Of a DNA stretch of 36,255 nucleotides, positions 1 through 36,255 are shown piece by piece. The first letter of the stretch is position 1, and each line of letters opens with the position of its first letter. Position numbers and translations under genes: made by a program. Origin of the DNA: Scytonema tolypothrichoides VB-61278 (lineage in GTDB: Bacteria; Cyanobacteriota; Cyanobacteriia; Cyanobacteriales; Nostocaceae); assembly GCF_000828085.3 (NCBI RefSeq), contig NZ_JXCA02000001.1:1304828-1341082 (forward strand), in the 5' to 3' direction. Under the pieces are notes generated by a model. The model did no database searches. It worked only from the letters and a program-made list of their open reading frames with translations, and was not told the DNA's origin.

Positions 1-528
1 ATAGAGGTTTGGAGTATGGATGAGCATCGTTTGGGCCTTCATCCAATTCTGCGTCGAGTTTGGATACCAGAAGCAGAACAACCGTTCGCTTCAGTACAGC
101 AAACGTATAAATGGATGTGGCTGTATGGGTTTGTACATCCAGAATCCGGAGAAACATATTGGTGGATTCTGCCCAGTGTGAATACTCAATTATTTAATCG
201 AGTTTTAGCTGATTTTGCTCAAGAGTATGGTCTTGGAAATCAAAAACGAGTCCTCCTGGCTGTTGACCAAGCAGGTTGGCATACAAGTAATGATTTAAAC
301 CTGCCAGAAGGTATTGATTTAATGTACTTACCCGCGTACTCACCTGAATTACAACCTGCTGAACGATTATGGCCCCTGACAAATGAAATCGTCGCGAATT
401 CTTCACCATCGTCTTTGGACGAAATGGAAGAGCTCTTGGTTTATCGCTGCCAACAACTAATGAAACAGCACGATTTAATCTCTGGACTAACTTGCTACTA
501 CTGGTGGCCCAGAACCAGGGCGGCTTAA
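1..528 (+). CDS. IS630-family transposase, C-terminal catalytic part (partial at left edge)
   Basis: The frame is open to the first base of the window, reading IEVWSMDEHRLGL, so the internal ATG at 16 is not the real start. The catalytic core of an IS630/Tc1-type DDE transposase is visible. The first acidic residue is in MDEHRLG, the second in LLAVDQAGWH, and the glutamate is in the block YSPELQPAERLW, which is the family hallmark. The product cuts and rejoins element ends, normally at TA dinucleotides. The N-terminal helix-turn-helix half lies outside the window, either in the same frame or in a separate overlapping frame as in many cyanobacterial IS630 elements. The gene ends at TAA 526-528. 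About 15 bp further is CCGGACATGATAT, which may belong to the element end. Family assignment is firm; whether the element is active cannot be judged. Confidence 0.9.
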   Translation: MEVWSMDEHRLGLHPILRRVWIPEAEQPFASVQQTYKWMWLYGFVHPESGETYWWILPSVNTQLFNRVLADFAQEYGLGNQKRVLLAVDQAGWHTSNDLNLPEGIDLMYLPAYSPELQPAERLWPLTNEIVANSSPSSLDEMEELLVYRCQQLMKQHDLISGLTCYYWWPRTRAA

Positions 529-750
529 TTATAAGTATTCATCCGGACATGATATTAGTCATTGGTCAATAGTCAGGGAAGGTAGATGCTTATTGACAGG
601 CTGATTGACAATGAAAAGAAGCGACTCCTGTCTCAAACCTGATAACTAAAAATTTAGGAGTAAGCCTATTCGATTTGCGGCTTCATCTTTTTACCGGTAA
701 AACGGTTAAAATCCTTGTGAGATAACGCTTATAGATAACTTGTTACTCTG
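529..750. other. Gene-free spacer with short repeats
   Basis: No open frame of note. The stretch holds the probable right end of the IS630 element, with CCGGACATGATAT at 543-555. It also has short direct-repeat material of the attagtcattggtcaatagtca type that is common between cyanobacterial genes. Confidence 0.4.
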
Positions 751-1926
751 TCATCTCTGTTGCCTTGACCACGTAGTCTCATAAGCATTTTCAGACTTGA
801 GGTGAACAGCCAAGTTTCCTCCAAAGTCAGAGAGAACTTCTACTACGTCACCTTGGTAACCTAGCTGCTTACGTGCTGCAAAGAATGCTTCTTCCATACC
901 TTGAGTGTAATGAAGCAAAAGAGGTCTGTGTTCTAGTTGCACACGACTTTCTATTTCATCTACTAAGAATCGTTTCCATTTGTCCGTCATCTCCCATTTC
1001 ACTCCCACACTCGGCATAACCATCACACATAATGGCACCAGTTCCTGTTTCACAGGTTTTAGACTTTCCTCTAACACGCAAAGCCATAAGTAACCCTGGA
1101 ACATATCTAAGTCACGAAGACAAGAGTGCGTTACCTCTGGATCACCCAATTTGCCTCTTAAGCTACGATGATTGGGCAGTAATTCTAAAAGCTGACAGTA
1201 AACTGTTGAACTAATCTCAGAAGCCATAGGCAACATTTGCTCAACCAGAGTCAAGGCTGGTGAACCTAGCTGATACTTAGCAGCTGCTGCACAGACTCGC
1301 ACCCAGGGGATAGCAACATATTCTTCAATGAACTTGAAATAGGGACACAGCAGCACTTTCTCAGCTGATGTCAATTGACTAATTAATGATTGGTTAGTGA
1401 AATTGAACAGCGTAGTCAGAAAGCCAACCACACGCTGATCTCTTGCCATTATGTGTTGTTCCTGGTATGTCAGTAACAACTGTTGCATCTCATTGACCAG
1501 CTTTTCGATGTTTGGTATCGTCCATAGCAATAGAGTTGTCTGCTGATCATCACTTGTTGTTGTTTGTCTGCTTGTTGGAAGGACAAGGATACCAGACTGC
1601 TGTTGGTAAATTTCTAGTAACCTTTGATAAACTTTGCAAGCAAATTGAGTGATTCGCTGCTCTGAGTGAGAATCAATAATGTTAGGAATATATTCGTACA
1701 GAGACTTTGCGCGTATAGTTGCTTGATTGGTTGTACGAACTAATACTCTGTTCAACAATTTAGCTGCAGTCAACGCTCTAGCTTCCGGCCAAGCTGCTTT
1801 AATCAATTCTCCATAGAATTTAGGATTTTTGGATAGAGAAGACACATCCACTGTATAACGCTCCGCCCAAATGTTTATCAAAGGCTCAACTGAGGGAGTT
1901 TTGGAGATGTTAGTAGGTAATAGCAT
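751..1926 (-). CDS. Hypothetical protein, 391 aa
   Basis: A full-length frame starts at ATG 1926 and codon use looks like that of its neighbours. I do not recognise the family. The protein is mostly helical and leucine/glutamine-rich, with no signal peptide, membrane segment or clear catalytic motif. A threonine/glutamine-rich linker (TSRQTTTSDDQQTT) near residue 120 probably separates two helical parts. The C-terminal ~60 residues (GMEEAFFAARKQLGYQGDVVEVLSDFGGNLAVHL) look like a compact mixed alpha/beta segment. There is no good ribosome-binding site before the ATG. It stands alone: an IS630 end lies downstream and a broken mini-gene lies upstream on the same strand. Confidence 0.7.
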   Translation of the reverse strand: MLLPTNISKTPSVEPLINIWAERYTVDVSSLSKNPKFYGELIKAAWPEARALTAAKLLNRVLVRTTNQATIRAKSLYEYIPNIIDSHSEQRITQFACKVYQRLLEIYQQQSGILVLPTSRQTTTSDDQQTTLLLWTIPNIEKLVNEMQQLLLTYQEQHIMARDQRVVGFLTTLFNFTNQSLISQLTSAEKVLLCPYFKFIEEYVAIPWVRVCAAAAKYQLGSPALTLVEQMLPMASEISSTVYCQLLELLPNHRSLRGKLGDPEVTHSCLRDLDMFQGYLWLCVLEESLKPVKQELVPLCVMVMPSVGVKWEMTDKWKRFLVDEIESRVQLEHRPLLLHYTQGMEEAFFAARKQLGYQGDVVEVLSDFGGNLAVHLKSENAYETTWSRQQR

Positions 1927-2049
1927 AAATTAATTTCTGAATCAAAACAGGAGGAAGAGCAGACAAGTCTACGGGTGTTCTAGTAACCGCAAACTTATCT
2001 TTATGTTAAAACTTTTTGTCAAAGTAGCTACATAAGATACAATATCACC

Positions 2050-2262
2050 TCACTCATCAGAAGATTCAGAAAGTTCTTTTTGAGACTGAAATTTCATATA
2101 TTTACTTTGAGGGCGTAAAATAGCGCTTTGAATCTTGTCGTCAAGTGCTGCCTTAAGTGCTGTCATTTCAGCTTACAAATCCACAACTTCTGCCCCTACT
2201 GCCATCACCTCAGCAGCTAAATCATCTATTTCAGCCCTGAGAATATCTTCTTTCTTAGTCAT
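2050..2262 (-). pseudogene. Small coiled-coil protein gene interrupted by one in-frame stop
   Basis: Reading the minus strand from ATG 2260-2262 gives MTKKEDILRAEIDDLAAEV and so on for 29 codons, then a TAA at 2173-2175. The same frame then continues for 40 sense codons (AEMTALKAALDDKIQSAILR...) to a TGA at 2050-2052. Both halves have the same acidic, alanine/leucine-rich heptad character, so one 70-codon coiled-coil protein appears to have acquired a single nonsense codon. No family is recognised. Alternatives are a real 29-aa peptide or restart at the ATG just after the stop (MTALKAAL). It lies 124 bp upstream of the 391-aa gene on the same strand. Confidence 0.5.
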
Positions 2263-2816
2263 TTCATGAATCATATGCCACTAGAAAAGTAGACAGGAGC
2301 TAGAAGCTTTGTGTACTTCCGCAATCGGATAAATAGAATACCCATAATATTACTTACAAATAAATACTACGGTTTATTCCCTAAGATAGATACTATAGGT
2401 GAGTAAATATGTATCTCATGATACATTAAATAGAGATGACTGCGATATTCACGCTGGCAGGGGAGTGTCAAGACATCTGTGGATGTTGCGCTTCTAGCCC
2501 GTAACTTTATGAATTAATTAAGAATTAATTCATAAATAAATATTGTATTCAGCTTTGCCTTAACGTAGCGTTGCCGTTAGGCAATAGGTTTCCGGTAAAG
2601 TCTCGGAAAAATGTAGCGGAATTTCCGCAACGCAGTGGCTCCTAATCACTAATGACTAAGGACTGCCTTCACTAGTTAACTTTATTTGTACCGATTTACT
2701 TACTCGCAACTTATGGATAGTGACCAAGTTTTTCCATTGTGCTAGAGGCTGATATTAACCGTCTGTTTCGTCCTACAGGCTTGTGTTGTCAATCAAAACC
2801 TTTGACGTAAGCAGCT
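2263..2816. other. Gene-free stretch with palindrome and degenerate repeats
   Basis: No coding frame is supported. It contains the AT-rich perfect palindrome at 2506-2536. It also contains GC-richer repeat debris at about 2555-2640 (fragments such as gtagcgttgccgttaggcaa and cgcaacgcagtggctcctaa) of the kind scattered between cyanobacterial genes. Confidence 0.4.
2506..2536. repeat. Perfect AT-rich inverted repeat (14-bp arms, 3-nt spacer)
   Basis: The left arm TTTATGAATTAATT at 2506-2519 and the right arm AATTAATTCATAAA at 2523-2536 are exact reverse complements around AAG. It could form a hairpin but has no GC clamp or one-sided T-tract, so a palindromic repeat or protein-binding site is as likely as a terminator. 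Confidence 0.6.
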
Positions 2817-3074
2817 TTATCTCACCCTAACTGTCCGTCCATTCTCACACTTATACTCTCTTCCATTAACAGTCGCTGTTGTAGTAACCTCGTCATTTGG
2901 TGAACTGGAGGAACAATTCAGTCTAACTTGACCATTCCTGATTTCTGTTGTTTGATTAACTTCTGAAGAGTTCGTGTCACTATAACTTTCATCCTCGCCG
3001 CAAGCGGTTGTCATGACTAGCAAGGAACAAAGTAGACTAAATACAACTATTTTATTAATAAGGCTTTTGGGCAT
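2817..3074 (-). CDS. Small secreted protein, probable lipoprotein
   Basis: I place the start at the ATG 3072-3074 (MPKSLINKIVVFSLLCSLL) because GGGGA lies about 9 nt upstream. An ATG eight codons earlier (3098) has no ribosome-binding site. The N-terminus is a classical export signal: lysine residues, a hydrophobic stretch, then MTTAC, which resembles a lipobox with the cysteine as lipidation site. The mature ~60 residues are polar and serine/threonine-rich (DTNSSEVNQTTEIRNGQ) and carry two further cysteines (LNCSSSS, YKCENG) that could form a disulfide. The protein is probably anchored in the periplasm. The function is unknown. It is divergently oriented to hpnA. Confidence 0.6.
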   Translation of the reverse strand: MPKSLINKIVVFSLLCSLLVMTTACGEDESYSDTNSSEVNQTTEIRNGQVRLNCSSSSPNDEVTTTATVNGREYKCENGRTVRVR

Positions 3075-3234
3075 TACAAAATCCCCAATTGTTGTCATAA
3101 ATTTCTATCTACCATTGTAGAACTATAATCTTCATCAATGCTTTTGTATCTTGTGTTTTTCCATCATTGAGTGATTTATATTTTTTCTATCTAGCGTATT
3201 TTATTTAACAACCATTAAGCAAGGTACACGACCA

Positions 3235-4236
3235 ATGACAATTCGCGCGTTTGTGACTGGTGCTACTGGCTTCATTGGTGCTAATTTGGCACGGTTACTC
3301 CTTCAAGAAGGCTATGCAGTCCGGGCTTTAGTTCGTCCTAACAGCCGCTTGAACAATTTACAAGATTTAGATGTAGAGATTATCAAAGGTGACTTGAACG
3401 AACCGGATTTATACCGGAAAATACAGGGGACTCAGGTACTCTTTCACGTTGCGGCTCACTATTCCCTTTGGCAAGCTGACCAAGATGTACTTTACCAGAA
3501 TAACGTATTGGGGACACGCAATGTGTTGGCGGCTGCTCGTCAAGCAGGTATTGAACGCACCGTTTACACGAGTTCCGTTGCTGCTATTGGGGTAGGTAAA
3601 CTAGGGGAGGTAGTGGATGAAACTCATCAAAGTCCCCTTGAGGAACTAATTGGTCAGTATAAGAAGTCTAAATATTTGGCTGAACAGGAAGCGAAACAAG
3701 CAGTAACACAGGGTCAAGATATCGTGATAGTCAATCCAAGCACTCCAATTGGTCCTTGGGACATCAAGCCAACTCCCACTGGGGATATTATTCTCCGGTT
3801 TCTCCGAAGGCAAATGCCTTTTTATTTAAATACGGGTTTGAATTTTATCGATGTGCGCGATGTGGCGAGGGGACACCTATTAGCTTTGGACAAAGGAAAA
3901 ACAGGAGAGCGTTATATCTTAGGGAACCAAAACCTTACCCTCAAAGAACTACTAGACCAACTTGCCCAAATCACAGGTTTGAGTGCTCCTCAGAAATCTG
4001 TCCCAGCGTGGCTACCTCTTAGTTTAGCTTGGATTGATGAACGAATTCTCGCGCCTTTAGGCAAACCGCCTTCGATTCCTTTAGATGGTGTTCGCATGGC
4101 GCATCAACCAATGTATTACGATGCTTCCAAAGCAGTCCGAGAATTAGGTTTACCTCAAACGCCAATTAGAACAGCTTTACAAGACGCCGTAAATTGGTTT
4201 GTGGCGGAGAAATACGTTGAGGTAGCATACAATTAG
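3235..4236 (+). CDS. hpnA: Hopanoid-associated sugar epimerase HpnA
   Basis: A 333-aa extended short-chain dehydrogenase/epimerase. The Rossmann nucleotide-binding motif TGATGFIG is at residues 8-15. The catalytic serine/threonine region is YTSS at 111-114, and the YxxxK pair is Y142/K146 in QYKKSK. The segments FHVAAHYSLW and NPSTPIGPWD are typical of HpnA, an NAD(P)-dependent enzyme assigned by context to hopanoid side-chain sugar metabolism. HpnH follows 116 bp downstream on the same strand, which supports the assignment. The two probably form a small hopanoid operon. Length matches the family and no damage is seen. Confidence 0.9.
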   Translation: MTIRAFVTGATGFIGANLARLLLQEGYAVRALVRPNSRLNNLQDLDVEIIKGDLNEPDLYRKIQGTQVLFHVAAHYSLWQADQDVLYQNNVLGTRNVLAAARQAGIERTVYTSSVAAIGVGKLGEVVDETHQSPLEELIGQYKKSKYLAEQEAKQAVTQGQDIVIVNPSTPIGPWDIKPTPTGDIILRFLRRQMPFYLNTGLNFIDVRDVARGHLLALDKGKTGERYILGNQNLTLKELLDQLAQITGLSAPQKSVPAWLPLSLAWIDERILAPLGKPPSIPLDGVRMAHQPMYYDASKAVRELGLPQTPIRTALQDAVNWFVAEKYVEVAYN

Positions 4237-4352
4237 AGACTTATCGAAAAATTAACATAACCATGCAAAATTGTCATCGGACATTTTGCTTAATCGGTTA
4301 AGTACAGGCTGCTGCTGGCTAGAGTTTTTTTCATGGTGGTGTAGAGGAGATT

Positions 4353-5375
4353 ATGGGAATTCATTTACAACAAGCTATTGAAATAGGTAAGTACATAGTG
4401 ACTCAACGTCTGTTGGGTCGCAAACGGTTCCCTTTGGTTCTGATGTTGGAACCTTTATTCCGGTGTAATTTGGCTTGTCCAGGTTGTGGCAAAATCCAGC
4501 ATCCTAAAGAAATACTCAAGCAACACTTAACTCCTGAACAATGCTTTACTGCAGTGGAAGAGTGTGGGGCACCAGTTGTCTCCATTCCTGGAGGCGAACC
4601 CCTGCTGCATCCTCAAATGGATGAGATTGTTCGAGGTTTGGTTGCACGCAAAAAGTTTATTGTCTTGTGTACAAATGGCTTGTTGCTAGAAAAAAGCCTG
4701 CATAAGTTTGAACCTTCCCCATACCTGACCTTTAGTGTGCATTTAGACGGGATGCGGGAGTTGCACGATCAGTGTGTGGATCGCAAAGGAGTTTTTGATA
4801 TCGCAGTTAGTGCGATTCGCGCGGCAAAAGCGAAAGGATTTCGTGTCGCTACAAACACTACGGTTTTTGACGGTACTGACCCGAAAGAATTGCAGGAATT
4901 GTTTGATTTCCTTAGCACCTTGGGTGTTGATGGGATGACGGTTTCTCCTGGATATAGTTACGAATGGGCACCGGATCAAGATCATTTCCTCAAACGCGAA
5001 CAAACACGGGCACTCTTCCGGCAAATTTTTGCTCCCTACAAAGCAGGCAAGAAAAACTGGGATTTTTTGAATAGTCCATTGTTTTTAGATTTTCTCATGG
5101 GTGAGAAAGACTACGATTGTACTCCTTGGGGTAGTCCCAGCTATAGTGTTCTTGGTTGGCAGAAGCCTTGTTATCTTCTGAATGAAGGTCATTACAAAAC
5201 TTTCCAAGAACTGTTAGATAAAACTGACTGGAGTCAATACGGTCACGCTAGTAAAAATCCCAAGTGTGCAGATTGCATGGTACATTGCGGTTATGAACCC
5301 ACCGCTGCAATGGATGCGATGCAACCAACAAATATTGGGCGATCGGTGAAGGCGCTTTTGGGTATGGGGAACTAG
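4353..5375 (+). CDS. hpnH: Adenosyl-hopene transferase HpnH (radical SAM)
   Basis: A 340-aa radical SAM protein. The [4Fe-4S] motif CNLACPGC places the three cysteines at 38, 42 and 45. GGEP at residues 80-83 is the SAM-binding motif. The C-terminal cysteines ([14 protein letters not shown]) match the HpnH-type tail. HpnH joins the 5'-deoxyadenosyl group of SAM to diploptene (hopene), the first committed step to extended C35 hopanoids, at the membrane. GAGGAG ends about 6 nt before the ATG. Placement directly after hpnA fits the pathway. A large hairpin follows the stop. Identification is strong from the motif context and neighbour. Confidence 0.93.
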
Positions 5376-5392
5376 TCTGAAAATAGATCTCA

Positions 5393-5470
5393 CATCAGCC
5401 ACCACAAATGATTGCTTGCTTGGACACTGTGTTTTCTGGCGTGGTCGTCATTTGTGGATTTCGGCTGATG
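5393..5470. repeat. Large inverted repeat downstream of hpnH
   Basis: CATCAGCC (5393-5400) pairs with GGCTGATG (5463-5470). Just inside, CCACAAATGA (5402-5411) pairs with TCATTTGTGG (5448-5457), leaving a 36-nt loop. It could fold in the hpnH mRNA tail, but there is no T-tract, so it is not a standard intrinsic terminator. Confidence 0.6.
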
Positions 5471-5577
5471 GTCTGATATCAGAAAAGTTAAAAAATTGAA
5501 TACATTTTATATATTTCACGCAAAGAAGTGGTGATGATACTATTGACCACGGTGTTTTCTATCCACTAGGAGAAAAA

Positions 5578-6102
5578 ATGAGTAATAAAAATAACCTCCT
5601 TCGCAATGTTCTGGTTGGTGCAGGTATTGCTGCTGTTGGTGCAATAGGAACGAAAGCAGCAGTAGATTATTTCCGTAACCGGGGACAAGAAGAAGTTGTT
5701 GATGAAAATCAACCAGATGCTGAACCAACATCTTCTGAAGAAGTTGCTTATGCAACTGTAGAACAAAACTCTGTTCAAGAATTTCTTGATAAAAGCTTTG
5801 GTAACCCTGGTCGTTACGTTCCCAACCGTCCGCCTAAGGTATTTGATTATCAAGGCAAACAATATATGGTGATTTGGGCATACGACAATCAGCAGAACAA
5901 AAATCAAATGTTGGCTTTTGTTTACACAGACCAAGGTCGCAAAATGATTGCCAGTGTTGGATATACAAATCAAAAAACTGACTACAATATCAACCTGCAA
6001 GGCACACCTTTTGCAGTGGAAGTTAATAATCAGAAATTGACCTCTGGTAAGTCAGAAACTGGTGGAACAAATGATGTTGACTTTGTTTTAGCTGCGGCTT
6101 AG
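5578..6102 (+). CDS. Hypothetical protein with glycine-rich N-terminal segment
   Basis: A 174-aa protein starting after a clear AGGAG site (ctaggagaaaaaatg). Residues ~8-25 (LRNVLVGAGIAAVGAIGTKAA) form a glycine/alanine-rich hydrophobic segment that could insert in or lie on a membrane. An acidic linker (EEVVDENQPDAEPTSSEE) follows. Residues ~62-174 look like a compact beta-rich domain (PPKVFDYQGKQYMVIWAYDN...MLAFVYTDQGRKMIASVGY). No family recognised. A good intrinsic terminator follows at 6140, so it is probably a single-gene transcript. Confidence 0.75.
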   Translation: MSNKNNLLRNVLVGAGIAAVGAIGTKAAVDYFRNRGQEEVVDENQPDAEPTSSEEVAYATVEQNSVQEFLDKSFGNPGRYVPNRPPKVFDYQGKQYMVIWAYDNQQNKNQMLAFVYTDQGRKMIASVGYTNQKTDYNINLQGTPFAVEVNNQKLTSGKSETGGTNDVDFVLAAA

Positions 6103-6139
6103 TTGATAGTGATTTGATGAGAACATTTTGACTTTTAGT

Positions 6140-6162
6140 GGTGGTTGTTGCAACCACCTTTT
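6140..6162 (+). terminator. Intrinsic terminator
   Basis: GGTGGTTG (6140-6147) and CAACCACC (6151-6158) form a perfect 8-bp stem with a TTG loop, followed by TTTT. It closes the transcript of the 174-aa gene. Confidence 0.8.
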
Positions 6163-6209
6163 AGTTTAATTTTAGTTAAACACGTCTATCTTAGTGTTCT
6201 CGTCCGCCT

Positions 6210-6258
6210 AGGACTGTAAGTCCTGGGCTGCATAGACTAAGTCCATTAAAATGGACTA
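6210..6258. repeat. Interspersed double-hairpin repeat
   Basis: Two short palindromes sit side by side: AGGACT-gta-AGTCCT at about 6210-6224, and AGTCCATT-aa-AATGGACT at 6240-6257. This paired arrangement is typical of small interspersed repeats in filamentous cyanobacteria. It lies just upstream of the Uma2 gene. Confidence 0.5.
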
Positions 6259-6349
6259 ATAGATGCATCATCAAAGCTTGTCTGATGGAGGTAAGACGCT
6301 AGACTAGTTTTTAAAAACAAAATTCCTATTTATAAGTGCTTGTCTGTGT

Positions 6350-6955
6350 ATGGCGACTTTTGCAGGGGTTACTCCCAAACGTTTTACAATAGCTGACTAT
6401 CACCGCCTCATTGAATTGGGGTTTCTTACAGAAAATGACCGAGTAGAGTTAATTCGCGGAGAACTCATGCAAATGGTAGCTAAAGGAACGCCCCATACTG
6501 TTTGCAATACCTCCTTAGTTTACGAAGTTACAATGTTGCTGCAAGGACGGGCAATAGTCCGAGGACAAGAACCGATTACTTTACCTCCCAAGAGTGAACC
6601 TGAACCCGATTTGGTGATTGCTTACAGTCGGGGCGATTGCCTTCGGCAGAGCTTCGCTAAACGCTACTTATCAGGACATCCAAATCCCGCTGATATTTTG
6701 CTAGTGGCTGAGGTTGCAGATGCTACGCTCAAGTATGATCAGGAAGTGAAGTTACCACTCTACGCAGAATCTGGAATTTCAAATTACTGGATATTCAATT
6801 TGGTGGCAAGTTGTTTGGAAGTTTACACACAGCCCTATCAAGACTTGCAAGGCAACTTTGGCTATGCGAGCAAGCAGATTTTTTTGCCTCATGCTGTTGT
6901 GACTCTCCCTGGTTTCCCGGATTTGTCTGTTGATTTATCTAAGGTGTTTCCCTGA
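6350..6955 (+). CDS. Uma2 family endonuclease (DUF820)
   Basis: A 201-aa restriction-fold protein of the large cyanobacterial Uma2 family, which has a PD-(D/E)xK core. Visible elements are VELIRGELMQM near residue 33, PEPDLVI with P86-D87, LLVAEVADATLKYD with E121, and K134 followed by LPLYAESGI. The family is often associated with mobile DNA but its biological role is poorly known. Residues ~95-105 (GDCLRQSFAKR) interrupt the usual short spacing between PDLVI and the YLSGHP block. They are encoded by a DNA repeat that has inserted in frame. The core residues are intact, so the protein may still fold. Confidence 0.88.
   Translation: MATFAGVTPKRFTIADYHRLIELGFLTENDRVELIRGELMQMVAKGTPHTVCNTSLVYEVTMLLQGRAIVRGQEPITLPPKSEPEPDLVIAYSRGDCLRQSFAKRYLSGHPNPADILLVAEVADATLKYDQEVKLPLYAESGISNYWIFNLVASCLEVYTQPYQDLQGNFGYASKQIFLPHAVVTLPGFPDLSVDLSKVFP
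6630..6664 (+). repeat. Interspersed repeat inserted in frame inside the Uma2 gene
   Basis: The stretch ggcgattgccttcggcag followed by agcttcgctaaacgc resembles a common short repeat of Nostocales genomes. It adds about 11 residues without shifting the frame. Confidence 0.55.
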
Positions 6956-6974
6956 AGTTGTGATAAGTTATTTG

Positions 6975-7060
6975 TGCGATCGCCTATGGCGGGCACTCCG
7001 TGCGATCGCGTTCGCGTAGCGTGCGCTTTGCGCTCAGCGGCTCCTCTGGAGCATCGCCCC
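6975..7060. repeat. HIP1-rich repeat debris
   Basis: Two GCGATCGC octamers lie 25 bp apart, followed by GC-rich short-repeat sequence (gcgttcgcgtagcgtgcgct). No coding potential seen. Confidence 0.45.
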
Positions 7061-7093
7061 TTGATATCATGTCCGGCAAATTATTTGTAATCT

Positions 7094-7177
7094 GTCATTG
7101 CGAATGGAGCGAAGCGCAATGAAGCAATCGCAAGGGTTTGGGATTGCTTCGCTTCACTCCGTTACGCTCGCAATGAC
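7094..7177. repeat. Inverted-repeat element overlapping the 3' end of the NACHT gene
   Basis: GTCATTGCGA (7094-7103) pairs with TCGCAATGAC (7168-7177), and inside it GAAGCAATC (7121-7129) pairs with GATTGCTTC (7142-7150). The right arm supplies the last codons (KSLRA) and the stop of the minus-strand NACHT gene. It has the look of a small mobile palindromic element and could also act as a bidirectional terminator. Confidence 0.65.
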
Positions 7178-10100
7178 TTAAACACATCTATCCACTTACT
7201 GTGGCGCTTCACAAATGCCCATATCGGTATGAATTTCACTAACTCAGGATAGACGGGAATCAAAAGCTTTCCTCGTTTGCTGAGTGGTGCTTGCTTGCTG
7301 AATCGAACCGCCAATGTCCTTGCTGAGATAAATATGTCATTATCATAAATGTTTATTTCACGGAATTGGATCAGCTTTGCCAAAGTTTCTGGATTGCCAA
7401 TCTCACCCAAAGCTTCTGCCGCTTTGCATTTTACGTACCAGTCTGAGTGGTTGAGAGCAGCAATTAAAGCATCCACCGCTTGAAAGGAGCCAATTTCACC
7501 CAAAGCCTCTGCTGCGTACCTTCTCACGTCTGAGTCTGAGTGGTTGAGAGCAGCAATTAAAGCATCCACTGCTTGGGAGTTATCAATCTTACCCAAAACA
7601 TATACTGCGTACCTTCTCACCTCTGAGTTTGAGTGGTTGAGGGCAGCAATTAAAGCATCTACTGCTTGGGAGTTGTCAATCTTACCCAAAGCTTCTGCCA
7701 CCTTCCATCCCACGTCCGAGTCTGAGTGGTTAAGGGCAGCAATTAAAGCATCTACTGCTTGGGAGGAGTCACTCTTACCTAAAGTATATGCCGCTTTCCT
7801 TCTCACGTCCGAGTCTGAGTGGTTGAGGGCAGTAATTAAATCATCTACAACTTGGGAGGAGCCTATCTTACACAAAGCTTCTACCACCTTCCATTTCACG
7901 TCCGAGTCTGAGCGGTTGAGGACAGTAATTAAATCATCTACAACTTGGGAGGAGCCTATCTTACACAAAGCATATGCCGCGTTCCATCTCACGTACGAGT
8001 CTGAGTCGTTGGAGGCAGCAATTAAAGCATTCACTGCTTGAAAGTTGCCTATCTCACCCAAAGCTTGTGCTGCCTTACTTCTCACGAACGAGTCTGAGTC
8101 GTTGAGGGCAGCAATTAAACCATCCACAGCTTGGGAGTTGCCAATCTTACCCAAAGCAAATGCCGCGCTACTTCTCACCCACAAGTCTGAGTGGTTGAGG
8201 GCTTCTTGCAGCTTCTGGCACATCTGCGAGCTGACTTGACCAAGCGTCACGACTGTTGATGTGATGAAACTAGCACTTGGGTAAAACTGCCAAAACTGGT
8301 AAATGCTGTCGATTATCTTAGCAATCAAAGGATGATTATTTTGTTTGCATTCAGCAGCTGCACGACCAGCCAATAACAACAGTGTTTTAAAAATATCATC
8401 TTTTTCTTTGGTGATAGCTTCCAGCAAGGGAATTGGATTTTCCATCAACCCCGCCAATAAAGTCAAAGTTTCATGCCAGTCGTATTCCCAAAAATGTTCT
8501 CTCGCCAACGCAATACCATTACTGGCATTCTTCAAATAAGAAGCCGTCAAATACTCCTGAAAAGTCCGATGGAGGAACAGGTATTGCTCACCTTGCCTTG
8601 CCAATTTTTGGATAATACCATCTTCCTCACACAGTTCTTTCATTAAATTGGCGGCTGTGGCATTTCTGAAATCACTACAACTCTCACCTCGCAGAAAGTT
8701 TTCAATTTTCTCCCGCAGTTCCCGTAGCGAAAAAATTTCTTTGCCTTCGCAGCTAAATTGATATGCCAGTGATTCTAATAATTGAATTTTGGCGATAACC
8801 CAACCATCAGACGATGATTGTCTATGATTGTCACTCCGCCATTTGCTCAACATATAATCCACGGCTTTTTCATAAACCTGAGTCCGCCGTGCAGGAAGCG
8901 TCAGCCCTTTTTCTTGATACAAACTACACAGCAAGGATAAAAGTAAGGGATTTTGTGCTAATCCTGTAATTTGGGGTTTATGCCGCAATTCTTCAATGAG
9001 TTTCCCTGCTGAAACCGAATCATCCTCAATGTAACCCGCAGCATTGGTAAACCAAGTTTCAATATACTCTTCTGTTTGCTTTTGGCTAAAAGGGACGATT
9101 TCCACCTCCTTAGCACTTTCCACAAAAGCGCCACCATAACCCACAATTCGGGAAGTGCAAATTATCGGACAGGAAGAATTTCTGGTAAATCGGTTCAGCT
9201 TGTCTTTTAAGTCATTGCGATGTTCTTTTGGCACTTCATCTAAAGCGTCTAAAAGCAGCAGACATTTGCCATTTTTCAATTTCTCCTCTAATAAATGCTT
9301 GACCAGTGGCGCGGTTTTCGGGTAGTCTCTTTGTATGATGAGTCTTATTGTGTCTATAACTTCAGTTGCTTGTTCATCCAAATCAGATAGCCTGATAAAC
9401 AGCGGAAATATCACATCATCTATAACTCCCTCTCCTTGTAGGCTACGGTCTACACACATCTCACTCAAAACCTCACCCTCGCTTTTAGCTGCGCTAAAAT
9501 CTTTCCCTCTCCTTAGTAAGGAGAGCCAGTGCGTTGCGGGGGTTCCCCCCGTTGTAGCACCTGGCGTGAGGGATGCCCGGAGGGCAGGGTGAGGTTCCGA
9601 AGGGCTGGGGTGAGGTTTGACTCCCTCTGCTTGCACCAAAGGCTTAGCATGAGTTCTATCTAATAACCTCTGCCTTTGTGCTTGAGCTGTTAACCCAGCT
9701 TCCATCCTCAGTAAAGTAGATTTTCCCATACCTGGGTCAGCCAGAACCATAATTTTCTGATTCTGTTTTTTTGCCTCTTCCCAGTCAACTTGTGTCCGCT
9801 GAGATTCTTCACCCATGCGTTTGAGGGCGTAGGCGCGTTTGAGTTCGGCTTCAGATTCCCCATATTCCCAGAAATTTTCTACATCTTTGCGTTTTGTTTC
9901 CAAGCTGACTTGAATGGGAATATATTGTTCTTTGAGGAGAATTGGCTGCTGGGTGTGGAAAAGCTTAATGTATTTGAAATAATCTTCAATCTCTTGCAGG
10001 AATTGACAAACAGCATTTTTCTCTGGCTCTAGTCCTAGTTGGTCTAATTGTGTTGTAATATTGTCCCAGCGAATGACAAAACTTTCATCGCTTTTGCTGC

Positions 10101-10668
10101 ATTGAATCACACCCACCACTCCGCCCAATTCTTCAGCAAAAACTGCTCCGCCACTCGTTCCAGGCTCGACTTTGGCATCAATTCGATGGGAGAGAAAAGT
10201 AGATGTTTTCTGGGGAAGTTGATTCCAAGGCTGGGTAAATTTTATTTCCTGAGTCCGATAAGTAGAGACTGTATTGAGAGGCGCACTGCGACTGATACTT
10301 TGAGCCGAGACAGCGAACCCTTCCGGAAAGTTTGTCTTTTTTGCAGGCGGAAATCCATAGACTGTTACCGATATTGAGAGCTGTTGAGGGTTGATAATCG
10401 GAACTGCCTTGGCATTTGTGATATTTATTTTGAGAATGGCAATATCAATCTCTGGGTTTGAAAGTTCTTCGCACCACTGCGCCTCGTAAATCTCCCCGCG
10501 ATACTCTACCTTGAGTAAATCCAACAAATAGATCACATGATGGCAAGTCACCAGATAGCCATCACCACGGATGATGAATCCAGAACCCGCAATCTCTCCT
10601 TTTGGTGAGTTAGGGTTGAGGATTTTCACCATCGATTCTCTGAGTTGATCCAGGGTGTAATGACTCAT
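7162..10668 (-). CDS. Trypsin-like protease / NACHT NTPase / HEAT-repeat protein
   Basis: A 1168-aa STAND-type protein. Residues ~1-210 are a trypsin-like serine protease domain with H44 (VTCHHV), D75 (EIDIAIL) and S172 (PGTSGGAVF). Residues ~300-720 are a NACHT NTPase with Walker A ADPGMGKST (310-318; K316) and Walker B LLLLDALDE (D474, D477, E478), followed by helical parts (LRHKPQITGLAQNPLLLSLL, FLHRTFQEYLTA). Residues 823-1101 are nine HEAT units of exactly 31 residues. This is the architecture of bacterial NLR-like conflict or anti-phage proteins: the repeats would sense a trigger, NACHT would oligomerise and the protease would be the effector. A Trypco1-like partner gene lies 17 bp upstream. 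Residues ~336-417 are a repeat-derived insert between Walker A and B. The C-terminus is supplied by an inverted repeat. Domain calls are firm; the defence role is inferred. Confidence 0.93.
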   Translation of the reverse strand: MSHYTLDQLRESMVKILNPNSPKGEIAGSGFIIRGDGYLVTCHHVIYLLDLLKVEYRGEIYEAQWCEELSNPEIDIAILKINITNAKAVPIINPQQLSISVTVYGFPPAKKTNFPEGFAVSAQSISRSAPLNTVSTYRTQEIKFTQPWNQLPQKTSTFLSHRIDAKVEPGTSGGAVFAEELGGVVGVIQCSKSDESFVIRWDNITTQLDQLGLEPEKNAVCQFLQEIEDYFKYIKLFHTQQPILLKEQYIPIQVSLETKRKDVENFWEYGESEAELKRAYALKRMGEESQRTQVDWEEAKKQNQKIMVLADPGMGKSTLLRMEAGLTAQAQRQRLLDRTHAKPLVQAEGVKPHPSPSEPHPALRASLTPGATTGGTPATHWLSLLRRGKDFSAAKSEGEVLSEMCVDRSLQGEGVIDDVIFPLFIRLSDLDEQATEVIDTIRLIIQRDYPKTAPLVKHLLEEKLKNGKCLLLLDALDEVPKEHRNDLKDKLNRFTRNSSCPIICTSRIVGYGGAFVESAKEVEIVPFSQKQTEEYIETWFTNAAGYIEDDSVSAGKLIEELRHKPQITGLAQNPLLLSLLCSLYQEKGLTLPARRTQVYEKAVDYMLSKWRSDNHRQSSSDGWVIAKIQLLESLAYQFSCEGKEIFSLRELREKIENFLRGESCSDFRNATAANLMKELCEEDGIIQKLARQGEQYLFLHRTFQEYLTASYLKNASNGIALAREHFWEYDWHETLTLLAGLMENPIPLLEAITKEKDDIFKTLLLLAGRAAAECKQNNHPLIAKIIDSIYQFWQFYPSASFITSTVVTLGQVSSQMCQKLQEALNHSDLWVRSSAAFALGKIGNSQAVDGLIAALNDSDSFVRSKAAQALGEIGNFQAVNALIAASNDSDSYVRWNAAYALCKIGSSQVVDDLITVLNRSDSDVKWKVVEALCKIGSSQVVDDLITALNHSDSDVRRKAAYTLGKSDSSQAVDALIAALNHSDSDVGWKVAEALGKIDNSQAVDALIAALNHSNSEVRRYAVYVLGKIDNSQAVDALIAALNHSDSDVRRYAAEALGEIGSFQAVDALIAALNHSDWYVKCKAAEALGEIGNPETLAKLIQFREINIYDNDIFISARTLAVRFSKQAPLSKRGKLLIPVYPELVKFIPIWAFVKRHSKWIDVFKSLRA
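7366..8202 (-). repeat. Nine 93-bp tandem repeats encoding HEAT units
   Basis: Nine consecutive 31-codon units encode variants of ALNHSDSDVRRKAAEALGKI. Many are near-identical at DNA level, notably the stretch gcagcaattaaagcatccac. Differences cluster at the positions after SDS/VR, which are the exposed helix faces. Confidence 0.9.
9418..9663 (-). repeat. Interspersed repeat inserted in frame inside the NACHT domain
   Basis: The segment encodes a proline/serine/glycine-rich stretch (PSPSEPHPALRASLTPGATT) foreign to NACHT folds. The DNA carries the perfect palindrome CTCTCCTTA-g-TAAGGAGAG and blocks of the cctcaccct type typical of cyanobacterial intergenic repeats. Edges are approximate. Confidence 0.7.
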
Positions 10669-10685
10669 GGTGCAGAAGCCACAAA

Positions 10686-11051
10686 TTAAGGAGTGGGCGG
10701 TTTTTCCTGTTTAGCTTTACTGAAATCCCACTCTATAGTGACTTTAACATTAGCTTGTGCTGTTCCCTTAGTTACAAAAGGAACTCCTGTTTCTCCTCCT
10801 GCTTGTAAACCAAATTCCAATGTCACCTTAGTTGGTGTGGTGGTATGAGTTATTCCTTCTTTCACACTGTCTAGTACCAGTTTTGAATAGCTGCGTACGG
10901 TACTGACTGTCATTTTTGTCAATCTTTCTGTTCTTTCTTTGATGTCATCAATATATCCAACTGCTTGAAGTTCATCACTATCTTGCTCGTCGTATTGGAT
11001 ATAAATTTCTTCTCCATCAGCACCAAGGATTGTTGTAATTTTTTCAGACAT
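10686..11051 (-). CDS. Trypsin-co-occurring domain (Trypco1 / CU044_2847-like) protein
   Basis: A 121-aa protein whose C-terminal half has the pattern of the trypsin-co-occurring domain Trypco1: VTLEFGLQAGGETG, then a short polar stretch, then AQANVKVTIEWDF. That domain was named for its association with trypsin-NTPase conflict genes. The N-terminus has an ILGADGEEIYIQYDE beta segment and an amphipathic helix (IDDIKERTERLTKMTVSTV). The stop lies 17 bp before the start of the trypsin-NACHT gene on the same strand, so the two are almost certainly co-transcribed. It is probably a small partner or regulator of the protease-NTPase; the biochemical role is not known. The assignment rests on the motif and the neighbour. 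Confidence 0.8.
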   Translation of the reverse strand: MSEKITTILGADGEEIYIQYDEQDSDELQAVGYIDDIKERTERLTKMTVSTVRSYSKLVLDSVKEGITHTTTPTKVTLEFGLQAGGETGVPFVTKGTAQANVKVTIEWDFSKAKQEKPPTP

Positions 11052-11367
11052 TTCTGTCGTTTTTCTATGTATTTTTATTTAGGATATTCTGGACGCGAAA
11101 AATAATCACAGAAAAATTAATAAAACTTATTTGTAGTCAGCAAGTCTAATCAGTTAGTCTACCGTTAGACAGAAATGTAGAATTTCACTCTCAAGAAAGA
11201 GCAATTCAAGTAGTGTTGTTCGGTACATTTTTGTCAATAGAATAAATTTTTGCAAAAGTACCTGGCGAATCTGATGTAAAGATGCGCCAGCCAAGCCCGT
11301 CTATCGACCTATGTCGCCTTGAGGTTTTTGCAAGGCGTCTTATCTAATCACCGAGGAGAGGAATACT
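11052..11367. promoter_or_regulatory. Divergent intergenic region with 5'-UTR hairpin
   Basis: This 316-bp region separates the conflict module (minus) from the rhodanese gene (plus) and should hold both promoters. A hairpin CGCCTTG (11315-11321) / CAAGGCG (11331-11337) lies shortly before the AGGAG of the rhodanese gene. I cannot fix either promoter. Confidence 0.4.
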
Positions 11368-12006
11368 ATGGAATCAGTGAACAACACTGGCGAATCAGCA
11401 CAGGACACTGTTGAATCAGCTAAGAATACTGTTGAATCAGCTAAGGACACTGCGCAATCAGCAGTGAACAATACTGTGGAATCAGCTAAGGATGCTGCAG
11501 AATCAGCAAAGAATACTGTTGAATCAGCAGCGAAGAACACTGCACAATCAGTTAAGAATGCTGTGGGTAATATAGCGGGCGATATCATTCCACCACAGCC
11601 ACCAATTGAGCCACAGTCTGATCCTCATGTCCTCAAGTCTCGTCTGGAATGGGGTGAACCTGCTTTGACAATTCTGGACGTGCGCGATCGCAACAGCTAC
11701 AACCAAGGTCATATCATGGGCGCAATGCCTTATCCAGTTGATGAATTGGTAGATCGAGCCAAATCATCTTTGGATAAAAACCGTGATATCTACGTTTACG
11801 GTGAAAACGAACAACAAACTTCTCAAGCTGCACAATCATTGAAAAGTGCAGGCTTTGTACACGTTTCTGAACTCAAAGGTGGTCTAGCGGCTTGGAAGGA
11901 AATCGGCGGCCCCACAGAAGGTATTGTGGAATCAAAAACTCCTGCTGGTGCAGATGACTACAATGTTGTTGATCGTTTGAAAAATCACGCAAAAACACAA
12001 CAATAA
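11368..12006 (+). CDS. Rhodanese-like protein with LEA-type N-terminal repeats, no catalytic Cys
   Basis: A 212-aa protein after a good AGGAG site. Residues 1-68 are imperfect amphipathic repeats of the type ESAKNTVESAKDTAQSA, resembling LEA/apolipoprotein-like helices of desiccation-related proteins. A proline linker (IIPPQPPIEPQ) follows. Residues ~88-185 are a rhodanese fold: LTILDVRDRNSYNQGHIMGA, then YVYGENEQQTSQAAQSL, then LKGGLAAWKEIGGP. The active-site cysteine expected after YVY is G145, and the whole protein has no cysteine, so sulfur transfer is not possible by the usual chemistry. It may be a binding or stress-protective module. Fold confidence is high; function is unknown. Confidence 0.85.
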   Translation: MESVNNTGESAQDTVESAKNTVESAKDTAQSAVNNTVESAKDAAESAKNTVESAAKNTAQSVKNAVGNIAGDIIPPQPPIEPQSDPHVLKSRLEWGEPALTILDVRDRNSYNQGHIMGAMPYPVDELVDRAKSSLDKNRDIYVYGENEQQTSQAAQSLKSAGFVHVSELKGGLAAWKEIGGPTEGIVESKTPAGADDYNVVDRLKNHAKTQQ

Positions 12007-12080
12007 AATGTTTAGTGATTAGTTATTAGTCCTTTGTCATTGGTAGTTCGTTATTGACAAGTGACAAAGGACAAATCCGA

Positions 12081-12704
12081 TTAATGTTCAAACAAGTCTT
12101 TGAATTGCAACAAATCCAAGGAAACTATCGTCGGTAAACATCGAAAGCATTCTTGAGCAAGTTCTAAGCGTTCTTCTCGTTTGAGCATTTCTGTAAGTTT
12201 CTTTTGTACACTGATTAAGTAACGTACATCATTTGCTGCATAATTGAGTTGAGCTTCGGATAAATTAGTAGCATTTCCCCAGTCGGAACTTTGAGAACTT
12301 TTGTCCAATTCCACCACCTCTAACTCCTGCACGACATCCTTGAGTCCGTGACGTTGGGTGTAGGTACGAGCTAACTTACTGGCAATCTTGGTACAGAAAA
12401 CAGGATCGACGTGAATGCTCAAATTGTAACGCAGCGTGGCAATGTCAAAACGCGCAAAGTGAAAGACCTTGAGGACATTTGCAGCTTCTAAGAGTTTTTT
12501 TAAGTTAACAGCATCTGTTTGACCTTTAGCAATACGAATTGCAGTCACTTTACCCTCACTGTTGCACAGTTGGACGAGACATAGGCGATCGCGTTGTGGT
12601 AACAATCCCATAGTCTCGGTATCTACAGCAATGACCGAAGCTTGTAAATAATGGGAGAGAGTATCATCACTAAGGTCGCGATCGCAAACCTGAAAATCTT
12701 CCAT
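12081..12704 (-). CDS. Ribonuclease D-type 3'-5' exonuclease
   Basis: A 207-aa DEDDy exonuclease domain. The metal ligands are visible: D28 and E30 in AVDTETMGL, D87 in FHFARFDIAT, and Y155/D159 in NYAANDVRYL. The sequence RLCLVQLCNSEGKV and LARTYTQRHGLKDVVQEL are typical of RNase D. It lacks the HRDC domains of E. coli RNase D, which is normal for the short cyanobacterial form. It probably trims the 3' ends of tRNAs and other small RNAs in the cytoplasm. The frame is intact and starts at ATG 12702-12704. Confidence 0.88.
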   Translation of the reverse strand: MEDFQVCDRDLSDDTLSHYLQASVIAVDTETMGLLPQRDRLCLVQLCNSEGKVTAIRIAKGQTDAVNLKKLLEAANVLKVFHFARFDIATLRYNLSIHVDPVFCTKIASKLARTYTQRHGLKDVVQELEVVELDKSSQSSDWGNATNLSEAQLNYAANDVRYLISVQKKLTEMLKREERLELAQECFRCLPTIVSLDLLQFKDLFEH

Positions 12705-12851
12705 GAATGAGATTTCGTTTGGTTAAATACCTATATTATCTACATTCATGGGTTCTTGAGGAGCTTTCAACCTCCCCTGTTCCAGGTTGCAGAACTTTGG
12801 CGGTTTTGGATAGTGAGCGCTTAAACACTCACTATGAACCGATTTTGAGGA

Positions 12852-13400
12852 TTATCTACCACTACGAAGGAAAATTTGCGTTAGATAAACTTCACCTTGG
12901 CTATTAGTCGCTACACCAATTCCAGTCATGTTGTAATTGCCTTTAATGTTGGCGAGATGTCCGGAACTGTGCAACCAACCAGTTACAGCTTCCTGAGCGG
13001 GATCGCTGTATCCTAGGTTAAAGGCAAGGTTTTCTGCTGCACTCCTGTAGCGAATAGGAATAGCACCAACTCTCCTTCTAAATCCCTGATGACTAAACGG
13101 AGCTTTACCATTAGCCATGTTTAGACTGTGAAGTCTTGCTTGCCGCGAGATTCTTGCATTTAGCAACAGCTTTGGCAAACCTTTAGAAGTTCGATATCGA
13201 TTAATTTGGTCAAAAACTGACTTTTCTAAATCAGTAGATTTAACTTTAACAGGTGACGCCAAACGAGGTGAGGACATTGACAACACCTGGTTCTGGTCTG
13301 ATTTCTTCGGTAAGGTTTGACCTCGTATGTAACTGGATGACATTCCACTAACAAGGACAAGCGTACTTAAAGCAATGCCAAAAGCAGTTTGTCGGAACAT
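12852..13400 (-). CDS. CAP-domain (SCP-like) secreted protein
   Basis: I use the ATG at 13398-13400 (MFRQTAFGIALSTLVLVSG), giving 182 aa; two codons upstream only a TTG is available. Residues 1-28 are a signal peptide. The C-terminal ~125 residues form a CAP/YkwD-type domain: VFDQINRYRTSKGLPKL, then MANGKAPFSHQGF with the conserved histidine, AAENLAFN with the glutamate, and GWLHSSGHLANIKG with the second histidine. The last strand is TGIGVATNSQGEVYLTQIF. Bacterial CAP proteins are extracytoplasmic and of uncertain activity. Expected location is the periplasm or outside the cell. Confidence 0.87.
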   Translation of the reverse strand: MFRQTAFGIALSTLVLVSGMSSSYIRGQTLPKKSDQNQVLSMSSPRLASPVKVKSTDLEKSVFDQINRYRTSKGLPKLLLNARISRQARLHSLNMANGKAPFSHQGFRRRVGAIPIRYRSAAENLAFNLGYSDPAQEAVTGWLHSSGHLANIKGNYNMTGIGVATNSQGEVYLTQIFLRSGR

Positions 13401-13908
13401 GGACAATTATGTAGTATGTAGGGTTGTAAGACGCAGAGTTGGTTTTTTTGTTTCTTCATATACCCGTATACTTGTTTGTATTCAGGAAGTTAGGAAATGA
13501 TGGCATATGATAACTAGAAGCGTCAAGAGTCTTTCATCACAATCATCATAGAGCAAAGTTATTTAGAAAAATGATACCCAAGTTGCCGTATTTATTTGGA
13601 TTGCTATCGAGGTTCTGATTGCATACATCAAATTACGTTCTAAGGTGTTACCGTAATTGGTGTTTATAATCCAGCAAGAGGATTCATTAGGGTTTGGGGC
13701 ACATAGTGACTGCCAAAACGTCCTTTAAAACGTTCTTGTATATCAGGAAGTTGAGTTGTTGATTTCAAGCTGGAGAGTATGGGACTCATAGTCACGCACA
13801 AGCTAAAATGACAGAACGACCATCATTATATAAACTCTTTTTCCTCTTTGTCTCTTGGTTCTCTGCGGTATGCGCGCTCTTGCAACGCTTAACATTCAAT
13901 TTAGCCTT
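13401..13908. other. Long intergenic region with a trpB remnant
   Basis: About 500 bp without an intact gene. It holds a 42-codon minus-strand stub resembling the N-terminus of TrpB (13664-13789) and the unresolved promoters of the CAP gene (minus) and the SUI1 gene (plus). Confidence 0.5.
13664..13789 (-). pseudogene. trpB: 5' remnant of tryptophan synthase beta subunit (trpB)
   Basis: Minus-strand translation from ATG 13787-13789 gives a 41-residue peptide whose second half, ERFKGRFGSHYVPQTLMNPL, matches the start of TrpB proteins (GRFGG-YVPETLM-AL). It ends at a TAA (13664-13666) and nothing trpB-like follows, so the rest of the gene is gone. TrpB makes tryptophan from indole and serine; this fragment cannot. 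It could still be expressed as a small peptide, but decay is the simpler reading. Identification rests on about 20 residues. Confidence 0.5.
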
Positions 13909-14280
13909 ATGTCATCATCAAATCACAAACCCTCCGAAAACCGTCTTGTCTACCGGGAATTTGGCAACGATAACTCCGCCGCCCTACAAAGACCAATGTC
14001 TGCTGCCTTAGAAAGACCAATCGAGGAACTACCCCCTCAACAGCAAAACCTGCGGGTACAAGCCACCCGCAGCGGACGCAAAGGCAAAACTGTGACTGTG
14101 ATTAGCGGTTTTCAATCCAAACCAGAAACCTTGCAAGCCTTACTCAAGCAGTTGAAAACTCAGTGTGGTACAGGTGGTACAGTCAAAGACAACGAAATAG
14201 AAATTCAAGGCGACCATAAGCAAAAAATACTAGAGATTGTGACCAAGCTAGGTTATAAAGCCAAAATCAGCGGTGGTTAA
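13909..14280 (+). CDS. SUI1/YciH-type translation initiation factor
   Basis: The start is taken at ATG 13909 (MSSSNHKPSENRLVYREFG), which matches the usual start of cyanobacterial members. The open frame extends upstream to a TTG at 13855, but that part looks non-coding. The 123-aa product has a ~50-residue disordered leader and then the SUI1/eIF1-like domain: LRVQATRSGRKGKTVTVISG, then LLKQLKTQCGTGGTVKDN and EIQGDHKQKILEIVTKLGY. Bacterial members bind the ribosome and are thought to affect start-site choice. A degraded copy of the last ~19 codons sits at 16991-17047. Confidence 0.88.
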   Translation: MSSSNHKPSENRLVYREFGNDNSAALQRPMSAALERPIEELPPQQQNLRVQATRSGRKGKTVTVISGFQSKPETLQALLKQLKTQCGTGGTVKDNEIEIQGDHKQKILEIVTKLGYKAKISGG

Positions 14281-14385
14281 TTTGTGGTGTTTACCGAACT
14301 CCAGAAACCTGCTGTTTTAGCACAGAAATGTTATGTTTGAAAAGTATAAAAAACCTGCTCGTTTTGATCTTTCTAGGAGGAACCT

Positions 14386-14544
14386 ATGGATTTAGTTCGG
14401 TTACTCTGTGCTATTTTTCTTCCGCCTTTAGGAGTGTTTTTGCAAGTTGGTATTGGTATAGACTTTTGGATTAATATACTTTTGACACTTTTTGGTTATA
14501 TTCCTGGAATTGTTCACGCTGTGTGGGTAATTGCTAGAAAATAA
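14386..14544 (+). CDS. Pmp3/YqaE-type small membrane protein (UPF0057)
   Basis: A 52-residue peptide, MDLVRLLCAIFLPPLGVFLQ and so on to AVWVIARK, preceded by a strong AGGAGG. It has two hydrophobic segments. The hallmarks of the Pmp3/YqaE family are present: AIFLPPLGVFLQVG, FWINILLTLFGYIPG and IVHAVWVI. Members are stress-inducible inner-membrane proteolipids linked to salt and cold tolerance. The start coordinate is set from the reading frame of the C-terminal part and could be off by one base. It is followed by AT-rich sequence without a clear terminator. Confidence 0.85.
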   Translation: MDLVRLLCAIFLPPLGVFLQVGIGIDFWINILLTLFGYIPGIVHAVWVIARK

Positions 14545-14799
14545 ACGTAGAGTTAACAAACTCAAACAAAAAAAAGAACAAAAAAGACTAGAGAAATAAG
14601 CCAAAAGTTTTTGGTGGTGAATATTTAAAAGTCGATTGTGTTGGGTGGGCATTGCTCACCCGTATTGTGTTTTGTTGGTCGTTAGAAAAAAGTCTTTTTA
14701 GTAAACGCTGCGAAAATTCATCAAAGGTTGTAGTAAAAGGTATTCACCCAGTTTAGGATGAATTTAACCTATTTTAACCTACAAAGTGGGTGCAAAATA

Positions 14800-15699
14800 A
14801 TGACAGCAAGTTCTTCCTTAAGAAAAGACCTTCACGAAGAAAACCGTTTATCTTGGAATGAAGCTACCAAGGCACATAATAGCCATAAAGGTGATCAAGC
14901 AAAGTTTTTTCGGGAGGGAGGAAACACCCTCTTTCCAGAAGAGAAAGAACTCCTGGGAGATATCACTGGCTTATCCTTGGTTCATCTTCAATGTAACGCT
15001 GGACAAGATACCCTGAGTTTGGCGCGACTGGGTGCTATTGTTACTGGTGTAGATATAAGTGATGAGGCTATTACTTTTGCTCAAAAACTTTCAGAAGAAT
15101 CTGGAATTCCAGCTACCTTTTATCGTGCAGACGTGTTTGATTGGCTGGAAGAAACAGTAAAGCGAGGTGAGCAATTTGATATTGCTTTTTCGTCTTATGG
15201 TGCAGTTGGTTGGTTATCTAATTTGAAGCTTTGGGCAAAAGGAATTGCAGATGTTCTCAAACCTGGTGGACGCTTCATAGTGGTGGATTTTCATCCTGTG
15301 GCTATGATATTTGATGAAGATTGGAGTCACAAGTTTTCTTACTTCAGTGAAGGAAAACCTCTAACCTGGGAAGATGGAATAAGTGATTATGTAGCCTCAT
15401 CAGGTACGGCGCTAACTCCTTGGGGCTATGAAACGGGTATTGAAAATTTTCGCAATCCCTATCGTACACATGAGTTCCAATGGGGTATCGGTGAAATAGT
15501 CACGGCGTTATCGAAAGCTGGATTAACTTTAGAGGTTTTGAAGGAGTACCCTTACGCCAATGGCTGTAAGATATTTGAACGGATGCGGGAAGCACCTGGA
15601 CGCCGGATGTTTCCGCCAGAGGATGTGCCGAATGTACCTCTGATGTATGGAATTGTGGCTAGAAAGCTGGAATCGAGGATAAGCCAAGAAAGAAAGTGA
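14800..15699 (+). CDS. Class I SAM-dependent methyltransferase
   Basis: About 299 aa from ATG 14800 (MTASSSLRKDLHEENRLSWN). An in-frame ATG at 14758 would add 14 residues that look non-conserved. The SAM-binding motif I appears as LVHLQCNAGQDTLSLARLG, motif II as TGVDISDEAI, and motif IV as FDIAFSSYGAVGWL. Then come LKPGGRFIVVDFHPV and a C-terminal substrate part (FQWGIGEIVTALSKAGLTLEVLKEYPY). The substrate is unknown. Similar proteins are widespread as stand-alone methyltransferases in bacteria. It is 53 bp upstream of the S41 protease gene on the same strand, possibly co-transcribed. Confidence 0.85.
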   Translation: MTASSSLRKDLHEENRLSWNEATKAHNSHKGDQAKFFREGGNTLFPEEKELLGDITGLSLVHLQCNAGQDTLSLARLGAIVTGVDISDEAITFAQKLSEESGIPATFYRADVFDWLEETVKRGEQFDIAFSSYGAVGWLSNLKLWAKGIADVLKPGGRFIVVDFHPVAMIFDEDWSHKFSYFSEGKPLTWEDGISDYVASSGTALTPWGYETGIENFRNPYRTHEFQWGIGEIVTALSKAGLTLEVLKEYPYANGCKIFERMREAPGRRMFPPEDVPNVPLMYGIVARKLESRISQERK

Positions 15700-15752
15700 T
15701 AAGTAATAACTGTGTTAAAATCGCCTCGCAGTCTTAGCATAAACTTTTAATC

Positions 15753-16997
15753 ATGGATATGCGTCGCTTTTTTGCCAACACCTCCATATTGTTTTTACTA
15801 GCTGCTGCTTTTGGCACTTCTAGCTATGCTAAAGCTGAAAATAGCCACAGGCAAATTGTGGATCAAGCTTGGCAGATAATTAACCAGAAATTTGTTGGTA
15901 CAAATTTTAACAGTCAAAATTGGCTGCAAACGCGACGAGAGGTTTTGTCTAAAGACTATACAACCAAGCAAGCAGCCTATGACGCTATTCGTGCCATGCT
16001 GAGAAAACTTAACGACCCTGAAACCCGCCTTCTGGATGGTAAGCAGCTTGCCAGTGTTGAGATGGAAAGTAGTGGAAAGTTCATTGGGGTTGGTCTGATA
16101 GATTTTTCAGTGGAAACCGATGAAAAAACCAAAGAACTAAGGGTAGTGACTGCCATATCGGATACTCCATCTGCCAGAGCAGGTTTGCAACCTAAGGATA
16201 TTATTCAGGCGATTAATGGTGTACCCACCAAAACTCTCAGTCATGATGAGGCGATGATGCGGCTGCGGGGTCAAGCAGGTACTCAGGTAGTTTTAACTGT
16301 ACGCCGTCAGGGCAAGACCTTTGATGTACCGCTCTTACGTGAAGCTATCTCTGTGCAACCAGTACGTACCTCGCTCAAGCAGGAGGGAGGCAAGATTATT
16401 GGTTATATTGCCTTGACGCAGTTTACGCCTAATGCATCTCAGGAAATGCGTAATGCTGTCAAAGAGCTACTGAATAAAAATGTAGACGGTTTTTTAATTG
16501 ACTTACGCAACAATCCTGGTGGCTTGCTTCAGCCTAGCACGGAGATTGCCAGTCTTTTGTTGAATAAAGAACGGGTTGCATCCATTCGAGATCGTACAGG
16601 AAGCTTGGAAGAAATTCAGACAAGTGGTTCCAAGCTCACCAATAAACCTGTAGTAGTCCTGGTTAATGGTGGTACTGCCAGCGCCAGCGAAGTCTTAGCC
16701 GGAGCGCTTCAGGACAACCGTCGCGCGCTGTTAGTCGGAACCACTACCTTTGGTCGAGGACGGGTTCATGCTGCAGAGCAATTGTCTGACAGCTCTGTTG
16801 TTTTGGTAGCTGTCGGCAACTTGTTGACTCCTGCAGGACGTGACATTAGCCGCTTTGGCATAAAGCCAGATTACGTGGTTGAAATTCCACAAGCAGTGCT
16901 AGAGAAATGGACACCAGCAAATATTGCTACGCAGAAAGATACCCAGTACACTCAAGCACTTGCAGTTCTAATGCAGCGCATTTCAAGATTGAAATAG
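15753..16997 (+). CDS. S41-family C-terminal processing protease-like protein
   Basis: A 414-aa protein with signal peptide (residues 1-28, ending SSYAKA), a PDZ domain (~106-195) and an S41 catalytic domain (~215-380). Carboxyl-terminal proteases of this family process D1 and other exported proteins in the thylakoid lumen or periplasm. The nucleophile S310 is in NGGTASASE. The general-base lysine expected 25 residues later in FGKG is replaced by arginine, R335, in TTFGRGRVHA. The spacing is the same as in algal D1 protease (S372/K397), so the substitution is not an alignment slip. The enzyme may be inactive or altered. Its TAG stop falls inside a duplicated SUI1 tail. Confidence 0.88.
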   Translation: MDMRRFFANTSILFLLAAAFGTSSYAKAENSHRQIVDQAWQIINQKFVGTNFNSQNWLQTRREVLSKDYTTKQAAYDAIRAMLRKLNDPETRLLDGKQLASVEMESSGKFIGVGLIDFSVETDEKTKELRVVTAISDTPSARAGLQPKDIIQAINGVPTKTLSHDEAMMRLRGQAGTQVVLTVRRQGKTFDVPLLREAISVQPVRTSLKQEGGKIIGYIALTQFTPNASQEMRNAVKELLNKNVDGFLIDLRNNPGGLLQPSTEIASLLLNKERVASIRDRTGSLEEIQTSGSKLTNKPVVVLVNGGTASASEVLAGALQDNRRALLVGTTTFGRGRVHAAEQLSDSSVVLVAVGNLLTPAGRDISRFGIKPDYVVEIPQAVLEKWTPANIATQKDTQYTQALAVLMQRISRLK

Positions 16998-17047
16998 TTG
17001 AGATTTTGACCAAGCTAGATTACAAAGCTAACATCAGCAGTGATTAA
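16991..17047 (+). pseudogene. Degraded duplicate of the SUI1 gene 3' end
   Basis: The sequence reads EIVEILTKLDYKANISSD-stop. The end of the intact SUI1 gene (14224-14280) reads KILEIVTKLGYKAKISGG-stop. Twelve of 18 residues and most bases match, including the stop. It overlaps the end of the S41 gene and the end of nifJ. Confidence 0.75.
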
Positions 17048-20000
17048 GGCACTTTACGCGCTGCCAAATACTCATACATCTGCCAGCGTGCATCTACCTC
17101 AGCTTGCGCTTCTTCCAACAGGCGCTTGGCAAGGGCAGGTTTACTCTTAGTCAGCATTTTAAAGCGATTCTCTTGGTACATCGACTGATCTACTGATTGT
17201 TTCGGCTGACGCATATCCAACTGCAAAGGATTCTTACCCTCTTTACGTAAGTCAGGATTATACCGATACAGCAACCAACGACCTGATTCTACCAAAGCTT
17301 TCTGATGATTCATTGCCGTAGTCATGTTAATACCATGAGCAATGCAGTGGCTATAGGCAATAATCAGTGATGGTCCGTCGTAAGCTTCTGCTTCCAAAAA
17401 TGCCTTGAGGGTATGTTCATCTCGTGCACCAAGCGCTACACTTGCTACATAAACATGACCGTATGTCATGGCAATTAACCCTAAGTCTTTCTTGCCTGCT
17501 GGCTTGCCACTGGCGGCAAACTTAGCAACTGCTGCTCGTGGAGTCGCTTTGGAAGACTGACCACCTGTGTTGGAATAGACTTCGGTATCCATGACCAAAA
17601 TGTTCACATTGCGACCACTTGCAAGTACATGGTCGATTCCACCAAAGTCGATGTCATATGCCCAACCGTCACCGCCGACAATCCAAACACTTTTCCTAAC
17701 TAGGTAGTCAGATATTGATTTGAGATTTTGAACCGCTGATTGACGCTGATGGACGCTGACATTTGTCTGTTTTATCTGCGTGTGCCTGACTATGTCTGCT
17801 GTTAAAATTTTAGTGCTAAGATTTTGAACCGTTGATGGATGCTGATGGACGCTGATATTTGTCTGTTTTATCTGCGTGTATCCGCGCACATCTGCAGTTA
17901 CAATTTGAGATTTTAAATTTTCGATAGCAAAACTCTCTGCGTTCTGTTGTTCCCGCGTCTTTGCGTCTTGTTCAGTCTCCAGCAGCTGATCTAACCTTTG
18001 TTTTAGCAACTTAACCCGTTCGCGTTGTTCGTAGATATCTGCTTCGGTTTTTTGCTTTTGGTTCAGGATAGATTGAACGAGGTTATCATCGCCTATTTCA
18101 TCGCTGAGTTTTTGCAAAAGTTCGGCGGCAAATTCGGCGTGCTTATCTAGGGAGAGGCGGAAACCAAAGCCGAATTCAGCGTTGTCTTCAAACAAGCTAT
18201 TAGACCATGCAGGACCTTTTCCTTCGGCGTTCGTTGTCCAAGGAGTTGTTGGCAGGTTTCCACCGTAGATTGAAGAACAACCTGTGGCGTTGGCAATAAC
18301 TGCGCGATCGCCAAACAATTGTGTCAGCAATTTTAAGTAAGGCGTCTCACCACAACCACCACAAGCACCAGAAAATTCAAACAATGGTTCTTGCAGTTGT
18401 TGTTGGCGAATTTGATGTAATTTTAGTTGCCGACGATCAGGATTTGGCAGACTTAAGAAGAAATTCCAGTTTTCACGTTCTTGTTCCCGCAAAGGTAACT
18501 GCGGTTCCATGTAAATTGCTTTGCGTTCTGGCAAAGATTTATTTTTAGCAGGGCAAACATCTACACAGATAGCACATCCAGTACAGTCTTCTGGGGCAAC
18601 TTGAATTGTAAACTTCTGTCCTGCAAAGTCTTTATCTCTAGCGCCAATTGATTTAAAAGTTGCTGGGGCGTTATCTAATTCACCCGCTTGATAAACCTTA
18701 CCCCGAATCACACCATGAGGACAAACGATGACACACTTGCTGCACTGTACGCAGACATCAGGATCCCAAACAGGAATTTCTTGTGTCACATTGCGTTTTT
18801 CCCATTTTGCAGTACCTGTGGGAAAAGTTCCATCTGTAGGGAACGCACTCACGGGCAATTCATCTCCCTGCCATGCCATGATTTTGCCGAGAACTTCCCG
18901 CATAAATTCTGGTGGACTAACGGGGAGTGGATAGGGTGATGGTGGAGATGGGGGTGATGGTGGAGATGGGGGTGATGGTGGAGATGGGGGTGATGGTGGA
19001 GATGAGGGAGACGAGGAGGTGATCTCTACTTCGACTTGATGTAAATTTTCCAAAGTTCTGTCTACAGCTTCTAAGTTCATGCGGACGACTTCCGCGCCTT
19101 TTTTACCGTAAGTTTTTTCAATGGCTTGCTTGATTTTGGCGATCGCCTCTTCTTGTGGTAAGACACCTGCTAATGCAAAGAAGCATACCTGCATTATTGT
19201 ATTAATCCGTCCTCCCATGCCACTTTCGCGAGCAACCTGATTCGCATTGATGACATAGAACTTCAGTTGCTTCTTAATAATTTGCTTTTGGACTTCCACT
19301 GGGAGACGTTCCCAAACTGTATCAGCATCATAAGGACTGTTCAGCAGGAATGTTCCTCCAACAACAGCGGCTTTTAGCACATCGATGCGTTCTAGAAACA
19401 CCCACTGATGACAACCAATAAAGTTGGCTTGTGAAATCAGGAAAGTTGAGCGAATTGGTTGTGGACCAAAACGCAAATGCGATACAGTTATTGAACCAGA
19501 TTTCTTGGAGTCGTAAACGAAATACCCTTGAGCGTAGTTGTCGGTTTGTTCACCAATAATCTTAATTGAGTTTTTGTTTGCCCCGACTGTACCATCGGAA
19601 CCCAACCCATAGAACATTGCCCGCACAACGTTATCTGGTTCAATAGAAAAGTCGGCGTCAAATGGTAAAGACGTGTGACTAACGTCGTCGTTAATACCGA
19701 TGGTAAAGTGATTTTTTGATTTTGCCTGAGTCAGGTTTTCAAAAACTGCCTGCACCATCGCTGGGGTAAATTCTTTGGAAGAAAGACCGTAACGACCACC
19801 GATAATTTTAAGAGTAGAAAGTCTTCCACTTCCCCTTCCTCTATCCAAGTACTCCTCGTGAACAGCAGTGACGACATCTAGATATAGAGGTTCACCTGCA
19901 CTACCAGGTTCTTTGGTGCGATCTAGAACTGCAATTGCTTTGACACTAGCAGGTAAAACTTCTACAAACCGTTTGACATCAAAAGGACGGAATAGCCTAA

Positions 20001-20904
20001 CTTTGACAACACCAACTTTTTTTCCACGGGCGATGAGGTTATCTACGGTTTCATGCACTGTCTCACAGCCGGAACCCATGATCACGATAACCTCTTCTGC
20101 ATCAGGAACACCGTGGTATTCAAAGATGCGGTAATATCGTCCTGTGAGTTCCCCGAATTTATCCATTGCTTGTTGGACAATATCGGGACAGGCGTTGTAA
20201 TAGGGATTAATGCTTTCGCGAGATTGAAAGAAAACATCGGGGTTTTGGGCTGTTCCCCGTAAGACTGGATGATCTGGGGTTAAGGCGCGATCGCGATGGG
20301 CAAATACCAGTTCCTCATCAATCAGCGCCTGAAGATCGCTGTCTTCCAGAAGTTGAACTTTCTGAATTTCATGAGAAGTGCGGAACCCATCAAAGAAGTG
20401 CATAAATGGCACTCGTGCTTGAAGGGTGACGGCTTGGGCAATCAAAGCAAAGTCCTGACTTTCCTGTACTGAAGCGGAACACAACAAAGCAAAGCCAGTT
20501 GCACGCGCAGCCATCACGTCACTGTGATCGCCAAAAATGGACAGGGCATGGGTTGCTAAAGACCTTGCTGCAACGTGAATAACGGCACTGGTGAGTTCAC
20601 CTGCTATTTTGTACAGGTTGGGAATCATCAACAGCAATCCCTGGGATGATGTGAAGGTTGTCGTGAGACTACCTGTTTGCAATGCCCCATGCACCGCAGC
20701 AGCAGCCCCGCCCTCACTTTGCATTGCTACCACTCTTGGAACAGTACCCCATACATTGGGACGTTCTTCACTCGACCAGGTATCTGCCCATTCACCCATT
20801 GATGATGAGGGGGTGATAGGATAAATAGCGATAACTTCATTTAGGCGGTAAGCAACACGGGCAACAGCCTCATTTCCATCTATTGTTGCAAAGGTTTTTT
20901 TCAT
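17044..20904 (-). CDS. nifJ: Pyruvate:ferredoxin (flavodoxin) oxidoreductase
   Basis: The start is taken at ATG 20902-20904 (MKKTFATIDGNEAVARVAYR) because AGAGGAG lies just upstream; the frame extends 14 codons further without support. The ~1286-aa single-chain enzyme oxidises pyruvate to acetyl-CoA and CO2 and reduces ferredoxin or flavodoxin, for example for nitrogenase or in fermentation. Domains in order are the pyrimidine-binding domain (AIYPITPSSSMGEWAD), the middle transketolase-like domains, and a 2[4Fe-4S] ferredoxin domain (CVQCSKCVIVCP and CTGCAICVDVCP). The TPP domain follows, with SGACGGCGETPYLK and VWIVGGDGWAYDIDFGG. Two foreign-looking inserts are present: a Ser/Pro tract before the ferredoxin domain and a duplicated 32-residue block just before the TPP glycine motif. 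The frame is intact throughout. Confidence 0.95.
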   Translation of the reverse strand: MKKTFATIDGNEAVARVAYRLNEVIAIYPITPSSSMGEWADTWSSEERPNVWGTVPRVVAMQSEGGAAAAVHGALQTGSLTTTFTSSQGLLLMIPNLYKIAGELTSAVIHVAARSLATHALSIFGDHSDVMAARATGFALLCSASVQESQDFALIAQAVTLQARVPFMHFFDGFRTSHEIQKVQLLEDSDLQALIDEELVFAHRDRALTPDHPVLRGTAQNPDVFFQSRESINPYYNACPDIVQQAMDKFGELTGRYYRIFEYHGVPDAEEVIVIMGSGCETVHETVDNLIARGKKVGVVKVRLFRPFDVKRFVEVLPASVKAIAVLDRTKEPGSAGEPLYLDVVTAVHEEYLDRGRGSGRLSTLKIIGGRYGLSSKEFTPAMVQAVFENLTQAKSKNHFTIGINDDVSHTSLPFDADFSIEPDNVVRAMFYGLGSDGTVGANKNSIKIIGEQTDNYAQGYFVYDSKKSGSITVSHLRFGPQPIRSTFLISQANFIGCHQWVFLERIDVLKAAVVGGTFLLNSPYDADTVWERLPVEVQKQIIKKQLKFYVINANQVARESGMGGRINTIMQVCFFALAGVLPQEEAIAKIKQAIEKTYGKKGAEVVRMNLEAVDRTLENLHQVEVEITSSSPSSPPSPPSPPSPPSPPSPPSPPSPYPLPVSPPEFMREVLGKIMAWQGDELPVSAFPTDGTFPTGTAKWEKRNVTQEIPVWDPDVCVQCSKCVIVCPHGVIRGKVYQAGELDNAPATFKSIGARDKDFAGQKFTIQVAPEDCTGCAICVDVCPAKNKSLPERKAIYMEPQLPLREQERENWNFFLSLPNPDRRQLKLHQIRQQQLQEPLFEFSGACGGCGETPYLKLLTQLFGDRAVIANATGCSSIYGGNLPTTPWTTNAEGKGPAWSNSLFEDNAEFGFGFRLSLDKHAEFAAELLQKLSDEIGDDNLVQSILNQKQKTEADIYEQRERVKLLKQRLDQLLETEQDAKTREQQNAESFAIENLKSQIVTADVRGYTQIKQTNISVHQHPSTVQNLSTKILTADIVRHTQIKQTNVSVHQRQSAVQNLKSISDYLVRKSVWIVGGDGWAYDIDFGGIDHVLASGRNVNILVMDTEVYSNTGGQSSKATPRAAVAKFAASGKPAGKKDLGLIAMTYGHVYVASVALGARDEHTLKAFLEAEAYDGPSLIIAYSHCIAHGINMTTAMNHQKALVESGRWLLYRYNPDLRKEGKNPLQLDMRQPKQSVDQSMYQENRFKMLTKSKPALAKRLLEEAQAEVDARWQMYEYLAARKVP
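17724..17915 (-). repeat. Tandem 96-bp repeat inserted in nifJ
   Basis: Two copies (17724-17819 and 17820-17915) each encode 32 residues with the core TQIKQTN-SVHQ--S-VQNL. The DNA (ttgtctgttttatctgcgtg, gctgatggacgctgat) resembles widespread cyanobacterial intergenic repeats. The insert falls between a coiled-coil linker and SDYLVRKSVWIVGG. Confidence 0.8.
18935..19006 (-). repeat. 18-bp minisatellite in nifJ encoding Ser-Pro-Pro repeats
   Basis: Four units of ggtgatggtggagatggg (plus strand) encode (SPP)n on the minus strand, between LHQVEVEITSSS and the conserved FMREVLGKIMAWQGDELPVS block ahead of the ferredoxin domain. Confidence 0.85.
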
Positions 20905-21790
20905 GATTTCTCCTCTGAGATTGCCGCCTGCTGGGATTGCGGTCATCTATTCCTACCTAGTGATGCAAGTTTCGTTTTCTTCCCTGATGAGCGATTAGTA
21001 GTACAGATTATGAGCAGCAGTCATATCAAATACGTCAGTAGCTGCACTCTTAGCTCACTTCATCGAAATGTAATGAGCCTAAAATTTCTGACTTGCTGGA
21101 GACAAAATAAACTGTGTAGTTGCTACCCGTGATGTCAATTTTTATATCAATATTTTTTCATGCTAAGTTATCTCGTTGGCTGACTACATTTCGCTCTTCT
21201 TTTGAAGGAACATTAATCTTGCTTTTTTAGTATTGCATCATATCATTTTCGTTTTTTTCTGTTAATTACTGATGTACTCAAACAACAAAAGCTAGATTTT
21301 ATAAGGGTTTTAGAAATTTAAGTTTTTTTATGGGGGTATAGGTTCGAGAATTTAATCCGAACTTTGATAGAGCAAATTCGAGTATAATTAATAATACAAT
21401 TATGGTATTAAATAAACATTTAATGAAATTCACAATTATCATTACAAACAGAAATTCTTTTCTCTGACAAAAAGCAGTACAACTTGTTTCACTCTACACC
21501 CAAAAATCTGATAAATTTCAGTCCTTTGTTGGCTTATCGATGCGTTTTTAGTCTCTTGTGCAATCGCCCCAGGTAAGCCTCCCTCTGGAAGCGTCGCCCG
21601 ATCACTTCACAGGTGCTGTTGGCAGGAGAGGCGCTCATGACAATTTATCACGATATGAATGAATAAGTTTTGTTAAAGAGCTAAAATTTCATCTTGATTT
21701 CATAGTGGTCTGTCATTCTAGTTAAAGAAAGGTTCGTGCAAACGATGAATCTGCAATCTAATTGAATAATTGATTCATTGGACAGACAAG
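20905..21790. other. Long gene-free region between nifJ and the DUF2808 gene
   Basis: About 880 bp, AT-rich, with no supported gene or RNA. It holds the nifJ ribosome-binding site at its left end, a TATAAT (about 21384) in an AT-rich tract, and repeat fragments with HIP1-like bits near 21560-21600. The TTTCAT direct repeat lies at 21687-21703, about 90 bp before the DUF2808 start. Confidence 0.5.
21687..21703 (+). promoter_or_regulatory. TTTCAT-N5-TTTCAT direct repeat upstream of DUF2808
   Basis: TTTCAT at 21687-21692 and 21698-21703 have an 11-bp pitch, the layout expected for an OmpR/PhoB-type regulator dimer. It matches the sites at 22329 and 25417. The nearby two-component regulator (25654) is a plausible binder. 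Confidence 0.65.
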
Positions 21791-22267
21791 ATGAAGAAAA
21801 CACTAATTTCTGCTGCGGTATTTGCTCTGACTAGCGCAGCTTTAATTTCTGCTGGCTATGCAACTGCTAAAACAGATAACAACAAGGTTTATAGTGTTCA
21901 TGATAATGTAGAATTTCCTCCTCATAGCTGGCGGATTGTTAAACATACTTTTCGAGTACACATTCCTCAGAATAACAATGCTCTTTCCCAGCTAATTATT
22001 GATACTCCATCCTCTGTGGCTGTTAGTAATGATATTGATGTGTTGGATAATAGTGGTCAAAAAATTAATATTAATATTTCCGTCAATGGTAGAAGAATCT
22101 TAATATATTTTCCGGAAAAAGTTATTTCTAACACCAAGCTCGTCATTGAATTTAATAAAGTCAGACAACCAACTGTTGGTTCTGCTTCTGTTTACAGCTT
22201 TTGGGCTAAAACCGTCGGCAACGACACAGAAATTCCCGTAGGTACAGCTCAGTTTTCCACATTTTAA
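21791..22267 (+). CDS. DUF2808 secreted protein
   Basis: A 158-aa protein from ATG 21791 (MKKTLISAAVFALTSAALIS), a clear signal peptide ending near GYATA. The frame is open to a TTG seven codons earlier, which is unlikely to be used. The mature part is a beta-rich DUF2808 domain, a cyanobacterial family of exported proteins: VEFPPHSWRIVKHTFRVHIP, then LIIDTPSSVAVSNDIDVLD and FPEKVISNTKLVIEF, then PVGTAQF. The function of the family is not established. The TTTCAT direct repeat ~90 bp upstream suggests control by the nearby RppA-type regulator. Confidence 0.88.
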   Translation: MKKTLISAAVFALTSAALISAGYATAKTDNNKVYSVHDNVEFPPHSWRIVKHTFRVHIPQNNNALSQLIIDTPSSVAVSNDIDVLDNSGQKININISVNGRRILIYFPEKVISNTKLVIEFNKVRQPTVGSASVYSFWAKTVGNDTEIPVGTAQFSTF

Positions 22268-22756
22268 CCTATAAATTATCACGACAGGTGTTGAATGAAA
22301 AAAATAATGTTTAATATAAACTCATAAATTTCATCCTGATTTCATATTTTATCTTTAACATGAAGAATATCAGGCGTTTTTGTGGGTGCGTCGCCAGAAT
22401 CTGTAATTGTTGCTATCCAAAAGTTTCTTCTTACTTTCCTTAAATTTTAACTTATGCTGATGCTGTTACCAAATGGAGGGAAAAGCTATTTGGATTTTTT
22501 CTGATGCCAATTTCGGGCAGCTTCAGGGTTTCAAAGCAGCAGTTTAGCCAGTAAAAATCTCAAAATTAGGTTAATAGCTATTAGTTGGTCAAGTTGAAAC
22601 AAATTTAGGAAGTAATGGGTCATGTCAGCAATAGTAATGACATTCGCATTATCACAAAATGATGCGGTAGGCACATGGTAAAGAAAAAGCTTTATCAAGT
22701 GAATTGATGAAGCAGCAGTCACGATAAGTTTCACGAATTTATTATTTTTGTAGAGA
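22268..22756. other. Intergenic region upstream of the PLP-enzyme/exporter pair
   Basis: About 490 bp with no supported gene. It holds the second TTTCAT direct repeat at 22329-22345 and AT-rich sequence downstream. A long leader (~400 nt) would separate that box from the start codon at 22757. Confidence 0.5.
22329..22345 (+). promoter_or_regulatory. TTTCAT-N5-TTTCAT direct repeat upstream of the PLP-enzyme gene
   Basis: TTTCAT at 22329-22334 and 22340-22345, same 11-bp pitch and orientation as the other two sites; the flank aatTTTCATCCTGATTTCAT is nearly identical to the 21687 site. Confidence 0.65.
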
Positions 22757-23857
22757 ATGAATATGAATCACCTTGCTAAATCTTCAGCTTTCAAGAATGT
22801 TGTTAAGTCTCAACAAAAAAATTCTAGTACATGGAAAAAATTTGCCGCTGCTGATGTTACCCAGGCAATAGGAAATGTGCCGATTGTACAACTCAGAAAC
22901 ATCTGCCGTGTAGGTGTTACATCAGAATGTTTCTTGAAGCTAGAAAGCTGCAATCCTGGAGGATCAATTAAGGAGAAAAATGCGATTTACCTCGTCACGC
23001 GTGCGGAAGAAGAAGGGCTACTTGTGCCTGGTGGTACGATTATCGAATCAAGTTCGGGCAATTTCGGCGTTGGTCTTGCTATGGTAGGAGCAGCACGAGG
23101 GTATCGAGTCATTATTGTAGTCGATGCAAAAACTGCTCCACCGTTTCGACGAATGATTCAAGCATATGGTGCTGAACTTGTAGATGTACCTCTTCACGAG
23201 GCAGACGAATCAGGCTCGATGCAAAAAGCCCGAATGAAACGAGCAAAGGAGCTTGCAGCAACTATTCCTCATGCTTGGTATCCATGTCAGCACTTGAATC
23301 CTTTGAATCCGGAGGCACATTCACACTATACTGCGCGTGAGATTGAAGCCTACTTTTCTTCAGATCTCGATGCCGTAGTAGTCGGTATGAGCACTGCGGG
23401 ACAAATAATGGGAATTGCTCGCTATCTTCTGCCCCGCTTTCCGCATCTGCAAGTTGTTGGCGTCGATGTGGAGGGGTCGGTCATTATGGGAACACCATCA
23501 AAACCATACAAGATGACAGGTATTGGGTTATCGTTCTTTCCACCTAATCTCGACCTTTCGCTGTTAAGTCGTGCGTATGTCATACCTGAGGCGATCGCCT
23601 ACTCAGTCTGTCATGCACTTGCACGTCGCGAGGGATTGCTTCTGGGTGCGTCAACTGGAGCAATTGTTGCTGGTGGCTTGCATCTTGCACGTGAACTTGG
23701 CCCTAGTGCCCGTATTCTTATGATCAATCCAGACCGAGGGGATCGATATTTGGAGACAGTGTACGATTCCAATTGGCTCTCCCATCACGGATTTACGCTT
23801 ATCGAGGGGGAGCATCTTGATCATGCAATCGCTTCACTAAGTCCCTTGTATTTCTAG
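22757..23857 (+). CDS. PLP-dependent cysteine synthase-family enzyme, SbnA-like
   Basis: A 366-aa fold-type II PLP enzyme. The Schiff-base lysine is K72 in NPGGSIKEKNA, the substrate loop is ESSSGNFGVGLA (~97-108), and the phosphate-binding region is GMSTAGQIMGIARYL (~210-224). The form ST-G-IMG and the C-terminal INPDRGDRYLETVY resemble SbnA rather than housekeeping CysK. SbnA condenses O-phospho-L-serine with L-glutamate toward 2,3-diaminopropionate. The partner dehydrogenase SbnB is not present here. An exporter gene follows 29 bp downstream, so the pair may make and export an amino-acid-derived compound. Codon use (frequent CTT, CGT, GCA) differs from the flanking genes, hinting at transfer. 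Alternative: a cysteine or cystathionine synthase with another acceptor. Confidence 0.8.
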   Translation: MNMNHLAKSSAFKNVVKSQQKNSSTWKKFAAADVTQAIGNVPIVQLRNICRVGVTSECFLKLESCNPGGSIKEKNAIYLVTRAEEEGLLVPGGTIIESSSGNFGVGLAMVGAARGYRVIIVVDAKTAPPFRRMIQAYGAELVDVPLHEADESGSMQKARMKRAKELAATIPHAWYPCQHLNPLNPEAHSHYTAREIEAYFSSDLDAVVVGMSTAGQIMGIARYLLPRFPHLQVVGVDVEGSVIMGTPSKPYKMTGIGLSFFPPNLDLSLLSRAYVIPEAIAYSVCHALARREGLLLGASTGAIVAGGLHLARELGPSARILMINPDRGDRYLETVYDSNWLSHHGFTLIEGEHLDHAIASLSPLYF

Positions 23858-23886
23858 TACCATCACGGATAGCGCTGAGAAATATT

Positions 23887-25215
23887 ATGAACAACCCACC
23901 CCACATTCAAGAAGGTAAGAACGCACTTCAGGAGCGAAGCTTGCTGATGCTGCTCACCCAGTTTATTCCACTTTCCCTGTCCGATGTGGCTATGACCCTC
24001 GGCGATCCGCTTCAGAGCGCTGCACTCAGTCGCCTTGCATTCCCGCAGGAGACGTTAGCAGGAGTAGGAATTGTCAAAGCGGTTGCTGTATTTCTGGAAA
24101 GCCCAATTATTATGATTCTTCATGCCTCAACGGCGCTTGGGAGCTATGCCGTGTCTCGGCGTGCGCTTTGGCAGTTTACGGTATTTGCGGGACTCTGTCT
24201 AAGTGGTATCTTTTTTATATTTACATGGGAGCCTTTATATCACTGGCTTCTTCTTGACGTATTTGGAGTCAGCCCTTTCATCGCCACACGAGGCAGAACT
24301 CCTTTTCTTTTGATGTTTCTTTGGCCGTTCGTCATTGCTTGGCGACGGTTTTTTCAAGGACTGCTTATCCGTGCTAAAAAAAGCGCTCCCGTAGGATTGG
24401 CAAGTGTTGCACGATTTATTTGGGTCATTGTAGCGCTGTCAGTGGGAGTGAGTCTCAAATGTGATGGGGCACTCCTTGCAGGTGTCACTTTGATGGGAGC
24501 AATACTCATTGAAGCCGTACTGGTTACATGGTTTTGTTCGCGTCTCGGCATTACCTCTATTCTTGACCAGCAGATACATTATGAGACTAAAAAGCTTCCT
24601 AAAACCTTTCGAGGTGTCACATCTTACTATCTTCCTCTTGCCTCAACAATGCTTCTTCTCTGGGGTGCAAGGGCGATACTCTTGAGTCTTGTTGCTCGGT
24701 CGTTCGATGGAAGTCTTGCACTCGCTGTGTGGCCGGCTGCTTGGGGATTGGTTCTTTCTATTGCGAATGGCACACGAATGATTCAACAAGTGGTGATTTC
24801 TTCATATGAAGAGACTTCAAAGCGGACACTTATTACCTTTGTAATTATTGTCGGTTTGGGTTTTACCTCGATACCGTTTTTTCTGGGGTTTACGGACAAA
24901 GGATTCTCACTTCTTCGTCAGTTTTTCGGAGATAATCCAACTCTTGTGGAAGCAGCACGTCCGGTTGTACAAATTCTCTCGTGCTTCCCCTTTCTCCTGG
25001 CGCTCCAAAATACTTTCCAAGGACTTCTTATTCACTGGGCAAAGAACTGGTTCATTAATCTTGCAACACTCATTGCCGCATCTTTCACCTTGATAGTATG
25101 TGGAAGTCTCATTTTCGCTGGACATAGCGGAGCTACTTCAGCAGCCTATGGAATGATTGCGGGAATTATAGGTGAAATTTTGGTGCTTCTTTTCGCACTT
25201 CAACATAGAAAGTGA
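23887..25215 (+). CDS. MATE-like multi-pass membrane exporter
   Basis: A 442-aa polytopic protein with roughly 12 hydrophobic segments and a 25-residue polar N-terminus. The general pattern suits the MATE/MOP superfamily: QFIPLSLSDVAMTLGDPLQS, then ALGSYAVSRRALWQFTVF, PFVIAWRRFFQGLLIRA, and the second-half counterpart FLLALQNTFQGLLIHWAKNW. The repeated RFFQGLL / TFQGLL motifs indicate two pseudo-symmetric halves. It starts 29 bp after the SbnA-like gene and is probably co-transcribed with it. Substrate unknown; export of the product of the upstream enzyme is an inference from adjacency. Codon use is again unlike the neighbours. Confidence 0.75.
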   Translation: MNNPPHIQEGKNALQERSLLMLLTQFIPLSLSDVAMTLGDPLQSAALSRLAFPQETLAGVGIVKAVAVFLESPIIMILHASTALGSYAVSRRALWQFTVFAGLCLSGIFFIFTWEPLYHWLLLDVFGVSPFIATRGRTPFLLMFLWPFVIAWRRFFQGLLIRAKKSAPVGLASVARFIWVIVALSVGVSLKCDGALLAGVTLMGAILIEAVLVTWFCSRLGITSILDQQIHYETKKLPKTFRGVTSYYLPLASTMLLLWGARAILLSLVARSFDGSLALAVWPAAWGLVLSIANGTRMIQQVVISSYEETSKRTLITFVIIVGLGFTSIPFFLGFTDKGFSLLRQFFGDNPTLVEAARPVVQILSCFPFLLALQNTFQGLLIHWAKNWFINLATLIAASFTLIVCGSLIFAGHSGATSAAYGMIAGIIGEILVLLFALQHRK

Positions 25216-25296
25216 TTATTATTCTTTGAAATGTGAGATTTTATTTTTTGCAAGTCCGTGACTGCAAATGAACGTTATGTGAAGCATCGCTGTCCA

Positions 25297-25332
25297 TCCC
25301 CATCTTACCTTCGATTCAGGATGGGGACTTTT
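25297..25332 (+). terminator. Probable intrinsic terminator after the exporter gene
   Basis: TCCCCATC (25297-25304) pairs with GATGGGGA (25320-25327), 15-nt loop, followed by CTTTT. It fits the end of the PLP-enzyme/exporter transcript. Confidence 0.6.
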
Positions 25333-25416
25333 GCGAATTCGTTAAAAAATTTTTAAAAATCGCAATTGCTATAAATTTAGCTAATTTTTAGAAAAATCTG
25401 CTTCAACAGTATAAAA

Positions 25417-25433
25417 TTTCATCCGAATTTCAT
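25417..25433 (+). promoter_or_regulatory. TTTCAT-N5-TTTCAT direct repeat upstream of the response regulator
   Basis: TTTCAT at 25417-25422 and 25428-25433, same pitch and orientation as the sites at 21687 and 22329. It lies 221 bp before the regulator start, consistent with autoregulation. Confidence 0.65.
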
Positions 25434-25653
25434 TCTAGTTTGTCAAGCTATTAAACAGTAGTGTCATTTCAGTTACTTCTGGAACTCTGCTGACTCTTAA
25501 AATAAACAACGTAAAAAACAGCAGTAACGACTGCTAACAATAAGTTATGCAAAATTTCCGCTTTTATCGTTGGCATTAATAGAGAGCTATCTATTGGTGT
25601 AGCTACGCTTAAAGTTTATTGATGAACAAACTTCAAAGGTATATCTGCTCGTT

Positions 25654-26355
25654 ATGAAAGTTCTGCTAGTTGAAGATGAGCCAGATTTAGGCGCATCGAT
25701 TCAACGAAAATTGAGCAAAGAAAAATATATTGTTGACTGGATTTTAGATGGCACAGAAGCTTGGAGTTGCTTGGAAGACCAATGGACGCAATATACACTG
25801 GCAATCTTTGATTGGTTACTCCCAGGAATATCGGGTTTAGAACTGTGCAAGCGATTACGGCTTCGTGGTAACCCTTTACCCGTGCTGATACTTACAGCTA
25901 AAGACAGTATGGCAGATAAAGTGGCTGGACTGGATGCAGGGGCGGATGATTATCTGGTCAAGCCGTTTGGGATGGCGGAACTGCTGGCGCGGTTGCGTGC
26001 TTTGCAAAGGCGATCGCCCCAGTTTCAACCTCAGCAACTTCAAGTTGGTAGTTTTATTTTAGATTACGGTAGTGGTACGGCTTGTTATCAACACCCTAAT
26101 GGTAATAGTCAGGTCATTTCTTTAACAAAGAAAGAATTTCATCTGTTGGAATACTTCATGAAACATCCCAACCAAATTCTTAGCCGCGAACAAATTTTGA
26201 GCCATCTTTATACGTTGAATGCGGAACGTGTTAGTAATGTGGTGGCAGCTCAAATCCGACTGTTGCGACGTAAATTGTCAGAATATGGTTGTGATGGTTT
26301 TATCGAAACCGTCCCAAGTATGGGCTATCGTTTCAATTCCAGCAATGCAAATTAG
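25654..26355 (+). CDS. rppA: OmpR-family response regulator, RppA/NrsR-type
   Basis: A 233-aa protein. The receiver domain (1-120) has acidic residues near the N-terminus (VEDEPD), phospho-acceptor D53 in IFDWLLPG, T81-A in LILTAKDS and K103 in LVKPFG. A winged-helix DNA-binding domain follows (~130-230; SLTKKEFHLLEYFMKHPNQI ... ETVPSMGYRF). Sequence style and gene order match the cyanobacterial RppA/NrsR regulators paired with RppB/NrsS kinases, which in Synechocystis respond to nickel or redox signals. The stop overlaps the kinase start by 11 nt, so the two are translationally coupled. It is the likely binder of the TTTCAT direct repeats. The metal role here is inference. Confidence 0.85.
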   Translation: MKVLLVEDEPDLGASIQRKLSKEKYIVDWILDGTEAWSCLEDQWTQYTLAIFDWLLPGISGLELCKRLRLRGNPLPVLILTAKDSMADKVAGLDAGADDYLVKPFGMAELLARLRALQRRSPQFQPQQLQVGSFILDYGSGTACYQHPNGNSQVISLTKKEFHLLEYFMKHPNQILSREQILSHLYTLNAERVSNVVAAQIRLLRRKLSEYGCDGFIETVPSMGYRFNSSNAN

Positions 26356-27730
26356 ACTGTTTCGTCAGACTCGCACCTGGCTTGCTCTCTGGTATGCAGT
26401 AGTTATGGGTCTGATTTTGACTGTATGCGGTTTCGTCGTGTATGAGATCATCATTGACGCTTACTTAGTTTCCATCAACCAAGAACTAGAGTCTGTCTCA
26501 GGCACACTGCACGATGTTATTGAACCGACTTTGAAAAAACCTGGTCGTATGGAGCCAGTTTTTCAACAGATTCTACCAAATATTTGTCTAGTTGAGTCTA
26601 GCTGCTCTACTGAAAAAATCTTTGGGCAAAGCCAACACACACTTCCTGAACACGGTATTTTTAGTTCCGTATACAAAAATAAGCAGTATTACATCCGTTT
26701 TGTCAATACTTCAGAACAGTTAATTGCTGTGGCTGGTTTCCAACCTCACGAATTACCAGCGATTGTGCAAACAAAAGTGTGGCAAACACTCAAAGACCCA
26801 CAAGGCAATCGTTATAATCAAAAGTCTCTGCCGTTGCATACTCAAGATAATCAAATTTGGGGTTATATACAGGTGGGGCGTAGTCTCAAAGAGCTTGATA
26901 ATCGTCTCGCTTCTTTAAAATTGGTTTTAGCGCTGGGATTGCCCATTACAGTACTCCTCGTTGGTGGTTCTAGTTGGTGGCTAGCGGGGTTGGCGATGCG
27001 ACCAATTCACACGTCATACAAACAAATGCAACAGTTTACGTCTGATGCTTCTCATGAGTTGCGTACCCCTTTAGCAGCAATTAATGCAACAGTAGAAACT
27101 ATACTTGATACGGAACATCTCTCTGAACAAGAAGCACGAGATACCCTGGCATCTATTCAACGTCAAAATTACCGACTCGCTGAACTGGTTAGTGATTTAT
27201 TGCTACTGTCTCGATTGGATCAGCAAACGCTGGCGACACAATGGGTACCTTGCTGTCTCAACGTTTTAATTAATGACCTTATAGAAGAGTTTTCCGCATT
27301 AGCGAGTACAGCTTCTTTGAAATTAACATCTTCGGTGTTATGTCACCAGCGGTTGTATGTGATGGGAGATGAAGACCAACTTTTACGCCTGCTTTCTAAT
27401 TTGATTGCTAATGCCATTAAATACACCACAGCAGGCGGTTATGTAAATGTCATTCTCAAATGCAACAACGGTTATGCTGTGATTGAAGTTCAAGATACGG
27501 GGATTGGGATTGCACCTGGTGAGCAAAAGCGGATTTTTAATCGCTTTTATCGTGTGAATAGCGATCGCTCGCGTACCACTGGTGGATCAGGATTAGGACT
27601 GGCGATCGCGACTTCTATTGTTCAAGCACATGCAGGTAGCCTCCATGTGCAAAGCGAAGTTGGTAAAGGTAGCACCTTCATCGTTCAATTGCCTTTAACA
27701 GTTACTGTGTTATCAAACCCAAACCCATGA
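26345..27730 (+). CDS. rppB: Sensor histidine kinase, RppB/NrsS-type
   Basis: The start is taken at ATG 26345 (MQIRLFRQTRTWLALWYAVV), overlapping the regulator gene by 11 nt; the frame is open further upstream only inside that gene. The product is 461 aa. TM1 is ~13-37, and a periplasmic sensor part of ~155 residues carries a cysteine pair (CLVESSC, C81/C87) that could bind metal or react to redox state. TM2 is ~193-216. The HisKA box is SDASHELRTPLAA with H237. The ATPase part has NLIANAIKYT (N box), DTGIGI (G1) and GGSGLGLAI (G2). All catalytic boxes are intact. It presumably phosphorylates the adjacent regulator. Confidence 0.87.
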   Translation: MQIRLFRQTRTWLALWYAVVMGLILTVCGFVVYEIIIDAYLVSINQELESVSGTLHDVIEPTLKKPGRMEPVFQQILPNICLVESSCSTEKIFGQSQHTLPEHGIFSSVYKNKQYYIRFVNTSEQLIAVAGFQPHELPAIVQTKVWQTLKDPQGNRYNQKSLPLHTQDNQIWGYIQVGRSLKELDNRLASLKLVLALGLPITVLLVGGSSWWLAGLAMRPIHTSYKQMQQFTSDASHELRTPLAAINATVETILDTEHLSEQEARDTLASIQRQNYRLAELVSDLLLLSRLDQQTLATQWVPCCLNVLINDLIEEFSALASTASLKLTSSVLCHQRLYVMGDEDQLLRLLSNLIANAIKYTTAGGYVNVILKCNNGYAVIEVQDTGIGIAPGEQKRIFNRFYRVNSDRSRTTGGSGLGLAIATSIVQAHAGSLHVQSEVGKGSTFIVQLPLTVTVLSNPNP

Positions 27731-27851
27731 AAGTCTGCTTATAATGCTACAGGTCAGGGCGGTCAAGGCATAGCTGTCAAAATATGCCCCCTATCCCCTT
27801 ATCTATTAAAGTTATTATTAGCAATGCTTTTATAATTATGCCCTTAACTTA

Positions 27852-28037
27852 ATGCAAACCTTTACCCTTTTCCGCAGTTTAAAAAACCCTGTATTTGCTA
27901 GACTTTACTCAGCTCAAACCATAAGTCTGTTAGGTGATGCCCTGACCTGGGTTGGTCTAGCCTTGCTTGCCTTTGAATTAGCTGGCGAAAAATCTGCCGT
28001 TGTGCTTTCGAGTGCGTTGACGTTGCGTGTTACGGCC
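27852..28037 (+). pseudogene. Truncated major facilitator superfamily transporter (N-terminal 62 codons)
   Basis: The first 62 codons, MQTFTLFRSLKNPVFARLYS ... GDALTWVGLALLAFELAG ... LTLRVTA, look like the first two segments of an MFS permease. Homology then stops abruptly; the frame runs on to 28286 through unrelated sequence antisense to phoD. A short AT-rich tract with tttgacttttgacttttg repeats marks the break at about 28040-28080. The position, 121 bp after the RppA/B pair, recalls metal-export permeases linked to NrsRS-type systems. The remnant cannot function as a transporter. Confidence 0.7.
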
Positions 28038-28097
28038 AGACTACTGACATTGCCACCAATAAATTGTTCTTTGACTTTTGACTTTTGCCTAGCAGCA

Positions 28098-29672
28098 CTA
28101 CACTTGTTCAGCACCAGCTCGCCCGTTTGGAACCACAAACGAAGCGAGAGTACTGATACTTGCATTCGGTTCACGAATCGTGGAAACAATGCGGTAGTCA
28201 CTTTGCCAAGTATTTTGTGTCAGATGACAACGCACATAGCCCCGGTTTTTGCCGTCGAAAAATTTCGTATGAGGATTGGCGCTTAAAGCTGCTACAGTTG
28301 GGGGAATAAAAGCTTCAGGAAAATCGGAGGAAATGGAGGTACCTACGAACTCAGTAGCGACAGTGGGGGAATTTGGATTGTTGAAATCCGTTTTTAAGTC
28401 GTGTACCCAACTTGAATGAATGTCACCAGTAATGACAACTGGATTATTGGGTTGCTGTTGTTGTAGAAATTTCAAAAAACGATCGCGTGCAGCCACATAA
28501 CCATCCCACTGATCCAAATTAAAAACTTCTTGCCCTGGACGCACATCAAAGTTATATTGTGCCATCATAGTTTGCTGAGCAATAACATTCCAACGAGCTT
28601 GGGACTTGCTCAAACCTCGAAATAGCCACTGTTCTTGCTTTGTGCCAGTCATCGTCGCATTTGGATCAAAAGCTTCAGAACAACGAGGTTTTAAGCCGTC
28701 ATCGCAAGGTTGATCGCTGCGGTACTGACGGGTATCTAACACGTTAAACTCAGCAATGTCCCCGAAAGTAAAACGTCGATACAGCTGTAGATAGGAACCA
28801 CGAGGCAGCGAGAACCGACGTAAGGGCATATGTTCGTAGTAAGCTTGGTAAGCGTTAGCACGACGTGTGACAAACTCCTGTTGACTTTGATTTTCTTCTG
28901 GAATGAAGCTGGCGTAGTTATTTTCTACTTCATGATCGTCCCAAGTAACTATCCAAGGAAAAGCAGCATGAGCTGCTTGCAAGTTAGGATCAGTTTTGTA
29001 AAGAGCATGACGGTTTCGGTAATCAGCAAGAGTGACGATTTCAGGACTATTATGTTGACGTGGACCTCCTGGTTGTGGTCCATACTCATAAATATAGTCG
29101 CCCAAGTGAACGACCAAATCTAGCTCTTCTTTCGCCAAGCCCTGGTAAGCTGTGTAGTAACCATTTTGCCAATCCTGACAGTTGACAAAGCCAAAGCTAA
29201 ACTGACCAACACGGGTGTCGCGTGCTGGTGCTGTACGAGTGCGTCCGATGCTGCTAACTTCATTCCCTGCTTTGAACTGATACCAATACCAACGATCAGG
29301 TTGCAACCCACCGACTTCTACATGGACAGAGTGTGCAAATTCGGGGGTGGCGATCGCCGTACCCCGTCGCACAACATTTCTCATGTTCTCATCCAAAGCG
29401 ACTTGCCACTGTACAGGCACATTCACAGACGGCATTCCACCACCATTTAACGGTTCTGGGGCTAACCGCGTCCATAGCACAACATTATCTGGTAACGGTT
29501 CACCAGAAGCAATCCCGAGACTGAACGGATAAGCAGAAAAACTAGGCTGCGCAACAACTCTGTGAGTCCATTGACTGGCAATGACACTTGCACTTACACC
29601 AAGAGTACCAATGAGAAAGCGTCGTCGCTTGTGTTTAGTAGCTAGTAAGCGATCAAACTGAAAACGTTCCAT
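28098..29672 (-). CDS. phoD: Alkaline phosphatase D / phosphodiesterase PhoD, Tat-exported
   Basis: The start is taken at ATG 29670-29672 (MERFQFDRLLATKHKRRRFL), with AAGGA 7 nt upstream; the frame runs 88 codons further into heptamer repeats, which is not credible. The product is 524 aa. A Tat signal (KRRRFLIGTLGVSASVIAS) leads to export of the folded protein. The N-terminal fibronectin-like part (~45-140) is followed by the metallophosphatase core: FVNCQDWQNGYY, LVVHLGDYIYEYG, IVTWDDHEVENNYA, VITGDIHSSWVHDL. PhoD hydrolyses phosphomonoesters and diesters with Ca/Fe cofactors in the periplasm or outside, usually under phosphate limitation. No clear Pho box was found. Confidence 0.93.
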   Translation of the reverse strand: MERFQFDRLLATKHKRRRFLIGTLGVSASVIASQWTHRVVAQPSFSAYPFSLGIASGEPLPDNVVLWTRLAPEPLNGGGMPSVNVPVQWQVALDENMRNVVRRGTAIATPEFAHSVHVEVGGLQPDRWYWYQFKAGNEVSSIGRTRTAPARDTRVGQFSFGFVNCQDWQNGYYTAYQGLAKEELDLVVHLGDYIYEYGPQPGGPRQHNSPEIVTLADYRNRHALYKTDPNLQAAHAAFPWIVTWDDHEVENNYASFIPEENQSQQEFVTRRANAYQAYYEHMPLRRFSLPRGSYLQLYRRFTFGDIAEFNVLDTRQYRSDQPCDDGLKPRCSEAFDPNATMTGTKQEQWLFRGLSKSQARWNVIAQQTMMAQYNFDVRPGQEVFNLDQWDGYVAARDRFLKFLQQQQPNNPVVITGDIHSSWVHDLKTDFNNPNSPTVATEFVGTSISSDFPEAFIPPTVAALSANPHTKFFDGKNRGYVRCHLTQNTWQSDYRIVSTIREPNASISTLASFVVPNGRAGAEQV

Positions 29673-30304
29673 ATATATCCTTTTTAGAAATTGTTCAAAT
29701 AGAGGAGAAACTAAAAGCTGGATAAAAACGGACTCATTGCTAACTTGATTTAGTAGTCTCATTTGTGAGTCTGCTGATCTTGTTTGATAAGCAGATTGTT
29801 CCTGCCTGAAGTACAAGGCTGACGTCAAAAAGTCACACAAAAAGCCCTTTTTTACTTCCGGCTTCCGACTTCCGGCTTCCGACTTCCGGTTTCCGGCTTC
29901 CGACTTCCGACTTCCAACTTCCGACTTCTGTGGCAAGATTAACTTATCAACTGAGTATTAACTAGGTATTAAGAGCTTATTAATCTTGAGATAAGTGTCC
30001 AGTTCTTAAAGGTGACACCAGAAAGGTGCAAAAATCATTCGCCCCAAACGGGCGGGCACTCTATGCCATTGCGTGATTCACATTTACCCAAGTGCAACAC
30101 CGAAATTTGGACGAGGTGGGAGTATCAAGTTGCTATCGTAATCTCTCATTCATTCTCAACAATCATAGGGTTGCATTATCAGTCTTACGAAAATACAATA
30201 CTTTTAGACTTACTTGTTCGCAATAAGCATCTGCTTGGAGATACTCAGTATGGTGATTTTTAAATTGTCTCAAAAAAAATTTTAGAAAAAAGGGGTGAGG
30301 GGTA
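29673..30304. other. Gene-free region upstream of phoD
   Basis: About 630 bp without a supported gene; a possible 83-codon frame at 30012-30263 has no recognisable content. It contains the heptamer array at 29854-29930 and presumably the phoD promoter. Confidence 0.45.
29854..29930. repeat. Heptanucleotide tandem repeat (11 units)
   Basis: Eleven 7-bp units alternate mainly between acttccg and gcttccg. Short tandemly repeated heptamers of this kind are typical of heterocyst-forming cyanobacteria. Confidence 0.9.
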
Positions 30305-30394
30305 TTGCCCCTCAGTCAAAAGATGCTATACTGTGTTATGTAGATGCACCCTGATGATCTGGAGAGCTACCAAGTGGCTCTCTATTTTTTTTTA
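30305..30394 (+). ncRNA. Candidate small RNA, copy A (with promoter and terminator)
   Basis: A promoter-like pair, TTGCCC (30305-30310) and TATACT (30327-30332) with a 16-bp spacer, predicts a start near 30340. The 27-nt core at 30342-30368 (AGATGCACCCTGATGATCTG then GAGAGCT) is identical to copy B. The RNA would end in the stem GAGAGCTAC-caa-GTGGCTCTC followed by TATTTTTTTTT. Expected length is about 55 nt. No known family is recognised and no peptide is encoded. Confidence 0.6.
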
Positions 30395-30491
30395 TCCCCT
30401 TTTTGTGTGTGGTGTCCTCTGAAGAATTTCTGAAAAATAAATAAAAAAAAACAAATGAGGGGTCTAGCCAATCACCCCCATTATGTATTAG

Positions 30492-30555
30492 TATGATATA
30501 CAAAGATGCACCCTGATGATCTGGAGAGCTGCCCAAGTGGCTCTCTTTTTTATTT
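30492..30555 (+). ncRNA. Candidate small RNA, copy B
   Basis: A TATGAT -10 (30492-30497) precedes the same 27-nt core at 30504-30530, offset 162 bp from copy A. The terminator stem GAGAGC (30523-30528) / GCTCTC (30540-30545) is followed by a T-run. The -35 is weak. Its region just upstream (gaggggtctagccaatcac) also echoes copy A (gaggggtattgcccctcag). Confidence 0.6.
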
Positions 30556-30627
30556 CTTCAATAATTATTAGCTATAAATGGCTGCTACTTTGTCAAGAGT
30601 TGTCAAAACTCGGAGTAAAAGCAAAAG

Positions 30628-30638
30628 CCTGGTATAAT
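30628..30638 (+). promoter_or_regulatory. Probable argJ promoter (extended -10)
   Basis: TGGTATAAT at 30630-30638 is a good extended -10 element 76 bp before the argJ start; no convincing -35 is at 17 bp. Confidence 0.5.
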
Positions 30639-30713
30639 CACCATTGACAAGAACTCAGAATGCAGAACGCCACAAGCAAAAATCTGGCGCTGTGATCAAA
30701 CAGGGGGAAAACA

Positions 30714-31955
30714 ATGGCAGACTGGCAAGAAATCATTGGTGGTATCACAGCACCTAGAGGATATCGCGCAGCAGGAATGACAGCAGGGTTGAAACCTTCA
30801 GGATTGCCGGATTTGGCTTTGATAGTGTCAGATGTGGAGGCGATCGCCGCAGGTGTCTTCACCACCAGTCATGTCAAAGCTGCCTGTGTGGATTATTGCC
30901 GTCAAAGGTTGCAAGCTAAGCATAGCGCCCGTGCTATCCTTTGCAATGCTGGACAAGCCAATGCTGCAACTGGCCATCAAGGCTGGTTAGACGCGTTAGA
31001 ATCAGCAATGGCAGTCGCGCAAGCACTTAACATTCCCTCAGAATTGGTGCTACTCGCTTCCACGGGTGTGATTGGGCAACGCATTCGTATGGATGCACTT
31101 AAAGCAGGAATTCCTGAACTGGTTGCAGCACTTTCTGAAACAGGCTCAGATGCAGCAGCTAGTGCGATAATTACTACAGACTTGGTGACAAAATCAATTG
31201 CGTTGGAGACAACGATAGGCGATCGCCCAGTACGAATTGGAGGTATCGCCAAAGGTTCTGGGATGATTCATCCCAACATGGCAACCCTACTAGCATTTGT
31301 GACTTGTGATGCAGCCGTGTCTCCCACTCTCTGGCAACAAATGTTGAGTCGGGCGGCTGATAAAAGCTTCAATTCCATCACTGTTGATGGGGATACGAGT
31401 ACTAATGACAGTTTAATCGCTCTTGCCAACGGTCAATCGCGCACCCCAGCAATTACCGAAATGGGCGCAGAAGCAGAAAAATTAGAGGCGATGTTAACTG
31501 CAGTGTGTCAGCATTTGGCGAAGGCGATCGCCCGTGACGGTGAAGGCGCAACTTGTCTTATAGAAGTGCAAGTCACTGGGGCGCAGGATGAAGAAGCAGC
31601 CCGTCAAATAGCTAAAACCATCGCGGGTTCTTCTCTTGTCAAGTCTGCCATCTTTGGACGCGATCCCAACTGGGGACGTATCGCCGCCGCTGCTGGACGC
31701 GCAGGAGTTCCTTTTGAGCAAGAAAACCTGAAAATAAAGTTAGGAGATTTCTTGCTTATGGAGAATGGTCAACCATTACCATTTGATAAGAAAGCTGCAA
31801 GTGAATATTTGAAACAAGCAGCACAAGGTGCGTATCTCAAAGAAGATACTGTGTTAATTGCTGTTAGTGTTGGCAACGGTTCTAGTTCAGGTAAGGCTTG
31901 GGGCTGTGACTTGAGTTACGACTACGTGAAGATTAACGCGGAGTATACGACTTGA
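30714..31955 (+). CDS. argJ: Bifunctional glutamate N-acetyltransferase / amino-acid acetyltransferase ArgJ
   Basis: A 413-aa ornithine acetyltransferase. It transfers acetyl from N-acetylornithine to glutamate in the cyclic arginine pathway and may also use acetyl-CoA. It is made as a precursor that cleaves itself before the nucleophile threonine, T191, in KGSGMIHPNMATLLAF. Other family blocks are LCNAGQANAATG, LLASTGVIGQ, SFNSITVDGDTSTNDS, and SAIFGRDPNWGRIAAAAGRAG near the end of the beta part. CAGGGGG lies upstream of the ATG as a ribosome-binding site. The gene stands alone with its own promoter. Confidence 0.96.
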   Translation: MADWQEIIGGITAPRGYRAAGMTAGLKPSGLPDLALIVSDVEAIAAGVFTTSHVKAACVDYCRQRLQAKHSARAILCNAGQANAATGHQGWLDALESAMAVAQALNIPSELVLLASTGVIGQRIRMDALKAGIPELVAALSETGSDAAASAIITTDLVTKSIALETTIGDRPVRIGGIAKGSGMIHPNMATLLAFVTCDAAVSPTLWQQMLSRAADKSFNSITVDGDTSTNDSLIALANGQSRTPAITEMGAEAEKLEAMLTAVCQHLAKAIARDGEGATCLIEVQVTGAQDEEAARQIAKTIAGSSLVKSAIFGRDPNWGRIAAAAGRAGVPFEQENLKIKLGDFLLMENGQPLPFDKKAASEYLKQAAQGAYLKEDTVLIAVSVGNGSSSGKAWGCDLSYDYVKINAEYTT

Positions 31956-32058
31956 GAGATTAAACCGCAGAGGCGCAGAGAACACAGAGGAAAGATGCCT
32001 TTTTTGCTAGCTTTGTACTAAGTAGAACCACCAAATTAAACATAAAATGCGTGGTGTC

Positions 32059-32091
32059 AGAAACCCGGTTTCTTAAAGAAACCGGGTTTCT
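32059..32091. repeat. Perfect 33-bp palindrome
   Basis: AGAAACCCGGTTTCTT (32059-32074), one A, and AAGAAACCGGGTTTCT (32076-32091) are exact reverse complements. This gaaacccggtttc type of palindrome is a familiar cyanobacterial interspersed repeat; following argJ it may also end transcription. Confidence 0.8.
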
Positions 32092-32149
32092 AGATTTTAC
32101 GTTTTTTTATGTTGACGTACTTATCAACTCCTCTGGTACAACAAATTAT

Positions 32150-32177
32150 TTTTGAATTTTGAATTTTGAATTTTGAA
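32150..32177. repeat. TTTTGAA heptamer repeat, 4 units
   Basis: Four perfect TTTTGAA units end 17 bp before the next ATG. The same four-unit array occurs at 34765-34792 in front of another gene. Confidence 0.85.
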
Positions 32178-32194
32178 TTGTTAAGAGGTGGGAT

Positions 32195-32446
32195 ATGGCA
32201 GTGTTAAGAGAATCACCTTGGTATCAACAGATTTTAAATGAAGGGCGGCGACAAGAGTTGCTGTCGGGTATTGAGTTAGGTTTGGAACTAAAATTTGGCT
32301 TACACGGGTTAGAGTTAATGCCGGAGATATCTCAAATTACGGATTTGGATACATTAACAGCAATTCGAGAAGGGCTGCGGACAAAAAATATTTTAGAGGA
32401 GATTCGTCAGATTTATCAGGCGTCAATGAAGCAAAGTTTTGGATAA
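32195..32446 (+). CDS. Short protein resembling the tail of Rpn-type nuclease/transposase-like proteins
   Basis: An 83-aa product with an AGGTGGG ribosome-binding site. The pattern ESPWYQQILNEGRRQELLSG, then LELKFGLHGLELMPEISQI, then LRTKNILEEIRQIYQ resembles the C-terminal region that follows the PD-(D/E)xK domain in Rpn/PDDEXK-family proteins of cyanobacteria. The nuclease domain itself is absent; only an intergenic palindrome and heptamers lie upstream. It may be a stand-alone small protein or a remnant translated from an internal start. No function can be assigned. Confidence 0.5.
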   Translation: MAVLRESPWYQQILNEGRRQELLSGIELGLELKFGLHGLELMPEISQITDLDTLTAIREGLRTKNILEEIRQIYQASMKQSFG

Positions 32447-32744
32447 GCATAAAAGGCGTAAAGAGTATGACCTAGGACGCCAAATACAAATACAAGCATT
32501 GACAATCTAGACAATCTGGTCAGAGAATGAGGTATGTGGTTCTTTGAGCCACATTGTTTATTGTTCTTGTGAGTATGGGTAATGACCAGTGGTTATCACC
32601 AATTGAAGCAGTATCCTCTACTGTTCAAAAAACCTGAATATAATCATCTGCAAGTGGTACATTTGCGTTTTCCTCAAGGGGAGTACAAAAGCAGGGGAAG
32701 ATGAGGAAGTGAATGCACAATGACGACTCCCTCATTTTTTCATC
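32447..32744. other. Intergenic stretch
   Basis: About 300 bp between convergent genes. A 40-codon frame at 32582-32704 (MTSGYHQLKQYPLLFKKPEY...) lacks a good ribosome-binding site and is not recognised. No terminator is clear. Confidence 0.35.
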
Positions 32745-33368
32745 TCATTTCTTCGCCTGTATCACCTGCAAACTCCCACCTGCATACAACTTCGGTTCAC
32801 CAACTTCAAACCCAATCTCTGTCAATAACCCAGCTAAATCAGTTCTCAACAATTCCCAAGCCGTGTGTGTTTCAAACAACAACAAAAATACCCACACTCC
32901 AGGCAGAAATAAGGGATTGGTAGGATTGTGAAAATCGACGAGTGTAAAAACTCCTCCTGGCTTCAAGACTCTGTTTACTTCTTGGAGAATCTGCCGGAGT
33001 TGTTGTTGTTCCATTTCATGCAGTGCGACGCTTGTATGCACCACATCAAACTCATTATCCGCAAATGGCATATTTTCAGCGAAAGCTTCCACATATTTAG
33101 CTTGGGGAACATTTTGCTGTGCACGTTTCAAAGATAATGGAGAAGCATCTAAACCTGTTACATTTTGTGACAATTTCACTAAAAACTGTGTGACTTGACC
33201 GCTACCACAACATAAATCTAAAACTTTGGTATCTGAGTCAATTGTTAATCCTTGCAAAGCTAATTGCCTCAAACGCCCCTCACCGCCTACACTCAGAGCT
33301 GCCAAATGAGATATGCCATCATACAGCCATTGGTAGCGGTAACTCCAGTCCCTTAAAATTGTAGCCAC
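32745..33368 (-). CDS. Class I SAM-dependent methyltransferase (UbiE/MenG-like)
   Basis: A 207-aa enzyme that begins with GTG (33366-33368). The SAM-binding motif is VLDLCCGSGQVTQFL, then TGLDASPLSL, AENMPFADNEFDVVHTSVALHE, and VLKPGGVFTLVDFHNP. The order and spacing are those of Methyltransf_11/UbiE-type small-molecule methyltransferases. A hydrophobic segment (PLFLPGVWVFLLLFE) near residue 155 may contact a lipid-like substrate. The substrate is unknown. It is divergent to hemH with a 93-bp shared upstream region. Confidence 0.87.
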   Translation of the reverse strand: MATILRDWSYRYQWLYDGISHLAALSVGGEGRLRQLALQGLTIDSDTKVLDLCCGSGQVTQFLVKLSQNVTGLDASPLSLKRAQQNVPQAKYVEAFAENMPFADNEFDVVHTSVALHEMEQQQLRQILQEVNRVLKPGGVFTLVDFHNPTNPLFLPGVWVFLLLFETHTAWELLRTDLAGLLTEIGFEVGEPKLYAGGSLQVIQAKK

Positions 33369-33461
33369 AACCTGTTCCCTTGTCTTTAACTTAGATATTT
33401 ATTCAGGATATATTGTTAACATTAGTAAAAAAGATGAAAAGATTGGGGGATCATAACTGCT

Positions 33462-34625
33462 ATGGGTCGAGTAGGCGTCTTATTACTCAATCTCGGTGGT
33501 CCAGACAAATTAGAAGATGTTGGACCATTTCTGTATAACCTGTTTTCTGATCCAGAAATCATTCGCCTACCGTTTACCTGGTTGCAGAAACCCCTAGCTT
33601 GGTGGATTTCCTCAAGGCGCGTTCAAAAATCTCAAGAGAATTACAAGCAAATTGGCGGTGGTTCGCCGTTACGACGGATTACCGAAGCCCAAGGAGAAGC
33701 CTTAAGAGAAGAATTGCGTAACTTGGGACAGGACGCGAATATTTACGTTGGTATGCGTTATTGGCATCCTTATACTGAAGAGGCCATCGCCGAACTTACC
33801 CAAGATAACATTGATCGCCTTGTCATCTTACCCTTGTATCCCCAATTTTCGATCAGTACCAGTGGTTCCAGCTTCCGGCTTTTAGACAAACTTTGGCAAG
33901 AAAACCCAAAACTTCAGCTGATTGATTACACCGTCATTCCCTCTTGGTACAAATCTACAGGCTATCTGCAAGCAATGGCACAGCTGATCGGTCAAGAAAT
34001 AGACCAGTGTCCCAATCCTGATGAAGCTCATATTTTCTTTAGCGCCCACGGCGTTCCAAAAAGTTACGTTGAAGAAGCAGGCGATCCCTACCAGCAAGAA
34101 ATTGAGGAATGCACTCATTTGATTATGCAAACCCTCAATCGACCAAACTCTCATGTCTTAGCTTACCAAAGCCGCGTTGGTCCGGTGGAATGGCTGCAAC
34201 CCTATACAGAAGACGCCATCCCGGAACTAGGGGAAAAAGGTGTCAAAGATTTGGTTGTTGTACCCATCAGTTTTGTCTCAGAACACATCGAGACATTACA
34301 AGAGATTGATATTGAGTATCGCGAACTTGCAGAAGAAGCCGGAATTCACAACTTCCGTCGCGTACCTGCACTCAACACACATCCGGTGTTTATCAAAGCA
34401 CTAGCTGATTTGGTTCTCGATGCATTAAAAGCCCCCAGTCTGAAGTTTGCGCAAGCCAGCCAATGGAAGAAGAAGGTCAGAATTTACCCGCCAGAGGGTT
34501 GGGAGTGGGGTATGACAACTAGTGCAGAAGTTTGGAATGGTCGTATTGCCATGCTAGGCTTCATAGCATTAATGATCGAACTCGTTACAGGTCACGGTCT
34601 ACTGCACATGGTTGGGTTATTGTAG
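33462..34625 (+). CDS. hemH: Ferrochelatase with C-terminal chlorophyll-binding (HLIP-like) domain
   Basis: A 387-aa protein. Residues 1-320 are ferrochelatase, which inserts Fe2+ into protoporphyrin IX at the membrane to make protoheme: [16 protein letters not shown] at the start, H196 in FFSAHGVP, and E277 in [15 protein letters not shown] linker ([15 protein letters not shown]) leads to one transmembrane helix with the chlorophyll a/b-binding motif E356-N359-G-R361 in [13 protein letters not shown]. This fusion is characteristic of cyanobacterial and plastid type II ferrochelatases and links heme supply to chlorophyll status. Intact. Confidence 0.97.
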
Positions 34626-34644
34626 TCAAGTCGCTGTGCAATTT

Positions 34645-34684
34645 TTCGTGATTCGTCATTAAGTTAGTAATGACGAATCACGAA
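34645..34684. repeat. Perfect inverted repeat after hemH
   Basis: TTCGTGATTCGTCATTA (34645-34661) and TAATGACGAATCACGAA (34668-34684) are exact reverse complements with loop AGTTAG, followed by ttcttt. It begins 20 bp after the hemH stop and may end that transcript; it also has the look of a mobile palindrome. Confidence 0.75.
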
Positions 34685-34764
34685 TTCTTTAACCTTATAC
34701 CAATTTGAAAAAAGAATGCAATAGATACAGACTCCCAAACTTTTGTGATGTCTGGCTTTCTTCA

Positions 34765-34792
34765 TTTTGAATTTTGAATTTTGAATTTTGAA
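34765..34792. repeat. TTTTGAA heptamer repeat, 4 units
   Basis: Four perfect units, identical to the array at 32150-32177, ending 8 bp before the next ATG. Confidence 0.85.
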
Positions 34793-34800
34793 TTGGTATT

Positions 34801-35271
34801 ATGTGGTGGAAACACAACTACATTACTTTTATATTGCTTCTATTACTCACTAGCCTGACGACACTTTATTTATGGTTTCCTGTCGATGATTCTGATTGCA
34901 ACATCAAAGCAGTTTTAAGACCAAGATTTGGAAAATACGATGTGTATGCTACCAAAGTTGTTGTTCAGCCGTGGCTTGGTGAACATCATGTTTATGGAAT
35001 CTTTATGGTTCCAGATAAATACAAGGAAGCCCCATTTTTTGTCTTAACAGTAAAAGGTGCTGGCAGCAACTGTGAAAAGCCATTTGGTACATTACAAGAA
35101 GTTGATGGGATTTTTGCTGACCCAGGTACGCATTTGATCAGGGACTACATTAGAACTCGAACTGCTTTTAGGTTAATTCTCCAGGGTATGTACAATGAAT
35201 TAAAAGACCCACAAAGCTGGAAATTGACTTACCCACGTAATATTAGTCCCAATAAAACATCAGAATTTTGA
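34801..35271 (+). CDS. Hypothetical protein with N-terminal membrane anchor
   Basis: A 156-aa protein. Residues 8-26 (ITFILLLLLTSLTTLYLWF) form a signal anchor or signal peptide. The remaining ~125 residues are a beta-rich extracytoplasmic part: VYATKVVVQPWLGEHHVYGI, then APFFVLTVKGAGSNCEKPFG. There are two cysteines (DCNIK, SNCEK). No family recognised. No ribosome-binding site is visible; the ATG directly follows the heptamer array, so the true start or promoter arrangement is uncertain. Confidence 0.6.
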   Translation: MWWKHNYITFILLLLLTSLTTLYLWFPVDDSDCNIKAVLRPRFGKYDVYATKVVVQPWLGEHHVYGIFMVPDKYKEAPFFVLTVKGAGSNCEKPFGTLQEVDGIFADPGTHLIRDYIRTRTAFRLILQGMYNELKDPQSWKLTYPRNISPNKTSEF

Positions 35272-35599
35272 AAGATTGCGCGGATGGGTAGCTGTTTGAA
35301 AACCCAAGAGGAAATTTGTGACTCAAAAGCTTATCAGTTCTGAGTTTGGGAGTTTTTTCATAAAAACTCATCCGCGCGATGGCTACAACCTTTGCCAGGA
35401 AATGGTTTGAGGCTGTTTCTTTCACAAAAAAATTGCGACGGACTGAGTTGTCTTCTATGAAGTATTAATTTTTACAACTTAAGGTGTTGACGATTGTTAT
35501 ATATGATATTTTTGATGTCAGAAAGTGACGGACAAAAATCAAAATCACCAAAAACAGAGCCAAAGTATTATGCAATCTAGGTTTTAGGATAAATGAAGG
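35272..35599. other. Gene-free stretch before the CRISPR leader
   Basis: No supported gene. Separated inverted arms GCGCGGATG (35278-35286) and CATCCGCGC (35369-35377) flank an inner sequence. A shorter hairpin-like segment with a T-rich run (gagttttttc) could end the upstream transcript. Confidence 0.4.
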
Positions 35600-35799
35600 A
35601 GGTTTTGTAACATGGTCATCGACACACTAAGCCAAATCGCTGAAAGCCTATATTTTTCGTTGGAGTGTGTCGATTCCTTGCTGGGCAAGGGTTTGAGGTG
35701 CTTGTTTTGCATGATTTTGAAGAACAAATATCATGTTTTTCTGGAGTGTGTCGATTTTGGCGCTGAAACCCTTACTGGGTAAAGGCTCCTGAACGAACT
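35600..35799 (+). promoter_or_regulatory. CRISPR leader region
   Basis: The ~200 bp before the first repeat carries the 10-mer GTGTGTCGAT twice in direct orientation (35665-35674 and 35746-35755, both within GGAGTGTGTCGATT) and once inverted (35618-35627). Segments after the two direct copies also resemble each other (tgggcaagggttt and tgggtaaaggctc). A 56-codon frame, 35612-35782, has a strong AAGGAGG site and spans the repeats; whether it is translated is unclear. Confidence 0.55.
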
Positions 35800-36255
35800 C
35801 CCTACCGATTGGGTTAAATCGGATTAGTTGGAAACTTCAGAAAGTAGAGTTGCGATTTAGAACAATGTAGCAACCCTACCGATTGGGTTAAATCGGATTA
35901 GTTGGAAACAAGAGCAAGTTGCTCATCGGAATATTCTTTTGTCTCGCGTCCCTACCGATTGGGTTAAATCGGATTAGTTGGAAACCTCATCAACACAATC
36001 TCCAACAATGTCGGTAGTACCCTACCGATTGGGTTAAATCGGATTAGTTGGAAACTTTATTGTTTTTTCTCTACTGTGTACGGTTGGTTAGTCCCTACCG
36101 ATTGGGTTAAATCGGATTAGTTGGAAACCAAGGGTCCTCCGTTTCTTTAAGAAAGAAGTACCCTACCGATTGGGTTAAATCGGATTAGTTGGAAACAGTG
36201 CGGACTGCCAGTCAAACATATTGTTGGCGGCGGAATTCCCTACCGATTGGGTTAA
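35800..36255 (+). CRISPR. CRISPR array, truncated by right window edge
   Basis: The 36-bp repeat starts CCCTACCGATTGGG and ends TTAGTTGGAAAC, with internal palindrome CCGATT-gggtta-AATCGG. Full, identical copies are at 35800-35835, 35874-35909, 35950-35985, 36020-36055, 36093-36128 and 36161-36196. A seventh begins at 36238 and is cut at 36255. The six spacers are 38, 40, 34, 37, 32 and 41 bp and unrelated. The GGAAAC end and the leader-like region on the left indicate transcription to the right. No cas gene is in the window, so the type cannot be stated; variable spacer length is common in type I-D and III arrays. Confidence 0.98.

Follow-up and report, generated by a model that had tools for sequence, protein, structure and literature searches.

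A two-gene Trypco1 and trypsin-NACHT-HEAT locus of a filamentous cyanobacterium, probably a conflict receptor of NLR type whose output is an HtrA-like protease

What do two adjacent genes of Scytonema tolypothrichoides VB-61278 form together, when the first encodes a small Trypco1 protein and the second a protein that joins a protease, a NACHT NTPase and a long HEAT array? In this study the window is the whole stretch of 36,255 nucleotides that was analysed around them; the genome is close to Brasilonema, and its nearest named relatives are Scytonema hyalinum, Brasilonema sp. CT11, B. bromeliae and B. angustatum. A preliminary description made from the sequence had read the pair as an NLR-like conflict system, in which the HEAT repeats sense an invader, NACHT oligomerises and the protease acts on a target. 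Our analysis leads to a related view, namely that the pair is probably an NLR-like conflict receptor of filamentous cyanobacteria whose output is an HtrA-like protease. The features on which the argument is built are the following:

10686..11051, minus strand: Trypco1 protein, 121 aa, first gene of the pair (PF19493, NF041216 and homologues)
7162..10668, minus strand: trypsin-NACHT-HEAT protein, 1168 aa, second gene of the pair (open reading frame, Pfam domains, orthologues in the genus and family)
10054..10668, minus strand: N-terminal trypsin-like (HtrA/DegS-like) protease domain, residues 1-205, with H44, D75 and S172 (Trypsin_2, 54.5 bits)
8224..9783, minus strand: NACHT NTPase and following helical region, residues ~296-815, with Walker A K316 and Walker B D474-E478 (NACHT, 35.3 bits)
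9418..9648, minus strand: in-frame insert of interspersed-repeat modules, residues ~341-417, between the Walker A helix and the next strand
7366..8202, minus strand: nine tandem 31-aa alphaRep-like HEAT units, residues 823-1101, proposed sensor (unit extraction, variability, AF2, alphaRep matches)
7165..7365, minus strand: C-terminal cap, residues 1102-1168, conserved among homologues (alignment)

Both open reading frames lie where the preliminary description had placed them. Between the end of the Trypco1 stop codon (10686) and the start of the large gene (10668) there are 17 nt, and the order is operon-like. The domain names given at first sight held in profile searches: the small protein matches Trypco1 PF19493 with 65.1 bits (E 9.4e-18; Pfam cut-off 24.6) and, in NCBIfam, the CU044_2847 family NF041216 with 79.7 bits, and it is 57-97% identical to seven aligned homologues. 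It has no sequence match in the PDB up to E 1, and its AF2 model, made from three rows with a mean pLDDT of 48, was too poor and was rejected as evidence. In the large protein the Trypsin_2, NACHT (cut-off 26.7) and HEAT_2 (260.3 bits) matches all exceed their Pfam cut-offs. The protease is intact, as had been claimed, and residues H44, D75 and S172, as well as K316, D474, D477 and E478 of NACHT, are invariant in five aligned trypsin-NACHT proteins whose identity goes down to 56%. The nearest solved chains of the protease are DegQ, DegP, DegS and HtrA, over about residues 23-126. The protein is neither EruA nor DS8, two antiphage families of NCBIfam: it scores far below the cut-offs of EruA NF058535 (47.2 bits against 1000, a weak match on NACHT) and DS8 NF053861 (31.5 bits against 790).

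The large protein presents an effector, a NACHT and a sensor in this order, that is to say the three-part layout of NLRs. To see what else stands at the head of such a core, 15 NACHT-HEAT relatives lacking the trypsin were collected from the order search described below and from a class-wide search of 388 genomes. Pfam scanning of 10 of these N-termini gave PNP_UDP_1 in one, CHAT in three, EAD10 in two, a sub-threshold HTH in one and no family in three, and a further homologue (G003) carries an EAD10 N-terminus on the NACHT-HEAT core. The N-terminal variety is the effector exchange pattern of STAND immune receptors and conflict systems, and the NLR-like architecture of the preliminary description stands, with its N-termini swapped on one NACHT-HEAT core. 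Effector exchange is described for STAND conflict systems in passages of PMC8195603, where the N-terminal slot before the STAND NTPase is filled by EAD10, PNPase, caspase or trypsin; likewise EAD10, PNP and CHAT occur here on a single NACHT-HEAT core.

Other described systems resemble the pair in part. Published contexts of Trypco1 include MoxR-type ternary systems (PMC7159879, PMC10907252). According to sections of Kaur et al. 2020 (PMC7159879), the MoxR-vWA-VMAP ternary systems are concentrated in multicellular prokaryotes and contain a Trypco1 gene adjoining a trypsin-like peptidase, as in the window; here, however, the peptidase is fused to NACHT-HEAT, and there are two genes, not three components. 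Pfam scanning of 16 neighbouring proteins of the window, small ORFs aside, recovered no MoxR, vWA or VMAP domain (two of the 16 have no family), and by its neighbours the pair lies outside these ternary systems. The bNACHT anti-phage proteins share the N-terminal effector, central NACHT and C-terminal sensor, but in the portions of PMC12169576 that name an effector it is a nuclease, whereas the window protein has a trypsin effector, a HEAT sensor and a Trypco1 partner. In CARD-NLR systems and LypABC, which resembles them, a trypsin-like peptidase works with an NLR-like ATPase, and lysis by LypABC requires the peptidase serine (excerpts of PMC13236601); in the window, by contrast, peptidase and NACHT-HEAT form one polypeptide. 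Our Pfam scans show no CARD or endonuclease gene by the pair, and the available text of PMC13236601 reports that the CARD-like domain was recognised by structure. The word Trypco does not occur in the main texts of PMC13236601 and PMC8195603, and the available portions of PMC7159879 and PMC10907252 hold no description of a Trypco1 and trypsin-NACHT-HEAT pair, a weak absence given a limited literature search.

The sensor part of the preliminary description counted nine HEAT units, and nine contiguous 31-aa units were indeed extracted from residues 823-1101. The same motif search finds six units in the orthologous array of G011 and ten in that of G002. Moreover, in G011, G002 and G004 the two most similar units of an array have a DNA identity of 0.98-0.99, and G205 contains an identical pair. 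Compared with close orthologues, the HEAT array is the fastest-changing part of the protein, with dN/dS values of 1.01 (G011), 0.70 (G004) and 0.97 (G002) in the three genomes that allowed a comparison of this stretch, although non-orthologous units may be paired in the alignments, an effect that raises both rates. The protease gives 0.16-0.42 (against G011, G001 and G004) and the NACHT segments 0.15-0.41, while Trypco1 gives 0.36 (G011) and 1.13 (G001, with very few changes). In the comparison with G205 and G218, which are distant, dS exceeds 1.2 and the HEAT array gives dN/dS values of 0.32 and 0.13, respectively.

Within the unit, the six most variable positions were chosen on two distant arrays, G205 and G109, and are 6, 7, 10, 11, 14 and 18 (counted from 0). 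In five Brasilonema/Scytonema test arrays, pN is 0.343 at these positions and 0.106 elsewhere, and none of 300 random six-position sets reaches their variability. The test arrays' own ranking is led by 10, 14, 7 and 11, with 6 and 18 seventh and eighth, behind 21 and 5. Pooled pN/pS is 1.23 at the six positions and 0.71 at the rest, but falls below 1 in two of the five arrays, and since it is 0.98 in the window array and 0.81 (rest, 1.03) in G001, positive selection is not proven.

The variable surface has a counterpart among synthetic proteins. The alphaRep binders are likewise made of 31-aa HEAT-like units with six variable positions, and excerpts of PMC3754942 give 18, 19, 22, 23, 26 and 30 as the positions randomised in the library and describe a complex in which all 19 interface residues of A3 are at randomised positions and concave faces met; alphaRep is an engineered library, whereas the window array is natural and attached to NACHT. 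Our six positions map one to one on the randomised ones in a phmmer alignment of the window array to alphaRep A3, where the variable residues served to set the register by eye. In the AF2 model the blocks of the HEAT part have mean pLDDT values of 67-91, whereas outside HEAT the full-length model is of poor quality (mean pLDDT 47); the Foldseek list was read for HEAT only, because the rest of the full-length model is unusable, and for this part alphaRep chains come first and are found among ranks 1-14, with 31-43% identity. In any repeat protein variability is higher at exposed positions, and natural repeats were the starting point of the alphaRep design; the match therefore speaks for the family and its surface and not for selection by an invader. 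The pattern supports, at the sequence level, a role of the HEAT array as a ligand-binding sensor. Furthermore, the correspondence of natural and alphaRep variable positions makes ligand finding practical, as the array alone could serve as a soluble binder and as bait.

The second question is whether Trypco1 belongs with this protein. Searching 291 genomes of the order with a profile of five trypsin-NACHT proteins (those of the window, G011, G205, G109 and G218) gave a match in 19 of them at E values up to 1e-60. Seven matches span both trypsin and NACHT (G000, G205, G218, G109, G235, G271 and G196), which is a patchy distribution in the order. In all seven fusions the ORF immediately upstream, on the same strand, is Trypco1; the fusion of the window and three others had been part of the profile used for the search, three of these four having first been met through Trypco1, and the independent fusions for this count are G235, G271 and G196. 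It is also present in the close relatives G001 and G011, and the contig of G002 begins inside NACHT. One close orthologue, from Brasilonema sp. CT11 (G004), has no Trypco1 in the 285 bases upstream on its 3.2-kb contig. There another gene's sequence occupies the upstream site and the first residues of the receptor differ, the exception being either a truncation or an assembly chimera; because this contig is short and odd at both ends, it left our estimate for the pair unchanged.

The relatives without trypsin behave differently. No Trypco1 was seen in the examined DNA of any of the 15 trypsin-less NACHT-HEAT relatives, which are related to one another and not independent; since two of them begin within NACHT (G315, which lies at a contig end, and G316), the usable count is none of the 13 with readable N-termini. 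Among trypsin-only pieces met in the order search, G316 comes with Trypco1 and G306 with a partial Trypco1, and none was found in the DNA examined at G298. The conserved pairing anticipated for other cyanobacteria is thus found across genera and families (seven of seven fusions against none of 13 trypsin-less relatives), and Trypco1 tracks the peptidase, not the NACHT switch.

At large, Trypco1 has a match in 138 of the 291 genomes. Among 80 loci taken from this search, a trypsin ORF follows within 200 nt on the same strand at 55 and is missing at 24, and one locus stops at a contig end. Trypsin was assigned here with an iterated profile built for this analysis, which often gives short matches; in all seven downstream proteins that were scanned, Trypsin_2 was confirmed by Pfam. 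The genome of the window itself has six Trypco1 genes, three of them followed by a trypsin ORF. At 12 of the 80 loci a divergent neighbour is homologous from residue 1 to a caspase-nSTAND1 protein, and the caspase domain was confirmed by Pfam in both neighbours of this type that were scanned; upon finding them, the idea that Trypco1 goes with trypsin alone was rejected. In G023 and at a second locus of G002, Trypco1 is followed by a separate trypsin gene and then by an ORF matching the iterated NACHT profile; in G023 that match spans 46 residues only, and the window protein finds no NACHT at either locus by tblastn.

These observations can be assembled into one explanation, which we consider reasonably probable as a whole: a HEAT sensor, a NACHT switch, a clustered protease with Trypco1 as its regulator or substrate, and arrest or death of the cell. 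The nine-unit HEAT solenoid would bind a protein ligand through the six variable side chains per unit that line one helix face. Ligand binding would release the NACHT switch, and NACHT would oligomerise and gather several N-terminal HtrA-like protease domains, by which the protease would be turned on. Control by oligomer formation is common among HtrA-type proteases. Trypco1, whose translation immediately precedes that of the receptor, would be a dedicated partner of the peptidase domain; most likely it docks on this domain and keeps the protease off or presents a substrate to it, and it may itself be the first substrate. The active protease would then arrest or kill the cell. The sequences establish the domains with their residues, the gene order, the association of Trypco1 with the protease, the exchange of N-termini and the fast change of the putative binding surface; the steps of action, from the binding of a ligand to the fate of the cell, are inferred, as is a phage or another invader as the trigger, and the pair may have an anti-phage function and cleave Trypco1. 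If this explanation is true, the pair represents a compact two-gene bacterial analogue of NLRs with a protease output and offers a direct handle on the role of Trypco1; what HEAT-NACHT receptors sense would become directly testable with the array as bait.

A bolder proposal, which we put forward tentatively and hold to be less probable than that explanation, is that, through amplification and exchange of alphaRep-like HEAT units, the surface with which a protease-NACHT receptor recognises its ligand changes from one close species to another, whereas the protease, the switch and Trypco1 are conserved. Trypco1 would then be a general peptidase partner common to trypsin- and caspase-type STAND receptors, and the array would be nature's equivalent of a library of synthetic binders, coupled to a switch of immune type.

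The role of Trypco1 can also be read otherwise. With the same receptor, Trypco1 could be the executioner, the activated protease cutting it and the fragment being the toxic effector. In protease-gasdermin systems, cleavage by the protease yields a toxic effector fragment. A small conserved partner encoded just before the receptor would suit such a scheme, and Trypco1 occurs next to peptidases of two unrelated folds, trypsin and caspase, which is what one would expect of a substrate common to both; the dependence of LypABC lysis on the peptidase serine (excerpts of PMC13236601) also agrees with it. However, Pfam and NCBIfam find Trypco1 alone in the small protein, with no toxin or membrane family, and passages of PMC10907252 term Trypco1 an adapter. 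The executioner role is conceivable but unlikely, and we retain Trypco1 as a regulator or substrate of the protease.

The surroundings of the pair do not point to defence. A defence island, as envisaged in the preliminary description, was rejected: 14 of the 16 neighbouring window proteins scanned belong to ordinary Pfam families, among them an epimerase, a radical SAM protein, a rhodanese, an exonuclease, PFOR, ArgJ and ferrochelatase, and two have no family. PADLOC gave partial matches for two neighbours, with BrxHI as the best one for the exonuclease and pVip for the radical SAM protein, and these look generic; of the pair itself, Trypco1 has no match there, and the large protein has partial matches to repeats or proteases only. 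When viral contigs were scanned by two pattern-based searches with the Trypco1 and trypsin-NACHT alignments, no relatives appeared, and a viral origin or phage link thus gained no support. In a plasmid collection, five records have partial Trypco1 matches, covering at most 56% of the query, and two have partial NACHT-HEAT or HEAT matches. Of the conflict system first described, the Trypco1 profile, the pairing, the layout and the HEAT variability are thus retained, and the defence island and the phage link find no support here.

Such surroundings would also suit a housekeeping or stress regulator, in which HEAT binds an endogenous protein (of the phycobilisome, for example), NACHT switches and the protease performs turnover unrelated to invaders. 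Indeed, the neighbours with a Pfam family are ordinary genes, the HEAT units score, below cut-off, against the models of the phycobilin lyase CpcE and of NblB, and they match a phycocyanobilin lyase chain in the PDB. The fusion is nevertheless confined to seven of 291 genomes of the order, and the turnover of the array and the swapping of effectors are unlike such a gene, which makes this reading rather improbable, a little more so than an executioner Trypco1, and leaves the conflict receptor as the preferred one.

The NACHT domain itself deserves a comment. The preliminary description called it intact, and K316 and D474/D477/E478 are present, but the domain is atypical: the motifs are intact and an insert of ~77 aa follows Walker A. 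The best Pfam NACHT stretch covers profile positions 34-166 only (residues 419-542), and it starts at position 34 because this insert separates Walker A from the rest. A decaying, non-functional gene, in which repeat invasion of NACHT and near-neutral HEAT evolution would mark a lost function, could account for the repeat-derived insert, for the unrelated sequence that follows residue 575 of the G001 frame close to a contig end and for the altered start of G004, but it is highly improbable and disfavoured by the low dN/dS of protease and NACHT between close species (0.15-0.42), by 1168 codons open throughout and by catalytic residues invariant in five rows down to 56% identity. The insert DNA has 56 matches in its own genome among those listed, itself included and neighbouring modules counted apart, with 40 of 222 first-look candidates scored; for the 11 other genomic matches checked, no enclosing open frame exceeds 109 aa. 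The insert site differs among orthologues, which hold other or partly similar material and, in the more distant ones, almost none, and in G205 the insert is placed in another loop.

Caspase (Peptidase_C14)-nSTAND1 homologues divergently adjoin Trypco1 genes in 12 of the 80 Trypco1 loci surveyed in order-level genomes (L130, L136, L139, L140, L141, L144, L145, L160, L163, L164, L169 and L170), and the strain's own genome holds one Trypco1 gene in the same arrangement (L038). No mention of this context was found in the parts of the published Trypco1 descriptions that were consulted.

The pair can be compared with those of three genomes encoding trypsin-NACHT fusions downstream of Trypco1. The Trypco1 protein of the window is 75% identical to that of G235 (L182) and 59-61% identical to those of G271 and G196 (L183, L184), while the NACHT proteins of all three genomes are equally distant from that of the window (about 51%). 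This discrepancy between partners points to a possible exchange of the Trypco1 gene.

The NACHT domain of the receptor, the trypsin-NACHT-HEAT protein, is itself interrupted:

9418-9648, reverse strand: insert built of interspersed repeat modules that keeps the reading frame, located in the NACHT loop that follows Walker A.

Of the other matches to this insert, the 11 that were checked all fall outside long open frames. Different repeat-like peptides occupy the same site in Scytonema hyalinum and in Brasilonema relatives, thus this loop tolerates repeat insertion. Elsewhere, a distant orthologue (G205, L159) carries an insert of about 34 residues (protein residues about 475-508) that looks repeat-like and lies in a different NACHT loop.

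In B. angustatum (L109/L043), unrelated sequence replaces the NACHT frame after residue 575, close to a contig end, and the HEAT array begins a separate contig; a mobile element may have inserted here, or else the assembly is broken at this point. In Brasilonema sp. CT11, the sequence before the receptor (L009, 1-285), where Trypco1 would stand, resembles by eye part of a GGDEF protein in another frame.

Downstream of the receptor gene, repeat-like sequence separates it from a convergent neighbour:

6350-6955, forward strand: gene for a Uma2-family putative restriction endonuclease.

In Drouetiella hepatica (L110), a CHAT-NACHT-HEAT homologue is accompanied by several large same-strand ORFs, whose N-termini resemble by eye CHAT and caspase proteins.
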